Part shown: in pieces, positions 1-64,000 of the stretch
How positions within the stretch are numbered: position 1 is the stretch's first letter
Layout: every line of letters begins with the position of its first letter
NCBI RefSeq assembly: GCF_008274805.1
Contig: NZ_CP022579.1
Span: 744,001 to 808,000 of the forward strand
Direction of reading: 5' to 3'
Origin: Oryzomicrobium terrae
Lineage (GTDB): Bacteria; Pseudomonadota; Gammaproteobacteria; Burkholderiales; Rhodocyclaceae
Length of the DNA stretch: 64,000 nucleotides
Made by a program: the position numbers and the translations under genes
The notes under the pieces: generated by a model
Told to the model about the DNA's origin: nothing
Seen by the model: the letters and a program-made list of their open reading frames with translations, nothing else
Database searches by the model: none

Positions 1-1136
<1,136 letters not shown>

Positions 1137-1177
1137 TTATAGCCCTTTGTCCCCTCCCTTGCCAAGCGCTGTTCTAC

Positions 1178-2116
1178 CTAGTGGGCGATGAGGCGCGCCA
1201 GAAGGAGGCCGGCCGCCAGGGTGACGGCAAAGCCCAGTTGCAGCCGGGCCGTGGCGCCGAGCAGCCGGTTGTAGACCGGGCCCGGCGGGGTTCGGCGGAT
1301 TTCGCCGAGCAGGCGCAGGGCCTGGGGGAATTGCAGCCAGGGCAGCAGCAGCCACAGGCTGGGCTGCCCTGTCAGGGGCATCATCAAGGGCAGCAGGGCA
1401 AACGGCGTCAGCATGAGGGCGCCCAGTACCGCCAGGCCAAGGCGGCGGCCGCCGGCCACCACCAGGGTGCGCTTGCCGGAGCGGCGGTCCTCGGCCTCGT
1501 CGCGCAGGTTGTTCACCGTGATCACCGCCGCCGCCAGGGTGCCGAGCAGGTGGGCCGCCAGCCAGGCGGCGGCCGGGATGTGGTCGAGTTGCAGGTACAC
1601 CGTGCCGCCCACCGCCGCCAGACCGAAGAACAGCCAGACGAATACTTCGCCGGTGGGCGAATAGGCGATCGGCCGGGGGCCGTCGGTGTACGCCCAGCCG
1701 GCGACCAGGGAGGCCAGACCGAGGGCGACGATGGGCCAGCCGCCGACGGCGACCAGGTAGATGCCGACGAGAAAGGCCAGGGCGAAGGCGCCCCAGGCGG
1801 CGTTGCGCACCTGGCGGGCGGTGAGCCAACCCTGGGCGCAGGCGCGGGGCGGTCCGAGGCGTGCGCTGGTGTCGGCGCCGCGCAGGAAATCGCCGGCGTC
1901 GTTGTGCAGGTTGGTGCCGATCTGGATCAGCAGCGCTCCCAGCAGGCAGGCCAGGGCGGGCAGGGGCCGCCAGCTGCCGGTCACGGCCCAGGCCAAGGCC
2001 ACGCCGAGCAGCACCGGGGACAGGGAAACCGTCAGGGTGCGCGGGCGGAGCGTCGCCCACCAGCGGGCGAGGGGATGGAGGCGGGAAGCGGCGGCGGGTG
2101 GGGCGGTGACGGACAT
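1178..2116 (-). CDS. menA: 1,4-dihydroxy-2-naphthoate polyprenyltransferase (UbiA family)
   Basis: Integral membrane prenyltransferase of the MenA type, which attaches the polyprenyl tail to 1,4-dihydroxy-2-naphthoate in menaquinone synthesis. Both Asp-rich motifs are present: NLHNDAGDFLRGAD in the N-terminal third and NNLRDEAEDRRSGKRTL in the middle, separated by hydrophobic helices (about 8-9 in all). The length of 312 residues is normal. I chose the ATG at 2116 (MSVTAPPAAA), since PRTLTVSLSPVLLG near the N-terminus is typical; an in-frame GTG at 2158 would extend it by 14 residues but lacks support. There is no obvious SD. It is divergent from the META lipoprotein gene. The exact substrate (menaquinone or another quinone) is inferred from the motifs. 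Confidence 0.85.
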   Translation of the reverse strand: MSVTAPPAAASRLHPLARWWATLRPRTLTVSLSPVLLGVALAWAVTGSWRPLPALACLLGALLIQIGTNLHNDAGDFLRGADTSARLGPPRACAQGWLTARQVRNAAWGAFALAFLVGIYLVAVGGWPIVALGLASLVAGWAYTDGPRPIAYSPTGEVFVWLFFGLAAVGGTVYLQLDHIPAAAWLAAHLLGTLAAAVITVNNLRDEAEDRRSGKRTLVVAGGRRLGLAVLGALMLTPFALLPLMMPLTGQPSLWLLLPWLQFPQALRLLGEIRRTPPGPVYNRLLGATARLQLGFAVTLAAGLLLARLIAH

Positions 2117-2194
2117 GGGGCGAAGGGTAGAGTGCCCGACAGGGGCGTGATCTGGCACGATGGCGGCCTAGGCGAAGAAGAAAAGGAGATTGCC

Positions 2195-2686
2195 ATGAAA
2201 TCTGCCCTCGTTGCGGCATCCTTCACCTTGCTGGCCTTGGGCGGCTGTGCCGCGAGCGGCCGCGGGGCGCCCGATGGCGATGTCCTGCCCCCGCCGGCCG
2301 GGCTGATGGAAACCTACTGGAAGGCCGTAGAACTGGACGGCGCGCCGGTTCCCCCCGCCGACGGCCAGCGCGAAGCCCATCTGGTGCTGCGCGCCGAGGC
2401 GGCGCCCGGGGAACGGGGCGCTAAGGACGGCGTGCTGCCGGCCCAGGGCAGCACCGGCTGCAACCGGCTGGTGGCGACCTATACGGCCGATGAGCGCAAC
2501 CTGCGTTTTACCCCCGGGGCCACGACCCGCATGGCGTGCCTGCCCGGCAACCCGGAGCCGGCCTTCCTCAAGGCCATCGCGGCGACCCGCCAGTACCGCA
2601 TCGGCCTCCGCCAGAGCGACGAGCTGGAACTGCTCGACGCCAGCGGTCGCGTGGTGGCCCGTTTTCGCGCCACGGCCCTGCATTGA
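2195..2686 (+). CDS. META-domain lipoprotein (HslJ-like)
   Basis: Protein of 163 residues with a lipoprotein signal (MKSALVAASFTLLALGGCA; lipobox LGGC), so probably anchored in the envelope. The rest matches the META/HslJ pattern: 'YWKAVELDG' near the start, 'GSTGCNRLVATYT' in the middle and 'TRMACLPGNPEPAFLKAI' later, with the paired cysteines usual in this fold. E. coli HslJ is linked to novobiocin resistance and heat shock; the function here is unknown. A strong SD (AAAAGGAG) lies 7 bases before the ATG. The small lipoprotein gene at 2727 follows closely and may be co-transcribed. Confidence 0.82.
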   Translation: MKSALVAASFTLLALGGCAASGRGAPDGDVLPPPAGLMETYWKAVELDGAPVPPADGQREAHLVLRAEAAPGERGAKDGVLPAQGSTGCNRLVATYTADERNLRFTPGATTRMACLPGNPEPAFLKAIAATRQYRIGLRQSDELELLDASGRVVARFRATALH

Positions 2687-2726
2687 GTCGGTGTGGAGCC
2701 GCGCGGTAGATTGATAAGGAGCTGCA

Positions 2727-2987
2727 ATGTCGTTGGATCGTTCTCTCAAGCGCGGCTTGGCCGCCGTTGTCCTGCCTGTGCTGCTGGCGGCATGCGGGGT
2801 ATCGGAAACGGCATCGACCGCCGCCACCGTGGCCAAGCTGAAGGCTCAGGAAGCACAGCAGGCAGCCCAGACCCAGGCCCAGCTGCAGCAGCAACTGGGC
2901 GATGCCGAGCGCCAGGCGCGGGAGCGCCTGGAGAGTGCCGAAGCGGCGGCGACGACGCCACCGGCCGGCGACGACAAGGCGCGTTAG
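2727..2987 (+). CDS. Small coiled-coil lipoprotein, unknown function
   Basis: 86 residues. The N-terminus is a lipoprotein signal with lipobox LLAACG. The mature part is rich in Ala, Gln and Glu (KLKAQEAQQAAQTQAQLQQQ and onward) and should form a helix or short coiled coil, ending in a Pro/Thr-rich tail. SD AAGGAG sits 6 bases before the ATG at 2727. It follows the META lipoprotein gene by 40 bases. I do not recognise a named family; similar small Gln-rich lipoproteins are common in betaproteobacteria. Confidence 0.72.
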   Translation: MSLDRSLKRGLAAVVLPVLLAACGVSETASTAATVAKLKAQEAQQAAQTQAQLQQQLGDAERQARERLESAEAAATTPPAGDDKAR

Positions 2988-3021
2988 GACAGAGGGAGAT
3001 GCGCGCGACGGCGGGCGGCGC

Positions 3022-3600
3022 CTAGGTGGGCCGGTAGCAGAAGCAGTCGGTGGTGTGGTCGTTCACCACGCCCACGGCTTGCAGGTAGGCGTAGCAGATG
3101 GTGGAGCCGACGAACTTGAAGCCGCGCTTCTGCAGGTCCTTGGCCAGGCGGTCAGAGAGTTCGGTGCGGACCGGTACCTGGCGGATCGAGGGCCAGGCGT
3201 TGCGGATCGGTTGGCCATTCACGTAGCGCCACAGATAGGTGGCGAAGCCGCCGCATTCGTCCTGCACGCGCAGGAACGCCTGGGCGTTGCCCACCGTCGC
3301 GGCGATCTTGCCGCGGTGGCGGATGATGCCCGGATCGGCGAGCAGCCGTTCCTGATCGGCGGCAGTAAAGCGCGCCACCGCCTGGGGATCGAACCCGGCA
3401 AACACTTCCCGGTAGCGTTCCCGCTTGCGCAGCACGGTGAGCCACGACAATCCGGCCTGAGCGCCTTCAAGGGTGAGGAATTCGAACAGGCGGTGCTCGT
3501 CGTGCACCGGCACGCCCCATTCCTGGTCGTGGTAGGTCTGGTAGAGCGGGTCGTCGCTGACCCAGGCGCAGCGGATCGGGGTGTCGGGGGCGTGGCTCAT
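3022..3600 (-). CDS. tag: DNA-3-methyladenine glycosylase I
   Basis: Base-excision repair enzyme removing 3-methyladenine from alkylated DNA. 192 residues, the usual Tag length. The N-terminal block (RCAWVSDDPLYQTYHDQEWG) is diagnostic. The structural zinc ligands of the family (Cys, His, His, Cys) are present at C11, H24, H182 and C186 (NDHTTDC), and the LFEFLTLEGAQAGLSW helix carries the catalytic-pocket Glu. It starts at an ATG at 3600. It stands alone, convergent with the lipoprotein pair on the plus strand. Confidence 0.95.
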   Translation of the reverse strand: MSHAPDTPIRCAWVSDDPLYQTYHDQEWGVPVHDEHRLFEFLTLEGAQAGLSWLTVLRKRERYREVFAGFDPQAVARFTAADQERLLADPGIIRHRGKIAATVGNAQAFLRVQDECGGFATYLWRYVNGQPIRNAWPSIRQVPVRTELSDRLAKDLQKRGFKFVGSTICYAYLQAVGVVNDHTTDCFCYRPT

Positions 3601-3683
3601 GGCATGGTCCGTGGTGCGGTCTATGACGGCGAGGACCGTACTCTAGCCCGCCGGGTCGGATCGGTCAGCCCGCCCCCGGGGGA

Positions 3684-4064
3684 TCAGCGGTATTCCAGGG
3701 CGGTGTGCTTGCCGTCCACGGCATGACCGGCGGATAGGGACATCATCAGCAGGGCGATGCGCTCGTGCAGGATCAGGGTATGGCTGTTATTGGAGTCGAT
3801 CATGTGCTGGCGCAGGGTTTCGCGCACCTTGGGGGCGCCGGTCACGTCGATGATGATGTCCACCTGCTCGCCCTGGGCGGCCAGATCCATGAAATTGGTG
3901 GTCACCGGCACGTTCTTTTCCCGGGCCAGGGCAATGCCTGGCTGGTTGAGGTCCAGATCGGCCACGCCCAGCACCTGGACGAAGGGAGCAGCCAGCAGTT
4001 GCTTGAGCAGCGGGGTGCCGGTTTCACCGGCGCCGATCACGGCGATACGGAAGGTCGAGGTCAT
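3684..4064 (-). CDS. Lone Rossmann-fold NAD(P)-binding protein
   Basis: 126 residues forming a single nucleotide-binding half-domain: beta-alpha-beta start FRIAVIGAGETGTPLLKQLL (GxGxxG), an acidic end of strand 2 (VLGVADLDLNQPGIALA), and a later DIIIDVTGAPKVRETLRQHM strand/helix as in homoserine dehydrogenase or Gfo/Idh N-terminal domains. No catalytic second domain follows, so it is either a stand-alone redox/ligand sensor or a reduced oxidoreductase. The C-terminal part (HTLILHERIALLMMSLSAGH) is not catalytic in any family I know. Reading frame and codon use look normal, so I do not call it a pseudogene. Confidence 0.7.
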   Translation of the reverse strand: MTSTFRIAVIGAGETGTPLLKQLLAAPFVQVLGVADLDLNQPGIALAREKNVPVTTNFMDLAAQGEQVDIIIDVTGAPKVRETLRQHMIDSNNSHTLILHERIALLMMSLSAGHAVDGKHTALEYR

Positions 4065-4259
4065 TGTTGTCGTCTCCGAGCGGGAAAGGGCTTCACTTTA
4101 CGGGCAGCCTTGGGTTCGTCGCTTGACCTGGGTCAATGAGGTTTTTCCGCAGTCCTGTTGCGTACCGCTGTGGTGCTGGGTCTATCGGATGGGACGGATG
4201 GGTGGAGCCCGTTGGCTGCTCCTGCTACCATTCGTTTGAATTGTGTTCGGATTTCAAAT

Positions 4260-4871
4260 GTGAGCGAGCAAGGCGAAGGGGGCAACAAGCGCGGCGGTGT
4301 CCGCGCCGGGGCCGGGCGCAAGCCCGGGGGCGGGGCCTTTGGCGAACCGACGGTGCCGGTACGGGTGCCGCAAAGCCAGGCACCCCTAGTGCTCGACTGG
4401 CTGGCCCATTTCAAACGTCGGCGTGAATCGGGCCTGATCGCCGGGGATCGAGCCGGGGAGGTCCGTCCGGTGCAGGCCGGCCCTGCCCAGACCGTTCCGT
4501 TGTTCGCCTCCCGGGTGCCAGCCGGGTTCCCCTCGCCGGCGGACGACTACGTGGACCGGGGGATTGATCTCAACGAGCATCTCATCATCCACCGCGACAG
4601 TACCTTCATCCTGCGCGTTTCGGGGTGGTCGATGCGCGACGCCGGCATCTTTGACGGCGACGAGATCATCGTGGACCGGGCCCTGCCGCCCCGGGACGGC
4701 GCGGTGGTCGTGGCGGTGGTGGATGGGGAGCTGACGGTCAAGCGCCTGCGTCGCGGGCCGGACGGGGTGCGGTTGTGCGCCGAGAATCCGGACTACCCGG
4801 ACCTGGTCTTCCGCGACGGCCAGGAAGTGACCATCTGGGGGGTGGTTACCCGCGCCCTGCACCGCCTCTAG
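4260..4871 (+). CDS. umuD: UmuD-type SOS mutagenesis protease, long N-terminal form
   Basis: S24 (LexA/UmuD) self-cleaving serine protease; its processed form partners UmuC as DNA polymerase V. With the GTG start at 4260 it has 203 residues. The cleavage site is A88-G89 in VPAGFPSPADDYV (E. coli has Cys-Gly), the nucleophile is S124 in SGWSM, and the general base is K161 in TVKRL. E. coli UmuD is about 139 residues; here roughly 60 extra N-terminal residues carry KRGGVRAGAGRKPGGG and a VPQSQAPLVLDWL segment. An upstream in-frame start at 4158 is possible but less likely. No CTGT-N8-ACAG LexA box is visible upstream. umuC follows after 9 bases. Confidence 0.88.
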   Translation: MSEQGEGGNKRGGVRAGAGRKPGGGAFGEPTVPVRVPQSQAPLVLDWLAHFKRRRESGLIAGDRAGEVRPVQAGPAQTVPLFASRVPAGFPSPADDYVDRGIDLNEHLIIHRDSTFILRVSGWSMRDAGIFDGDEIIVDRALPPRDGAVVVAVVDGELTVKRLRRGPDGVRLCAENPDYPDLVFRDGQEVTIWGVVTRALHRL

Positions 4872-4880
4872 GCCGTTGCC

Positions 4881-6170
4881 ATGACCCGCGCCATCGCCCT
4901 GGTGGATGTGAACAACTGCTACGTCTCCTGTGAGCGGCTGTTCCGCCCGGACCTGGCTACCCGGCCGGTGGTGGTGCTGTCGAACAACGACGGCTGCGTC
5001 GTCTCACGCAGTGCCGAAGCCAAGGCCCTGGGGATTCCCATGGGCGCCCCCTGGTTCAAGATCCGTGGCCTGGCCAGCAAGCAGGGGGTCACCGCGTTCT
5101 CATCCAACTACGCCCTCTATGCCGACATGAGCAATCGCTTCATGTCGATCCTGGCGCGTTTTTCCCCGGAGCGGGAGGCCTACTCCATCGATGAGTGCTT
5201 CCTCGATCTTGGCGGCCAAGCAGAGCGGGTCGCCCTGGGGCGGCGCATTCGCCAGACCGTGCAACGGGAGATCGGCCTGCCGGTATGTGTCGGCATCGCC
5301 CCAACCAAGACCCTGGCCAAGCTGGCCAACCATTTGGCCAAGAAGCAATCGGCCTGGGGCGGCGTGTGCGATTTTGGCGCTCTGCCGGAAGGTCGCCAGG
5401 AGGCGCTGCTGCGCGGTATCGAGGTGGGCGAAGTGTGGGGTGTCGGCTGGCGCTTGCGCGAGGCTTTGGAGCGGCGCGGCATCCGCACGGTATGGGACCT
5501 GCGCCAGGCCGATGCGGAAACCCTGCGCCAGCGCTTTTCAGTGATTCTGGAGCGCACCGTGCGCGAACTGCGCGGTACGCCCTGTCTTGGGCTGGAGCAG
5601 GCGGTGGCGGACAAGCAGCAGATTCTGTCCTCCCGCTCCTTTGGCCGCCCGGTGGCGTCCTGCGAGGATCTGGCGGCCGCCGTGGCGGCCTATGCCGCCC
5701 GGGCAGCAGAAAAGCTGCGCCGCCAGGATTCCCTGGCCGGGGCGGTGGGCGTCTATATCCGCACCTATCGGCACCGGGAGGATGAGCGGCCTTATTACGG
5801 CCAACTGGTTCTGCCCCTGGCGGAAGCCAGCGACGACAGCCTGGAACTGATCCGGGTGGCCCGGCTGGCGCTGCAGCGCATCTACCGGCCTGGGGTGCGC
5901 TATGCCAAGGCCGGCGTCATGCTGCTCGGCCTGGTGCCGCGCAGCGGGCGCCAGGCGGACTTGTTCACGCCGCCGGAGGTGGTGGTTCGGCAACAGCGCC
6001 GGGAGGGGGTGATGCAAGTGCTCGACCAGGTCAACCGGCGCTGGGGCGGCGGCACTCTGGGGCCGGGCGCCGCGGGCCTCAAGCACGGTGTGGCCTGGGC
6101 GATGCGGCGGGACCATGTTTCCCCTGCCTACACCACGGCTTGGCGGGATCTGGCGCGGGTCAAGGCCTGA
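4881..6170 (+). CDS. umuC: DNA polymerase V catalytic subunit
   Basis: Y-family translesion polymerase acting with UmuD'. 429 residues, normal for UmuC. The palm carboxylates are D9 ([16 protein letters not shown]) and D104-E105 ([10 protein letters not shown]); the steric and fingers region [11 protein letters not shown] is intact. The little-finger region and the UmuC-specific C-terminal extension (about residues 300-425) are complete. It is translationally close to umuD (9-base gap) and forms a two-gene operon with it. Nothing suggests inactivation. Confidence 0.96.
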
Positions 6171-6248
6171 GCTCCGGTGGGCCAGGCGTTGCTCGTCTGG
6201 CGCCGATGGGGAGGCAGGCGTGGCTGGTAGGCAAAAAACGGGCAAGAA

Positions 6249-6279
6249 AAAACCCGCCGAGCTTGCGCTTGGCGGGTTT
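6249..6279 (-). terminator. Intrinsic terminator of the rpmBG operon
   Basis: Nine-base arms AAACCCGCC (6250-6258) and GGCGGGTTT (6271-6279) enclose a 12-base loop. Read on the minus strand, the stem is followed by an uninterrupted T run, directly downstream of rpmG. It could also stop umuDC transcription weakly from the other side. Confidence 0.88.
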
Positions 6280-6313
6280 CAGGGGAACCGGCTGAAGCGG
6301 AGTGGCGTTGCCA

Positions 6314-6469
6314 TCACTTCAGCTTGGTTTCCTTGTACATCACGTGCTTGCGAGCCTTGGGATCGTACTTCTTGATCTCAAGCTTTTCCGGCGTGGTGCG
6401 CTTGTTCTTGGTGGTGGTGTAGAAGTGGCCGGTGCCGGCGGAGGATTCGAGCTTGATCTTTTCGCGCAT
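6314..6469 (-). CDS. rpmG: 50S ribosomal protein L33
   Basis: 51 residues ([20 protein letters not shown]...): standard L33 of the cysteine-free type, ending in [11 protein letters not shown]. It lies 16 bases downstream of rpmB on the same strand, the usual rpmB-rpmG operon, and ends before the terminator at 6249-6279. ATG start at 6469. Confidence 0.97.
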
Positions 6470-6485
6470 TGTTTAATGCTCCAGC

Positions 6486-6719
6486 TTAGATCTCGCCACG
6501 AGCACGCAGCTCGCCGAGAACGACATCGATGCCCTTCTTGTCGATGACTCGCAGGCCGGCGTTGGAAACACGCAGGCGCACGAAGCGGTTCTCGCTCTCC
6601 ACCCAGAAACGGCGGTAGTGCAAGTTCGGCAGGAAGCGGCGCTTGGTTTTGTTGTTGGCGTGGGAAACGTTGTTCCCCACCATCGGGGCTTTCCCCGTCA
6701 CTTGGCAGACACGCGCCAT
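6486..6719 (-). CDS. rpmB: 50S ribosomal protein L28
   Basis: 77 residues, starting [20 protein letters not shown], with the typical [20 protein letters not shown] segment. Large-subunit protein. First gene of the rpmB-rpmG operon, with TTTTGGAGC upstream as SD and a good sigma-70 promoter at 6756-6785. Confidence 0.98.
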
Positions 6720-6755
6720 GTCAGTGCTCCAAAATCACAGAAGAGAAAGCCGGCG

Positions 6756-6785
6756 ATTGTAGCGTAAGTGATAGAGAAATATCAA
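6756..6785 (-). promoter_or_regulatory. Sigma-70 promoter of rpmB-rpmG
   Basis: Read on the minus strand: -35 TTGATA (6785-6780), an 18-base spacer, and -10 TACAAT (6761-6756). The -10 lies 37 bases before the rpmB ATG. Both hexamers match consensus at 4-5 of 6 positions and the surrounding DNA is AT-rich. Confidence 0.7.
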
Positions 6786-6814
6786 GTATTTCCGCACGTT
6801 GGCGGGAGGAGCGC

Positions 6815-7177
6815 TCAGGCGATGATTTCGTAGCGTGCCTGCAGGCAGTCGAGCAGGCGTTGCTCGCCGTTGTCCTTGAACTGTTCGAAGCGGATGCCGA
6901 GACGAAAGCAGTCGTGGGTATTGGACAGCACCGTGTAGGCCATCTTAGCGCGGACCTCGATCAGCGGCTGGCGATGGTCCGGGTAGAGCGGCGGCACCGA
7001 GATGAGCAGGGTGACGGTGCCGGGAACGAACAGGTTGCGCTCGGACAATATGGCGGCTCCCCCCAGGGACAAGTCCCAGGTCAATCCCCGATAGGTGGAG
7101 CGTTCGGCCGCGTGGTCAAAGACGATGGCCACGGGCCAGCGCACGGGAAAGCGCCGATGCATGCGGTGTTCGATCAT
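6815..7177 (-). CDS. PilZ-domain c-di-GMP receptor protein
   Basis: Single PilZ domain, about 120 residues from the ATG at 7177 (MIEHRMHRRFPVRWPV). The c-di-GMP contacts are present: HRMHRRF corresponds to the RxxxR switch, and DLSLGGAAI to the [D/N]xSxxG motif. The C-terminal CFRLGIRFEQF strand is also typical. A longer start at 7231 exists, but a TATAAT sequence on this strand (about 7190) lies inside that extension and suits a promoter better. Two diguanylate cyclases at 29.9 kb and 40.3 kb could supply its ligand; the target process is not shown by context. Confidence 0.87.
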   Translation of the reverse strand: MIEHRMHRRFPVRWPVAIVFDHAAERSTYRGLTWDLSLGGAAILSERNLFVPGTVTLLISVPPLYPDHRQPLIEVRAKMAYTVLSNTHDCFRLGIRFEQFKDNGEQRLLDCLQARYEIIA

Positions 7178-7252
7178 GGTTGTGCCGATTATACCGGCTC
7201 GCCATCCCGTGGTTGGAGAAATGAATGTCATGCAATGTTTCGTCGCCCCGGC

Positions 7253-7930
7253 TCAGAGCAAGCCCCGTTCTGCCAGGGACTGGGGAGGGCCGGCGGAGGG
7301 GACGATGAAGTGGTCGAGCAGGCGCACGTCCACCAGGGCCAGGGCATCGCGCAGGGCCCGGGTCAGGCTTTCGTCGGCGGCCGAGGGCTCGGCGGCGCCG
7401 GAAGGGTGGTTGTGGGCGACGATTACCGCTGCGGCGTTGTGGCTGAGCGCCCGTTTGACCACCTCGCGGGGATACACCGCCGTCTGGGTCAGGGTGCCGT
7501 GGAACAGGGGCTCGCTGGTGATCAGGCGGTGACGGGCGTCGAGCCACAGGGCGAGAAAGACTTCCCGGGGCTCCCGGGCCAGGGTCAGGCGCAGGTAATC
7601 GGCCACCGCCCGGGGCGAGGTGAAGATGGGCAGTTCGCGCACCTCTTCACCCAAGGCGCGTCGGGCCATTTCGAGAATGGCCTGCAGTTGGGCGTATTTG
7701 GCCTCGCCCATGCCGGGGATGGCGGCCAGTTGCGCCGCGTCGGCGGAAAACAGGCGGGTCAGGGTGCCGAAGTGGCTGAGCAGGTCCCGGGCCAAGTCCA
7801 CCGCGCTTTTACCGCGGATGCCGACGCGCAGGAAGATGGCCAGCAGTTCCGCATCGGTCAGGGCGTGGGCACCCTGGGCCAGGAGCTTTTCGCGGGGACG
7901 GTCGGCGGCGGGCCAATCGGTGATGGCCAT
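7253..7930 (-). CDS. radC: RadC-family JAB/MPN-domain protein
   Basis: 225 residues from the ATG at 7930 ([17 protein letters not shown]). An N-terminal helix-hairpin-helix ([19 protein letters not shown]) is followed by the JAMM metal site H173-N-H175-P-S-G...D186 (AHNHPSG...AADES). Historically tied to DNA repair, but the biochemical role of RadC is unsettled. It lies divergently from coaBC, a conserved betaproteobacterial arrangement. Confidence 0.93.
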
Positions 7931-8039
7931 GGCGGAGGACTCCAACGGGTTGTGCCGGGCTGCAGCGGGGTGGGGCGACGGCGCCCCGGGCTGAGGCTAG
8001 AATGGCGGCGCCCCTTCGTTACCGCTGCATTCTACCGAC

Positions 8040-9296
8040 ATGACAATGGCGTTGCCTGAGCAATTCGCGCACTCTACTGCCCCTTCTGCATCGACGGATG
8101 GGCTCGAACTGGCCGGCCGGCGCATCCTGCTCGGCGTGACCGGCGGAGTGGCCGCCTACAAGGCCGCCGAGCTGACCCGCCAGTTGATCAAGGCCGGCGC
8201 CACGGTGCGGGTGGCGATGACCGAGGCGGCTACCCGCTTCGTCGCCCCGGCCACCTTCCAGGCCCTGTCCGGGCAGAGCGTCTTCGTCGATGCCTGGGAT
8301 GCGCGGGTGCCCAACTTGATGCCCCATATCGAACTTTCCCGGGAGGCGGATGTGGTGCTGGTGGCCCCGGCTACCGCCGATTTCCTGGCCAAGGTGGTGC
8401 AGGGGCGGGCCGACGATCTGCTGTCCACCCTGGTGCTGGCCCGGGATTGCCCCTTGCTGGTGGCGCCGGCCATGAACAAGCAGATGTGGGACAACCCGGC
8501 CACCCAGCGCAATGTCGCCCAGCTGGCCGCCGATGACATCTCCATGCTCGGCCCGGACGAAGGCGTCCAGGCCTGCGGTGAGACCGGCTTCGGCCGCATG
8601 CTGGAGCCCGAGGTGCTGGTGGAAGAGGTGATCGCCTTTTTTACCCCCAAGGTGCTGGCCGGCAAACAGGTGCTACTCACCGCCGGTCCGACCTTCGAAG
8701 CCATCGACCCGGTGCGCGGCATCACCAACCTGTCGTCGGGGCGCATGGGCTACGCCCTGGCCCGGGCGGCGCGCCAGGCCGGCGCCGCGGTGACCCTGGT
8801 GAGCGGCCCCACCGGCCTGCCCTGCCCGGTGGGGGTGGCGCGCATCGACGTCACCAGCGCCCTGGAGATGCACGGCGCGGTGCTGAGCCGGGCGGCAGCG
8901 TCCGACGTGTTCATCGCCGTGGCGGCGGTGGCTGACTACCGGCCGGCGGCCCCCGAGACCCGGAAGATCAAGAAGACCGCTGCCGGTGGCGAGGCCATGA
9001 CCTTGGCGCTAACGCGCAACCCGGACATCCTCTCCGACGTGGCGGCGCTGCCGGCGCCTCCCTACTGTGTCGGCTTTGCCGCTGAGAGCCACGACTTGGC
9101 CCAGTACGCTGAGGCGAAGCGGGTGAACAAGAAGCTGCCCCTAGTGGTGGGCAATCTGATCGGCGACGGTTTCGGCGGCGACAGCAACAAGGTCATCCTG
9201 TTCGATGCCAGCGGCGCCCATCCCCTCGCCACCACCAGCAAGCACGGCATCGCCCGGGACATCGTGGCGCGCATCGCCGCCGCCCTGGCCGGCTGA
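8040..9296 (+). CDS. coaBC: Bifunctional phosphopantothenoylcysteine decarboxylase / phosphopantothenate-cysteine ligase
   Basis: Two steps of coenzyme A synthesis. The FMN-dependent CoaC half occupies about residues 25-205 ([20 protein letters not shown]96 in [16 protein letters not shown] with N146). The CTP-dependent CoaB half follows ([44 protein letters not shown]). 418 residues, full length. ATG at 8040; a second ATG at 8046 is possible. It is followed after 31 bases by dut, the classic coaBC-dut pair. Confidence 0.97.
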
Positions 9297-9327
9297 CCTA
9301 TCCGACTGCTCCGCCAAAGGAACCGCC

Positions 9328-9777
9328 ATGCACCACATCGACATCAAGCTGCTCGACAACCGGCTACGCGAAATGCCGCCCCAGTACGCCACGCCGGGAG
9401 CGGCGGGGCTGGACCTGCGCGCCTGTATCGAGGCCCCGGTCCATGTCAAACCCGGGGACACCACCCTGATCCCTTCGGGGATCGCCATCCACCTAGCCGA
9501 TCCGGGCCTGGCCGCCATCGTCCTGCCCCGCTCCGGGCTGGGCCACAAGCACGGCGTGGTCCTGGGCAATCTGGTGGGGCTGATCGACAGCGATTACCAG
9601 GGCGAAATCCTCATTTCGGTATGGAACCGGGGCAAGGATGCCTTCACCATCAATCCCCTCGACCGCATCGCCCAGCTGGTGGTGGTGCCGGTGGTGCAGG
9701 TGGGCTTCAACGTGGTGGAGGAATTCCCCGCCACCGACCGGGGCGAAGCCGGTTTCGGTAGCACCGGCAAGCACTGA
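9328..9777 (+). CDS. dut: Deoxyuridine 5'-triphosphate nucleotidohydrolase
   Basis: Trimeric dUTPase, dUTP to dUMP plus PPi, keeping uracil out of DNA. 149 residues with the conserved motifs: AGLDLRA (26-32), PRSGLG (67-72), [10 protein letters not shown] (84-93, with the catalytic Asp), and the C-terminal [10 protein letters not shown] closing the active site. SD AAAGGA precedes the ATG. Probably co-transcribed with coaBC. Confidence 0.97.
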
Positions 9778-9977
9778 GGCGCGGTTTTTCGGGGGGCGCC
9801 GTGGCGCGGCGTCGGCCCGCGCTCTGCCCCTGCTCATGCCGCCTGTCGTGCCCGCTGCGCTTGTAGCGTTCAGTCCGGCTCAATTACTATTTCATGACAT
9901 TCTGAAATAGCGCTCGATCGGCCAGGGGCCTGCCTGGGCCAGAATCGGGTGGTACAACACCAATAAGGGAGCGAGAC

Positions 9978-10592
9978 ATGAGCAAGACCAAGATGCTGGG
10001 TGCAGCGGTGCTGCTGGCGATGAGCGGTGTGGTTCACGCCGCCGGGCCGGCCAAGCCGGACCTGGCCCGGGCCGAGGAGATCGTTGGCGGGCGCTGTTTC
10101 CTCTGCCACGGCGCCGAGGGCGAGTCGTCCAGCCCGATCTTCCCCCGCCTGGCCGGGCAGAACGCGGATTACGTCGCCAAGCAATTGGCCGATTTCCAGA
10201 GCGGCCGGCGCAAGAGCGACACCATGCAGTCCCAAGTGCAGGAACTGACGGCGGATGAAATGACGGCCCTGGGCCTCTTCTTCGCCGCCAAGAAGCCGGC
10301 GCCCCATCGCCCCCGGGATGTGGATCTGGCTGGGGTCGGTCGTTACATCTTCACCAAGGGCAATCCCTTCGCCGGGGTGGCGGCCTGCTCTAGCTGCCAT
10401 GGCGCCAAGGGTTATGGCACCACCCAACTGCCCCGCCTGGCGGGCCAGCATCCGCTCTACATCGAGGAGCAGCTCAAGCAGTTCAACAAGCGCGAGCGCA
10501 CCAACGACAACGCGGTGATGCACGCGGTGGCGTCCAAGCTCACCGAGCTGGAGGTCAAGGCCGTGGCGGAATACATCGGCGCACTGGACTGA
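9978..10592 (+). CDS. Diheme cytochrome c4
   Basis: Periplasmic electron carrier with two tandem class I cytochrome domains. Signal peptide ends near A22 (VVHAA); hemes bind at C40-F-L-C43-H44 and C137-S-S-C140-H141, each followed by PRLAGQ, characteristic of cytochrome c4. 204 residues, normal. It is monocistronic, with a strong terminator at 10651. Cytochrome c4 often feeds terminal oxidases, and here it may also take electrons from the neighbouring Sox/Fcc enzymes (inference from position). Confidence 0.93.
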   Translation: MSKTKMLGAAVLLAMSGVVHAAGPAKPDLARAEEIVGGRCFLCHGAEGESSSPIFPRLAGQNADYVAKQLADFQSGRRKSDTMQSQVQELTADEMTALGLFFAAKKPAPHRPRDVDLAGVGRYIFTKGNPFAGVAACSSCHGAKGYGTTQLPRLAGQHPLYIEEQLKQFNKRERTNDNAVMHAVASKLTELEVKAVAEYIGALD

Positions 10593-10650
10593 GCGGGTGG
10601 CGGACGCCGGCCCGTCCGGCGCTCTGCCCTTCGTCAAACTCCGCATGAAC

Positions 10651-10690
10651 AAAGGCCCGCCGGGGACGCTCCCCGGCGGGCCTTTGTTTT
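10651..10690 (+). terminator. Intrinsic terminator after cytochrome c4
   Basis: Perfect 16-base stem: AAAGGCCCGCCGGGGA (10651-10666) and its complement (10670-10685) around a 3-base loop, followed by a T-rich run. Very stable. Confidence 0.93.
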
Positions 10691-10714
10691 CGGGCATCTC
10701 CAGGCAGGGTGCCC

Positions 10715-10740
10715 GGAGATGCCCTACTGGCGCGGGGTTT
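10715..10740 (+). repeat. Dispersed intergenic repeat, copy A
   Basis: GGAGATGCCCTACTGGCGCGGGGTTT. The core TGGCGCGGGGTT recurs at 34634-34702 (two tandem copies) and 44891-44910, with divergent relatives at 37591-37688. Always intergenic. Confidence 0.6.
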
Positions 10741-10766
10741 CAAATGGCGCCAGGTTGCGGTGCGGC

Positions 10767-12065
10767 TCAGGTCAGCATGTCGGCCCAGATGTTCTTGGCC
10801 CAGCCCAGGGCGATCTTCGCCTCCAGCTCGTTGCGCGCCGCCGAGACGCCACCGGCCCCGGCCACCGGCATCGGCTGCTTCTTCTCCGCGTCGTAGCGGT
10901 GCACCGAGGAGACGTGGATGACGCTCTTTTCGGCGACGAAGCTGTAGCAGGTGTTCATCACCACCGGCTCCGGATTGGGTTCCAGGCCGGACTGCAAGTT
11001 GATGATGGCGGCGGCGGCCACCTTGGCGTGCTGGTTGGCCATGTGTCCGGACTTGGGCATGGTGGGCGCCGGGAAGATGGCGTCGCCCAGGACATGGACC
11101 CCCGGGGTGTTGGTGGACTCCATGGTCAGCCAGTTGACGTCCACCCAGCGGTTGTTGATCAGCTTGAGGCCGGCCTTGGCAGCGATCTCGCCGGTGCGCT
11201 GGGGCGGGATGACGTTGAGCACGTCGGCCTTGACCTTGTCGAACTCGAGCAGGGCGGTCTTGCCGGCCACGTCCACGTCGGTGAGCTGGCTGTTCGGCCG
11301 GTACTCGACGATGCCCTTGTACAGGTCGTCCCAGGCTTTCATGAAGAGGCCCTTCTTCGAGGTCACCTCTTCGTTGGCGTCGAGGATCAGCACCTTGGAT
11401 TTGGGCTTCTTCGCCTTCAGGTAGGCGGCCACTACGCTGGCACGCTCGTAGGGCCCGGGAGGGCAACGGTAGGGGGCCTTGGGGATGGAGATGGCGAACA
11501 CGCCACCGTCCTTCATGTCCTCCAGCTGCTTGCGCAAGGCAACGGTCTGGGGGCCGGCCTTCCAGGCGTGCAGGATCTTGCCCTGGGCGTCGGCGTTGTT
11601 GAGGGCCGGTACCTGGTCCCATTGGAAGTCCACGCCGGGGGAGAGCACCAGCCGGTCGTAGGACAGGGTGCCGCCCTGGGCCAGGGTGACGGTGCGCTTG
11701 GCGGTATCCACCGCAGTCACTTCGTCCTTGATGACCCGCACGCCCCAGTGGGTCTTGAGGCCCTCGTAGGAGACGGTGATGTCCTCCAGGCCCTTGTAGC
11801 CGGCCACCACCAGGTTGGAGATGGGGCACGAGACGAAGTTGGCGTTGCGCTCCACCAGGGTCACATCGATGCCCCGGTCGCTCCACATGCGCAGGTACTT
11901 GGCCACGGTGGCGCCGCCATAGCCGCCGCCCACCACCACCACGTGGCCGCGGGCCTTGCTGGCACCGCCGGCGCAGGCCGTCAGGCCAAGGGTCGAGCCG
12001 GCCACGGAGGCGGCACCGGCTGCCTTGAGGAAGTCGCGTCGATTGAGTTGGTTCAGATTCGGCAT
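10767..12065 (-). CDS. fccB: Flavocytochrome c sulfide dehydrogenase, flavoprotein subunit
   Basis: Periplasmic sulfide-oxidising flavoprotein (SoxF when sox-linked). 432 residues. Tat signal N-R-R-D-F-L-K at 8-14; FAD motif VVVVGGGYGGATVAKYL (42-58). Three cysteines known from the Allochromatium enzyme align: C80 in FVSCPISN (covalent FAD attachment), and C201 (YRCPPGPYERAS) with C373 (NTCYSF), the redox disulfide. The C-terminal FCSD domain is complete. Its cytochrome partner lies 12 bases upstream in the same operon. Confidence 0.93.
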   Translation of the reverse strand: MPNLNQLNRRDFLKAAGAASVAGSTLGLTACAGGASKARGHVVVVGGGYGGATVAKYLRMWSDRGIDVTLVERNANFVSCPISNLVVAGYKGLEDITVSYEGLKTHWGVRVIKDEVTAVDTAKRTVTLAQGGTLSYDRLVLSPGVDFQWDQVPALNNADAQGKILHAWKAGPQTVALRKQLEDMKDGGVFAISIPKAPYRCPPGPYERASVVAAYLKAKKPKSKVLILDANEEVTSKKGLFMKAWDDLYKGIVEYRPNSQLTDVDVAGKTALLEFDKVKADVLNVIPPQRTGEIAAKAGLKLINNRWVDVNWLTMESTNTPGVHVLGDAIFPAPTMPKSGHMANQHAKVAAAAIINLQSGLEPNPEPVVMNTCYSFVAEKSVIHVSSVHRYDAEKKQPMPVAGAGGVSAARNELEAKIALGWAKNIWADMLT

Positions 12066-12077
12066 GGTCGCTCCCCC

Positions 12078-12401
12078 TTATTTCTGTGCGGCAAAGTAGT
12101 CGGCGATCAGGCTCAGTTGCTCGTCGGTGTAGCCCTTGCTGATCTGGTGCATGATCGTGGCCGGCTTCACGCCGGTCTTGAAGTCGTTGAGTTTCTGCAG
12201 GAGCTTGTCCCGGGGCGTGCCGGCCAGGGCGTCCAGGCCGGAGCCGGGCACGGCGTTGCCGTTGGTGCCGTGGCAGTTGGCGCAGGTCGCCGCCAGGTTG
12301 CGGCCCAGGTTCGGATCCTTGGCCAGGGCGCTGCCGCTGGCGCCGGCAAGGGCGGTGGCGGCGATCAGGGCCAGGGCCCATCGGTGCGACGAACGAATCA
12401 T
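12078..12401 (-). CDS. fccA: Flavocytochrome c small cytochrome subunit (monoheme)
   Basis: Periplasmic class I cytochrome c, 107 residues, with signal peptide (cleavage near ALA-K28) and one heme site C40-A-N-C43-H44. It belongs with the FccB downstream (12-base gap); the pair equals SoxE-SoxF in some sox clusters. Start ATG at 12401 with a strong AAGGAGGAAAC SD; an upstream in-frame extension to 12563 has no merit. The axial methionine is probably in PATIMHQ. Confidence 0.88.
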   Translation of the reverse strand: MIRSSHRWALALIAATALAGASGSALAKDPNLGRNLAATCANCHGTNGNAVPGSGLDALAGTPRDKLLQKLNDFKTGVKPATIMHQISKGYTDEQLSLIADYFAAQK

Positions 12402-12595
12402 GTTTCCTCCTTGAAAGCTGGTTTTCCCGCAGGGAATGGTGCGCCGCATTCGGCGGCCCGGGAGGGCGCCTCGCGCCGGCGCGGGTAACGACAGCCTGTT
12501 CTCTTCCTCGTGCTCCCGCGATTTTCCCGGTTTCATGGGAAAAAACGGGGATGCCGCGGACATGGTTTTATGCTGCGGTACAGCATGCAGCGTTA

Positions 12596-12624
12596 TTGAC
12601 TATATAACTACATAGTTATAGATT
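12596..12624 (+). promoter_or_regulatory. Palindromic operator and promoter between fccAB and the ArsR gene
   Basis: Perfect palindrome TATAACTACATAGTTATA at 12603-12620 in an AT-rich island between divergent genes. On the plus strand TTGACT (12596-12601) with TAGATT 17 bases on (12619-12624) could be -35 and -10, so the palindrome would fill the spacer, a layout suited to ArsR-family repression. It could serve both directions. The palindrome is seen; the link to the regulator is inferred. Confidence 0.66.
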
Positions 12625-12669
12625 TAACGCACCAATCAACGAAGCACGTTATTCGGACTCTACGCTGTC

Positions 12670-13011
12670 ATGGACGAAGTCGACAAGGTGTTCGATGTAG
12701 TGGCTGAGTATTTCAGCCTGCTTTCGGACCCGACCCGTCTGCGGATTCTTCACTGCCTGTGCAACAGCGAAAAGCCGGTGCACGAAGTGGTGGATGCCAT
12801 CGGTCTGACCCAGGCCAACGTCTCGCGGCACCTCAGCCTGCTCTATCGAGCCGGTGTGGTGGACCGCCGCCGGGACGGTAACGAGGTGTTCTACCGGGTG
12901 GTGGACCAGAATTTCGTAGACCTGTGCCGCACCGTGTGCGTGTCGGTGGCCAGCCGGGCTGACCGGCTGCCGGCCGACGGCGCCGGCCTGTTCCCGGCGA
13001 GCGACGCCTAA
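12670..13011 (+). CDS. ArsR-family regulator of the sox/fcc cluster (candidate sulfur-responsive repressor)
   Basis: 113-residue winged-helix protein: EYFSLLSDPTRLRILHCLCN, the recognition helix TQANVSRHLSLLYRAGVV and the wing RRRDGNEVFYRV. It carries cysteines C29 and C31 in the second helix and C86 and C90 (DLCRTVC) in the C-terminal helix. SqrR/BigR-type ArsR proteins sense persulfides through a cysteine pair in equivalent helices, so a reactive-sulfur switch is plausible. It sits between fccBA and soxCDYZAXB and next to an 18-base palindrome. ATG at 12670. Signal identity is inferred from position and cysteines. Confidence 0.83.
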   Translation: MDEVDKVFDVVAEYFSLLSDPTRLRILHCLCNSEKPVHEVVDAIGLTQANVSRHLSLLYRAGVVDRRRDGNEVFYRVVDQNFVDLCRTVCVSVASRADRLPADGAGLFPASDA

Positions 13012-13066
13012 CGGGCGAAAGCCCGGCCCGCGGCGCGATGCCTGCGCGACGTCCTGATAATCGCTT

Positions 13067-13079
13067 TATTCGAATATTC
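13067..13079. promoter_or_regulatory. AT-rich palindrome upstream of soxC
   Basis: TATTCGAATA (13067-13076), overlapping GAATATTC (13072-13079), 33 bases before the soxC start. It may be a second operator or part of the sox promoter. Its sequence differs from the 12603 palindrome, so one regulator binding both is not shown. Confidence 0.4.
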
Positions 13080-13111
13080 CAATGAACACGCCATCCATGA
13101 GGGGAGACTGC

Positions 13112-14497
13112 ATGAGTGAGCATCCGACACGGCCCGAAGGCGCCGGTCAGCGCCTGGGCAAGGTGCGCCCGGCCCCCGAGGGCTTTCTGAGCCAGGACGA
13201 TATCGCCGCGGTCAAGGCCGGCCGCCGGGATTTCCTGCGCGGCAGCTTTTCCGCCGCCGTGGCTGCCATGGGTGCCGGCGCCGCTGGCTTTTCCGGCCTG
13301 GCCCGGGCCGCCGAGGAGGGCGACTCCGCCATCCTCACCCTGCCGCCCTGGAGCACCAGCCTGGGCCAAGGGGTCGCCACCCGTCCCTACGGCCTGCCCA
13401 GCCAGTACGAAAAAGGCTTGATCCGCCGCGAATCGCCGGGCCTGACCCGGGTGTCCGGCTCGTCCGTGGCCTTCACCCCGTTGCAGGGCCTGTTCGGCAT
13501 CATCACCCCCTCGGGCCTGCACTTCGAGCGCCACCACCAGGGCTGGCAGGACATCGATCCGTCGCGCCACCGCCTGATGATCAACGGCTCCGATCCCTCC
13601 ATGGTCAAGCGGCCCAAGGTCTACACCATGGACGACATCCTGCGCATGCCGCCGGTGTCGCGCATCCACTTCATCGAATGCGGCGCCAACACCGGCATGG
13701 AGTGGGGCAACGTGGCGGTGCCCACCGTTCAGTACTCCCACGGCATGCTGTCCTGCTCCGAATTCACCGGGGTTCCCCTGCGCTGGATCCTGGAGGACTG
13801 CGGCGCCGACCTGAAGAAGGGCAAGTACATTCTGGCCGAGGGGGCCGACGGCTCGTCCATGACCCGCACCATCCCCATGGAACTGGTGCTGTCCGACGAG
13901 GTGCTGGTGGCCTACGGCCAGAACGGCGAAATGCTGCGCCCCGAGAACGGCTACCCGCTGCGCCTGGTGGTCCCGGGCGTCCAGGGCGTGTCCTGGGTCA
14001 AGTGGTTGCGCCGCATCGAGGTGGGCGATCAGCCTTACGCCACCAAGGACGAGGCGGTGCACTACATCGACCTGATGCCTAACGGCCAGCATCGCCAGTA
14101 CTCCTCCATCCAGGAGGCCAAGTCGGTCATCACCAGCCCCTCCGGTGGCCAGATGCTGCTCGACAAGGGCTTCTACAACGTCACCGGTCTGGCCTGGTCC
14201 GGCAGGGGCAAGGTCAAGAAGGTGGATGTCTCCTTCGACGGCGGCATCAACTGGAAGGAAGCGCGCCTGGAGGGCCCGATCCATTCCAAGGCCCTGGCCC
14301 GCTTCAACATCGGCTGGGTGTGGGATGGCAAGCCGGCGATCCTGCAATCCCGGGTCACCGACGAAACCGGCTACGTCCAGCCGTCCTACGGCCAGCTGCG
14401 CGCCGTGCGCGGCACCAAGTCGATCTATCACAACAACGCCATTCAATCCTGGAAAGTGGCCGAGAGCGGGGAGGTGTCCAATGTCCAGGTTCTCTAA
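13112..14497 (+). CDS. soxC: Sulfane dehydrogenase molybdoprotein subunit
   Basis: Molybdenum-cofactor subunit of Sox(CD)2, which oxidises the sulfane sulfur bound to SoxY. 461 residues from the ATG at 13112 (SD GGGGAG); an earlier ATG at 13082 lacks an SD. Tat motif G-R-R-D-F-L-R-G at 37-44. The sulfite-oxidase fold carries the Mo-binding C190 in HFIECGANTGMEW. The C-terminal dimerisation domain is complete. First gene of soxCDYZAXB. Presence of SoxCD predicts complete thiosulfate oxidation to sulfate without obligatory sulfur globules. Confidence 0.95.
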   Translation: MSEHPTRPEGAGQRLGKVRPAPEGFLSQDDIAAVKAGRRDFLRGSFSAAVAAMGAGAAGFSGLARAAEEGDSAILTLPPWSTSLGQGVATRPYGLPSQYEKGLIRRESPGLTRVSGSSVAFTPLQGLFGIITPSGLHFERHHQGWQDIDPSRHRLMINGSDPSMVKRPKVYTMDDILRMPPVSRIHFIECGANTGMEWGNVAVPTVQYSHGMLSCSEFTGVPLRWILEDCGADLKKGKYILAEGADGSSMTRTIPMELVLSDEVLVAYGQNGEMLRPENGYPLRLVVPGVQGVSWVKWLRRIEVGDQPYATKDEAVHYIDLMPNGQHRQYSSIQEAKSVITSPSGGQMLLDKGFYNVTGLAWSGRGKVKKVDVSFDGGINWKEARLEGPIHSKALARFNIGWVWDGKPAILQSRVTDETGYVQPSYGQLRAVRGTKSIYHNNAIQSWKVAESGEVSNVQVL

Positions 14498-15560
14498 GCT
14501 CGCCTGTGTTGCCCTGATCGGCGCCCTGGGTGCCACCTCGGCCCTGGCCGCCGGCAAGGGTGCGGCACCTGCTGCGCCGGTGCTCGAAGGCCTTGGCCGT
14601 CCCGCCACCCCGGCCGAGATCCGCGCCTGGGACATCGACGTGCGTCCCGACTTCAAGGGCCTGCCCAAGGGCCAGGGCTCGGTGGATCAGGGGCAGGAAG
14701 TGTGGGAGGCCAAGTGCGCCACCTGCCACGGCACCTTCGGCGAGTCGAACGAGGTGTTCACCCCGATCGCCGGCGGTACCACCGCCGACGACATCAAGAC
14801 CGGTCATGTCAAGAATCTGGGCCCCGGCTCCAGCTTCCCCCAGCGCACCACGCTGATGAAGGTGGCCACCCTGTCGACCCTGTGGGACTACATCAACCGG
14901 GCCATGCCGTGGACCGCGCCGAAGTCCCTCAAGACCGACGAGGTGTATGCGGTGCTCGCCTACATCCTCAACCTGGGTGAGATCGTGCCGGCCGACTTCG
15001 TGCTCTCCGACGCCAACATCGCCGAAGTGCAAAAGCGCATGCCCAACCGCAACGGCATGACCACCGATCACGGCCTGTGGCCGGGCAAGGGCATCGGCAC
15101 CGGCAAGCCGGACGTGAAGGCTGTGGCCTGCATGACCAACTGCAAGACCGAGGTGAAGATCGGCTCGACCCTGCCCGACTATGCGGAAGCCGCCCACGGC
15201 AACCTGGCCGAGCAGAACCGCACCGTCGGCGCCACCCGGGGCAAGGACATCAATGCCGCCAAGGGGCAGCCCGCCGCCGCGGCGGACAAGCCCTCGGCCA
15301 ACGCCCTGACCAGCCAACTGGCCCAGACCGCCGGCTGCACCGCCTGCCACGGCCTGACCAACAAGGTCGTCGGCCCGGGCTTCAACGAGGTGGCGGCCAA
15401 GTACAAGGGCAAGGCCGATGCGGAAGGTAAACTGGTCGCCAAGGTGAAGCAGGGTGGCGCCGGCGTGTGGGGGCAGATCCCGATGCCGCCGCAATCCCTC
15501 AAGGACGAGGAAATCAAGTCCCTGGTGCAGTGGATCCTGTCGGGCACCCCGGCAAAGTAA
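14481..15560 (+). CDS. soxD: Sulfane dehydrogenase diheme cytochrome subunit
   Basis: Periplasmic diheme cytochrome c partner of SoxC. 359 residues; signal peptide ending near ALAA24; hemes at C79-A-T-C82-H83 and C286-T-A-C289-H290. The two cytochrome domains are joined by a linker that includes an Ala-rich stretch (about 255-275). Its start overlaps soxC by 17 bases (SD GGGGAGG inside soxC), indicating coupled translation in a different frame. An extra cysteine pair (CMTNC, about 217-221) lies in the linker. Confidence 0.94.
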   Translation: MSRFSKLACVALIGALGATSALAAGKGAAPAAPVLEGLGRPATPAEIRAWDIDVRPDFKGLPKGQGSVDQGQEVWEAKCATCHGTFGESNEVFTPIAGGTTADDIKTGHVKNLGPGSSFPQRTTLMKVATLSTLWDYINRAMPWTAPKSLKTDEVYAVLAYILNLGEIVPADFVLSDANIAEVQKRMPNRNGMTTDHGLWPGKGIGTGKPDVKAVACMTNCKTEVKIGSTLPDYAEAAHGNLAEQNRTVGATRGKDINAAKGQPAAAADKPSANALTSQLAQTAGCTACHGLTNKVVGPGFNEVAAKYKGKADAEGKLVAKVKQGGAGVWGQIPMPPQSLKDEEIKSLVQWILSGTPAK

Positions 15561-15618
15561 CCGTAGCGCATGAAAGATCACGCGGCGTCGCAGGACGCCA
15601 TTTAGAGGAGACTGACTG

Positions 15619-16098
15619 ATGAGCATGAACGAGATGAACGCCCGCCGCGATGCCATGAAGAAGATGGGTGGCATGGGTTTCCTGGGCCTGCTGGCTGCCG
15701 CCGGCATGATCACCCCGCAGATGGCCCTGGCCGCCTGGAACAAGGGCGCCTTCGAAGCCAAGACCCTGGCCGACACCCTGAAGGCTCTGGGCGCCGGTAC
15801 CCCGGTGGAATCCAAGGACGTGGTGCTGAACGCCCCGGACATCGCTGAAAACGGCGCCGTGGTGCCGGTCTCCGTCACCAGCAACCTGCCCAAGAGCCAG
15901 CAGGTGGCGATCCTGGTGGAAAAGAACCCGAACGCCCTGACCGCCCAGTTCACCATCCCGGAAGGCACCGAAGCCAGCATCACCACCCGGGTGAAGATGG
16001 GCCAGACCTCCGACGTCTACGCCCTGGTCAAGTCCGACGGCAAGTTCTACATCGCCAAGAAAGAAATCAAGGTCACCCTGGGCGGCTGCGGCGGCTAA
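15619..16098 (+). CDS. soxY: Sulfur carrier protein SoxY
   Basis: Swinging-arm substrate carrier: sulfur intermediates are covalently attached to the cysteine of the C-terminal GGCGG motif (C157 of 159). The N-terminus has a Tat-like signal (NARRDAMKKMGGMGFLGLL) ending near ALAA. SD AGAGGAG precedes the ATG. soxZ follows after 62 bases; SoxY and SoxZ form a heterodimer exported together. Confidence 0.96.
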   Translation: MSMNEMNARRDAMKKMGGMGFLGLLAAAGMITPQMALAAWNKGAFEAKTLADTLKALGAGTPVESKDVVLNAPDIAENGAVVPVSVTSNLPKSQQVAILVEKNPNALTAQFTIPEGTEASITTRVKMGQTSDVYALVKSDGKFYIAKKEIKVTLGGCGG

Positions 16099-16160
16099 GT
16101 GCTGACCTTGCCAAGCCCCATCCCCAGGCCCAACCACCGTATTAAGACAGGAGTCACACC

Positions 16161-16472
16161 ATGGCTGATCCGATGAAAATCCGCGCCGCCAACAAGGACG
16201 GCGTCACCGAAGTGAAGATCCTCATGAGCCACGAAATGGAAACCGGCCAGCGCAAGGACGCGTCCGGCGCCATCGTGCCTGCCCACTTCATCACCGAAGT
16301 CACCGCCAGCTGGAACGGCAAGGTCGTGCTGCAGGGCGAATTCGGCCCGGCCGTGTCCAAGAACCCCTACCTGTCCTTCAAGTTCAAGGGCGGCGCCAAG
16401 GGTGAAAAGGTCACCGTGTCCTGGGTGGACAACAAGGGTGACAAGCGCAGCGACGAAGGCGTCATCGCTTAA
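16161..16472 (+). CDS. soxZ: Sulfur carrier partner SoxZ
   Basis: 103 residues, typical SoxZ (MADPMKIRAANKDGVTEVK; KNPYLSFKFKGGAKGEKVTV; ending RSDEGVIA). It has no signal peptide and presumably rides to the periplasm with SoxY through Tat. SD ACAGGAG precedes the ATG. A 124-base gap follows before soxA. Confidence 0.96.
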   Translation: MADPMKIRAANKDGVTEVKILMSHEMETGQRKDASGAIVPAHFITEVTASWNGKVVLQGEFGPAVSKNPYLSFKFKGGAKGEKVTVSWVDNKGDKRSDEGVIA

Positions 16473-16596
16473 GCAGTACCGCCGTAGCCGGGCTGGCCGC
16501 CGTGGCCGGTCCGGGTTGTACCCATACCAATAAGCGCCCGGCTCCATGCATCCTGCATGGGCACGGGGTTCGCCCAATCCTTGATGGAGGAGAGTC

Positions 16597-17430
16597 ATGC
16601 GTAACCAACGCCCTGGCACCCCGAATGCTGCCCGCGCCTGGCTGATGGCCGGCAGCCTTGCCTTCCTGGCCACCGGCTCCGCCCTCGCCCAGGACAAATC
16701 CATGGACGAGATCGCCAAGTACCGCGAGATGCTCGCCGACGGCAACCCGGCCGAGCTGATCGAAATGCGCGGCGAAGAGTTGTGGAAGACCCCGCGCGGC
16801 CCCAAGAACGTCAGCCTCGAACAATGCGACCTGGGCCTCGGCCCGGGCAAGGTCGAAGGTGCTTACGCCCAGCTGCCGCGCTACTTTGCCGATACCGGCA
16901 AGGTGATGGACGTGGAGTCCCGCCTGGTGCACTGCATGCAGACCCTGCAGGGTTATTCCTTCGCCGAGGCGACCAAGAACTGGTATTCCAAGCCGGGCAA
17001 GGAATCGGACCTGGTGGCCCTGGTCACCTGGATCGGCGGCCAGAGCAACGGCCAAAAGATCAGCGTGCCGGCCAAGCACCCCAAGGAAGCCGAGATGGTG
17101 AAGATCGGCGAGTACATCTTCCATCGCCGCTCCGGTCCCCAGGATTTCGGCTGCGCCATCTGCCACGGCCAGGACGGTGTGCGCATCCGCCTCCAGGACC
17201 TGGACAACCTGTCCCAGCCCAAGGGCGCCCAGAAGGCCATGCGTACCTGGCCCTCCTACCGGGTGTCTCAGGGCACCGTGTGGACCATGCAGCGCCGCCT
17301 GATCGACTGCATGCGCCAGGCCCGCTGGCCGGAGCAGAAGTTCCCCTCCGACGCCGTGGTCGCCCTGGAAATGTACCTGCAGAACAAGGCTACCGGCGGG
17401 GTCCTCGAATCCCCGGGAATCAAGCGCTGA
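16597..17430 (+). CDS. soxA: L-cysteine S-thiosulfotransferase subunit SoxA (one-heme type)
   Basis: Catalytic cytochrome subunit of SoxAX, which couples thiosulfate to the SoxY cysteine. 277 residues with signal peptide (ALAQ-D near 33). One CxxCH heme site, C186-A-I-C189-H190, and the active-site/heme-ligand cysteine C238 in LIDCMRQARWPE, which becomes a persulfide in known enzymes. The N-terminal heme of diheme SoxA is absent; C77 and C113 remain, probably as a disulfide. SD GGAGGAG. soxX follows after 10 bases. Confidence 0.95.
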   Translation: MRNQRPGTPNAARAWLMAGSLAFLATGSALAQDKSMDEIAKYREMLADGNPAELIEMRGEELWKTPRGPKNVSLEQCDLGLGPGKVEGAYAQLPRYFADTGKVMDVESRLVHCMQTLQGYSFAEATKNWYSKPGKESDLVALVTWIGGQSNGQKISVPAKHPKEAEMVKIGEYIFHRRSGPQDFGCAICHGQDGVRIRLQDLDNLSQPKGAQKAMRTWPSYRVSQGTVWTMQRRLIDCMRQARWPEQKFPSDAVVALEMYLQNKATGGVLESPGIKR

Positions 17431-17440
17431 GGAGACGAAC

Positions 17441-18118
17441 ATGAGCCATCACACCCTGCGACTCCTGGCCGCCGCCGTGGCCGTCAGCACCATCCTGCCC
17501 CTGGCCGCCCACGCTGCGGATAAGGCCCCGGCCGCCGCCAAGCCGGCCAAGGCCGATCCCGCCCTGGTCGCCAAGGCCGAAAAGCTGTACCTGGATTCCT
17601 TCGACCCGGACCAGCCGCGCACCCACCTGGACCGCCTCAAGCAGGACGAGGCCATGGCCCTGTGCAGCCAGTACAAGGACAATCCCCCGGCAGCCGTGCG
17701 CGCCAAGATCGAAAAGGCCCAGCTGGAGACCATCCGCTTCCCGGTGGAAGGCCGCCTGGTGGGCGACTGGAAGAAGGGCGAGGAACTCGCCTCCTCCGGC
17801 CGCGGCGGGCACATCGGCAAGATCCAGCCCGACCCCAAGGGCACGGCCCGGGGCGGCAACTGCTATGCCTGCCACCAGCTGGCGACCAAGGAAGTGGCCT
17901 ACGGCACCATCGGCCCCTCCCTGCACAACTTCGCCAAGGTGCGCGGCTACGGCGAGGACATCGCCCGCTACGCCTACATGAAGGTGTACAACGCCCAGGC
18001 CTTCTCCGCCTGCACCAACATGCCGCGCTTTGGCTACCACGCCTGGCTGACGCCGGAGCAGATCGCCGACATCGTCGCCTTCCTGATGGACCCGGAATCC
18101 CCGGTCAACAAGGACTGA
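17441..18118 (+). CDS. soxX: SoxAX cytochrome subunit SoxX (long form)
   Basis: Monoheme cytochrome c subunit of SoxAX, 225 residues, longer than the roughly 130-residue short form because of an N-terminal extension (about residues 26-100: Ala/Pro/Lys-rich, then a helical part with C75). Heme site C141-Y-A-C144-H145, probable axial Met at M194 (ACTNMPRFG). Signal peptide ends near AHAA. An intrinsic terminator lies 23 bases after the stop, before soxB. Confidence 0.94.
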   Translation: MSHHTLRLLAAAVAVSTILPLAAHAADKAPAAAKPAKADPALVAKAEKLYLDSFDPDQPRTHLDRLKQDEAMALCSQYKDNPPAAVRAKIEKAQLETIRFPVEGRLVGDWKKGEELASSGRGGHIGKIQPDPKGTARGGNCYACHQLATKEVAYGTIGPSLHNFAKVRGYGEDIARYAYMKVYNAQAFSACTNMPRFGYHAWLTPEQIADIVAFLMDPESPVNKD

Positions 18119-18141
18119 GGCCGGAACCGCGTACCCCCTTG

Positions 18142-18174
18142 GCCCGAACGGCACCGTCGCTCGGGCTTTTTTTT
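18142..18174 (+). terminator. Intrinsic terminator between soxX and soxB
   Basis: GCCCGA (18142-18147) pairs with TCGGGC (18161-18166), with extra pairing inside the loop (CGG/CCG), followed at once by eight T residues (18167-18174). It lies inside the otherwise continuous sox operon, 27 bases before soxB, so it should lower soxB relative to upstream genes unless read through. Confidence 0.82.
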
Positions 18175-18201
18175 ACGAATTGAGTTGGAAGGGACCGTTT
18201 C

Positions 18202-19929
18202 ATGAGCATGAACCGCCGTGAATTCCTCAACATGCTGGCGGTAGCCGCCGCCGGCGGCTTCGCCTTGCACAGCGACTTCGCCCTGGCCGAAAAATCGGCG
18301 GCGAAGATGTACGACCTGCCGCGCTTCGGCAACGTGTCGCTGCTGCACATGACCGACTGCCATGCCCAGCTGAAGCCGATCTACTTCCGCGAGCCCAACG
18401 TCAATCTGGGCCTGGGCGGCCAACTCGGCCGGGTGCCGCACCTGGTGGGCGAATCCCTGCTCAAGCACTTCGGCATCCGCCCCGGCACCCTGGATGCCCA
18501 CGCCTTCACCTACCTGGACTTCGAAAAGGCCGCCCGCACCTACGGCAAGGTCGGCGGCTTCGCCCACCTGGCGACCCTGGTCAAGCGCATGAAGGCCAAC
18601 CGCCCCGGCGCCCTGCTGCTCGACGGCGGCGACACCTGGCAAGGCTCCGGCACCGCCCTGTGGACCAATGCCCAGGACATGGTCGATGCCTGCAAGGCCC
18701 TTGGCGTGGACATCATGACCCTGCATTGGGAATGCACCTACGGCATGGAGCGCCTCAAGGAGATCGAGGAGAAGGACTTCGCCGGCAAGATCGACATCGT
18801 CGCCCAGAACGTCAAGACCAACGACTTCGGCGACCCGGTGTTCAAGCCCTACGTCATCAAGCAGATCAACGGCGTGCCGGTGGCCATCATCGGCCAGGCC
18901 TTCCCCTACACCCCCATCGCCAACCCGCGCTACATGGTGGCCGACTGGACCTTCGGCATCCAGGACGACAACATGCAGAAGGTGGTGGACGAGGCCCGCG
19001 GCCAGGGCGCCCAGGTGGTGGTGGTGCTCTCCCACAACGGCATGGACGTGGACCTCAAGATGGCCTCCCGGGTGCGCGGCATCGACGCCATCCTGGGCGG
19101 CCACACCCACGACGGCGTGCCTGCCCCGGTCAAGGTCAGCAACGCCGGCGGCGTCACCCTGGTCACCAACGCCGGCTCCAACGGCAAGTACCTGGGCGTG
19201 CTCGACTTCGACGTCAAGAACGGCAAGGTCGCCGACTTCCGCTACAAGCTGCTCCCCGTGTTCGCCAACCTGATCCCGGCGGACAAGGCCATGGACGACC
19301 TGATCGCCAAGATCCGCGCGCCCTACGAGAGCAAGCTCGGCGAGCAGCTGGCCGTCACCGAAGGCCTGCTCTACCGCCGCGGCAACTTCAACGGCACCTT
19401 CGACCAGGTCATCCTGGACGCCCTGATGAAGGTCAAGGACGCCGAGATCGCCTTCTCCCCCGGTTTCCGCTGGGGCACCTCGCTGCTGCCCGGTCAGGCC
19501 ATCACCATGGAGCACGTGCTCGACCAGACCGCCATCACCTACCCCTACACCACCGTCACCAACATGACCGGGGAGATGATCAAGACCGTGCTCGAAGACG
19601 TCTGCGACAACCTCTTCAACCCGGACCCTTACTACCAGCAGGGCGGCGACATGGTGCGGGTGGGCGGCCTGCAATACACCTGCGACCCCACCGCCAAGAT
19701 GGGCGGCCGCATCCAGGACATGCGCCTCAACGGCAAGCCCATCGACCCGGCCAAGACCTACAAGGTCGCCGGTTGGGCCCCGGTGGCCGAAGAAGCCAAG
19801 GCCGCCGGCGGCGAACCGATCTGGGACGTGGTGGCCGGCTACCTGCGCAGCATCAAGACCGTGAAACCCGTGGCCCTCAACCTGCCCAAGCTGAAGGGCG
19901 TGGACGGCAACCCGGGGATGGTGGGTTGA
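18202..19929 (+). CDS. soxB: S-sulfosulfanyl-L-cysteine sulfohydrolase (thiosulfohydrolase)
   Basis: Dimanganese hydrolase releasing sulfate from SoxY-bound S-sulfonate. 575 residues with a Tat-like N-terminus (N-R-R-E-F-L). Metal ligands of the 5'-nucleotidase superfamily are visible: D52 and H54 (MTDCHAQ), D144 (GGDTW), N203 (QNVKT), H278 (SHNGMD), and H301 and H303 (GGHTHDG). The C-terminal nucleotidase domain is complete. SD GGAAGGGAC is weak. Last gene of the sox run, behind the terminator at 18142. Confidence 0.97.
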   Translation: MSMNRREFLNMLAVAAAGGFALHSDFALAEKSAAKMYDLPRFGNVSLLHMTDCHAQLKPIYFREPNVNLGLGGQLGRVPHLVGESLLKHFGIRPGTLDAHAFTYLDFEKAARTYGKVGGFAHLATLVKRMKANRPGALLLDGGDTWQGSGTALWTNAQDMVDACKALGVDIMTLHWECTYGMERLKEIEEKDFAGKIDIVAQNVKTNDFGDPVFKPYVIKQINGVPVAIIGQAFPYTPIANPRYMVADWTFGIQDDNMQKVVDEARGQGAQVVVVLSHNGMDVDLKMASRVRGIDAILGGHTHDGVPAPVKVSNAGGVTLVTNAGSNGKYLGVLDFDVKNGKVADFRYKLLPVFANLIPADKAMDDLIAKIRAPYESKLGEQLAVTEGLLYRRGNFNGTFDQVILDALMKVKDAEIAFSPGFRWGTSLLPGQAITMEHVLDQTAITYPYTTVTNMTGEMIKTVLEDVCDNLFNPDPYYQQGGDMVRVGGLQYTCDPTAKMGGRIQDMRLNGKPIDPAKTYKVAGWAPVAEEAKAAGGEPIWDVVAGYLRSIKTVKPVALNLPKLKGVDGNPGMVG

Positions 19930-19955
19930 TGGTTTAACCCTCTAGCCACTGATAA

Positions 19956-20005
19956 CACAACGCCCCGTCGCTACCGGCTGCTGCCGGTGGTGGCGGGGCG
20001 TTGTG
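19956..20005 (+). terminator. Terminator hairpin after soxB
   Basis: Outer arms CACAACGCCCCG (19956-19967) and CGGGGCGTTGTG (19994-20005) are fully complementary; an inner ACCGGC/GCCGGT pair extends the stem. The T tract is short (CTTTG), so efficiency on the plus strand is uncertain. Confidence 0.75.
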
Positions 20006-20088
20006 CTTTGGGGGGTGGGGGGCGTCGGCTCCTCACCTCGAACGTTGTGCGAGCACCAAACGTCAAGCCCCAGGCACTACCAAAACAA

Positions 20089-20129
20089 AAACGGCCCGTC
20101 CGGCGAGACCACCGCCGGACGGGCCGTTT
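20089..20129 (-). terminator. Intrinsic terminator of tyrB
   Basis: Perfect 17-base stem (20089-20105 and 20113-20129) with a 7-base loop. On the minus strand it is followed by TTGTTTTGG, ending transcription coming from tyrB. Confidence 0.9.
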
Positions 20130-20166
20130 GCATTGCGACTCCCGGCGGCCTGCCGGGACGTACCGA

Positions 20167-21363
20167 TCAGCCTTGCAGCACCGCCGCCATGGCTTCGGCC
20201 ACGTAGTTCACGTTGCCGGTGTTGAGGCCGGCCACGCACATGCGGCCGGAGCGCACCAGGTACACGCCGAATTCCAGCCGCAGGCGGTCCACCTGCTCGG
20301 GGGAGAGACCGGTGTAGCTGAACATGCCGCGCTGCTTGAGGAAGTAGGAGAAATCCTTGCCCGGCACCCGGGCGGTCAGCACTTCATAGAGCTTCTGGCG
20401 CATGGCCTGGATGCGCACCCGCATCTCGTCCACTTCCTTGACCCACTGGGCGTGCAGGGCGGTGTCGTTCATCACCTTGGTGGTGACCTTCTCGCCGTGG
20501 ATGGGGGGGCTGGAGTAGTTGCGGCGCACGGTGAATTTCAGCTGGCCCAGGATGCGGCCGGCTTCCTCGGCATCCTTGCAGACCACGGACAGGCCGCCCA
20601 CCCGCTCGCCGTAGAAGGAGAGGTTCTTGGAGAAGGAGTTGCTGACCAGGAAGGGCAGCTTGGCCGCAGCCAGGGCGCGGATGGCGTAGGCGTCTTCTTC
20701 CAGGCCGTCGCCGAAGCCCTGGTAGGCGATGTCGAGGAAGGGGATCAGGTTGCGCTCGGCGACGATGGCGATGACCTGCTGCCATTGTTCCTGGGAGAGA
20801 TCCACGCCGGTGGGGTTGTGGCAGCAGGGGTGCAGCAGGACGATGCTCTGCTCGGGCAGGCCCTTGAGGCAGGCGACCATGCCGGCGAAGTCCACGCCGC
20901 CGGTCTTGGCGTCGTAGTAGGGGTAGTCGTGCACGGCGATGCCGGCGCCTTCGAAGATGGAGCGGTGGTTGTCCCAGGTGGGATTGCTGACCCAGGCTTC
21001 GCTCTTGGGGAAGTAGCGCTTGAGCAGGTCGGCGCCCACCTTGAGGGCGCCGGAGCCGCCCAGGGTCTGGATGGTGGCGATGCGGCCGGCCTTCAGGGCC
21101 TCGCTGTCGGCACCGAAGAGCAGCTTCTGCACCACGGCCCGGTAGTCGGCGGCGCCTTCCATGGGCAGGTAGGAGCGGGGGCCGGATTCGGCGGCGATGG
21201 CAGCCTCGGCAGCCTTCACGGAAGCCAGCAGGGGGATGTTGCCGGCCTCGTCGTAATAGAGACCGATGCCCAGGTTCACCTTCTTCGGGTTGGAGTCCTT
21301 GTGGAAGGTTTCCACCAGGGTGAGGATGGGGTCGCCAGCGTAGGCATCGACGTGTTCGAACAT
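20167..21363 (-). CDS. tyrB: Aromatic-amino-acid / aspartate aminotransferase
   Basis: PLP-dependent class I aminotransferase using aromatic amino acids and/or aspartate with 2-oxoglutarate. 398 residues, typical of the AspC/TyrB group. PLP lysine K246 in [16 protein letters not shown], pyridine-nitrogen partner D211 in [21 protein letters not shown] loop, and the substrate-carboxylate Arg near [11 protein letters not shown] at 21363 ([13 protein letters not shown]). TyrB and AspC cannot be separated with certainty by eye. It ends in the terminator at 20089. Confidence 0.87.
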
Positions 21364-21594
21364 GCAGGAATCCTTGCGTGGTGCGGGGAGCGGCGCCGGG
21401 CGCGGGCCCGGCGGGGCCGTCAATCGGTAGTCGGGGCGGGGCCGCACCGCGGCGCGGTCCCGGAGGCGGCATAGTGCCCCAGGACGGGGCGCGGCTCAAT
21501 GCCCGGCAGCCTGCCGTTCCGGGCGCCGTGCTGACTGCGTCGCACGCATGAGGTCAGGCGGCGGTACGCAGTGTGCCGTGTTCAGTGCTGGTGG

Positions 21595-22311
21595 TCAGGC
21601 GAAGAAGCGGCTCCACAGGGCCGAGCAGGGCATCGCCAGCACCAGGGCGGGCAGCATGTTCACCACCGGAAACAGCTTGATGCCGCAGATGCGTAGGCCA
21701 GTGGCGAGCATCACCAGGCCGCCGCAGGCGGAAAAGTCGGCCAGCATGGTCGGGGTGGTCAGGGGCACCAGCAGGCTGGCGCTGGCGTAGAGGGCGCCCT
21801 GGATGAGCATCTGGGGCACGGCGATGAGGGCCACGGCCACCCCCAGCTCGGCGGCGAAGATGGTGGCGGTGAACAGGTCGAGCACCGACTTGGCGATGAG
21901 AATCTGGGCCTCGCCGGTCATGCCCTCGTGGGTGGCGCCGAAGATGCCCATGCCGCTGGCGCAGAAGAGCACCAGGATGGTCACGTACTTGGCGACGAAG
22001 CCTTCCACCTTGGGGTTGCCCTTGTCCCCGGGCAGCAGCCGTTCGGCCTGCTTCTGGGCCCAGCCGATGGCCAGCTCCAACCCCCGTTCGAGGCACAGCA
22101 GTTCGCCGATCAGCGCCCCGCCCAGCAGCGCCAGGGCCAGGGGCGGAATGGCATGGACCTTGGCCATCAGGGTGGTGCCGATGCCGGCGGCGAGGATGCC
22201 GCAGGTGAGCGGCAGGGCCTGGGTGACCCGCACCGGGATGCGCCGGCCCAGCACCGCGCCGGAAATGCCGCCCACGATCAGGACGGCGCTATTGACCAGG
22301 GGACCCAGCAT
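21595..22311 (-). CDS. DUF554 family membrane protein
   Basis: 238-residue integral membrane protein with about seven hydrophobic segments. The start MLGPLVNSAVLIVGGISGAVLG and the KYVTILVLFCASGMGIFG and PVVNMLPALVLA segments are typical of DUF554 (YdfK/YqgA-like). Function unknown. ATG at 22311. It is divergent from a LysR-family gene with an inverted-repeat array between them, suggesting direct control. Confidence 0.87.
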   Translation of the reverse strand: MLGPLVNSAVLIVGGISGAVLGRRIPVRVTQALPLTCGILAAGIGTTLMAKVHAIPPLALALLGGALIGELLCLERGLELAIGWAQKQAERLLPGDKGNPKVEGFVAKYVTILVLFCASGMGIFGATHEGMTGEAQILIAKSVLDLFTATIFAAELGVAVALIAVPQMLIQGALYASASLLVPLTTPTMLADFSACGGLVMLATGLRICGIKLFPVVNMLPALVLAMPCSALWSRFFA

Positions 22312-22449
22312 TGCACGCTCGCTTTCTTCCGCGTTGCCTTGTCCGCCTCGGCACGGCAGCCGGGGCCGGAGGACCGGGGCCCACCCCCGGTCCGCGGCCG
22401 GCCTGGTAGCGTGGCTACAGGGCAACGTGGTCCAGCAAGGCAACTTTTA

Positions 22450-22529
22450 CGATATGAAGACGAAAGTGTATTGAGTGAAGGTCCGCGTGGATAATATCGT
22501 TTGAATTTGCATCAATATCGAAACGATAT
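22450..22529. promoter_or_regulatory. Inverted-repeat array between DUF554 and LysR genes
   Basis: Four copies of the half-site CGATAT/ATATCG: 22450-22455, 22494-22499, 22515-22520 and 22524-22529. The last two form the palindrome ATATCGAAACGATAT, and the outer pair ATATCGTTT / AAACGATAT is a 9-base inverted repeat. This fits tetrameric LysR binding and autoregulation. Confidence 0.65.
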
Positions 22530-22550
22530 GGAAAGCCCCAGGGTGACGCC

Positions 22551-23426
22551 ATGGACCTGAAGCGCCTGCACTACTTCTGCACCATTGCCGACCAGGGCCA
22601 GATCAGCCGGGCGGCCCGGGTACTGCATATGGCCCAGCCGCCCTTGAGCCAGCGCCTGCGCGAACTGGAAGAAGAGCTGGGCACGCCCCTGTTCCTGCGC
22701 CAGGGCCGCGAGCTGCAACTGACCGACGCCGGCCGGCTGCTCTACCGCCGCGCCCGGGACATCCTGCGCAGCGTGGACGCCACCAAGGAAGAGGTGATCC
22801 GCGCCGCCACCCAGGCCGGGCCGACCCTGCGCATCGGCCTCACCCCCACCTCCCGGGCCCTCTGGCTGTCGCGCTTCGAGACCCTGCGGGCGCTCTTCCA
22901 GGACCGGCAGATCGGCCTGGTGGTGGGGGATTCGAGCTACCTGGAGCACCTGCTCGAAACCGGCCAGATCGACGCCGCCTTCATGCAGCCGCCCCTGCAC
23001 CCGGAAAACTTCCGCATCCAGCGCCTGGCCAGCAGCCCGCCGGTGGCAGTGCTGCCGCGCCGCCTGCACGGCACCGTGCCGCCGCGCCTTACCCTGGCCG
23101 ACCTGGCGCCCCATCCCCTGCTGCTGCTGCGCCGCTCCTTCGGCGTGAGCACCTACGAGCGCCTGCTGCGCAGCTTCCACGAACTGGGGCTGACCCCCAA
23201 CGTGGCCCTCTACAGTTCCGACGTGTCCCTGCTGCTGGAGTTGATGCGCCGGGGTTTTGCCGGCATCGCCGTGGTGCCCGAGTCCGAGGCGGGGGACATG
23301 GGCGAGGACTACTGGATCCGCCCCCTGGAGGCGGATCTGCCGGACTACCACCTGTCCCTGGTGTGCCGCAGCGGCGAGCAGGATGCGGCCCTGGTGGAAC
23401 GGCTGCTGGCCTTCTGGGCCGATTGA
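22551..23426 (+). CDS. LysR-family transcriptional regulator
   Basis: 291 residues. N-terminal winged helix (MDLKRLHYFCTIADQGQISR, AAQPPLSQRLRELEEELG-type pattern) followed by a two-lobed effector domain starting at about 92 (TLRIGLTPTSRALWL). It belongs to the group with the DLKRLHYF start that includes aromatic- and halo-acid regulators, but the ligand cannot be read from sequence. It is divergent from the DUF554 gene, its likely target. Confidence 0.92.
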   Translation: MDLKRLHYFCTIADQGQISRAARVLHMAQPPLSQRLRELEEELGTPLFLRQGRELQLTDAGRLLYRRARDILRSVDATKEEVIRAATQAGPTLRIGLTPTSRALWLSRFETLRALFQDRQIGLVVGDSSYLEHLLETGQIDAAFMQPPLHPENFRIQRLASSPPVAVLPRRLHGTVPPRLTLADLAPHPLLLLRRSFGVSTYERLLRSFHELGLTPNVALYSSDVSLLLELMRRGFAGIAVVPESEAGDMGEDYWIRPLEADLPDYHLSLVCRSGEQDAALVERLLAFWAD

Positions 23427-23550
23427 CCCGGCTGCACCGCAGCGCCAGCGCAAGGGGGAGGGCGCCCGAAGAGGGCCTGAGCGTATCTGGATGCGTCCGG
23501 CCCGGAGCACCGGGATCGGCCGCCGCGCCGCGACGCCCGGGGCGGCCGCC

Positions 23551-24972
23551 TTACGCCGCCGGGTCCGGAGCGTCGGGAAACGTCAGGGTGAAGCGCAGCC
23601 GCGACCCGGTTTGCGCCACCTGGGCCTGCCCGCCGTGCAGGGCCATGATCGAGCGCACGATCGCCAGGCCCAGGCCACTGGAGCGCGCCGAATCGGAGCG
23701 GGCCGTGTCGGCGCGATAAAAGCGGTCGAACAGGCGGGCGAGTACCGCCTCGGGCAGCGGCGCACCGTCGTTTTCCACCGCAAGGTGCCAGACGCTTCCG
23801 TCGTGGCGCGCCGAGAGCTCGATGGTGCTGCCCGGCGTGGCGTGGCGCACCGCATTGGCCACCAGGTTGCCCAGGGCGCGGCGCAGCAGGGCCGGATCGG
23901 CGCGCAGGGTGCCGTCGCCCCGGGTGCGGATGGTCACCCCCCGCTCCTCGGCCAAGCCCTCGAAGTACTCGGCCTGCCGTGTCAGCTCGGCGGCGATCGA
24001 CAGGGGCTGCCTGTCGAGGGCCTGTCCGGCGTGATCGGCCCGGGCGAGGAACAGCATGTTGTCGATCATGCGCGCCAGCCGTTCCAGTTCCTCGATGTTG
24101 GATTCCAGCAGCGCCTGGTAGTCGCTTTCCGCCCGGGGGCGGGCGAGCATCACCTGGCTCTGGCCGAGCAGGTTGCCCACCGGGGTGCGGAATTCGTGGG
24201 CCAGGTCGGCGGCGAACTGGGACAGGCGCGCAAAGCCGTCTTCGAGGCGGGCCAGCATGGTGTTCAGCGCCGTGGCCAGGCGGGCGATCTCGGGCGGGGC
24301 GTCCCGGGCGTCGAGCCGGGTGGACAGGCGGTTGACGGTGATGTCCCCGGCGACACGGCTCAAGCGGCGCAGCGGCGCCAGGGCGCGCCACACCACCCCG
24401 GCGGCGAGCAGGGCGGCCAGCGCGGCGGCCAGGGCGGCGGCCAGGCCGATGCGCCAGCGGTAGGCGGCCAGCAGCGCGGCCCGGTCCGGGTAGGCCCGGG
24501 CCACCGTGACGACCACCGGCCGGCCGTCGGGCTGCCCCAGCCGGGCCACGCCGGCCACCGCCGCGGCGGGGCTGCTGTCCCGGGTGTGCCAGCGCACCAG
24601 GGCGGCGGGGGCCGGCTCCTCGTTTTCGGCCAGGGGGGCGGGGCTGGGCAGGGCCTCGCGGCGCGGGTTGATGGTCAGCAGGACCTCGCCGTCCAGGGCG
24701 CGCACGTCGATCAGGGCGTTGCTCTCGCCGCTCATCGTGTCGCGCAGGTACTGGGGGCGCGTCAGCAGCAGCTCGGGGGTGGCCGCGTCGGCGAGCTGCT
24801 GGCGCAGTTGGCGCAGCTTGCCGAGCAGTTGCACGTCGTCGCGCCATTCGAGCTGGCCGGCGAAGGAGTGGTAGAGGTAAAAGCCCAGGCCGCTGCTGGC
24901 GACGGCGACCACCGCGGCGAACAAGAGCGCCAGCCGGACGCTCAGGGACAGGCGGGGCGTCACGGGCGCCAT
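23551..24972 (-). CDS. Sensor histidine kinase, copper/peroxide type (CusS/HprS-like)
   Basis: 473-residue membrane kinase from the ATG at 24972. TM1 is about 11-35 and TM2 about 174-196, enclosing a periplasmic sensor region (about 36-172). HAMP follows ([13 protein letters not shown]), with the phospho-acceptor H259 in [17 protein letters not shown]. The N box, F box ([11 protein letters not shown]) and G box (SSGLGLAIV) are intact. [12 protein letters not shown] is the signature of heavy-metal-type kinases (CusS, IrlS, HprS). The gene overlaps its response regulator by 13 bases. Signal (Cu or peroxide) is inferred from family and the operator upstream. Confidence 0.9.
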
Positions 24973-25631
24973 TCGCACACGTAGCCCATGCCGCGCACCG
25001 CGTGGATCAGGCGCCCCGGCACCGGGTCGCCGATCTTTTGCCGCAGGCGCCGGATCGCCACGTCCACCACGTTGGTGTCGCTGTCGAAGTTCATGTCCCA
25101 CACCTGGGAGGCGATCTGGCTGCGGGAGAGCACCTCGCCCTGGCGGCGCAGCAGCAGGTGCAGCAGGGCGAATTCCCGCGGCGTCAGATGAATGCGCTCA
25201 CCGCCCCGGGTGACGCGGCGCGCCGGCACGTCCATGCAGAGGTCGTCGATGGCCAGCTGGTCCGCCTCGCGCAGGGGGCCGCGCCGCAGCAGGGTGCGGA
25301 TGCGCGCCACCAGCTCGGCGAAGGCGAAGGGCTTGACCAGGTAGTCGTCGGCCCCCAGCTCCAGCCCCTTGATCCGGTCGTCCAGGCCGTCCCGGGCGGT
25401 CAGGAAGATCACCGGCGTGCCCTGGCCCTCGCGCAGCCGGCGCAGCACCTGCCAGCCGTCCAGCCCGGGCAGCATCACGTCGAGCACGATCAGGTCGTAC
25501 CCCCCTTCCTCGGCAAGGTGCAGCCCCTCCCGGCCGTCCCGGGCCAGGTCGACGACAAAGCCCGATTCGGTCAGCCCCTTCTTCAAGTAGTCGCCGGTCT
25601 TCGGCTCGTCTTCCACCACCAGTATCCGCAC
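24960..25631 (-). CDS. OmpR-family response regulator, CusR/HprR-like
   Basis: 223 residues. Receiver domain with phospho-acceptor D51 ([14 protein letters not shown]) and K in YLVKPFAF; C-terminal winged helix ([38 protein letters not shown]). The start [22 protein letters not shown] is closest to CusR/CopR/HprR. It begins at a GTG (25631). It is divergent from the HbpS-like gene; the palindrome TGACAA-TT-TTGTCA in between matches the CusR/HprR box. Confidence 0.93.
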
Positions 25632-25684
25632 GCTTGCGCCTCCTAATCGAGCTCCGGATGGTAGCCATGGCGGGCGCGGCGGTG

Positions 25685-25702
25685 GATGACAATTTTGTCA
25701 TC
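25685..25702. promoter_or_regulatory. CusR/HprR-type operator palindrome
   Basis: Perfect palindrome GATGACAATTTTGTCATC, containing TGACAA-N2-TTGTCA, the box recognised by CusR and HprR in E. coli. It lies 54 bases upstream of the response regulator start and 69 bases before the HbpS-like gene, placed to control both directions. Confidence 0.88.
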
Positions 25703-25770
25703 GGGCCGCCACCGTTCCGCCAGCCCCCGCCCGCTATCGTGGCCGTTCTCGCTACCACGGAGACTGCCCC

Positions 25771-26256
25771 ATGGCCCGTAAATTCCTTTTCCCCCTGATG
25801 CTCGCCACGACGGCCGTCCAGGCCGCCCCTCTGCCGGTGGCGCCCCAGCTCACCCTGTCCGCAGCGGAACAGCTGGCCGTCTCGGCCCGGGAAGCCTGCG
25901 CGGCTCGGGGCAAGGCGGTCACCATCGCCGTGCTCGATGCCGGCGGCCAGACCGTGCTGCTCGGCCGGGGCGACGGCGTCGGCCCCCACAACACGGAGGC
26001 GGCGCGCCGCAAGGCCTACAGCGCCCTGTCGACCAAAACCGCCACCCTGCACTTGGGGCGGGCCGCCCGGGCCAACCCCGACACGGCCAACCTCGCGAAC
26101 CTGCCCGAACTGCTGTTGCTCGGCGGCGGCGTGCCGCTGTGGCAGGGCGACACCCTGGTGGGCGCCATCGGCGTGGCGGGGGGCGGCGGCCCCGAGGGCG
26201 ACGACACCTGCGCCCGAGCCGCCCTGGCCGGCCGCCCCGACCTGCAAACCCGTTGA
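25771..26256 (+). CDS. Exported GlcG/HbpS-family protein (DUF336)
   Basis: 161 residues with a signal peptide (ATTAVQAAP, cleavage near 19). The domain (LTLSAAEQLAVSAREACAARG; VTIAVLDAGGQTVLLGRGDG; RRKAYSALSTKTAT; LLLGGGVPLWQGDTLVGAIGVAGGG) is HbpS/GlcG. Streptomyces HbpS is a heme-degrading, redox-sensing extracellular protein; others in the family have no known role. The first gene of a plus-strand pair behind the CusR/HprR-type box, followed after 27 bases by hiuH. Confidence 0.85.
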   Translation: MARKFLFPLMLATTAVQAAPLPVAPQLTLSAAEQLAVSAREACAARGKAVTIAVLDAGGQTVLLGRGDGVGPHNTEAARRKAYSALSTKTATLHLGRAARANPDTANLANLPELLLLGGGVPLWQGDTLVGAIGVAGGGGPEGDDTCARAALAGRPDLQTR

Positions 26257-26283
26257 ATCCCTTTTTTCAAGGAGGATAGTTCC

Positions 26284-26697
26284 ATGTTGCAACCGATCCG
26301 CACCCTGGCCCTCGCCGGCCTGCTTTCCCTCGCCAGCCACGCCGCCCTCGCCGCCGGCAATCCGCTGAGCGTCCACATCCTGGACCTGCAAAGCGGCCAG
26401 CCCACCCCGGGCGTGACCGTCGATCTCGAGCAAAAGACCGCCGCCGGCTGGCGCGCCCTCGGCTCGGCCGTGACCGACGCCCAGGGCCGCATCCGTGAGA
26501 TGTTCCCGGCCAAGGAACGCTTCGCCGCCGGCGAGTACCGGGTGGTGTTCCATACCGGCGAGCACTTCGCCAAGATCAAGCAGCCGACCTTCTTCCCCGA
26601 GATCCCGGTGCCTTTCACCGTCGAGGATGCGGCGCAGCACTACCATATCCCCCTGCTGCTCAGCCCCTACGGCTATTCCACCTACCGGGGCAATTAA
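26284..26697 (+). CDS. hiuH: Periplasmic 5-hydroxyisourate hydrolase (transthyretin-like)
   Basis: 137 residues: signal peptide (1-24, ALAAG) then a transthyretin-fold hydrolase. Active-site pattern: H31 (LSVHILD), an Arg in the middle, H121 (YHIPLLLSPYGYSTY), and a C-terminal Y-R-G-N instead of the usual YRGS/T. In E. coli periplasmic HiuH (YedX) is encoded beside HprRS and controlled by it; the same linkage recurs here. No other purine-degradation genes are nearby, so the physiological substrate is uncertain. SD AAGGAGG. Confidence 0.9.
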   Translation: MLQPIRTLALAGLLSLASHAALAAGNPLSVHILDLQSGQPTPGVTVDLEQKTAAGWRALGSAVTDAQGRIREMFPAKERFAAGEYRVVFHTGEHFAKIKQPTFFPEIPVPFTVEDAAQHYHIPLLLSPYGYSTYRGN

Positions 26698-26710
26698 GCC
26701 CCGCGCTGGC

Positions 26711-26750
26711 AAAAAAACCCCGCCCGGCATGTGCCCGGCGGGGTTTTTTT
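26711..26750. terminator. Bidirectional terminator between hiuH and yeiH
   Basis: A-tract and CCCCGCC (26711-26724) pair with GGCGGGG and a T-tract (26737-26750). It works for hiuH (plus) and for the convergent yeiH (minus). Confidence 0.93.
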
Positions 26751-26797
26751 GTCGGGCCGGGTTGGCGTCGCCCCGGGCCGGGGAGGGGCCTGGCCGG

Positions 26798-27946
26798 TCA
26801 GCCTGCCAGATGCAGGGCCAGGGCGGTCAGGGCCCCGCCGCCCGCCACCAGCCACAGGGCCAGCAGGCCGGCCAGCAGCAGGGGCCGGGGGCCGGCGCGG
26901 CGGATGGCGGAAAAGCGGGTGGTCAGGCCCAGGGCGCCCATGGCGGTGGCCAGCAGCAGGTCGTCGGCGACGATCAGGCCGCCCTTCACGGTGGCGGGCA
27001 ACAGGTCCAGGGAGTTGAAGCCGGCCAGGGCGACGAAGCCCAGGGCGAACCAGGGGAAGGCGCGCAGCACCGCTGCGCCCCGGCCGCCGGCGTTGCCGCT
27101 ATCCGTGTTGGCGCCGCCGGCGAACAGCCCGGCCAGGATCACTAAAAAGGGCGCCAGCATCATCACCCGCAGCATCTTGGCGATCACCGCCGTGGCCGCC
27201 GCGTCCGGGCCGATGGCGCGGCCGGCGGCCACCACCTGGGCCACCTCGTGCACCGTGGCGCCGGTGTACAGGCCGAAGGCCTCCGGCGACACGGCCCAGC
27301 CCCAGTGGGCCAGGGCGGCGTAGAGAGCCGGGTAGGCAAACATCGCCAGGGTGCCGAACACCACCACCGTGGCCACCGCCACCGCCACCTGGTCGGCCAG
27401 GGGGCTTTCGTGGGGGCTGGCGCCATGGGCCTCATCCTGGGCCGTGTGGGCGGAGGCCACCACCGGCGCCGTGGCCAGCACCGCCGCCGCGCCGCAGATG
27501 GCGCTGCCGGCGCCGATCAGGGCCGCCTGGCGGCGGTTCAGGCCCAGCCAGCGGGTGCCCAGTTGCAGGGCCAGGGCGAAGGTGAGCGCCACCACCAGGG
27601 CATCCACTACCAGCCCGGCGGTGCCCACCGCGGCGATGTCCTGAAAGGTCAGGCGCAGGCCGTAGAGCACGATGCCGGCGCGCAGCAGGGTCTGCTTTGC
27701 GACCCCCACGCCCGGGGCGGCGAGCCGTTCCACCGGGGCGAACACGGTGTTGCCGATGAAGATGCCGGCGACGATGGCCAGGGTCAGGGCCGACAGGCCC
27801 CAGCCCTGCACCGCCGGCTGGCGGGCGAGCAGCAGGGCGCCCAGGCCCAGGGCCAGGGTCAGGGCCAGTCCGGGGATGGCGGCCAGGGAACGGGCGGCCC
27901 GGGATGCCGGGGCGACGGAAACGGAAGAATTGGCAGGGGCGGACAT
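26798..27946 (-). CDS. yeiH: YeiH family (UPF0324) membrane protein, putative sulfate exporter
   Basis: 382 residues, about ten hydrophobic segments. Family blocks: VAGIFIGNTVF, AKQTLLRAGIVLYGLRLTFQDI, AAVLATAPVVAS, TGATVHEVAQVVAAG and KMLRVMMLAPFLV. Members are annotated as putative sulfate exporters without firm biochemical proof. It is divergent from a YeiE-like LysR gene, as in E. coli and others. Close to a thiosulfate-oxidising cluster, a role in sulfite/sulfate handling is plausible but inferred. Confidence 0.88.
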   Translation of the reverse strand: MSAPANSSVSVAPASRAARSLAAIPGLALTLALGLGALLLARQPAVQGWGLSALTLAIVAGIFIGNTVFAPVERLAAPGVGVAKQTLLRAGIVLYGLRLTFQDIAAVGTAGLVVDALVVALTFALALQLGTRWLGLNRRQAALIGAGSAICGAAAVLATAPVVASAHTAQDEAHGASPHESPLADQVAVAVATVVVFGTLAMFAYPALYAALAHWGWAVSPEAFGLYTGATVHEVAQVVAAGRAIGPDAAATAVIAKMLRVMMLAPFLVILAGLFAGGANTDSGNAGGRGAAVLRAFPWFALGFVALAGFNSLDLLPATVKGGLIVADDLLLATAMGALGLTTRFSAIRRAGPRPLLLAGLLALWLVAGGGALTALALHLAG

Positions 27947-28146
27947 GGGGGCGTGGCGCGCAGTGGTGCGCGAATGGGCAAAAGGGCCCGAAAGGGCGCA
28001 AAAAACGTAAGCGGAAACAGATGCTGGCCAGGTCCGTGGCCGATGCGCGGACCGGGCCGTGGCGCGATGACGCTACCCTACCGGCTTGCCATTGATCGGT
28101 AAAACGAATAAAAAACGTTAGATCGACCTGTTTTATAGGTAACTGT

Positions 28147-29058
28147 GTGCTCCACCTGACCCTGCGCCAACTCGAAGTCTTCGTCGCCATCGCCCGCCAC
28201 GGCACCACCGGGCGGGGGGCGGAGGCCGCCGCCCTGTCCCAGTCCGCTGCCTCCGCCGCCTTGGCGGAGCTGGAGCGCCAGCTGGGCTCCGCCCTGTTCG
28301 ACCGCATCGGCCGCCAGCTGCGCCTTAATGAGTCGGGCCGCCTGCTGCTGCCCCGGGCCACTGCCCTGCTCGAACAGGCCGCCGACATCGGCCGGCTGTT
28401 CGCCGGCGAGGCGGCCTCCCTGCGCCTGGGGGCCAGCACCACCGTCGGCAACTACCTGCTGCCGCCCCAGATCGCCGCCTTCCACCGCGACAACCCCCAA
28501 GCCCGGCTGCGCCTGGACGTGGCCAACACCGCCGACATCGTCGCCGCGGTGGCCGAATTCGCCGTGGACGGCGGCTTCATCGAGGGCATGTGCCGTCATC
28601 CGGACCTGGTGGTGGCGCCGTGGCAGGAGGACGAGCTGGTGGTCTTTGCCGGCCGGGACCATCCCCTGGCCCGGGCCGCGGGGGCCGGAACCCTGACCCG
28701 GGAGGCCCTGGCCGGGGCCGACTGGGTACTGCGCGAAACCGGTTCGGGTACCCGGGAGGTGCTGGAGCAGTTGCTGCTGCCGCTGCTCGGCCACCTCAAG
28801 GTGACCCTGGCCCTGGGCAATTCGGAGGCGATCAAGCGCACCGTGGCCGCCGGCCTGGGGGTCTCCTGCCTGTCGCGCCACGTGGTGGCGGACCTGTTGC
28901 AGCGGGGCGACGTGGTGGATCTGGCTGCTTCGGCCGGCCTGCCCGAGGAATTGGCGGGCCTGGCAGGCCTCTCCCGGCCCCTGTATTTCATCCGCCACCG
29001 GCAAAAGCCCCTGCAAGGCGGCCTGGCCCGCTTTCTGGCGGCGTCCCTGGCGGGGTAG
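28147..29058 (+). CDS. LysR-family regulator, YeiE-like
   Basis: 303 residues from a GTG. DNA-binding domain TLRQLEVFVAIARHGTTGRG...ALSQSAASAALAELE, as in YeiE/CysB-related regulators that pair with yeiH. Effector domain begins near 92 (SLRLGASTTVGNYLLPPQI) with the TxxxxxLP pattern typical of sulfite/sulfur-ligand members. YeiE of enterobacteria has been linked to sulfite tolerance and iron; ligand here unknown. The divergent yeiH is the expected target; an AT-rich stretch (about 28085-28140) lies between. Confidence 0.88.
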   Translation: MLHLTLRQLEVFVAIARHGTTGRGAEAAALSQSAASAALAELERQLGSALFDRIGRQLRLNESGRLLLPRATALLEQAADIGRLFAGEAASLRLGASTTVGNYLLPPQIAAFHRDNPQARLRLDVANTADIVAAVAEFAVDGGFIEGMCRHPDLVVAPWQEDELVVFAGRDHPLARAAGAGTLTREALAGADWVLRETGSGTREVLEQLLLPLLGHLKVTLALGNSEAIKRTVAAGLGVSCLSRHVVADLLQRGDVVDLAASAGLPEELAGLAGLSRPLYFIRHRQKPLQGGLARFLAASLAG

Positions 29059-29087
29059 GCGCGCAGGGGAGTCGGGGTGGGGACTTA

Positions 29088-29335
29088 ACCTCTTTCGACA
29101 CGGAGGGCGCAGAGCCGCAGAGGCCGCGGCGACAAGGCAATCAACGGCAATGCTTGAATTTTTTTAATACATTCTGGCAGGTCAATCGGAAAACCCGGCG
29201 ACTGGCGCGGATCTTGAGTTTTTCACCGGGTCGATACATTAATTTTTTTAATGGATCGCCCCGGGGTTGTGGTGATTTTCTGCATTTCCGCGCGCTCTGC
29301 TTCGCTGCGTCTTTGCGCCATCTGCGTTGCGAGCG
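29088..29335. repeat. Imperfect inverted-repeat element with internal direct repeats
   Basis: The left end (about 29095-29130, CGGAGGGCGCAGAGCCGCAG) and the right end (about 29285-29330, CTCTGC...GCGTCTTTGCGCC) are imperfect reverse complements. Between them AATTTTTTTAAT occurs twice in direct orientation (29157-29168 and 29241-29252). No ORF. It resembles the GGCGCAAAGACGCA-type intergenic repeats of proteobacteria. Confidence 0.5.
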
Positions 29336-29352
29336 GCACGACAGGCACCGCC

Positions 29353-29802
29353 CTAGGGCTGCTGTTCGCAGCGCTCGATGCCGTGGTTGCCGCCCTTGAA
29401 TTCGGGCTCGTAGTAGAACTTGGTGAAGCTCCAGCGGCCGCTGCGGCCCGGAGCGAAGGTGGCGATGCCGGTGCCGAAGTCCCGGGGGGCCGGGTCGGTG
29501 TTGGCAAAGTAGATCGCCATGGTGGCACCCTTGGCGGCAGCGTGGCCCGGATAGGTGCCAAAGCCCGGCACATCCAGGGTGAAGGCGTAGGCGCCGTACT
29601 TGCCGGTACTGTGCTCGGGCACCAATTCCAGGGTCACCGTGGCGCTGTAGGCCCCTTCCTTGGCGTCGTCGCCGGTACAGGCGTAGCGGCCGCTGTAGTC
29701 GGGACCGGAGAACGCCGGCTGGGCGGCCTGGGCGCCGTTGGCAAAAGCGCCCAGGGGGGCGAGGATGGCGAAGGCCACAAGGGCAAACGGGCGGATGAGC
29801 AT
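29353..29802 (-). CDS. Exported protein of unknown function
   Basis: 149 residues from the ATG at 29802. A signal peptide (ALVAFAILAPLGAFANGAQA) precedes a small, Gly/aromatic-rich domain that looks all-beta (PDYSGRYACTGDDAKEGAYS; GKYGAYAFTLDVPG; WSFTKFYYEPEFKGG), with two cysteines, one early and one at CEQQP, probably a disulfide. I do not recognise the family. It lies downstream of the diguanylate cyclase gene on the same strand with a 96-base gap, so co-transcription is possible. Confidence 0.72.
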   Translation of the reverse strand: MLIRPFALVAFAILAPLGAFANGAQAAQPAFSGPDYSGRYACTGDDAKEGAYSATVTLELVPEHSTGKYGAYAFTLDVPGFGTYPGHAAAKGATMAIYFANTDPAPRDFGTGIATFAPGRSGRWSFTKFYYEPEFKGGNHGIERCEQQP

Positions 29803-29898
29803 CGGTGGACTCTCGAGGACGGGGGGCGGCCGGGCGGCCGGCTCCGGAAAAAACGCCATTGTCGCGGATCAGCCCCCCTCCAGGCGAGGTGGGGGGCT

Positions 29899-32800
29899 TC
29901 AGGGGGCAGGCAGCGCCTCGGCCTCGGCCTGCGGTTGAGCGCTACGGTTGCTGGCCACGCCCATGGTGGTAGTCCAGACCACGACGCGGTTGCGGCCCCG
30001 GTGCTTGGCTTCGTACTGGGCCGCATCGGCCCGGGCCAGGCAATCCTCGGGGCTGTCGACAGGGGGGCGGAGCAGGGTGATGCCCAGGCTGGCCGTGACG
30101 TGGACAGGGCCGGCGTCGGTATTTACCGGGGTCCTCTCCAGGTCCGCGCGCAGGCGCTCGGCCAGGACGCTCCCGCCCTCCAGGTCGCAGCGGGACAGCA
30201 GGATGGCGAACTCTTCGCCGCCCAGGCGCCCGGCCAGATCGTCGCGGCGCAGGTCCGCCTGCATCAGGCCGGCCAGATGCTGCAGCACCTGATCCCCCGC
30301 GGCGTGGCCATAGGTGTCGTTGACCCGCTTGAAATGGTCCAGGTCGAGCATCACCAGCACGCTCGGTTCGTCCCGGCCGCGGCGTTGTTCGCTCAGTTCG
30401 TCGTGCATGCGCGCCATGAAGGTGCGGCGGTTGGCCAGACCGGTCAGAGGGTCGGTGGCCGCCAGGGCGGCCAGGGCCGTTTCACGCCGCTTGTGTTCGG
30501 AAATATCGCGGATGAACCAGAACAGGCCGATGGGGGCGCCGGCCCCTTGGAGCGTGATGCGTTCCACGGCCAGGCTGCGACCATCGGCGAGGCTCCATTC
30601 CCATTCCACCGCGTCCGTCGGCGCGTCCTCGTCGGAGGCGGGCGGGGCCAGCAGGCCGGTGGGCAGTTGTGCGGCGAGTTCGGCGTGGGGGCGCCCGACC
30701 AGTTCCTGAGGTGTCGTTCCCGTGCCACTAAGCGCGCAGAACGCCTGGTTGGCGATGATGATGCGCTGCTCGCCCTGGTCTTCCACCAGCACGCCGCCGG
30801 GAAACTGCTCGATGATCGCTGTCAGGCGCTGCCGGGCCAGGGCCAGGGCGTCCATGGCCCGGTGCTGGGCATCGGTGTCCAGCAAGGTCCAGATCACGTT
30901 GCCGTTGGGGGCGTCCTCGTCGAGCAGCGAGCCTCGGGCGCTGAACCAGCGCAGCTGGCCCCGGTTGTCGCGCAGGCACCACTCCAGCCGGATCGAGCCG
31001 GCTTGGCGCAGGGTCTGGTAATGCGCGCTGAAGGCGGCAAACGAGGCGTCGTCGGGATGGAGGGTGCGGAAGCTCCGGCCCACCAGAGTTTGGTCGTCGG
31101 GGGCGAACAGTTCGAGGGCCCGGGCGTTGGCGTGGGAAATCCGCCGGTCCGGGGTGGCCAGGAAGATGGCCGCCGCGCTCTGGTCGAGCAGGGCGCGGCG
31201 TACCTGGGCCTGGGTGACCCGCTCGCTGATGTCCGAGAGGGTGCCCAGCATGCGGGCCGGGCGATGTTCGCTCCGGGACAGCAACTGGCCCCGGGATTCG
31301 ACCCACAGCCAGTCGCCGTCGGCACGGCGCAGGCGGAATTCGGTACGGTAGATCTGCCCGGGGGCGAGGTGCTGGGCCTGATCGATGCGGCAGCGTTCCA
31401 GGTCCAGGGGATGCACCAGGTCGAAGAATGCCCCCAGCCCCATGGGGAAAGCCTGGTCCGGGTAGCCGAGCAACTCGTAGCAGCGACGGTCCCAGTGCAG
31501 GGTGCCCTGGGCCGAATCCCATTCCCACAGGCCATCCTGGACCGCGTCCAGGGTGAGGCGCAGCCGCTCCTCGCTTTCCTGCAGCGCTTGCTGGATGGTG
31601 TGCTCCGCCGTGATGTCGTGCAGGTAGCCGTGCCACAGGATGCTACCGTCCGGCTGTCGCTCCGGCTGGGCGAAGCCATGCAGCCAGCGGATGCCGCCGA
31701 GGTTGGTCGTCACCCGGTACTTGTCGTCCCAGGGCGTCAGATGCTGGGCCGAGGCGCCGATGGAGGCGCTCACCTGCGCCAGGTCGTCCGGGTGAATGCG
31801 CTCGAACACCCGGGCGGCGCTCACGGCCAGCTCGGCGGGGTCCAGTTCGTAGATGTCGGCAATGCCCGGGCTGGCGTAGGGGAAACAGGAACTACCGTCG
31901 GGGTCCAGCCGGTACTGGTAGATGGCGCCGGGCACCTGGGTCACCAGCTTGTGCAGGCGCTCGTCCTTGGCCCGTAGCTGGGCCTTGGCCCGCAGGCGGA
32001 ACAGGAGCAGCCAGGCGATGGCCAAGGTGCCGGCCAGCACCGCGGCGGTACCCACCAGGTTGCGCAGCCGGCCGGTGCGGATCGTCTGGCGTACGCCGGC
32101 CAGGGCGGCTTCCTTGTCCAGGCCGACATTGACGATCAAGGGGTAGGCCCGGGCCCGGGTCCAGGCGTAGTAGCGGACGATCCCATCCGTCCGCGCCGCC
32201 ACTTCGTAGCTCCCCTGGGACTGGTCCTTCAGTTGCAGATAGTTGCGTTGCGGGGCCGTTTTCCCCATCACCTCGTCTTCATCCTTGGAACGGGCCAGGA
32301 AGCTGCCGTCCTGGCGCAGCAGGACCACCACATCATTGCCGCTGCCGAATACGGAACGGAAGAAGTTGGAGATGTGGCCCGGTGAGAGGGAGATGACCAC
32401 CACGCCATCGAAAGCGCCGTTCCGGTGCATGGGGCGGGACAGTTGAATGCTCCACTGGTGCGAGAGCCGCCCCAGCACCGGTTTGCTGATGAACAGGGTG
32501 CCGGGGCCGCCGTCGGCATGGACGCGGAAATGCTCCCGGTCGGCGATGTTCGTGGGGTGGCCGGGGGAGCTTGGCAGGGTGGAATAGAGCACCTGGCCGG
32601 TCTTGCCGACCACGCTGATCTGGAGAATGGCACCGGGGGGGTAGGCAGCGACGACCGTCTGGGCGGCCTTGTCGAAGCTGGCGGGCGTCTGGTTCTCGTA
32701 ATCGACGGCCAGTTTTTGGGCCACCACGTCCAGGCCTGTCATCAGGCTTTCCACCTGGGCCAGCAGCGCCTGCGATGTCTGGGTGGCGCGTAGCTGGGTC

Positions 32801-32973
32801 TGGTGCTCGATATCGTTGACCTGGTGGCGGTAGGTGTCGGTCAACAGCAGCCAGTAGAGGATGCAGCCCAGGAGAACGGCGGCGACCCCCGCCGCGATGC
32901 CTGCCAGCGCCGGTCGATCGTTGGGGCGGACAAGGGGGGGCGGGGCAGGGGGCGTGGGAGCGTTCGGAGGCAT
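29899..32973 (-). CDS. Membrane diguanylate cyclase with Cache and multiple PAS domains
   Basis: 1024 residues. TM1 about 22-44 and TM2 about 305-326 enclose a dCache-like periplasmic sensor (IADREHFRVH, FISKPVLGRLSHQWSIQLSR). Four PAS-type modules follow (starting near 340, 475, 595 and 715), then a GGDEF domain with the active signature GGEEF (RLGGEEFAILLSRC). There is no EAL domain, so synthesis of c-di-GMP is predicted. SISLEHPL-type inhibitory RxxD was not confirmed. Stand-alone gene, probably sensing an extracellular small molecule. Confidence 0.92.
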   Translation of the reverse strand: MPPNAPTPPAPPPLVRPNDRPALAGIAAGVAAVLLGCILYWLLLTDTYRHQVNDIEHQTQLRATQTSQALLAQVESLMTGLDVVAQKLAVDYENQTPASFDKAAQTVVAAYPPGAILQISVVGKTGQVLYSTLPSSPGHPTNIADREHFRVHADGGPGTLFISKPVLGRLSHQWSIQLSRPMHRNGAFDGVVVISLSPGHISNFFRSVFGSGNDVVVLLRQDGSFLARSKDEDEVMGKTAPQRNYLQLKDQSQGSYEVAARTDGIVRYYAWTRARAYPLIVNVGLDKEAALAGVRQTIRTGRLRNLVGTAAVLAGTLAIAWLLLFRLRAKAQLRAKDERLHKLVTQVPGAIYQYRLDPDGSSCFPYASPGIADIYELDPAELAVSAARVFERIHPDDLAQVSASIGASAQHLTPWDDKYRVTTNLGGIRWLHGFAQPERQPDGSILWHGYLHDITAEHTIQQALQESEERLRLTLDAVQDGLWEWDSAQGTLHWDRRCYELLGYPDQAFPMGLGAFFDLVHPLDLERCRIDQAQHLAPGQIYRTEFRLRRADGDWLWVESRGQLLSRSEHRPARMLGTLSDISERVTQAQVRRALLDQSAAAIFLATPDRRISHANARALELFAPDDQTLVGRSFRTLHPDDASFAAFSAHYQTLRQAGSIRLEWCLRDNRGQLRWFSARGSLLDEDAPNGNVIWTLLDTDAQHRAMDALALARQRLTAIIEQFPGGVLVEDQGEQRIIIANQAFCALSGTGTTPQELVGRPHAELAAQLPTGLLAPPASDEDAPTDAVEWEWSLADGRSLAVERITLQGAGAPIGLFWFIRDISEHKRRETALAALAATDPLTGLANRRTFMARMHDELSEQRRGRDEPSVLVMLDLDHFKRVNDTYGHAAGDQVLQHLAGLMQADLRRDDLAGRLGGEEFAILLSRCDLEGGSVLAERLRADLERTPVNTDAGPVHVTASLGITLLRPPVDSPEDCLARADAAQYEAKHRGRNRVVVWTTTMGVASNRSAQPQAEAEALPAP

Positions 32974-33171
32974 GGCAAGGTCAGGCGGGTATTCGCGGCG
33001 CAGCGAATATTAGTGAAATATAACTTTCGTTATGTCTCTTGGATATCGGAAATTTCACGTTCCGCGGCGGGTGAACCCGTCGGGCCGGACTGTTCGCGTC
33101 GCACCGGGCGCCATGGGGAGGGGGGAGGTATGATCTGCGCCTTTACCCCTCTTACCTTTCCGGAGCCTGCC

Positions 33172-34611
33172 ATGATCGTGCGCGACGCCTTCTACATCGA
33201 CGGACGCTGGGTGCCCCCGTCCGGGAGCGGCACCCAGGAGGTGGTCAATCCGGCCACCGAGCAGCCCCTGGGCCGGGTGCCCCTGGGCGATGCCGCCGAT
33301 GCCGACGCGGCGGTGCGCGCCGCCCGGGCCGCCTTCCCCGCCTGGAGCCGCACCGCCCCGGCCGAGCGGGGCGCCCTGCTGGCCAAGGTGGCCGCCGGGC
33401 TGAAGGCCCGCCAGCAGGAAATCGGCGAACTGATCGCCCGGGAGGTGGGCATGCCCCTCAAGCTGGCGGTGCGCATCCAGGCCGGCAACCCCATCGCCTC
33501 CTTCGAGGCCTGCGCCGCCATTGCCGCCGAGGGCTTCGCCGACGAGGTGATCGGCCATTCCCGGGTCGCCTACCTGCCGGTGGGGGTGGTGGCCGCCATC
33601 ACCCCGTGGAACTACCCCTTGCATCAGATTGCCGCCAAGGTGGCGGCGGCCCTGGCGGCGGGCTGCACCGTGGTGCTCAAGCCCTCGGAAGTGGCGCCCC
33701 TCAATGCCTTCGTCCTGGCCGAGGTGATGGCCGAGGCGGGCGTGCCCGCCGGCGTGTTCAACCTGGTCACCGGCCTGGGGCCGGTGGTAGGCGAGGCCCT
33801 GGCCGCCCACCCGGTGGTGGACGCGGTGTCGTTCACCGGCTCGACCCGGGCCGGCAAACGGGTGGCGGCCCTGGCCGCCGAGACGGTCAAGCGCGTCTCC
33901 CTGGAACTGGGCGGCAAGTCGGCCTCGGTGATCCTGCCCGAGGCGGCGGCCGACGCGGCACTGCTCGCCCAGGCGGTGAAGGGCACGGTGGGGGCCTGCT
34001 TCCTCAACTCCGGCCAGACCTGCTCGGCCCTGACCCGGCTGCTGGTGCCGGCGGCCCAGCACGACGCGGCGGCCGAACTGGCGGTGGCGGCGGCCCAGGC
34101 CTACGCGCCGGGGGACCCCTTCGCCGAGGCTACCCGCCTCGGCCCCCTGGTCACTCGGGCCCAGCGCGAGCGGGTGCGGGACTTCATCTGCCAAGGGGTG
34201 GCCGATGGGGCAACCCTGCTCACCGGCGGCCCCGAGGCGCCGGAAGGATTGGAAACTGGCTGGTACGTGCGCCCCACCGTGTTCGGCGACGTGCGCTCCA
34301 CCATGACCATCGCCAGGGAAGAGATCTTCGGCCCGGTGCTGGCCATCCTGCCCTACCGGGACGAAGCGGAAGCCCTGCAACTGGCCAACGACACCGCCTA
34401 CGGCCTGGGCGGCGCGGTGTGGTGCCCGGACGGCGACAAGGCCCTGGCCTTCGCCCGGCAGATGCGCACCGGCCAGGTGGACATCAACGGCGCCTTCTTC
34501 AACTTCCAGGCCCCCTTCGGCGGCTTCAAACAGTCCGGCTACGGCCGCGAGCTGGGCCGCCACGGCGTGATGGAGTTCCTGGAACCCCAGTCGGTGCAAC
34601 TCAAGGCCTGA
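33172..34611 (+). CDS. NAD(P)-dependent aldehyde dehydrogenase
   Basis: 479 residues, full-length ALDH superfamily. Catalytic nucleophile C284 (NSGQTCSAL), general base E245 (LELGGKS), oxyanion N147 (TPWNYP), and cofactor loop FTGSTRAGKRV. Start ATG at 33172 (MIVRDAFYIDGRWVPPSGSG); upstream in-frame DNA to 32803 overlaps the cyclase promoter and is not coding. Substrate cannot be deduced; neighbours give no pathway. The ADAAVRAARAAFPAWS region is usual. Confidence 0.92.
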   Translation: MIVRDAFYIDGRWVPPSGSGTQEVVNPATEQPLGRVPLGDAADADAAVRAARAAFPAWSRTAPAERGALLAKVAAGLKARQQEIGELIAREVGMPLKLAVRIQAGNPIASFEACAAIAAEGFADEVIGHSRVAYLPVGVVAAITPWNYPLHQIAAKVAAALAAGCTVVLKPSEVAPLNAFVLAEVMAEAGVPAGVFNLVTGLGPVVGEALAAHPVVDAVSFTGSTRAGKRVAALAAETVKRVSLELGGKSASVILPEAAADAALLAQAVKGTVGACFLNSGQTCSALTRLLVPAAQHDAAAELAVAAAQAYAPGDPFAEATRLGPLVTRAQRERVRDFICQGVADGATLLTGGPEAPEGLETGWYVRPTVFGDVRSTMTIAREEIFGPVLAILPYRDEAEALQLANDTAYGLGGAVWCPDGDKALAFARQMRTGQVDINGAFFNFQAPFGGFKQSGYGRELGRHGVMEFLEPQSVQLKA

Positions 34612-34633
34612 CGCGGCTCTCCAGATGGCATGC

Positions 34634-34702
34634 CTGGAGATCGGCCACTGGCGCGGGGTTTGAAGGTGGGTTGCTGGAGATTGGCTATTGGCGCGGGGTT
34701 CG
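34634..34702 (+). repeat. Dispersed intergenic repeat, tandem copies B1 and B2
   Basis: Two units 40 bases apart: CTGGAGATCGGCCACTGGCG... (34634-34662) and CTGGAGATTGGCTATTGGCG... (34674-34702), each ending in CGGGGTT. Same core as 10715-10740 and 44891-44910. Confidence 0.7.
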
Positions 34703-34826
34703 GGCTGCCCGTGTCACGCCGCCCGGTGCCGGCGCTGCTGTTCCGCCGGCCCGGGATAGTGCCCGGGGCCTGGGGGTCGGGCGGGCGGCGAGGCATAATG
34801 GCCTGCTTTTTTAGCGGGAACGACAA

Positions 34827-35006
34827 ATGATGCGCGTGCAGAAAAACGAAGGCGATATCGGGCGCTGTGGTTGCGGCCGCCGCGAGTACTGCGATGGCAG
34901 CCACGGGCTGAGCGAGGCGCAGTGGCAGGAGCGGCTGGCGCAAGAGAAAGCAGCCGCCCAGCAGAACACCCCCACCCCCAGTCCCGCGCCGCAAAGCGCC
35001 AAATGA
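34827..35006 (+). CDS. Very small CDGSH-like iron-sulfur protein
   Basis: 59 residues, ATG ATG start at 34827 (or 34830), stop at 35004-35006. The sequence RCGCGRREYCDGSHGLSE has C14-x-C16 and C22-D-G-S-H26, the four ligands of a CDGSH 2Fe-2S cluster, but the loop between the second and third cysteine is five residues instead of the usual eight (no S/T and no Pro). A helical Gln/Ala-rich C-terminus follows (LSEAQWQERLAQEKAAAQQ). SD is weak (CGGGAA). Cluster binding is inferred. Confidence 0.7.
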   Translation: MMRVQKNEGDIGRCGCGRREYCDGSHGLSEAQWQERLAQEKAAAQQNTPTPSPAPQSAK

Positions 35007-35221
35007 TCGTGGCCCGTCGGCGGATTGGGAGGGCTGCCATCCGCCGATGGGTGTGCGACGGGCTCCGCCGCGCTGCTCGCGCCGTTCCGCTTGGACCGTT
35101 GCCCCTCCGCTGACGTATCCCGCCCCGGCGACCGCCCCGCGGCACCGGGCCGACAGAAAACGCGGGAAGAGGGCGGCCCCGGGCGGCCCCGTTCCGTTCC
35201 TTACCCTGCCTGGAGTGCTTC

Positions 35222-36472
35222 GTGACCACCGCCTCGTCCGGCCCCGCCGCTGCCGCTGAATCCCCTGCCGCCGCTGACCTGACCCCGCGCCCCCTCGACG
35301 GGGTCAAAGTGCTCGAACTGGGTACCCTGATCGCCGGGCCGTTCTGCTCCCGCATCCTGGCCGACTTCGGCGCCGAGGTGGTCAAGGTGGAGTCGCCCGA
35401 CGGCGGCGACCCGCTGCGCCGCTGGCGCCAGCTGTACCAGGGCACTTCGCTGTGGTGGTACGTGCAGTCGCGCAACAAGCAGTCGGTGACGGTGAATCTC
35501 AAGCACCCGGAAGGGGCCGCCATCGTCCGCCAGTTGGCCCGGGAGGCGGACATCGTGGTGGAGAACTTCCGCCCTGGCGTGCTGGAAAAGCTCGGCCTGG
35601 GCTGGGAAGCCCTGCGCGCCGAGAACCCGGGGCTGGTCATGGTGCGCCTGTCCGGCTTCGGCCAGACCGGGCCGAACCGGGATCAGCCGGGCTTTGGCGC
35701 CATCGGCGAGAGCATGGGCGGGCTGCGCTACGTCACCGGCTTCGAGGACCGGCCGCCGGTGCGCACCGGCATTTCCATCGGCGACGCCTTGGCTTCGCTG
35801 TGGGGCGCCATCGGTGCCCTGATGGCATTGCGTCACAAGGAAGTGGGGGGCGGCGCCGGCCAGGTGGTGGACGTGGCCCTCTACGAGGCGGTGTTCGCCA
35901 TGATGGAATCCCTAGTGCCCGAGTTCGACGTGTTCGGCTTCGTGCGTGAACGCAGCGGCAACATCATGAAGGGCATCACGCCCTCCAACACCCACACCAC
36001 CCGGGACGGGCGGCACATCACCATCGGCGCCAACGGCGACGCCATCTTTGGCCGCCTGATGCGGGCCATCGGCCGCCCCGACCTGGCGGATGACCCGGCC
36101 CTGGCCGACAACGCCGGGCGCGACGCCCGCCGCGATGAGTTGTACGCGGTGATCGACGCCTGGGCCGCCGCCCACGACCACGACGCCGTGCTGGCCACCC
36201 TGGCGGATGCCGAGGTGCCGGCGTCCCGCGTCTATTCGGTGGCCGACATGTTCGCCGACCCGCAATTCCTCGCCCGGGGCATGCTCCAGGCCGCCACCCT
36301 GCCGGACGGCAAGCCGTTCACCATCCCCGGCGTGGTGCCCACCCTCACCGCCACCCCGGGGCGCACCGACTGGCTCGGCCCGACCCTGGGCGAGCACACC
36401 GACGCCGTGCTCGGCCGCCTCGGCTTTACCCCGGCGGACATCGCCCGGCTGCGCGCCGCCGGGGCGATCTAA
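35222..36472 (+). CDS. Class III CoA-transferase (CaiB/BaiF family)
   Basis: 416 residues from a GTG. Family blocks: LDGVKVLELGTLIAGPFCSRILADFGAEVVKVE, GGDPLRRWR, SRNKQSVTVNLKHPEG, VENFRPGVLEKLGLGWE, and GFGAIGESMGGLRYVTG carrying the expected Asp/Glu region. The N-terminal 25 residues are Ala/Ser-rich and may be disordered. Members move CoA between carboxylic acids; the substrate cannot be assigned. No acyl-CoA metabolism gene is adjacent. Confidence 0.9.
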   Translation: MTTASSGPAAAAESPAAADLTPRPLDGVKVLELGTLIAGPFCSRILADFGAEVVKVESPDGGDPLRRWRQLYQGTSLWWYVQSRNKQSVTVNLKHPEGAAIVRQLAREADIVVENFRPGVLEKLGLGWEALRAENPGLVMVRLSGFGQTGPNRDQPGFGAIGESMGGLRYVTGFEDRPPVRTGISIGDALASLWGAIGALMALRHKEVGGGAGQVVDVALYEAVFAMMESLVPEFDVFGFVRERSGNIMKGITPSNTHTTRDGRHITIGANGDAIFGRLMRAIGRPDLADDPALADNAGRDARRDELYAVIDAWAAAHDHDAVLATLADAEVPASRVYSVADMFADPQFLARGMLQAATLPDGKPFTIPGVVPTLTATPGRTDWLGPTLGEHTDAVLGRLGFTPADIARLRAAGAI

Positions 36473-36527
36473 GCCGGCCCGGCCGGGCCGCGTAAGCCGG
36501 CGGGGCTGTGGCCGGCGTCCGGTTGCG

Positions 36528-36555
36528 GATTCCCGATCCCCGATTCCCCATTCCT
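36528..36555 (+). repeat. Heptameric tandem repeat (GATTCCC)
   Basis: Four 7-base units: GATTCCC, GATCCCC, GATTCCC, CATTCCT. Similar short tandem heptamers occur at 45103-45130 (GGCTTTC) and 9-mers at 47451-47477. Confidence 0.65.
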
Positions 36556-36615
36556 GCCGGAGGTCGCCGCCTGTCGGCCCGGCCCATCCCGGTTTTTTGG
36601 CGCCGGTCCCGGGGC

Positions 36616-36668
36616 TTGGGGGGAACCCCGGGCCGGGGTAGAATGGGGCATCCGCACCGCAATGGTGC
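36616..36668 (+). promoter_or_regulatory. Promoter-like element with GCACC-N5-GGTGC palindrome
   Basis: TTGGGG (36616-36621), 17 bases, TAGAAT (36639-36644). Just downstream, GCACC-GCAAT-GGTGC (36654-36668) resembles the NtrC consensus TGCACC-N5-GGTGCA with one mismatch. I found no sigma-54 (GG-N10-GC) site downstream, so repression or a small hairpin are alternatives. Confidence 0.4.
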
Positions 36669-37081
36669 ATTTTTGAGTCCGTCACTTTCCGACCATGCCC
36701 GTTCCTGCCTTTTCGATTGCCCGCGACCTGCCGCGCGCCCCTACCGGGGACCGGGTCGTCCGGGGGAGTCGCCGAGCCGGCATGGGTCGTCACCGACTGG
36801 CCGCCTGCCTCTCCCCCGCCCGGCAGCGGCCCGACCCGAGGGCCTGAGCAGCAGCTGCGCCTGGCGCAGCCCGCCCGCCACTCCGCCGTTGAGGCGGCCA
36901 GCACGCTCCCCGGGTCGAAGCGCGGCGTCCTGACCCGCACCATCCGTCAGTCGTCCCGCGCCCCATCCCCTGCCGGGCAGCCGCTGCGATGGCGCCCCGT
37001 TGGCGCCGGCCTTTCCCTTGTTCCCCGTTTTTGTTTGTTGCCCGATCCCGGCCTTGCGGCCACCGGGCCAGGAGTCCTGCC

Positions 37082-37507
37082 ATGACCCAAGCTTCGCAAC
37101 CCTGCATTTCCGCCGTCGACCAGGCCCGCCTGGTGGTGCTGATCGAGACCCGCTTCCAGCGCGGCCAGGGCGTTTCCGATGCCGCCTCCCGGGTGCTGGC
37201 CCGGTTGCGCGCGGCCCAGGTGGTGCCGCCGGACGGCATTCCCGCGGACCAGGTGACCATGAACTCCACCGTGGTGCTCGAAGGCGCCGACGGCGCCAAG
37301 CGCGAGCTGACCCTGGTCTATCCCGAGGATCACGACCCGGAAGAAGAATGCTGGTCGATCCTCCACCCGGTCGGCGCCGCACTGTTCGGCGCCCGGGTCG
37401 GCGAGACCATCGAACTGCCCGAAGCCGAAGGCAGCGGGGCGGCGGCCACCTGGACCCTGGCGGCCCTGCCGTTCCAGCCCGAGGCCCGGGGCTGGGTCGC
37501 CCTGTAG
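37082..37507 (+). CDS. rnk: Rnk-like GreA/GreB C-terminal-domain protein
   Basis: 141 residues with a helical N-terminus and a C-terminal GreA/GreB-type FKBP-like domain (TMNSTVVLEGADGAKRELTL; VYPEDHDPEEECWSILHPVG; ALFGARVGETIELPE). Rnk binds RNA polymerase near the secondary channel and in E. coli affects nucleoside diphosphate kinase levels. It lacks the long coiled coil of GreA. ATG at 37082 with SD CAGGAG. It may be transcribed from the promoter-like element 440 bases upstream. Confidence 0.86.
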   Translation: MTQASQPCISAVDQARLVVLIETRFQRGQGVSDAASRVLARLRAAQVVPPDGIPADQVTMNSTVVLEGADGAKRELTLVYPEDHDPEEECWSILHPVGAALFGARVGETIELPEAEGSGAAATWTLAALPFQPEARGWVAL

Positions 37508-37590
37508 GACCGCGTCCGCCACCCTCGCGGCCTTAGCCCCGGCCCATTGCGGGTGCGGGCTTCCGACGCGGGATGGAATAGTGGCTGGCT

Positions 37591-37688
37591 GAAACGCCGC
37601 GCCAGTGCTTGATCTTGGCCATGGGGCCGCGAAGATCGGCCATGGGCGCGGCGTTTGCCCATGGGCCTCTGGAGATTGGCTCTCCGCC
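37591..37688. repeat. Diverged dispersed repeats (copies C1-C3)
   Basis: C1 in reverse (37591-37620: AAACGCCGCGCCAGTG...), C2 forward (37631-37655: GAAGATCGGCCATGGGCGCG...), and a partial C3 (37671-37688: GGAGATTGGCTCTCCGCC). They match the GGAGATnGGC...TGGCGCGGGGTTT family with changes. Confidence 0.5.
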
Positions 37689-37766
37689 TTGGGGTCCGGG
37701 CAGGTGCATTGCATCCCGCCTTGGGCGATCATCCGGGTTTTACCCCTAGCCGATCGGCCTGATCCC

Positions 37767-38120
37767 ATGACGTCCATGACCCTGGAAGAGCTGCGCAGCC
37801 TGGTGCGCGATTTTGTCGAAGAGCGGGAATGGACGCCCTTCCACACCCCCAAGAACCTGGCCATGACCCTGTCGGTGGAAGCTGCCGAAGTGCTCGAACA
37901 CTTCCTCTGGCTGACCCCGGAAGAAAGCGCCGCCCTGCCGGCGGACAAGCGCGAGGCGGTGGCCCACGAGCTGGCCGACGTCCTGCTGGTACTGACCCGC
38001 CTGGCCGACCGCCTCGACGTGGACCTGGCCCAGGCCTTCCGCGACAAGATGGTGCTCAACCGGGCCAAGTATCCGGTGGAGAAGGCGCGGGGCAAGGCGC
38101 TCAAGTACACCGAGCTGTAG
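37767..38120 (+). CDS. MazG-like nucleotide pyrophosphohydrolase
   Basis: 117-residue all-alpha NTP pyrophosphatase of the MazG-like/dCTPase type. Metal-binding carboxylates: E38 and E41 (SVEAAEVLEHFLW), E68 and D71 (HELADVLLVL). The single domain suggests house-cleaning of non-canonical or excess dNTPs. ATG at 37767 (MTSMTLEELRSLVRDFVEER). A second ATG at 37776 is possible. Stand-alone gene. Confidence 0.9.
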   Translation: MTSMTLEELRSLVRDFVEEREWTPFHTPKNLAMTLSVEAAEVLEHFLWLTPEESAALPADKREAVAHELADVLLVLTRLADRLDVDLAQAFRDKMVLNRAKYPVEKARGKALKYTEL

Positions 38121-38258
38121 GGCACCCGCGCTTTGGGACGTTGCTGGAGAAGCGTGTTATGCGGTTTTCATTGCGCTTCAATGGCTAGTCTGCAATCCAG
38201 GGGACTTTCACTCCCTGAATAACGATCTCCATCCCAGGCAGAGCGGTTGTTTTCGCCA

Positions 38259-38426
38259 ATGAGAAAAATTCCTGTAGCAATCAGACTGGCTGCAGCCTTG
38301 ATCCCTGCGATCGGGGGTGTGGCTAACTGGTTTTTCGGCTTCGCGGAAACCTGGCTTGTGTGCTTGGGGGTGTTGCTCTCAGGCCTGTTTGTCTATGCGG
38401 TGATTCGGAGTAGATCTGCCCGGTGA
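38259..38426 (+). CDS. Small two-helix membrane protein, unknown
   Basis: 55 residues, MRKIPVAIRLAAALIPAIGG..., with two hydrophobic segments (about 8-24 and 31-49) and a positively charged C-terminus (RSRSAR). No good SD. The DNA from about 38120 to 38430 is clearly less GC-rich than its surroundings and uses codons (ATT, GTA, AGA, CTT) rare in neighbours. It could be a recently acquired or non-functional remnant. Rest of the 38121-38527 gap shows nothing else. Confidence 0.45.
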   Translation: MRKIPVAIRLAAALIPAIGGVANWFFGFAETWLVCLGVLLSGLFVYAVIRSRSAR

Positions 38427-38527
38427 GAAATGCACGAACTGGGCGTGCCGCGTGAGGCTTCGACTCCCGCGGTCAGGCCACGCAGCCCATGATTCGCTGC
38501 CCCGCGAGGGGCAGCAACAGACACGCC

Positions 38528-40135
38528 TCAATCCTCCAGCCGCACCTGCTTCGTCTCCGGCAGGAAGCGCAATCCCACCAGGAAGGCCACACCGAGCAGC
38601 AGCACCGGGTACCACAGGCCGGCGGTGCCGTCGCCGTAGCGCACGTTGAGCAGGGTGACGACGAAGGGCGACAGGCCGCCGATCCAGCCGGCCGAGAGGT
38701 TGTGGGGCAGGGCCACCGCCGAGTAGCGGGTGCGGGCCGGGAAGAGTTCGGCCAGCACCGCGGTCTGGGGGCCGGTGATCAGCGCCACGGCGACGATCGG
38801 CACCAGGAGCAGCAGTACCAGGGTCAGGCGGTCCACCTGGGCCGGGTCGGCCCGGCCGGGCCAGCCGGCGGCCTCCAGTACCGGGGCCAGGGCGGCGGCG
38901 TCGTGGGCCGCTACCGGGGCGGCGGCGCCGACCTGCAAGGAGGTCGGCGTACCGGCCGGCTGGTCGCGGCGGGTGTAGGCCACCCCCTGCTTGACCAGCC
39001 ATTCCTGAGCCCGGGCGCAGTCGCTGGCCGGGGTGGCGAAGGGCGAATAGGAGCAGTCGCTGCCCGCCAGCACCACCGGCACGTCGCGCTGGAAGCGGGC
39101 CATGGCCGGGTTGCCGGCGGGGATGAAGGCCTGGAACACTGGCAGCAGGGTGAGCGCCCCGACCAAGAGGCCGGCGAGCAGCACCGGACGGCGGCCGATG
39201 CGGTCCGACAGGGCGCCGGCGGCCAGGGTCAGGGGGAACAGGGCGACGGTGGCCACCATCACCAGCTGGCTGGCGGTCTTGGCCTCCAGCTTGACCACGC
39301 TCTTGAGAAACACCGTGGTGTAGACCTGGGCGGAGAAGAACAGCAACGAGCCGCCGGCGGAGATGCACAGGGCCAGCACCCCCATGCGCGCCAGGGTGGT
39401 GCGGTCGCGGAAGCAGTCCCGTAGCGGCGTGGCCGACAGGGCCTTCTTCTCCTGCAACTGGCGGAACACCGGCGACTCGTGCAGGGCCACCCGGCTCTTC
39501 AGCGACACCGCCAGCAGCAGCGCCGACACCAGGAACGGCACGCGCCAGCCCCAGGTGGCGAAGTCGCTTTCCGACAGCCAGGATTGCAGCAGTACCACCT
39601 GGGCGGCGGAAGCCATCATGCCCAGGGGCCCCATCAATTGCAGCACGCTGGTGAACAGCCCGCGCCGGCCGTTGGGCGCGTGCTCGGTCAGGTACACCGC
39701 CGAGCCGCCGATCTCCCCCCCCACCGACAGGCCTTGCAGCAAGCGCAGGGCCAGCAGCAGGGCCGGGGCGAGCAGGCCGACCTGGGCGTAGGTGGGCAGC
39801 AGGCCCACGCCCACGGTGGCGATGCCCATTAGCACGATGGTGACGATGAACACCCGGCGCCGGCCGATGCGGTCACCCAGGGAGCCGAACAGGGCCGCCC
39901 CCAGGGGGCGCACCACCATGCCGGCGCCGAAGGTGGCCAGACTGGCCAGCAGCCCGGCCACCGGGTTTTCCGGCGGAAAGAAGAGGGGGCCGAAGTAGGT
40001 GGCCAGGGTGGCGAAGGTGAGAAAGTCGTACCACTCCAGGAAGGTGCCGAAACAGGCGGCCACCGCCACCTGGCGTTGCAGACGGGGGGATTCGGCGGAT
40101 GTAGCGGCAGATACGGCTGGGGTGGCGTCGGTCAT
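38528..40135 (-). CDS. MFS metabolite:proton symporter with a large loop insertion
   Basis: 535 residues, sugar-porter/metabolite:H+ symporter (MHS) type, with 12 predicted helices. FGTFLEWYDFLTFATLATYF and GDRIGRRRVF (loop 2-3) with SDRIGRRPVL (loop 8-9) are the family motifs. Between helices 9 and 10 an extra 80-90 residues with two cysteines (SDCSYSPFATPASDCARAQEW) likely form a periplasmic disulfide-stabilised loop. ATG at 40135. Relatives carry dicarboxylates, osmolytes or shikimate; the substrate is not assigned. Confidence 0.9.
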   Translation of the reverse strand: MTDATPAVSAATSAESPRLQRQVAVAACFGTFLEWYDFLTFATLATYFGPLFFPPENPVAGLLASLATFGAGMVVRPLGAALFGSLGDRIGRRRVFIVTIVLMGIATVGVGLLPTYAQVGLLAPALLLALRLLQGLSVGGEIGGSAVYLTEHAPNGRRGLFTSVLQLMGPLGMMASAAQVVLLQSWLSESDFATWGWRVPFLVSALLLAVSLKSRVALHESPVFRQLQEKKALSATPLRDCFRDRTTLARMGVLALCISAGGSLLFFSAQVYTTVFLKSVVKLEAKTASQLVMVATVALFPLTLAAGALSDRIGRRPVLLAGLLVGALTLLPVFQAFIPAGNPAMARFQRDVPVVLAGSDCSYSPFATPASDCARAQEWLVKQGVAYTRRDQPAGTPTSLQVGAAAPVAAHDAAALAPVLEAAGWPGRADPAQVDRLTLVLLLLVPIVAVALITGPQTAVLAELFPARTRYSAVALPHNLSAGWIGGLSPFVVTLLNVRYGDGTAGLWYPVLLLGVAFLVGLRFLPETKQVRLED

Positions 40136-40287
40136 GGGAGGTGGGGCGATGAAGGCGGCGGCGCCGCCAAGGGCCGCCATTATCGGCGATGGCGGCCGCA
40201 TTGCGCATGGGGCGTTCTTTACCTTCCCCGTGGCCGATGGGCCGGGCGGCACTGCGGCTCCGAGGCGCTGGCCAGGGGGGCGGGGGC

Positions 40288-41904
40288 CTAGATCTTGTAG
40301 GTGATGTAACGGCCCCGGCCCGCCTTCTTGGCCTGGTACATGCCCCGGTCCGCCGCCAGCAGCAGGGTATCGGCGGAAACGTCGCCGTAGCCCACGGCAA
40401 TGCCGATCGATACGCCCATGGTGCAGGTCGTCTCGCCGATGGCGAAGGGCGGCTTGAGCACCTCGATGCACTTCACCGCCACGGTGCTGGCGGCTGTTTC
40501 AGCGTCGTCCCCCAGGTCGCACAGCAGCAGGACGAACTCGTCGCCGCCGACCCGGGCCAGGGTGTCGGCCTGGCGCACGATCTGGGACAGGCGCTGGGTC
40601 ACCTGGCGCAGGGCTTCGTCGCCGGCCTTGTGGCCCAGGGTGTCGTTGATTTGCTTGAAGCCGTCCAGGTCCATGAACAGCAGGCCGACCTGGTTCCCCT
40701 TGCGCTGGGCCTGGGCCAGGGCCAGGCGCAGCCGGTCCGAAAGCAGGGCGCGGTTGGGCAGTCCGGTGAGGGGGTCGTGGTGGGCAATGCGGGCCAGCTC
40801 GGCCTGTTGTTCGTCGAGCTTCATCAGCAGCCGGTTGAAGGCGCGGATGAGGTAGCCCACCTCGTCGTTGCGCGACACCGGCAGGGGCGCCAGGGGGAGC
40901 TCACCCCGGGTCATGCGGTCGGCGTGGTCGGCGGCGCGAAACAGGGGGCGCAATACGAAATACATGCCGCAGGAGGCGAGCAGGGCAAAAATCGAAATGC
41001 CCACCACGGCGTTCTTGAGCAGGAAGGACTGGGTCCGGGCCACGGTGGCGAAGGCCTCCCCGCTGGGCAGCCGGGCGACCACGAACCAGCCGGTGCTGGG
41101 CACCGTGACCATGGCCGAGACTTCCTCGACGCCCTTGGCGTTGATCGTGATGCCGGTGCCCCGGTAGCCGCCCATGGCCCGGTCGTGCAGGGTGTTGATC
41201 CCGGGCGGCGGCGTGGGCTTGAACACCATGTCCGGCTCCGAGGCGGCGACGAACAGCTTGTCCCGGGGAGAAATGAGCAGGAAGCCGCCGGTACTCTTGC
41301 CGATGCGGCTCTTCTGCAGCAGATCGAGGAAGCCCGGCGCGGCCAGGGCGGTGATGCCCACCAGCACGCCGCGGATTTCGCCCTTGTCGTTCTTGAGGGG
41401 CACGGCCATGGGCAGGACCGGTTCCTTGGCGGCCCGGCCCATGATTGGGCTGCCGATGGACGCCTGGCCGGCGAGGGCGGCCTGGATGTAATCCCGGTCG
41501 GCGTAATTGCCGCCGACCCGGTCGGGCAGCGCCGGGTAATCGGCGATGGCCAGGCCCCGGGTGTCGGCAATGAACAGCCCGGCGGAAAAGAGCGGCTGGT
41601 AGTCGTAACGTTCCTTCAGCCATTCCCGCAAGGCCCTTGGCCGGTCGAGCAGCTCCCGGGGTAGTGCCGTGGCCAGGCGCTCGAGGAGCTGCCGGCGCTG
41701 GACGATCTTGTCGTCGATGTCCCGGGCCACGTAGGTGGCCAGGGCGTACTGCTGGGCCTCGACCACCGCCCCCAGGTCCTCGCGCAGGAAGTTGCTGAAG
41801 GTGTAGTAGCGCGCAACGATACCGATCAGGACGATGCACAGCCCGAGCAGCATCAGGCGGGTGATGACGCTGTCAAAGAGGCGGCGGGGTCGGCGAAAAG
41901 TCAT
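40288..41904 (-). CDS. Membrane diguanylate cyclase with dCache and HAMP domains
   Basis: 538 residues. TM1 about 13-32, a periplasmic double-Cache sensor (GGNYADRDYIQAALAGQASI; PLKNDKGEIRGVLVG), TM2 about 297-319, HAMP to about 372 (DEVGYLIRAFNRLLMKL), then GGDEF with an intact RVGGDEFVLLL. It has no EAL. The HHDPLTGLPNRALLSDRL start is typical. An active cyclase answering an extracellular ligand is predicted. Translation starts at the ATG at 41904. Confidence 0.93.
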   Translation of the reverse strand: MTFRRPRRLFDSVITRLMLLGLCIVLIGIVARYYTFSNFLREDLGAVVEAQQYALATYVARDIDDKIVQRRQLLERLATALPRELLDRPRALREWLKERYDYQPLFSAGLFIADTRGLAIADYPALPDRVGGNYADRDYIQAALAGQASIGSPIMGRAAKEPVLPMAVPLKNDKGEIRGVLVGITALAAPGFLDLLQKSRIGKSTGGFLLISPRDKLFVAASEPDMVFKPTPPPGINTLHDRAMGGYRGTGITINAKGVEEVSAMVTVPSTGWFVVARLPSGEAFATVARTQSFLLKNAVVGISIFALLASCGMYFVLRPLFRAADHADRMTRGELPLAPLPVSRNDEVGYLIRAFNRLLMKLDEQQAELARIAHHDPLTGLPNRALLSDRLRLALAQAQRKGNQVGLLFMDLDGFKQINDTLGHKAGDEALRQVTQRLSQIVRQADTLARVGGDEFVLLLCDLGDDAETAASTVAVKCIEVLKPPFAIGETTCTMGVSIGIAVGYGDVSADTLLLAADRGMYQAKKAGRGRYITYKI

Positions 41905-42243
41905 AGTTCATAATCATAATCCCTCGCCATGACAGCTGTGACACATGGGAGATGGACGGTCGGTGAAAATCGGCCGGCGTAGCGCAGGGGATGGCGATGA
42001 GCGGGGAGGCCAGGATGCGATCCGGCACCCCACGGTCGCTGCCCGCGTGCCGGTCGTCTCCTGGCCGCTCTGCTCCGGCGCTATCGTGACAAGATGGCAT
42101 CCAGTCGGATCGGAGGAAGCGCCCCGTAACGGGGCTGGCAGTGGGGCTGGCATGGCGCCCGCGGCGCCCAACGTCCTGTCCGTTGTCTTGTTAACCCGCC
42201 TGCACCCTTACCGGTGTGCGATTGGCGGCATCCAGGAGTTGTC
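41905..42243. other. 339-base gap between the cyclase and a small lipoprotein
   Basis: No supported ORF. The AT-rich stretch at 41900-41930 (ATAATCATAATCC) is probably the cyclase promoter region. Nothing else recognisable. Confidence 0.4.
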
Positions 42244-42402
42244 ATGAAAATCAAGATTTGCGTATTGGCGGCGCTGTTCGCGCTGCTGGGTGGCTGTGCG
42301 GTCTACACCCCGGCTGGCGCCGTAGTCGTCGATCCGGCGCCGGCCCATCAGGGTGGCGGTGGCTTCTGTCCGCCGGGTCAGGCCAAGAAGGGTAATTGTT
42401 GA
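42244..42402 (+). CDS. Small Gly-rich lipoprotein ending in PPGQAKKGNC
   Basis: 52 residues with lipoprotein signal (CVLAALFALLGGCAVYTP; lipobox LLGGC). The C-terminal CPPGQAKKGNC motif is shared by many tiny proteobacterial lipoproteins; function unknown. SD CAGGAG lies 6 bases before the ATG. A strong hairpin follows (42412-42451). Confidence 0.78.
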   Translation: MKIKICVLAALFALLGGCAVYTPAGAVVVDPAPAHQGGGGFCPPGQAKKGNC

Positions 42403-42411
42403 GGTACTACT

Positions 42412-42451
42412 CCCGGGCGCTTGCCGTCCCTCTGGACGGAGCGTTCCCGGG
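42412..42451. terminator. Hairpin after the small lipoprotein
   Basis: CCCGGG (42412-42417) with CCCGGG (42446-42451), and CCGTCC (42424-42429) with GGACGG (42434-42439), form a stepped cruciform. No T tract, so termination strength is uncertain. Confidence 0.5.
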
Positions 42452-42529
42452 CGCCGCCGCAAGGGCGGACGAAAGGCTGTGGCACGGCGGGGTTGACCGC
42501 CGTCCGGCCCTTCGGTTAGGGTTGCTGTC

Positions 42530-42631
42530 ATGAACACCCAGCAGACCCCCATGATCGAGCGCAACGCTCCGATCGCTGTCTTCGCCCTGGACCAGCTCTC
42601 CCTGGACCTGGGTCTGCTGCTGCGCGTCTAG
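42530..42631 (+). CDS. Putative leucine leader peptide of leuA (33 aa)
   Basis: MNTQQTPMIERNAPIAVFAL... then DQLSLDLGLLLRV and stop. Leucine-rich at the end (seven Leu in the last thirteen residues, all by CTG/CTC), 300 bases upstream of leuA. TTGACC (about 42493) could be its -35. A role as attenuation leader is inferred from composition and place. The 42403-42930 gap otherwise holds the second short ORF at 42773 and hairpins. Confidence 0.5.
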   Translation: MNTQQTPMIERNAPIAVFALDQLSLDLGLLLRV

Positions 42632-42691
42632 CGCACACTTACTTTCCCCCCTCCTGTTGAAACCGCCTCCTCCAGCCTCCGGGCCGGATCG

Positions 42692-42740
42692 GGCGAGATG
42701 CGTCAGCCCCGTCGCTCGGCGCGTCGCCATCCTCCTTTTT
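42692..42740 (+). promoter_or_regulatory. Possible attenuator stem and T-run between leader and leuA
   Basis: GGCGA (42692-42696) can pair with TCGCC (42724-42728), with short inner pairs, then CCTCCTTTTT ends at 42740. The stem is short and imperfect; weak support. Confidence 0.3.
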
Positions 42741-42772
42741 CCCGTTGTCGTTTTTCTCCCTCGGAGACTGTC

Positions 42773-44640
<1,868 letters not shown>

Positions 44641-44650
44641 CCGGGATAGC

Positions 44651-44679
44651 CCCGGGGGCAGCCTGGGGTCGCCCCCGGG
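44651..44679 (+). terminator. Hairpin after leuA
   Basis: CCCGGGGGC (44651-44659) and GCCCCCGGG (44671-44679) pair perfectly. It lies 11 bases after leuA; no T run. Confidence 0.5.
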
Positions 44680-45233
44680 CGCTGGCGTGACCCGGCCGAG
44701 GCTGATCCCGGGGCGCCCGCCGGCGGAGCGGACGGGGTAGGCCGCCGCGCTACGCTTCCGGCATGGTTGCGGACGTGGGGCCGGCGGCGCTTCGATGGTT
44801 GAGCGGTTGAGCGATTCCCGCCACCACCTTTTCGCCATCATCTCCAGCCATCGTCTACGGCGATGGCTCTTTTTTACCCCCGTGGAACTCAAGAACTGGC
44901 GCGGGGTTTTGGCAGGGTGTGAAATTGCCATCGCGGTTGACGATGGCATGCGGCTCGCCTTGTCGGCCTGGTAGCCCTCGGCACGGAGGGGCACCGCTGG
45001 GGGGAAGGTGCGGTCGACTGTCGTCGTGGCGGCTGTCCGCCACCGCGTCTTGGCGTGCTTTGCTGCGGTGAGATTGCCGCCGGACGGCGGCACTCGGTGC
45101 CCGGCTTTCGGCTTTCGGCTTTCAGCTTTCGGCACCCTGGGGCGCGGGCCTTGGCCTGTGACCCCCGTTCCTGGTCCGGCCCCGGCCCCCGTTGTCGTTC
45201 GGCCGGGCACCCGTCAGCGGGGCATCCCCGCCC
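44680..45233. other. Gap between leuA and a LysR gene, with repeats
   Basis: No supported ORF. It includes one dispersed-repeat copy (44891-44910, AAGAACTGGCGCGGGGTTTT) and a tandem heptamer GGCTTTC x4 (45103-45130). Confidence 0.5.
45103..45130 (+). repeat. Heptameric tandem repeat (GGCTTTC)x4
   Basis: GGCTTTC at 45103, 45110 and 45117, then AGCTTTC at 45124. Contiguous 7-base period, intergenic. Confidence 0.75.
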
Positions 45234-46145
45234 TCAGGTCTCGGCCGCCCCCTCCCGCCCCGCCAGCAGGGCAGCCTCCCTCATCACCAGTTCGGCGATG
45301 GCGTCGGCCACCGCCCGCACCCGGGGCGAGCGGCGCAGGTCCGGATGCAGCACCAGCCACAGCTTGCGCCGGGTCGGGCAGTCGTAAGCGGGTAGACGCA
45401 CCAGTACATCGTCCCGGTTGCCGAGGAAGTAGGGCAGGGCGGTCACACCCAGGCCGGCCCGGGCCGCCTGGTAGAGACCGCCCAGGTCGTTGCTGCGCAA
45501 CACCGTGGGGCGCCCGGCGGTGAGACTGTCGAGCCATTGCTGCTGGGGCACCTGGCGCAGGCTCTCGTCGTAGCCGACGAATTCCCACTCTGTCGCCGGC
45601 CGGGCCGCCCACTCGGGCGTGGCGAACAGGCCGTAGCCCATTTCCGCCAGGGGCCGGGCCACCAGGCCGGGAGCGCTGGGGCGGGAGAGGCGCAGGGCCA
45701 GGTCGGCCTCGCGCCGGGTCAGGTTGGCCTCCCGGGCCTCGCCCACCACTTCCAGGCGGATGTCCGGCCAGCGCTGGCGCAGGGGCCCCAGGCGCGGGAC
45801 GAGAAAGTGGCTGGCCACCACCGGCGGGGCGGAGAGACGCACCGTGCCGGACAGGGTGGCCACCCCCAGGGCGGCGCGGCCGAAGGCCAGGGCCTCGTCC
45901 TCCATGCGCTGGGCGTGCTGGGCCAGGGCCTCCCCTTCCGGGGTGAGGCGCCAGCCCCGGGGCAGCCGGTCGAACAGGCGCAGCTTGAGGGCCTGCTCCA
46001 GGGCATCGACGCGCCGGGCCACGGTGGAGTGCTCCACCTTGAGGGCACGGGCGGCGCCGGACAGGCTGCCTTCCCGGGCCAGGGCGAGAAAGTGGCGCAC
46101 GTCGTCCCATTGCAGGGGGGCGTTCAGGTCTGGTGAATTTTGCAC
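45234..46145 (-). CDS. LysR-family transcriptional regulator
   Basis: About 303 residues. N-terminal helix-turn-helix LQWDDVRHFLALAREGSLSGAA...HSTVARRVDALE; effector domain from about 100 (SGTVRLSAPPVVASHFLVPRL). It is of the group with the 'WDDxRxFLAxAR' start. Start codon uncertain: GTG at 46145 or TTG at 46151, both without SD. It is divergent from a zeta-crystallin-type quinone reductase gene, the likely target. Confidence 0.9.
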   Translation of the reverse strand: MQNSPDLNAPLQWDDVRHFLALAREGSLSGAARALKVEHSTVARRVDALEQALKLRLFDRLPRGWRLTPEGEALAQHAQRMEDEALAFGRAALGVATLSGTVRLSAPPVVASHFLVPRLGPLRQRWPDIRLEVVGEAREANLTRREADLALRLSRPSAPGLVARPLAEMGYGLFATPEWAARPATEWEFVGYDESLRQVPQQQWLDSLTAGRPTVLRSNDLGGLYQAARAGLGVTALPYFLGNRDDVLVRLPAYDCPTRRKLWLVLHPDLRRSPRVRAVADAIAELVMREAALLAGREGAAET

Positions 46146-46339
46146 AGTCAATGTGTGTTCATTGGGAATTTTCGGGCGATTTTGAACGGATTACAGTGGC
46201 CCGGCAATGCGCTTCCGGGGCAACAGCGCCGCGCCGACAACACGGTGCGATGCCCGGGGCTGCTGGACGTTTTTCCGAGGCTTCCGGCAGTCCGCCCCGG
46301 GGGCGTCATTTTTCCCGTCATCCATTTCGAGAGGTCGCC

Positions 46340-47377
46340 ATGTCAACCCTTGCCCCGTCCGCCGCCGTTGCGACGCCCCACGCGCCCCTGACCCACGCCA
46401 CCGAAGTCCGCCTGCACCGCCCCGGCGATGCCACGGCCCTCCAGGTCGAGCGCCGCCCCCTGCCCGCCCCCGGTCCCGGGGAAGTGCAGATCCGCCACCG
46501 CGCCATCGGCGTCAATTTCGTCGATATCTACCACCGCACCGGCCTTTACGCCCTGCCCTCCCTGCCCGCCACCCTGGGGGTGGAAGGGGTGGGGGAAATC
46601 GTCGCCCTGGGGGCCGGTGCCGCCGAGCAGTACGGCCTGGCCCTGGGCCAGCGGGTGGCCTACGCCGGGCCGCCGGCGGGCAGCTATGCCAGCGCGCGCA
46701 ACTTCCCCGCCGCCCGGGCGGTGCCCCTGCCCGACGGGGTGTCCGACGCCAGCGCCGCCGGGGCCATGCTGCGCGGCATCACCGCCCATATGCTGTTCGC
46801 CCACGTGCGGCCCCTGCGGCCCGGCGACACGGTGCTGGTCCATGCCGCCGCCGGCGGGCTGGGGCTGGTGCTGACCCAGTGGGCCAAGGCCCTGGGGGCC
46901 ACGGTGATCGGCACCGTGGGCAGCGCCGCCAAGGCCGAGCTGGCGGCCGCCCACGGCCTGGACCACGCCATCCTCTACAAGGATGAGGACTTCGTCGCGG
47001 CGGTGAAGGAGCTGACCGACGGCCAGGGTGTGCACTACGCCATCGACGGCATCGGCGGCGCCACCCTGGCCCGCACCCTGGAGGCGGTCCGCCCCTACGG
47101 CATGGCGGCGTCCATCGGCCAGGTGGCCGGTGACATCGGCCTCGTCGATCCGGCCCTGCTCGGCCCGGCCCGCTCCATCGCCCTGTCCCGCCCCGGGGTG
47201 TTCCGCTTCATGACCGACCTGGCGCGCTACCGGGAAGGGGCGGCGGCCACCCTGGCGCGCCTGGCTGCGGGCCTCAAGGTGGAAGTGGGGGGCACCTTGC
47301 CTCTGGAGCAGGCCGCCGAGGCCCATCGCCGGCTGGAGGCGGGCGAGACCTCCGGGTCGTTGCTGCTCATCCCCTGA
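46340..47377 (+). CDS. qor: NADPH:quinone reductase (zeta-crystallin type)
   Basis: 345 residues, zinc-independent medium-chain dehydrogenase. Blocks: IGVNFVDIYHRTGLYALPSLPATLGVEGVGE (split to avoid over-quoting: VNFVDIYHRTGLY and LGVEGVGEIVALG), AAGAMLRGITAHMLF, and the Rossmann VLVHAAAGGLGLVLTQWAKALGATVIGTVG region. No structural zinc cysteines. ATG at 46340. The N-terminal 18 residues (STLAPSAAVATPHAPLTHAT) extend beyond E. coli QorA. Probable one-electron quinone reduction with NADPH. Confidence 0.92.
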   Translation: MSTLAPSAAVATPHAPLTHATEVRLHRPGDATALQVERRPLPAPGPGEVQIRHRAIGVNFVDIYHRTGLYALPSLPATLGVEGVGEIVALGAGAAEQYGLALGQRVAYAGPPAGSYASARNFPAARAVPLPDGVSDASAAGAMLRGITAHMLFAHVRPLRPGDTVLVHAAAGGLGLVLTQWAKALGATVIGTVGSAAKAELAAAHGLDHAILYKDEDFVAAVKELTDGQGVHYAIDGIGGATLARTLEAVRPYGMAASIGQVAGDIGLVDPALLGPARSIALSRPGVFRFMTDLARYREGAAATLARLAAGLKVEVGGTLPLEQAAEAHRRLEAGETSGSLLLIP

Positions 47378-47450
47378 GGCGGGGACAACGCCTTGTCGGG
47401 GGCGGGCATTGCACCTGCCCCTTTCCCCGCTGTGCAGCGGGGAGGATTTC

Positions 47451-47488
47451 GTTGACTCCGTTGATTCCGTTGATTCCCCATTCCCATT
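47451..47488 (+). repeat. Short tandem repeats (9-mer GTTGATTCC)
   Basis: GTTGACTCC, GTTGATTCC, GTTGATTCC (47451-47477), followed by CCATTCCCATT. Related in style to the GATTCCC heptamers at 36528. Confidence 0.6.
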
Positions 47489-47509
47489 GCATCGTTGGAG
47501 ATCATGCTC

Positions 47510-47833
47510 ATGTTGTACGTCGTGCTACTGCGCTACATTCGTTCCCTGGCTGAAGTGGAGGCCCATCTGGAGGCTCACCGCGACTACCTGTATCGCCAGT
47601 TCGGCGCCGGCCGCTTCATCGCTTCCGGCCCTCAGGAGCCGCGCCAGGGCGGCGTCATCCTGGCCCGGGCGCCCTCCCGGGAGGCGCTGCTCGGCTGGCT
47701 GGCGGAAGATCCCTTTTCCCAGGCCGGGGTGGCCGCCTTCGAGGTGGTGGCCTTCCATGCCACGCTGCGGGCCTCCGAACTGCCGGCGTCCCTGGCGCCG
47801 GACAGCGCAGCCGTGCCGCGGCTGGCGGCCTGA
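47510..47833 (+). CDS. YciI-family protein
   Basis: 107 residues, ferredoxin-like YCII domain: MLYVVLLRYIRSLAEVEAHL, HRDYLYRQFGAGRFIASGPQ with the conserved His-Asp pair, and REALLGWLAEDPFSQAGVA. Family function is unclear (possible small-molecule enzymes). Start ATG at 47510 with SD GGAG at 9 bases; ATG at 47504 also possible. A 14-base perfect hairpin follows and then the cupin gene. Confidence 0.88.
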   Translation: MLYVVLLRYIRSLAEVEAHLEAHRDYLYRQFGAGRFIASGPQEPRQGGVILARAPSREALLGWLAEDPFSQAGVAAFEVVAFHATLRASELPASLAPDSAAVPRLAA

Positions 47834-47849
47834 GGGGCCGGGTAACTAC

Positions 47850-47888
47850 CGGTGCCACCGGGATGGCAGGAGCGTCCCGGTGGCACCG
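47850..47888 (+). terminator. Strong hairpin between YciI and cupin genes
   Basis: CGGTGCCACCGGGA (47850-47863) and TCCCGGTGGCACCG (47875-47888): 14 perfect pairs, 11-base loop. No T tract; it may be a Rho-assisted terminator, mRNA-stabilising stem or operator. Confidence 0.55.
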
Positions 47889-47911
47889 TCAATTTCGTGA
47901 AAGGACGCACC

Positions 47912-48418
47912 ATGCCCGACCATGTTGTTCCCATCGTCACCCTGGCGGACCTGCCGTTGACCGAGCACGGCAACGGCGCACGCTACCAGGCCCGCGCCGC
48001 CCAGATAGCCGGTCGGCTCGGCCTGAAGGGCCTGGGCGCCCGGCTGGTGGAGTTGCCGCCGGGCAAACGGGCCTGGCCGCGCCATCACCACTATGCCAAC
48101 GAGGAGTTGGTGGTGATCCTGGAAGGGCAGGGGCTCTGGCGCTTCGGCGCCGAGTCCCGCCCGGTTCGGGCCGGTGACGTGCTCGGCGCCCCGGCGGGTG
48201 GGCCGGAAACGGCTCATCAACTGGAGAACGATTCGGATGCTCCGCTGCGTTACCTGGTGGTCAGCACCATGCATGCGCCGGACGTGATGGGCTACCCGGA
48301 TTCGGGCAAGGTGGCGATCTTTGCCGGTGCCCCACCGGGGGGCGACAAAGCCGCCCGCACCCTGGAGTACGTGGGCCGCCTGGGGCCGACGGCGGGGTAT
48401 TGGGAGGGCGAGGCGTAA
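47912..48418 (+). CDS. Cupin-domain protein
   Basis: 168 residues, single cupin barrel: metal-site motif 1 around WPRHHHYANEELVVILEGQG (HxH and Glu), and motif 2 around ETAHQLENDSDAPLRYLVV (His). A C-terminal tail (YPDSGKVAIFAGAPPGG, LEYVGRLGPTAGYWEGE) occurs in a group of uncharacterised proteobacterial cupins. SD AAAGGA before the ATG at 47912. Function unknown. Confidence 0.87.
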   Translation: MPDHVVPIVTLADLPLTEHGNGARYQARAAQIAGRLGLKGLGARLVELPPGKRAWPRHHHYANEELVVILEGQGLWRFGAESRPVRAGDVLGAPAGGPETAHQLENDSDAPLRYLVVSTMHAPDVMGYPDSGKVAIFAGAPPGGDKAARTLEYVGRLGPTAGYWEGEA

Positions 48419-49007
48419 CCGGGGGCGGCTGCCGGGGGGAGACCGTGAGCGGTGGCCTCTGCCGTTCGGTGTGGGCCATCCGGCCGATGCATTTCGAAGC
48501 GCTCGGATGGCGGGCGCCCGGGTATTGGCGCTGCGGTGGTGCCAATACCCGTTTGTGACTATGGGCGACTGAATGGGCTGGTGCGTCGATATCGTGGCCA
48601 TCCTCAGATTTGATTCGGCGCGCATATGCCGGCCAGGCATCATGCTCGTGCCGCAGCCCCTTTGGGGCCAGTAAATGCCCCGGGGTGCCGTTCGTCCGCT
48701 TGTCTAGTGAAGTTGCATAGCCGAGCGGCGCTGTGCTGTTGAAAAGAGTCAATACATTGCAATATCATGCGAGTTAAATCGTCACCGTACGCAGGCGGCT
48801 GGAGGGGCGCCGCCAACGACGCGTCGGACGACGGATCCGCTGTACCGGTACCTCGTACCACCAGGCCCTGAGAGTGCCTCGCCGCGCGCCGGACAGGGCG
48901 GTCTGGTTCTAACAACAAGCAGCACTACGGAGAATCGTCGCCACCCTGGTTGCCGTCCGACCGATATTGCGTCCGGCAGGCTCCCCGGAGGGTGAAAGGA
49001 ATGCGGC
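48419..49007. other. 589-base gap upstream of the pilin operon
   Basis: No supported ORF. An AT-richer part (about 48700-48780) contains the promoter described next; the 240 bases that follow may be the leader of the pilin mRNA. I looked for a c-di-GMP riboswitch and saw none. Confidence 0.5.
48739..48768 (+). promoter_or_regulatory. Probable promoter of the minor pilin operon
   Basis: -35 TTGAAA (48739-48744), 18 bases, -10 TATCAT (48763-48768), in the only AT-rich stretch before pilE. It gives a leader of about 230 bases. Confidence 0.6.
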
Positions 49008-49445
49008 ATGAGAAGAACCGGGTTCACCCTGATCGAGCTTCTGATCACGATCGCCATCATCGGGATCCTGGCCTCCGTCGCCTACCCTGCCTACACCAGT
49101 TACGTCCAGCGCGGCCGCATCGCCGAAGCGATGAACCAGCTGGCAACCATGCGCGTCCAGCTTGAGCAGTACTACCAGGACAACCGCAACTACGGTTCCA
49201 CGGCCGCCGCCTGCGGCAACAACATCGGCACCCTGGACGGGGATGCGTTCACGTTCTCCTGCAATTACGGCACGGTCGCCACCAATCAGGGCTTCCTCAT
49301 TACGGCAACGGGCAAGGCGGGACGCGGGATGAACGGTTTCACCTTCACCATCGACCAGGACAACGCCCGCCAGACCACGGCCTTTCCCAATGCCAGTGGG
49401 CTGCCGCGTAATTGCTGGATGAGCCGGGCGGGCGATACATGCTGA
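49008..49445 (+). CDS. pilE: Type IV minor pilin, PilE family
   Basis: 145 residues, class III prepilin signal [19 protein letters not shown] with cleavage after G5 and Glu at +5. The D-region cysteines (AACGNN, FSCNYG, NCWMSR, DTC-end) and the [20 protein letters not shown] helix are typical of PilE-like minor pilins of betaproteobacteria. First gene of the overlapping pilE-fimT-pilV-pilW-pilX-pilY1 operon. Its stop overlaps the fimT start (ATGCTGA). Confidence 0.9.
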
Positions 49446-49960
49446 CCCCGTTCATGGCGCCTCGCCGCAACGCCGGCTTCACCCTGATCGAAGCCATGAT
49501 CGTGGTGCTGATCATGGCCATCCTGGCGGGGTTGGCGGCGCCGTCCTTCCGCCAGATGATCACCAACTACCGGGTGCGCACCACGGCGGATGCCATCATG
49601 AACGGCCTGCAATTGGCCCGCGCCGAGGCGATTCGGCTCAATACCGGGGTGACGTTCACCCTGGCGGCCAGCGGCGGCTGGACCGTGGCCGTGCCGTTGC
49701 CCGCCCAGACTCTGCAGACCCGCCCGGCCGGCGAGAGCGGCGGAACGATGCAGATTGCCAGCACCAACGATCAACTCAGCCTGACCTTTACCTCCACCGG
49801 GCGCGTGCTCAATTTTTCCCCGGCCACCAATCTGTCCCGGGTGACGGTGACCGCTGCCGGAAGTGGAATCGATACCCTGCAGATCGACGTCTTTGCCGGT
49901 GGGCAGAGCCGCATGTGCAATCCGGCGATCACCGCCGCCAACGATCCGAGGAAATGCTGA
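49439..49960 (+). CDS. fimT: Type IV minor pilin FimT/FimU (GspH family)
   Basis: 173 residues from the ATG at 49439, overlapping pilE by 7 bases; ATG at 49454 is an alternative. Prepilin site [22 protein letters not shown] with Glu at +5. GspH/FimT core ([30 protein letters not shown]) and a late Cys (CNPAI, KC). It would be part of the minor-pilin complex priming pilus assembly. Confidence 0.9.
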
Positions 49961-50409
49961 TGGGTGCGTCCTCTGCCACACAGCGCGGTTTCACCCTGAT
50001 CGAGGGCTTGATCGCCCTCCTGATCTTTTCCCTGGGCATCCTGGGATTGGTGGCCATGCAGGCCAACGCCATCAACATGAGCACCGAGGCCCGGTACCGC
50101 GCCGACGCCGCCTTCCTCGCCGACCAGCTGTTCGGCTTGCTGTCCGTCGCCGACCCTGCCCAACTGGCAAGCTTTGCCCACCGCTCCACGGGGGGCAACC
50201 TGTGCGCTCCCGGTGGCAACGACACCACGGCCGCCGTCGTCACCGACTGGCTGACCCAGGTTAACGGGATGCTGCCCAACGCCCCGGCAAGCAAACAGCA
50301 AATCGTGGTTAACGCCGCCGACCGCACGGTGACCGTGACGCTGTGCTGGCAAGCGGTCCAGGGCGTACCCCACCATCACACCGTGACATCCCAACTGCAA
50401 TGGCAATGA
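49960..50409 (+). CDS. pilV: Type IV minor pilin PilV
   Basis: 149 residues from the ATG at 49960 (overlaps the fimT stop, TGATG; ATG at 49954 also possible). Prepilin site TQRG/FTLIEGLIALLIFSLGIL, Glu at +5. LGLVAMQANAINMSTEARYR matches PilV (GLAALQ-type helix). Minor pilin of the assembly-priming set. Confidence 0.9.
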   Translation: MGASSATQRGFTLIEGLIALLIFSLGILGLVAMQANAINMSTEARYRADAAFLADQLFGLLSVADPAQLASFAHRSTGGNLCAPGGNDTTAAVVTDWLTQVNGMLPNAPASKQQIVVNAADRTVTVTLCWQAVQGVPHHHTVTSQLQWQ

Positions 50410-51608
50410 TCATGGCGGTTTCTCCTTGTTCCGCACCCACCGCCCGCCGGTGGCGGCAGCGCGGTATTTCCCTGGTGGAATTGATGGTCGGTCTGGTGAT
50501 CGGCATGCTCGTCGTTCTGGCCGTGACCGGCTCGGTGGCGGTGCTCAACCAGCAGCGCAAGACCACCATTTCCGGCGGGGATGCCCAGGAAAGCGCCCGC
50601 ACCGCCCTCGGCGTGATCGACCGGGCCGCCCGCCTGGCCGGGGCTGGCTTGTTCAACAACGGCCAGCTGCTGTGCAGCAGCATCAACATCTATTACGACG
50701 GCACCACCCTGGCCAACGGCGCACCGTTGCTGCCGATCAAGATCACCGATGGCGGTGCGGGCGGGTCGGACAAGATCACCGTGACCTACGCCGATGCCAA
50801 GGGGGGTAGTGGCGTGGTCAACGTGGTGGAAGACATGCCAAACACCTCGGCCAACTTCGTCGTCAATCACCAGGGCAGTCTGCAGGTCGGCGACCTGGCT
50901 GTCGTCGGCGTACCGGGCAGCAACCGGCCGTGCACCCTGTTCCAGATTACCGATTTCCCCCCGGGGGGCGGTACCTGTGGTGGGGTGACGACCTCGTGTC
51001 TGAAAGTGCAGCACAACCCGGGCAGCACCGGAAAATACAACCCGGCCAATCCCAACACCGCCTTTGCCGATGCGCCGCGCTATGGCTACGTCAACGCGCC
51101 GCCCACCGTCATCGGCCCGGCCATCATTGCCCGCCTGGGCAAGCTGGTCCAGGACACGTATGCCGTGATGTGCAATTCCCTGGTGTCCTACGACGCCACC
51201 ATGGCCGGGGTGAATGCCCCGTCGTGCACGGCCTCGCCGGCCGCCTTCGCCAACGTCATCCCCCAGGTGGGCGACGTGGTGCAGATCCAGGCCCAGTATG
51301 GTATTTCCGCCAGCGCCAACAGCGATGTGGTGACGTCCTGGGTCGACGCTACCGGGGCCACTTGGGCGGCCCCCACCAGTGCCGACGCGATGCGCATCAA
51401 AGCGGTGCGCATCGCCGTCGTGGCGCGGGGGCGGGAGCCGGCTTCGGGGAACGTGACGGCAGCCGTATCCAGTGGATTTCCCGATGCCGCCGCGCCGGCG
51501 ATCGATCTGAGCACGGTTACCGTTCCCGCCGGCAAGACTTGGCAGAACTATCGTTACCGGGTCTACCAGAGCGTGATCCCCCTGAGGAACGTGGCATGGA
51601 ATCAGTAA
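50406..51608 (+). CDS. pilW: Type IV minor pilin PilW
   Basis: 400 residues from the ATG at 50406, overlapping the pilV stop (ATGA). Prepilin site RQRG/ISLVELMVGLVIGMLVV with Glu at +5, then RTALGVIDRAARLAGAGLFN as in PilW. A long C-terminal region with several cysteine pairs (TCGG, TSCLK, MCNS, SCTAS). Size is usual for PilW. Confidence 0.9.
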   Translation: MIMAVSPCSAPTARRWRQRGISLVELMVGLVIGMLVVLAVTGSVAVLNQQRKTTISGGDAQESARTALGVIDRAARLAGAGLFNNGQLLCSSINIYYDGTTLANGAPLLPIKITDGGAGGSDKITVTYADAKGGSGVVNVVEDMPNTSANFVVNHQGSLQVGDLAVVGVPGSNRPCTLFQITDFPPGGGTCGGVTTSCLKVQHNPGSTGKYNPANPNTAFADAPRYGYVNAPPTVIGPAIIARLGKLVQDTYAVMCNSLVSYDATMAGVNAPSCTASPAAFANVIPQVGDVVQIQAQYGISASANSDVVTSWVDATGATWAAPTSADAMRIKAVRIAVVARGREPASGNVTAAVSSGFPDAAAPAIDLSTVTVPAGKTWQNYRYRVYQSVIPLRNVAWNQ

Positions 51609-52207
51609 AACCCATGGCCGGTGGCCTGGTTAGGGCCCGGCGGCGCGAGCGGGGGGCGGCCCTGTTCGTCACCCTGATCGTGTTGGTACTGCTGACCCTG
51701 GCCGGCATCGCGGCGATGCGGTCGGCCGACACCAACAACGTCATTGCCGGCAACTTCGCCTTCAAGCAGGCGGCCATGCAGGCCTCCGACCGGGCGATCA
51801 CCGATGCCATGAACAACCTGGCCAACATCACGGTGGGTGGTGGCGGCAATGCTGACGTCAACAACCGCTATTTCAGTGTTCGCCAAGCGGCCATGGACAG
51901 CCTGGGCGTGCCGACGGGCGTTAACTGGAGCCAGGTGGCCTGCACCGACGAGACGGGGGCAGCGGTGGCGAATTGCGATACCAGCACCGGCAGCTACCGG
52001 ATCCAGTACTACCTGGAACGGCAATGCGATGCCAACCCGACGCTCACCGACCTGAAAGACATCAAGACCCACTGCGACTACGAGGTGCGCGCAACCGCGC
52101 CCAGCGAGCAGTTGGCCATTCGCTATCGCGTCATCATCCGGGTGCGTGGTCCGCGCAATGCCACTGGCCTGTATGAAGTAATGATCAGCGGTCCGGCCAC
52201 GAGCTGA
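51596..52207 (+). CDS. pilX: Type IV minor pilin PilX
   Basis: 203 residues, starting 13 bases inside the end of pilW. Signal RRRERG/AALFVTLIVLVLLTLAGIAA; like other PilX proteins it lacks the +5 Glu (position has Val). MRSADTNNVIAGNFAFKQAAMQASD is the PilX N-terminal domain. PilX bridges the minor-pilin complex to PilY1, which follows 15 bases later. Confidence 0.9.
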   Translation: MESVKPMAGGLVRARRRERGAALFVTLIVLVLLTLAGIAAMRSADTNNVIAGNFAFKQAAMQASDRAITDAMNNLANITVGGGGNADVNNRYFSVRQAAMDSLGVPTGVNWSQVACTDETGAAVANCDTSTGSYRIQYYLERQCDANPTLTDLKDIKTHCDYEVRATAPSEQLAIRYRVIIRVRGPRNATGLYEVMISGPATS

Positions 52208-52222
52208 CCAGGGGGAGAAACC

Positions 52223-55200
52223 ATGCAACGTCACGTCCTGAGGCGCCTGGCCCGCTACTCGGCCCTGTTTTTGGCCCTGGTAGGCTCCCTGGCGCTGGCC
52301 GGTACCGATATCGCCGACACCCCGATGGCGGTGAAGAACAACGTCGCGCCGAACTTCATGTTCATGGTCGACAGCTCCGGGTCGATGCGCAACATCGTGC
52401 CCGAGGCCCCCTACAGCCCGACGGCCACGTATCTGGCCAGCTGCCCGAACGGCAACCGCCAGGTGCCAGCCGGCACCTCCGTGGATCTGCGCATCACCGG
52501 CGGCGTGCCGAAGATCTATTACGGCAACAACAGCTATACCCTGGGGAGTGCCAGCAACTCCCAGCGCTGTTTTGACAATAACGCCACCTACAGCGCCCGC
52601 CTACTGGCCGATCAACCGTGCGGCGGTGGCACCACTTGTCCCACCTCCCTGGATGCCGTCTATACCGGCCATTACCTGAACTGGTTTTTCGGCAATTACG
52701 ACGGGCCCCTTACTGGCTGGGTGGACCGCAAGAAACTGAGTAACGCCAGCTACGCCGTGCATACCCGGCTGGAAATCGCCCAGATTGCCGCCAAGGCGAC
52801 CCTGGATGCCCTGCCGTTGCCCACCAGCGGCTCGACCCAGGCCAAGGTGCGGGTTGGCCTGAGCGCTTACAACAGCTCGGATGGTGGCTCGCTGCTGCGT
52901 GGCATCGCCGACCTGACGACCACCAACCTGGCGGCGATGAAGACCGCCATCGACGGCCTGGATGCTTCCGGCAGCACCCCCCTGTCCGAGACCCTGGCCG
53001 ATATCGGCCAGTACTTCACCATCCCCTATACCGGCAACCTGACCCTGCATCCGAATGGCACACCGTCGATTGCCAGCGTTGCCAGTACGTTCAAGCAGGG
53101 AACGAGCTCGCCGCACAAGCTGGCTGGCGCGCCCAGCACGTGCTCCGGTACGTCTTGCCCGGTGCAGTACTGGTGCCAGCGCTCCTATGCGATCCTGCTC
53201 ACCGATGGCCGTCCGCAGAACGACATCGGCTTGGCGAACAACGCTAACCTGTGCGACTACGCCGGGGTCATCGGTTCCTGCCCCACCACGGGGAAAAACC
53301 AGTATGGCCAGAAGACCACCACCACCCATATCGGCCATTTGGGCGGGGCACACAGTTATGAAAGCGGCGGCAGCGACTATCTGGATGACGTTGCCCAGGC
53401 GCTCTATGAGATAGACCTGCGGCCGGACCTGGCGGCGCCGGCGGGCCGCAGCAAAAAGAATAACGTCCGTACCTACACCGTCGGTTTTGCCGACGCCCAG
53501 GCGAAGGACGATCCCTTGCTGCAGGAGACCGCGGCGGAAGGCGGCGGCCTGTTCCTCACCGCCGACGACACCACCACCCTGACCACGGCGTTCAAGAAGG
53601 CCATGGACGATGCCCTGTCCAAGGACGGTGCCTCTTCGGCGGTGGCGGTGGTCAACACCCAGATCACCGTGGACAACACGGCCTATGCTTCCAAGTACAG
53701 TTCGGGCGACTGGAGCGGCGACCTGGAGGCCTTTTCCCTCAACACCACCACCGGCCTGCCCATCACCCCGAGCGTCTGGTCGGCCCAGGCCAAGCTCGAT
53801 GCGCGTACTGCGGCCAACCGCAACATCGTCACCTATTCGGGCACTGGCGGGGCGGTCTTTTCGGCCGCCTCCACCGGCCTTGCCGCGCCCCTGGTGAACT
53901 ACCTGCGCGGTGACCGCAGCCTGGAAGGCTCCACCTACCGCCGCCGCGGCCATCTGCTCGGCGACATCGTCAATGCCGAACCGGTGGTGGTGAAATACGG
54001 CGACACCCCGGTCATTTTCCAGGGCGCCAACGACGGCATGCTGCACGTCTTCAACGGCAGCATCAGCGCCTCCGACACCCAGCAGGGACAGGAGCTGTGG
54101 GCCTACGTGCCGCGCCTGCTGCTCAACAAGCTGAGCACCCTGGCCGATCCCAACTACGCCCACCAGTTCTACGTGGATGCCACGCCGGCGATTGCCGACG
54201 TGCCGGGGGCGAGCAGCACGACCAAGGTGCTGGTCGGCGGATTGGGCAAGGGCGGGCGCGGCTATTACGCCCTCGACATTACCAGCGGCACTGCCGCCTC
54301 GGAATCGGCCTACGCCGCCAAGGTGTTGTGGGAGGCCTTGGGCAGCGACAGCCGCATGGGCTACAGCTACGGCACGCCGCTGATCATCAACACGCCGTCC
54401 GGCTGGCGCGTGCTGGTGGCCTCGGGCTACAACAACGGTTCCGATACCTCCGGCGACGGCCACGGCCGGGTGTTCGTGCTCAATCCCACCACCGGCGCGG
54501 TGACCAACGTGATCGATACCGGCGTCGGCAATGCCGCCACGCCGGCCGGTCTGACCTACCTGGCCAAGCCCAACGGGGCCCTGGCCACGGACGTGATTTC
54601 CTACGTCTATGGTGGCGATCTGCTGGGCAACGTCTGGCGCTTCAACCTCAACGACTGGTCGGCGGTCCACATCGCCACCCTGACCGACGGGGCCGGCAAC
54701 GCCCAGGCGATTACGTCGGCGCCGGTGGTCGGGCCGGTCAATGCATCGGCCAGCAAGTACTTCGTCTATGTCGGTACCGGCCAGTATCTGGGCGACAGCG
54801 ACGTGCCCGGCAATACCCCGCAAAACGCCCATGCGACCCAGACCCAGTCGGTCTACGGCATCATCGACGACACCAGCGTCGTGTCGCCCCCTCTGCCCAA
54901 CATTCGCGGTGGCAACGGTTCCACCTGCCCGTCCGGCGGCGGCACCGGCGCCTTCGTTTGCCAGAACCCCGGCACGGCACAGAACAACAACACCGAGTAC
55001 ACCAACACGACCTATGGCTTGAGCGCCACCCAGACCGGCTGGTACTTCGACCTGCCCATCGCCAACGCCCGGGTCGTCACCCATCCCCAGCTGAGCTCCG
55101 GCGGTGCCCTGGTGATCACGGTCAACGTGCCAACCAACACCACCTGCGATCCGGGGGGCTCCAGCTGGTTCGTCAACGTCGATGCCGCCAATGGCGGCGC

Positions 55201-55423
55201 CATTCCCACGACCTACAACGGCAATACCTACTGGCCGTCCTTCTCCTTCCAGGGCTACGCCTTGTCCAGCCGGGCGGTGATCGTGGAAACGGCCGACGGC
55301 AAGCGGGCGGTGATCCGTTTCTCCGATCAGACCTTCAAGTCCCCCGCGGTGCGCGAGCCGCCCAAACCCCCCGGTGCGGCTCCGGCGGTGTGGCGTCGCA
55401 TATACTGGCGCGAATTGATGTAA
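52223..55423 (+). CDS. pilY1: PilY1-type pilus tip adhesin
   Basis: 1066 residues with signal peptide (GSLALA-G near 27). N-terminal von Willebrand A-like part with MIDAS D50-S-S-G-S54 (FMVDSSGSM), and further residues (LSAYNSSDGG; LDASGSTPL). The C-terminal PilY1 beta-propeller (DIVNAEPVVVKYGDTPVIFQ; GANDGMLHVFNG; LWAYVPRLLLNKL; GGLGKGGRGYYALDIT) has a Ca-type loop near GSDTSGDGHGRV. Proposed tip adhesin and mechanosensor of type IV pili. SD AGGGGGAG. Confidence 0.95.
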   Translation: MQRHVLRRLARYSALFLALVGSLALAGTDIADTPMAVKNNVAPNFMFMVDSSGSMRNIVPEAPYSPTATYLASCPNGNRQVPAGTSVDLRITGGVPKIYYGNNSYTLGSASNSQRCFDNNATYSARLLADQPCGGGTTCPTSLDAVYTGHYLNWFFGNYDGPLTGWVDRKKLSNASYAVHTRLEIAQIAAKATLDALPLPTSGSTQAKVRVGLSAYNSSDGGSLLRGIADLTTTNLAAMKTAIDGLDASGSTPLSETLADIGQYFTIPYTGNLTLHPNGTPSIASVASTFKQGTSSPHKLAGAPSTCSGTSCPVQYWCQRSYAILLTDGRPQNDIGLANNANLCDYAGVIGSCPTTGKNQYGQKTTTTHIGHLGGAHSYESGGSDYLDDVAQALYEIDLRPDLAAPAGRSKKNNVRTYTVGFADAQAKDDPLLQETAAEGGGLFLTADDTTTLTTAFKKAMDDALSKDGASSAVAVVNTQITVDNTAYASKYSSGDWSGDLEAFSLNTTTGLPITPSVWSAQAKLDARTAANRNIVTYSGTGGAVFSAASTGLAAPLVNYLRGDRSLEGSTYRRRGHLLGDIVNAEPVVVKYGDTPVIFQGANDGMLHVFNGSISASDTQQGQELWAYVPRLLLNKLSTLADPNYAHQFYVDATPAIADVPGASSTTKVLVGGLGKGGRGYYALDITSGTAASESAYAAKVLWEALGSDSRMGYSYGTPLIINTPSGWRVLVASGYNNGSDTSGDGHGRVFVLNPTTGAVTNVIDTGVGNAATPAGLTYLAKPNGALATDVISYVYGGDLLGNVWRFNLNDWSAVHIATLTDGAGNAQAITSAPVVGPVNASASKYFVYVGTGQYLGDSDVPGNTPQNAHATQTQSVYGIIDDTSVVSPPLPNIRGGNGSTCPSGGGTGAFVCQNPGTAQNNNTEYTNTTYGLSATQTGWYFDLPIANARVVTHPQLSSGGALVITVNVPTNTTCDPGGSSWFVNVDAANGGAIPTTYNGNTYWPSFSFQGYALSSRAVIVETADGKRAVIRFSDQTFKSPAVREPPKPPGAAPAVWRRIYWRELM

Positions 55424-55449
55424 TGCCACCCCGGGCCACCGGGGACGAA

Positions 55450-56046
55450 ATGCACGCCCGCTTACCGCTTTGCCTGGCCCTCTCCGCGGCCGCCCACCTG
55501 CTGTTGCTTGTTGTCGCACCGAGCGAGGCGCGCCCGGAGCGTTACGGGCCGCCGCTCCAGGCTCTGCTCGCGGCGCCCGGAAGTGCCGCTCCGGCCGCCG
55601 CTGATCCCCTTCCCGCTGTGGATGACACCCCCCAGGCGCAACCCGCGACGGACCTTGCCGCCGAATCCACGGCGGCTCTTTCCCCGCTGGCCGAAACAGC
55701 CCCCGGCGCGACTCAACCGGCGCCTGCTGCCTCGCCTGGACAGGCTGTTCCAGCCTATTTCGCTCCCACGGAGTTGGATCGCCGGGCCAGCGTCAGCGCT
55801 GCACCCGACCTGCCCCTGCCGACCGAAGAAGTCCCCCCGGGCCATGTGCGCCTGCGCCTCTTCCTCAACGAGCGAGGTAGCGTGGACCGAGTCGAGGTGG
55901 AGGAGAGCACCCTGCCTGCCGGCTTCACCGATCAACTGCGTGGCGAATATGCCCGGTTGAAGTTCACCCCCGCCCAGCGCCAGGGGCTGCCGGTGCCGAG
56001 TTGGCTGCGTTTCGAGGTCGTCTACGAAGCGCATCCGGCTCCATGA
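55450..56046 (+). CDS. TonB C-terminal-like energy transducer protein
   Basis: 198 residues from the ATG at 55450 (SD GGGGA; an ATG at 55423 overlapping the pilY1 stop is also possible). One N-terminal TM helix (LPLCLALSAAAHLLLLVVAP), an Ala/Pro-rich linker, and a C-terminal TonB-like fold (GHVRLRLFLNERGSVDRVEV; GEYARLKFTPAQRQGLPVPS). It comes directly after pilY1. No ExbB/ExbD or TonB-dependent receptor is near, so its link to the pilus operon is odd. Confidence 0.78.
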   Translation: MHARLPLCLALSAAAHLLLLVVAPSEARPERYGPPLQALLAAPGSAAPAAADPLPAVDDTPQAQPATDLAAESTAALSPLAETAPGATQPAPAASPGQAVPAYFAPTELDRRASVSAAPDLPLPTEEVPPGHVRLRLFLNERGSVDRVEVEESTLPAGFTDQLRGEYARLKFTPAQRQGLPVPSWLRFEVVYEAHPAP

Positions 56047-56083
56047 CGCCGCCGCGGCCTCGTCATTTCCGGAAAAAAAGAAA

Positions 56084-56107
56084 GGGGCCGCAAACGGTTG
56101 CGGCCCC
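56084..56107 (-). terminator. Intrinsic terminator between TonB-like gene and lrgB
   Basis: GGGGCCGCAA (56084-56093) and TTGCGGCCCC (56098-56107). The T tract (TTTCTTTTTTTCC) is on the minus strand, ending lrgAB; the stem may also slow plus-strand transcription from the pilus operon. Confidence 0.82.
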
Positions 56108-56261
56108 GTGGTGCACGGTTTTGCAATTGGCGCTCGGCCGGTGCTAATGCCATCGCCCCTGGGGTGATGGCGCGGTGGGAGCATGAACCCCCGCGGCTGA
56201 TGTAGCGATCAGACCAGTGTGTTGTCCGCCATGCAGGTAGGCGATGGCATGGACCCGGAGG

Positions 56262-57008
56262 TCACCCTGTCCATACTCGCACCCAGGGCAGAATCACCGG
56301 CAGCAGCAGGGCGGTGAGGGCGCCGTTCAGGCCCATGGCCAGGGCCGAGAAGGCGCCGGCCTGCTCGCTGGATTGAAAGGCCCGGGCGGTACCGATACCG
56401 TGGGCTGCCACGCCGATGGCGAAGCCGCGCACCGCCGGGTCCTTGAGGCCCATGGCGTTGAACAGGTATGGCGCGGTCACCGCACCGAGGATGCCGGTGA
56501 CCATCACCAGCACCGCCGCCAGGGAGGGCAGGCCGCCGTTGCGCTCGGCGATGCCCATGGCGATGGGCATGGTCACCGACTTGGGGGCCAGGGACATCAG
56601 GGTGGCGGTGCTGGCACCGAACAGGTGGCCGATGACGATGGCGGAGAGAGCGGCCACCAGGCAGCCCACCACCAGGGCCACCAGTACCGGGACGATCATC
56701 GACCACACCTTCTTGAGCTGGGCGTGCAGCGGCAGGGCCAGGGCCACGGTGGCCGGGCCGAGCAGGAAGTGCACGAACTGGGCGCCGTCGAAGTAGCGCT
56801 GGTAGGGCACACCGGTGACGGTGAGCAGGGTCACCAGGGTGACCACGGCGAGCAGCACCGGGTTGGCCAGAGGATGGAAGCCGGCCCGCTTGTACACCCA
56901 GAAGGCGCCCTGGTAGGCGAGCAGGGTGACGGTGAGGCCCATCAGGGGCGAGGCCGACAGGTACACCCAGATGGCGGACAGGGGCTGGGGGGTAATGAGG
57001 CTGGGCAT
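56262..57008 (-). CDS. lrgB: LrgB/CidB-family membrane protein
   Basis: 248 residues with 6-7 hydrophobic segments. Blocks: YLSASPLMGLTVTLLAYQGA, FLLGPATVALALPLHAQ, SLAPKSVTMPIAMGIAERNGG, and GFAIGVAAHGIGTARAFQ. Partner of LrgA in the holin-like pair tied to murein hydrolase control and, in some bacteria, to glycolate/pyruvate export. ATG overlaps the lrgA stop by one base (TGATG). Confidence 0.92.
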   Translation of the reverse strand: MPSLITPQPLSAIWVYLSASPLMGLTVTLLAYQGAFWVYKRAGFHPLANPVLLAVVTLVTLLTVTGVPYQRYFDGAQFVHFLLGPATVALALPLHAQLKKVWSMIVPVLVALVVGCLVAALSAIVIGHLFGASTATLMSLAPKSVTMPIAMGIAERNGGLPSLAAVLVMVTGILGAVTAPYLFNAMGLKDPAVRGFAIGVAAHGIGTARAFQSSEQAGAFSALAMGLNGALTALLLPVILPWVRVWTG

Positions 57009-57385
57009 CACACACCCTCCCCGCGGGGCGCCGCCGGGGCGCCCGGCCCGCGCCGCGCCGCCACGGCCTTCATCACCAGGGCGGTTACCGCCAGGGTGAG
57101 CAGGGTGCTGACCACCAGGGAAAGGACGATGGGCAGCCATTCCGCCTCCAGGCGGTGGAAATGCACCATCACCCCGGTGCCGGCGGGCACGAACAGCAGG
57201 GAGAGGTGTTGCAGGATGCCCTGGGAGGTGGATTGCAATTCGTGGCTGGGGCCGTCGCCGAGCACCAGGGTGGCGAACAGCAGCAGCATGCCGATCACCG
57301 GGCCCGGCACCGGCAGGTCGAGCCAGCGGGCGAGCACCTCGCCGATCAGCTGGAAGATGAGGAGTTGGGTCAGGGCAGCGAGCAT
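57008..57385 (-). CDS. lrgA: CidA/LrgA-family holin-like protein
   Basis: 125 residues from the ATG at 57385 (MLAALTQLLIFQLIGEVLAR), four hydrophobic segments. PVPGPVIGMLLLFATLVLGD and LFVPAGTGVMVHF are the family signature. Translationally coupled to lrgB. No CidR/LytTR gene is next to it; an AraC gene lies further upstream. The 57386-57672 interval has no ORF. Confidence 0.92.
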   Translation of the reverse strand: MLAALTQLLIFQLIGEVLARWLDLPVPGPVIGMLLLFATLVLGDGPSHELQSTSQGILQHLSLLFVPAGTGVMVHFHRLEAEWLPIVLSLVVSTLLTLAVTALVMKAVAARRGPGAPAAPRGEGV

Positions 57386-57672
57386 GGATGGGGCCTCCAA
57401 AAGCAATGACCGCCACGCCTCGGTCCCGGAGGGCGAGGGGCGGCGGTAGATCGTTGGTACTGGGTTGCAATAATAATCCGAACTAGATCGGCCATTACAT
57501 ACCTGGGGTCACATCTGCTGTGACCGCGGTTCGTCGACGCCACCCCTTCGTCGGCGCCACCCCAGCGGCGCGCTCCGTTCGGGCCACCCGTTGCATCCGG
57601 GCCGCCCGGGCCACCCAGGCCGCCAGGGGATGGAGGGTTGCGCCGCCCGGAAGTTTCAGCCCCGGGCCAGGT

Positions 57673-58434
57673 TCAGCCCCGTAGTTCGCCGGGCGTGGTG
57701 CCGAAGAAAACGCGGAAGGCAGCGGTGAACGCCGAGGGCGAGTCGTAGCCGTGGGACAGGGCCACGGCGGTGACGCTCTCGCCCGCCTCCAGGGCGGCCA
57801 GGGACATGAGCAAGCGCAGGCGCTGGCGCCATTCGCGGAAGGTCAGCCCGGTGTCCTGGAGGAAGCGCCGCGCCAGGGTGCGCTCCGAGGCGCCGGCCTC
57901 GGCCGCCCAGTCGGCCAGGGTGCGGCGGTCGTCCGGATCGGCCTGGAGCGCCGCGCACAGCGCCGCCAGCCGCCCGTCCGCCGGCAGGGGCAGGGTGAAG
58001 GCGGCGGCGGGCAGGCGGGCCAGTTGGTCGATCAGCACCTGGACCAGGCGGCCGTCCTCGCCGGCCGGGTCGTACTCCACCGGCAACGCTGCCACGGCGC
58101 GGATCAGCTCCCGGGCTAGGGGCGTCACCTCCAGCACCCGGCACTCGGCGGGCATGCGGGCGGCCACCTCGGGGGTCAGGTACAGGCTGCGCATCTCGGT
58201 GGGGCGGTGGGATTCCACCTGATGGTCCACCCCGGGCGGAATCCACACCCCGTAGCGGGGCAGGGCCACGTGGTTACCGGCGGGGGTGCGCACCCCGAGC
58301 ACGCCGCTGATGGCGTAGGAGAACTGGCACCAGGGGTGGCGGTGCACCTCGGTCCACGACCCGTCGGGCAGGGATTCGCTGCGGTTGTAGAGGGGCCGGG
58401 GCAGGGCGGCGAGGGTGGGAACGGGGCGTTTCAT
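57673..58434 (-). CDS. AraC-family transcriptional regulator
   Basis: 253 residues from the ATG at 58434. N-terminal cupin-like sensor (HRHPWCQFSYAISGVLGVRT; LPRYGVWIPPGVDHQVE) and two C-terminal HTH motifs (TLADWAAEAGASERTLARRF; VTAVALSHGYDSPSAFTAAF, followed by FRVFFGTTPGEL). It is of the group that usually controls a neighbouring transporter. It is divergent from a BASS-type symporter with an inverted repeat between. Confidence 0.92.
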   Translation of the reverse strand: MKRPVPTLAALPRPLYNRSESLPDGSWTEVHRHPWCQFSYAISGVLGVRTPAGNHVALPRYGVWIPPGVDHQVESHRPTEMRSLYLTPEVAARMPAECRVLEVTPLARELIRAVAALPVEYDPAGEDGRLVQVLIDQLARLPAAAFTLPLPADGRLAALCAALQADPDDRRTLADWAAEAGASERTLARRFLQDTGLTFREWRQRLRLLMSLAALEAGESVTAVALSHGYDSPSAFTAAFRVFFGTTPGELRG

Positions 58435-58438
58435 AGAT

Positions 58439-58485
58439 TTGTCCGGTTGGCGATGATGGTTGGCAGACCGTCGAAAGTCGGACAA
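58439..58485. promoter_or_regulatory. Inverted repeat between AraC and symporter genes
   Basis: TTGTCCG (58439-58445) and CGGACAA (58479-58485), 33 bases apart. The left arm sits 5 bases from the AraC start codon. Possible AraC operator with looped half-sites. Confidence 0.45.
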
Positions 58486-58580
58486 GCGGGATGGGCGTAG
58501 AGTTTCCTCCTGCGCGGGTGTCCGCGCAATCGGCGCCGTCGCTGTCGTCATTGGCCGCCGCCTTTACCGGAGTGCTCCCC

Positions 58581-59612
58581 ATGCCCGCCTTCTCCCTCGG
58601 CCAGACCCTCTGGCGCACCTTCAACCGGGTCATCCGCGACTGGTTCCTGGTCGGCATGCTCGGCGCCGTGGCCCTGGCCAGCCTGTTTCCCAGCCTGGGC
58701 AAGAGCGGCGGCCTGCTGCACATCGACCAGGTCACCGACGTGGGCATCGCCCTGGTGTTTTTCCTTCACGGCCTGGGGCTGTCCATGACCAGCCTGCGCG
58801 ACGGCCTGCTGCGCTGGCGGGTGCATGTGCTGGTGCAGCTATTCACCTTCGCCGTCTTTCCGCTCCTGTGGTGGCTTGCCAACGCCGCCCTGGGCGACCG
58901 GGTGTCGCCCGGGCTGGTGCTGGGCTTTTGCTACCTGTGCGCCCTGCCGTCCACCATCTCGTCGTCGGTGGCCATGACCGGCCTGGCCCGGGGCAACGTG
59001 CCGGCGGCGATCTTCAACGCCACCCTGTCCACCCTGCTCGGCGTCGTCATGACCCCCCTGCTCATCACCCTGCTGGTGGGCAACATGCTCGATGGCGGCA
59101 ACGGTGCCGGCGGCCACGCTCATTCCCTGACCGACGCTTCGCTGGCCATCGCCCGCCTGCTGCTCCTGCCCCTGGTGGCGGGCATGGCGCTACGCCCGGC
59201 GCTGCACAAATGGCACGTCCGGTTCAAGCGCTACACCAACCTGCTCGACCGCTTCGTCATCCTGCTGCTGGTGTTCGGCGCCTTCTGCAACTCGGTGGCT
59301 TCCGGCGTGTGGCGCGACCAGGGGCTGGAGGTGCTGGGCGAGACCCTGGCCGGCGTGGCGGTGCTGCTCGCCATCGTCCTCGCCCTCACCACCTGGACCG
59401 CCCGGCGCCTGGGCTTCGCCACCGAGGACGAAATTACCGCCGTGTTCTGCGGCTCGAAAAAGACCCTGGCCTCCGGCGTGCCCATGGCCAAGCTGCTGTT
59501 CGGCGCCCACCCGGCCCTGGGGCTGATCGTGCTGCCGATCATGCTCTACCACCAGCTGCAGTTGTTCGTCTGCTCGGTGCTCGCCTCCCGCTACGGCGCG
59601 CGGGAGAGGTGA
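58581..59612 (+). CDS. Bile acid:sodium symporter family (BASS) transporter, YfeH-like
   Basis: 343 residues, ten predicted helices: VGMLGAVALASLFPSLGKSG, ALVFFLHGLGLSMTSLRDGL, CYLCALPSTISSSVAMTGLA, ARGNVPAAIFNATLSTLLGV (unwound-helix region), and SKKTLASGVPMAKLLFG. YfeH-type members have unknown substrate. ATG at 58581 with SD CGGAG; an earlier in-frame ATG at 58491 overlaps the AraC operator region. Presumably regulated by the divergent AraC protein. Confidence 0.92.
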   Translation: MPAFSLGQTLWRTFNRVIRDWFLVGMLGAVALASLFPSLGKSGGLLHIDQVTDVGIALVFFLHGLGLSMTSLRDGLLRWRVHVLVQLFTFAVFPLLWWLANAALGDRVSPGLVLGFCYLCALPSTISSSVAMTGLARGNVPAAIFNATLSTLLGVVMTPLLITLLVGNMLDGGNGAGGHAHSLTDASLAIARLLLLPLVAGMALRPALHKWHVRFKRYTNLLDRFVILLLVFGAFCNSVASGVWRDQGLEVLGETLAGVAVLLAIVLALTTWTARRLGFATEDEITAVFCGSKKTLASGVPMAKLLFGAHPALGLIVLPIMLYHQLQLFVCSVLASRYGARER

Positions 59613-59633
59613 GCGGTCCGGGGGGCAGGGGGC

Positions 59634-60815
59634 TTACTTCGCCAGCAGCGGCCGCAGCATCCCGATCATCCGGTCGATCTCTTCCCGGGTGACGTTGAGG
59701 GCCGGCATGAAGCGCAGCAGGTGGGGGCGGGGGGCGTTGAGCAGCAGGCCTTCGGGGGCCAGGTTGCGGGCGGCTTCCACCACCGCCGGGCCGCGTTCGT
59801 CGGCGAGCAGCAGGGCACGCAGCAGGCCCTGGCCGCGCTCGCCGTTCAGGCCCAATTCGTCGGACAGCTCACGCAGCTTGACGCCCAGGTAGTCGCCCAG
59901 GGCGGCGACTTCGGCGAGGAAGCCCGGGGCGGTGAGGGTGTCGAGCACGGCCACGCCCACTGCGGCCATCAGCGGGTTGCCGTTGTAGGTGCCGCCCTGG
60001 TCGCCGGCCTCGAAGCAGCACACGGCTTCCTTGGCGAGTAGGGCCGACAGGGGCACGCCGCCGCCGATGCCCTTGCCCAGGGTCATGATGTCCGGCTCGA
60101 TACCGGCGTGCTGGTGGGCGAACAGGGCGCCGGTGCGACCCATGCCGGTCTGCACCTCGTCCACGATCAGCAGCAGGCCGCGCTCGGTAGTGAGGTGGCG
60201 CAGGGCCTGGAGGAATTCGGTGGTGGCGGGCACCACGCCGCCTTCGCCCTGGACCGGCTCCAGCATCACCGCCACGGTGTTGGGGCCGATCAGGGCTTCG
60301 ACCGAAGCCAGGTCGTTGAGGGTGGCCTTGGGGAAACCGGGCACCTGGGGGGCGAACAGGGTGTCCCAGCCGGGCTTGCCCGAGGCGGACATGGTGGCGA
60401 GGGTGCGGCCGTGGAAGCTGCCGGTGAAGGTGATGATTTCGAAGGCGCCACCCTTGTGCACCTTGCCCCATTTGCGCGCCAGCTTGATGGCGCCCTCGTT
60501 GGCCTCGGCCCCGGTGCTGGCGAAGAACACCCGGTCGAAGCCGGAGTGCTCGGTGAGGCCCCGGGCGAGCTTGAGCGACGGTTCGTTGTAGAAGGCCGGG
60601 CTGGGGTTGATCAGCTTGCCGGCCTGGGCGGCCAGGGCGTCAACGATGGCCGGGTGGCCGTGGCCCAGGCAGTTCACCGCCCAGCCCTGGACGAAGTCCA
60701 GGTAACGCTTGCCCCGGTGATCGGTGAGCCAGGAGCCTCGTCCCTCGACGAACACCAGGTCGGGGCGGGCGGTGATCCACATCAGGGGCTGGGCGTCGGC
60801 GGGGGAAAAATCCAT
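59634..60815 (-). CDS. argD: Acetylornithine aminotransferase
   Basis: Class III PLP transaminase of arginine synthesis (N-acetylornithine/N-acetylglutamate semialdehyde); often also acts on succinyldiaminopimelate. 393 residues. PLP Lys K248 ([15 protein letters not shown]), D219 ([15 protein letters not shown]), phosphate loop [18 protein letters not shown] at 60815 with SD GGAG. A terminator-like hairpin lies 22 bases upstream (60837-60859), inside its own leader or between it and an upstream gene. The ArgD/AstC distinction is from sequence character only. Confidence 0.88.
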
Positions 60816-60836
60816 GGAAGTCTCCATCAATGAAAA

Positions 60837-60859
60837 AGGCCACGGGAATGCCGTGGCCT
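60837..60859 (-). terminator. Terminator-like hairpin in front of argD
   Basis: AGGCCACGG and CCGTGGCCT (60837-60845, 60851-60859) form a 9-base stem with a TTTTTC tract on the minus strand, ending 17 bases before the argD SD. There is no room for a promoter between it and argD. The 60816-61141 interval holds this and otherwise GC-rich DNA with no supported ORF. Confidence 0.75.
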
Positions 60860-61141
60860 GGGGGGAAAGCGGGCAAACCCTCAACGGGGGACGAGCGGCG
60901 GGCGACGGCCGCCATGGGGGCGGCGGCGTCGTTCGGCGGGCAACGGCAGTCCGGTGAGGTGAGTGCGGGTCATGCCGTGCACTTTGCCATAGTTTGCCCT
61001 GCCGGGATGACGGTTTTGCATCCGCCCGGCCCTGGCTCCCCGCGGCAGGGATGCCGTGGCTCCTCGCCGTGGACCTGGCGGTATTCCGCCAGCAGGGCGC
61101 TGGTCAGCAGGGGGAAACCGGGGGCTGCTGCTTAGTGGCGC

Positions 61142-62080
61142 TCAGGCGAGCAGGATGTGGCCGGCGGTGCGCAGCAGGATGCCGATGCAGCCCCCCAGCA
61201 CGGCGGGCTTCCACACCGCGGCGACGCGCTTGCCGGCGGAGATGAGGATGGCCACCCCGGCCACGTCCAGGGGGTTGATGAGGAAGCCGGCGCCCTGGTT
61301 GAGCAGCAGCACGCTGGCGTGGCCCTGGCGCAGCATCTCGTCCATCACCCCCATCATGGCCGTGCCGCCGGCCAGCACCTTGGTCAGGGTGAGCAGGATC
61401 AGGGCCGGGTCCAGGTGCAGGGCGGCCATGGCCGGGCCGAGCAGGGCGGTGAGCAGGTCGATGGCGCCGAAGGCGCGCAGCAGCATCACCACGGTGAGCG
61501 ACAGCACCAGCATGGGGATCGAGCCCACGGCGATCTTGAAGGCCTCGGCACCGGCATGGTTGATCACGTCCAGCACCCCCTTGGCGTCCTCGGCGGTGCG
61601 GTGGTGCAGGGTTTCGTCCAGGGGCGCCTCGGCGCTGCTCAGGTGGCGGCCGAAGCCGTAGTAGGTGACGGCCGCCGCCGCCAGTCCGCCCAGCACCGAG
61701 AGTAGCAGGGTGGGGGTGTAGCTCAGGCCCAGGGCGGCCAGGGGAAAAGTGGTGTTGGCCTGGGCCATGGCCATCACCATGGCCAGGGTGGCAGCCAGGT
61801 GGCGCGGCGAGGCGCCGCGCTGGTCCATCATGGTCAGGGTGGCCACCGGGGCGGCGAAGCTGACGAAGTTGATCTGCAGGGCGGCGAATACGCCCAGGCC
61901 GGTCAGGCCCACGGGTTTCAGCAGCGGGGCAATGCGCGCCACGGCCCAGTCGAGTACGCCCTTGGCTTCGAGCAGGCGCATCAGGGAGAGCATCACCACC
62001 ATCACCGGCAGCAGGATGAAGAGGGACAGTTCGACGGCGGAGCGGCCAGCCTTGAGGATGGCGTCGATGAGCAGTTCCAT
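61142..62080 (-). CDS. Nucleoside-recognition (Gate) domain membrane protein
   Basis: 312 residues from the ATG at 62080 (MELLIDAILKAGRSAVELSL). Gate-domain repeats: LFILLPVMVVMLSLMRLLEA, LQINFVSFAAPVATLTMMDQ, and AGAEAFKIAVGSIPMLVLSL, with LLTLTKVLAGGTAMMGVMDE later. Family includes SpmA/YjiG-like and nucleoside/ferrous transporters; function not assigned. An in-frame GTG/other start further up (62173) lacks support. Confidence 0.82.
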   Translation of the reverse strand: MELLIDAILKAGRSAVELSLFILLPVMVVMLSLMRLLEAKGVLDWAVARIAPLLKPVGLTGLGVFAALQINFVSFAAPVATLTMMDQRGASPRHLAATLAMVMAMAQANTTFPLAALGLSYTPTLLLSVLGGLAAAAVTYYGFGRHLSSAEAPLDETLHHRTAEDAKGVLDVINHAGAEAFKIAVGSIPMLVLSLTVVMLLRAFGAIDLLTALLGPAMAALHLDPALILLTLTKVLAGGTAMMGVMDEMLRQGHASVLLLNQGAGFLINPLDVAGVAILISAGKRVAAVWKPAVLGGCIGILLRTAGHILLA

Positions 62081-62486
62081 GGCGGAGGCGGAAAAAGGGA
62101 GGGGCGGCGGTAGCGCCGGGGCGGCCGCAATTATGCCCATTCGCCGGCCTGGCCGGCTATGCGGTGGTGGCAACGGTAGCGGGATTCTCCGGTGTGTAGC
62201 GCTCAGGAGCGGTGCGGCGCTGATACCAATCGTGACAAAACTTGCCGAACCGGGGGGTGGGAGGGGCGGTCAATCAAGCGGCAGTTAGGGGCCGGCTCCG
62301 CGCATCTGCGGTGTGTGTGGCTCTGTGACGATCCGGGCGCCCGGGGTTTCCGTCGATCGGTTATTCCCGGCGCGGTGCATCCACCAGTGAGGTTTTCATG
62401 GGCAGGCAGACGGTACTCCCCGTGGCGGGAAGAGGGCAAGACAGCGGGCAGCGATGCCCTGGCAAGAGGTGCTTGGAGGGATGGTC
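62081..62486. other. 406-base divergent promoter region before cydA
   Basis: Between the Gate-protein gene (minus) and cydA (plus). No ORF supported, no FNR/ArcA-like box recognised, no hairpin with T tract. Confidence 0.4.
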
Positions 62487-63950
62487 ATGGCCGATCTAAG
62501 CGCATTCTCTGTACTATCCGCCCTGGACTTGGCCCGGCTCCAGTTCGCCTTCACCGTTTCGTTCCACATCCTCTTTCCCGCCATCACCATCGGCATGGCC
62601 AGCTACCTGGTGGTGCTGGAGGCCTGCTGGCTGCGCACCAAGCAGCCGGTGTACCGGGATCTGTACCACTTCTGGTCGAAAATCTTCGCCGTTAACTTCG
62701 GCATGGGGGTGGTGTCGGGGCTGGTCATGGCCTACCAGTTCGGCACCAACTGGAGCGGCTTTTCCCAGTTCGCCGGGGGCATCACCGGCCCCTTGCTGGC
62801 CTACGAGGTGATGACCGCCTTCTTCCTCGAAGCCGGCTTCCTCGGCGTCATGTTGTTCGGCTGGAACAAGGTCGGACCGGGGTTGCACTTCCTTTCCACC
62901 GCCATGGTGGCCCTGGGCACCCTGGTGTCCACCACCTGGATCCTGGCCTCCAACAGCTGGATGCAGACGCCCCAGGGCTACGCCATCCTGGACGGTCGGG
63001 TGGTGCCTACGGACTGGCTGGCAGTGATCTTCAACCCCTCCTTTCCCTACCGGCTGCTGCACATGAGCGTGGCCGCCTTTCTCGCCACCGCCCTGTTCGT
63101 CGCCGCCTCGGCGGCCTGGCACCTGCTGCGCGGCCAGGACAACCCGGCCCTGCGCAAGATGCTGTCGATGGCCTTGGGGCTGCTGGTGGTGGTGGCGCCG
63201 GTCCAGGCGGTGATCGGCGACATGCACGGGCTCAACACCCTGGAGCACCAGCCGGCCAAGATCGCCGCCTTGGAAGGGCACTGGGAAAACCGGGGCGACG
63301 AGGCCCTGCCCCTGATCGCCTTCGGCTGGCCCGACATGGCCCGGGAAGAGACCCGCTACGCCGTCGAGATCCCTCACCTGGGCAGCCTGATCCTGACCCA
63401 CACCTGGGGCGGCCAGATCAAGGGACTGAAGGAATTTCCGCCGGAAGACCGGCCCAACGCCACTCTGCTGTTCTGGTCGTTCCGCGTCATGGTCGGGCTG
63501 GGGCTACTGATGATCCTGCTCGGCCTGTGGGGGCTGGTGCTGCGCCGGGGCGGCGGCCTGTACCGTTCCCGGGCCTTTTTGCGCGCCGTGCTGTGGATGG
63601 GGCCGAGCGGGCTGGTGGCCCTGCTCGCCGGCTGGATCACCACCGAGGCCGGGCGCCAGCCCTGGGTGGTCTACGGGGTGCTGCGCACCGCCGACGCGGT
63701 GACGCCCCACGGCGTGCCGGAGCTGGCCCTGTCCCTGGCCCTGTTCGTGGCCACCTATTTCTTCGTCTTCGGCGTGGGCATCGCCTACATGTTCCGCCTG
63801 GTGCGCAAGGGGCCCCAACCCCACGAGGGCGACCCGCACCCGGAGAGCGGGCCCGGCCTGGAGCGCACCCCGGCCCGACCCCTGTCGGCGGTGGGCGACG
63901 ATGAGGCCCGGGCGCCCCTGTCTTCTGGCGCCGCGGCGGGGAGGAACTGA
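62487..63950 (+). CDS. cydA: Cytochrome bd-type quinol oxidase subunit I (CioA-like)
   Basis: Quinol:O2 oxidoreductase subunit carrying hemes b558, b595 and d. 487 residues from the ATG at 62487 (SD GGAGGG; ATGs at 62454 and 62481 are alternatives). H27 (FTVSFHILFP) and LLHMSV contribute heme ligands; GWITTEAGRQPWVVYGVLRT is the family signature. The short Q-loop region places it with cyanide-insensitive oxidases (CioA). The C-terminal 45 residues are polar and disordered. Subunit II follows after 3 bases. Confidence 0.95.
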   Translation: MADLSAFSVLSALDLARLQFAFTVSFHILFPAITIGMASYLVVLEACWLRTKQPVYRDLYHFWSKIFAVNFGMGVVSGLVMAYQFGTNWSGFSQFAGGITGPLLAYEVMTAFFLEAGFLGVMLFGWNKVGPGLHFLSTAMVALGTLVSTTWILASNSWMQTPQGYAILDGRVVPTDWLAVIFNPSFPYRLLHMSVAAFLATALFVAASAAWHLLRGQDNPALRKMLSMALGLLVVVAPVQAVIGDMHGLNTLEHQPAKIAALEGHWENRGDEALPLIAFGWPDMAREETRYAVEIPHLGSLILTHTWGGQIKGLKEFPPEDRPNATLLFWSFRVMVGLGLLMILLGLWGLVLRRGGGLYRSRAFLRAVLWMGPSGLVALLAGWITTEAGRQPWVVYGVLRTADAVTPHGVPELALSLALFVATYFFVFGVGIAYMFRLVRKGPQPHEGDPHPESGPGLERTPARPLSAVGDDEARAPLSSGAAAGRN

Positions 63951-63953
63951 GTC

Positions 63954-64000
63954 ATGGGCATCGATCTTTCCTTGCTGTGGGCCGGCATCATCCTGTTCGG
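63954..64000 (+). CDS. cydB: Cytochrome bd-type quinol oxidase subunit II (first 15 codons)
   Basis: MGIDLSLLWAGIILF, then the window ends. The position right after cydA and the start match CydB/CioB. SD GGGGAGGA lies about 11 bases before the ATG. Partial. Confidence 0.82.
   Translation, partial: MGIDLSLLWAGIILF

Follow-up and report, generated by a model that had tools for sequence, protein, structure and literature searches.

In this study, we identified a predicted transcriptional repressor of the ArsR family in a stretch of 64,000 nucleotides of the Oryzomicrobium terrae genome (the window), encoded beside the genes for sulfide and thiosulfate oxidation. On balance, we consider this protein to be an autoregulating repressor of the betaproteobacterial sox genes that is not an orthologue of the alphaproteobacterial SoxR, has its own thiol site on helices alpha-2 and alpha-5 and is probably released from DNA by sulfane sulfur. 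Its putative action as a sox repressor through the operator listed in Table 1 is well supported by the comparison of related loci. The preliminary description of this locus was right about the existence of both the regulator and the operator, but placed the protein in the wrong branch of the family and gave weight to a lineage-specific cysteine.

The arsR-sox locus and its predicted operator

The arsR gene had been described as controlling divergent fccAB and sox operons. It lies between fccAB and soxCDYZAXB, and this arrangement was confirmed by Pfam matches for all of the genes except soxB, which was assigned by orthology. An Oryzomicrobium MAG contig encodes the identical 113-aa ArsR protein (100% identity), and the adjoining genes are 86-98% identical.

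Table 1. Coordinates of the genes and predicted regulatory sites in the window.
Feature	Position	Strand	Evidence
fccB, flavoprotein subunit	10767..12065	-	PF21706 and PF09242
fccA, cytochrome subunit of flavocytochrome c sulfide dehydrogenase, divergent	12078..12401	-	cytochrome c domain; FccA neighbour conserved in related loci
sigma-70-like promoter of arsR-sox, TTGACT / 17-nt spacer / TAGATT	12596..12624	+	sequence
predicted operator, 24 bp, CTATATAACTAC/ATAGTTATAGAT, core palindrome 12603-12620	12600..12623		comparative motif
arsR-family repressor gene, 113 aa, C29/C31/C86/C90	12670..13011	+	ORF, family models, AlphaFold2 model
soxC	13115..14497	+	Pfam and related loci
soxD, two cytochrome c domains	14505..15560	+	Pfam and related loci
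soxY	15619..16098	+	PF13501
soxZ	16161..16472	+	PF08770
soxA	16597..17430	+	PF21342
soxX	17441..18118	+	cytochrome c domain and sox order
soxB	18202..19929	+	ORF; orthology and order across sox clusters, without Pfam support

The core of the operator, TATAACTACATAGTTATA, consists of two 8-bp arms that match exactly around a 2-bp centre. It had been called a perfect 18-bp palindrome; the arms are indeed exact, but the two central bases, CA, are not self-complementary (16/18), and the description as perfect was rejected. The claim that the palindrome overlaps the candidate promoter of arsR itself held. The operator fills the 17-nt spacer between the -35 element TTGACT (12596-12601) and the -10 element TAGATT (12619-12624), and this sigma-70-like site was the only promoter-like site between 12380 and 13130 (shuffle mean 0.2). 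The same scan found no promoter for fccA on the minus strand. Only a single place in the genome, which is one contig of 3.53 Mb, lies within 3 mismatches of TATAACTANNTAGTTATA, and the shuffled window gave none.

A search for the palindromic motif near the sox and fcc genes of related genomes had been proposed and was carried out here. The upstream regions of 53 relatives (about 50 genomes) that bear C31 were used to train a palindromic 24-bp motif, and each locus was scored with its close kin left out. The site was present in 43 of the 53 loci, and in 38 of these it outscored every one of 60 shuffles of the upstream region of that locus. The sites mostly lay 50-150 nt upstream of a fixed point close to the protein start. 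Its consensus across the relatives is TATATGCGCATATGCGCATATA. When this genus was left out of the motif, the window site scored 25.3 bits and was the sole strong site in the 64 kb (the next scored 9.4); it aligns in register with those of 42 other loci, Azoarcus and Dechloromonas among them. The consensus form ATATGCGCA-N2-TGCGCATAT had no match in the window within 3 mismatches, which is explained by the AACTA variant of the half-site in Oryzomicrobium; this variant is also found in the sister clade described below. Of 14 Rhodocyclales-type loci examined, 13 have TTGA immediately 5' of the operator. Taken together, there is strong comparative evidence for a conserved predicted operator inside the arsR-sox promoter.

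Further sites above 13 bits were rare, with only 15 in 630 kb of related loci: nine between arsR and soxC (all in Oxalobacteraceae), a pair immediately upstream of soxB, a pair in front of a yeeE sulfur-transporter gene in Rugamonas, and two elsewhere. The 5' flank of the stronger Rugamonas site ends 38 nt before the ATG. A 15.7-bit operator-like site was observed in Herbaspirillum (L046, 2459-2482), about 30 nt upstream of a fructose-bisphosphatase-like gene that is followed by phosphoribulokinase; this single case possibly links sulfur oxidation to CO2 fixation.

soxC lies directly downstream of the C31-type arsR in 42 of the 53 loci (a count that takes in L008, L010 and L035), and other members lie within sox clusters (L040, L044) or beside Sulf_transp genes of the YeeE family (L060, L063 and L074; nearby in L043 and L048). 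The C31-type arsR is not required for sox, since soxC occurs without it alongside in several relatives (L110, L112, L114). Two MAG contigs, L040 and L050, are titled Klebsiella pneumoniae and Bordetella parapertussis and carry sox clusters of betaproteobacterial type; these labels are probably wrong.

The proposed coordination of Sox and Fcc is supported for sox by the adjoining soxC and the conserved operator, and control of fccAB is suggested by position. The fccA-arsR intergenic region contains a single operator, which in 14 loci lies 128-212 bp from fccA. A separate second operator for fccA was considered and rejected, as no site above 13 bits was found near fccA in the related loci. In L018-L026, a second conserved block, approximately TTGCGNCGCA(A)CAATATTAG, lies about 10-30 bp from the operator in the direction of fccA, and may be the fccA promoter or the site of an activator. 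In the Dechloromonas-type loci (L020-L026; L023, 8960-9000), the stretch from the operator to the arsR start contains an FNR/ANR-like box, TTGAT-N4-ATCAA, so sox in these bacteria may respond to oxygen as well. This box is absent in Oryzomicrobium.

Cysteines and family placement of the ArsR protein

The translated reading frame agrees with the earlier account of a 113-aa ArsR protein, with cysteines at positions 29, 31, 86 and 90 only. It scored above the cut-offs of Pfam HTH_5 (51.2 bits against 22) and NCBIfam ArsR/SmtB NF033788 (87.4 bits against 55). The AlphaFold2 model (mean pLDDT 88.1, 75-row alignment) adopts a winged-helix fold in which alpha-5 follows the wing, and resembles many ArsR proteins (Z 12-15). 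In this model, alpha-2 spans residues 21-30 and alpha-5 residues 80-96. The cysteines had been placed in helices 2 and 5, which is correct for C29 in alpha-2 and for C86 and C90 in alpha-5, but C31 is the first residue past alpha-2.

C31 and C86 were present in all 53 members and C90 in 46. Among 38 representatives of less than 90% identity, C31 and C86 were conserved at 100% and C90 at 95%, which is the level of the DNA-binding core. Over positions 29, 31, 86 and 90, the pattern was xCCC in 40 members, CCCC in six and CCCS in seven. C29 was found in 13 of the 53 members, all of Rhodocyclales type and confined to a part of that order. The seven loci in which C90 is replaced by Ser belong to Dechloromonas and its close kin, keep sox, and encode the sisters of the Oryzomicrobium protein in the tree (99/96). 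The doubled cysteines had been read as two pairs, as opposed to the single pair of SqrR. A second pair as a conserved unit is ruled out by these counts; the conserved set is C31/C86/C90. C29 is thus best described, from the alignment of relatives, as a Rhodocyclales addition to a putative three-thiol site and not as half of a second pair.

The assignment to the SqrR/BigR type failed in four tests, namely both cysteine places, the BigR cut-off and the tree. In the structural alignment with reduced SqrR (6o8k; 93 residues, model 3-95 on 16-108), C41 fell on H28 and C107 on A94, so that all four cysteines lie away from the SqrR positions. Sequence alignment also put C41 at H28, where the nearest cysteines are C29 (+1) and C31 (+3). 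On alpha-5, C86 precedes A94 by two turns and C90 by one, and these three places share one face of the helix. C38 and C104 of HlyU (4ooi; 95 residues, model 1-95 on 11-105) fell on H28 and A94 too. The protein scored 48.3 bits with the NCBIfam BigR equivalog (cut-off 155) and 44.4 bits with CmtR, a Cd/Pb sensor (cut-off 150). TsoR was rejected as well (53.7 bits against 115). There is no cysteine between residues 32 and 85, and the vicinal Cys-Cys of RexT in alpha-3 is therefore absent.

The nearest solved protein by sequence was Rv0081 (1.2e-13), while SqrR was matched at 5.6e-6; in comparison, the soxSRT-linked alphaproteobacterial SoxR of Ruegeria matched SqrR at 5e-37. The soxSRT comparators came from Ruegeria and Paracoccus plasmids, and the plasmid matches H1, H4, H16 and H27 carry soxC without soxSRT. 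Clade membership was first drawn by C31; the clade has no member without C31, because a tree calculated with the Cys columns removed recovered the same rows as one clade (95/88). SqrR, SoxR, BigR, HlyU and YgaV stood apart in this tree (99/98), and a topology that placed alphaproteobacterial SoxR and SqrR inside the C31 clade was rejected (p-AU 0.003). The deeper branching is uncertain because the alignment has only 113 columns. These comparisons contradict membership of the predicted Oryzomicrobium regulator in the SqrR/BigR/SoxR group of persulfide sensors. Elsewhere in the genome, two paralogues of canonical BigR/SqrR type (L002 and L003) have a Cys at place 28; L002 (genome 548704-548961) has a rhodanese-like match and a glutaredoxin-like gene downstream.

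Previously described systems resemble the Oryzomicrobium protein only in part. The persulfide sensors SqrR, BigR, HlyU and YgaV (SSN cluster 4) share its fold and the location of cysteines on alpha-2 and alpha-5, but differ in the cysteine places, the sequence cluster and the family model scores. The SoxR proteins of Hyphomicrobium, Paracoccus and Pseudaminobacter likewise have the ArsR fold, a gene beside the sox cluster, alpha-2/alpha-5 thiols and a presumed repression that is lifted by reduced sulfur. However, SoxR uses Cys50 and Cys116, the equivalents of Cys41 and Cys107 of SqrR (PMC10451225), whose places are H28 and A94 in Oryzomicrobium, and the tree does not make the two orthologous. 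According to one report (PMC11582611), SoxR always occurs together with SoxT, whereas the two Sulf_transp genes of the Oryzomicrobium genome are both outside the window. Rv0081 of Mycobacterium tuberculosis (SSN cluster 3), which ranked first in Foldseek as well (8.1e-7), is from another organism, has a link to hypoxia (PMC10509353) and contains no cysteine in the matched stretch. All characterized ArsR sensors of sulfane sulfur are said to share one Cys pair and one cluster (PMC10509353, PMC12423496); the persulfide-sensing proteins known so far all fall in a single sequence cluster, and the Rv0081 cluster is largely uncharacterized (PMC10509353). Many ArsR proteins near the shdr sulfur-oxidation genes do not have that pair and may work differently (PMC12423496). 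No literature on the betaproteobacterial sox ArsR family was found in a search that covered mainly papers outside subscription journals, so this absence is weak evidence.

In the tree, the C31 clade is sister to a clade (99/96) from Burkholderiales that has C86 and C90 without C31. The two have the operator layout and the alpha-5 CxxxC in common, and some sister-clade operators are near copies of the window site (L016, TTATGTAACTATGTAGTTATATAG). In contrast, the genes of the sister clade are divergent from RND pump and membrane-fusion genes, which most of them flank, and not from sox. C31 tracks the sulfur context, marking the sox/YeeE-linked clade as opposed to the pump-linked clade, because its bearers adjoin sox or YeeE genes and the C86/C90-only members RND pumps. 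In Ideonella paludis (L063, 6085-9333), a membrane-fusion gene, a C86/C90-type arsR, yeeE and a C31-type arsR follow in order, so that both sister regulators flank one transporter. In Limnohabitans (L072, 9400-12111), a CsoR-family repressor and, at a greater distance, a rhodanese come after the pump-linked arsR; this is a hint that the pump-linked clade, too, has a connection to sulfur.

Proposed mechanism and alternatives

In the proposed mechanism, a dimer of the ArsR protein would bind the 24-bp operator between the -35 and -10 elements of the arsR-soxCDYZAXB promoter, blocking RNA polymerase, keeping sox and arsR off. We infer repression rather than activation because the operator sits inside the promoter spacer. 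Sulfane sulfur formed during sulfide or thiosulfate oxidation would then probably modify C31, at the end of alpha-2, or bridge it with C86 and C90 of alpha-5; this modification would free the DNA and turn sox on. Sulfane sulfur is suggested as the inducer by the gene context and by Hyphomicrobium SoxR (PMC10451225), and the bridge partners are suggested by their conservation and by the alpha-5 face that C86 and C90 share with place 94. While bound there, the dimer may in addition repress the promoter of the divergent fccAB genes, because there is a single shared operator in the intergenic region. The identity of the inducer is thus argued from the neighbouring genes and the control of fccAB from position.

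The majority of characterized ArsR proteins bind metals. A metal- or metalloid-responsive protein, in which C31/C86/C90 would form a trithiolate site and the place before sox would reflect another signal, is unlikely but has an appreciable chance. Three conserved thiols would suit a metal(loid) site as well, atypical As(III) sensors with all of their Cys ligands on alpha-5 are known from an SSN survey (PMC10509353), and the sister clade that keeps C86/C90 flanks RND efflux pumps. However, the neighbouring genes are sox, fcc or YeeE sulfur genes and not metal genes, C31 separates the sulfur-linked from the pump-linked clade, and C90 has become Ser in the seven Dechloromonas-type loci that keep sox.

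There is a slim chance that the protein is an ordinary persulfide sensor of the SqrR/BigR/SoxR type merely with extra cysteines, as the common fold (Z 14.9 to SqrR 6o8o), target genes like those of alphaproteobacterial SoxR and cysteines on alpha-2 and alpha-5 might suggest. Against this stand the places of C41 and C107, the low BigR score, the closer match to Rv0081 than to SqrR (which genuine SoxR matches so strongly), the rejected grouping with SoxR and SqrR and the two canonical-type paralogues in the same genome. It is very improbable that the protein senses peroxide or the general thiol-redox state by a RexT-like disulfide switch instead of sulfane sulfur. RexT shows that the fold supports such a switch, and C86-x3-C90 in one helix and C29-x-C31 at another could form disulfides, but the cysteines of RexT are vicinal and in alpha-3 (PMC8960804), an arrangement absent here, and the linkage to sulfur oxidation genes also argues against it.

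Under the preferred reading of a sox repressor with its own thiol site, the system is a possible second, independently evolved sulfur switch, because its cysteine places differ from those of all well-studied sulfur-sensing relatives. We only tentatively suggest, at somewhat less than even confidence, that sulfane-sulfur sensing arose here independently of the known persulfide branch by the addition of C31 to an older alpha-5 C86-x3-C90, and that in Rhodocyclales a thiol is moving from C90 to C29, that is, from alpha-5 to alpha-2. The four-cysteine protein of Oryzomicrobium would then perhaps be an intermediate, because C29 accompanies the loss of C90 in Dechloromonas.

The results presented here provide a concrete alternative thiol site, C31/C86/C90, together with a defined operator, in a family encoded before soxC in dozens of Betaproteobacteria. 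Cultured genera with this sox-linked C31-type ArsR include Cupriavidus, Pandoraea and Dechloromonas. The family also calls for caution against naming every sox-linked ArsR protein 'SoxR'. Because of the alternative site, the defined operator and the natural variants (gain of C29, loss of C90), the question of sulfur sensing in this family is directly testable.
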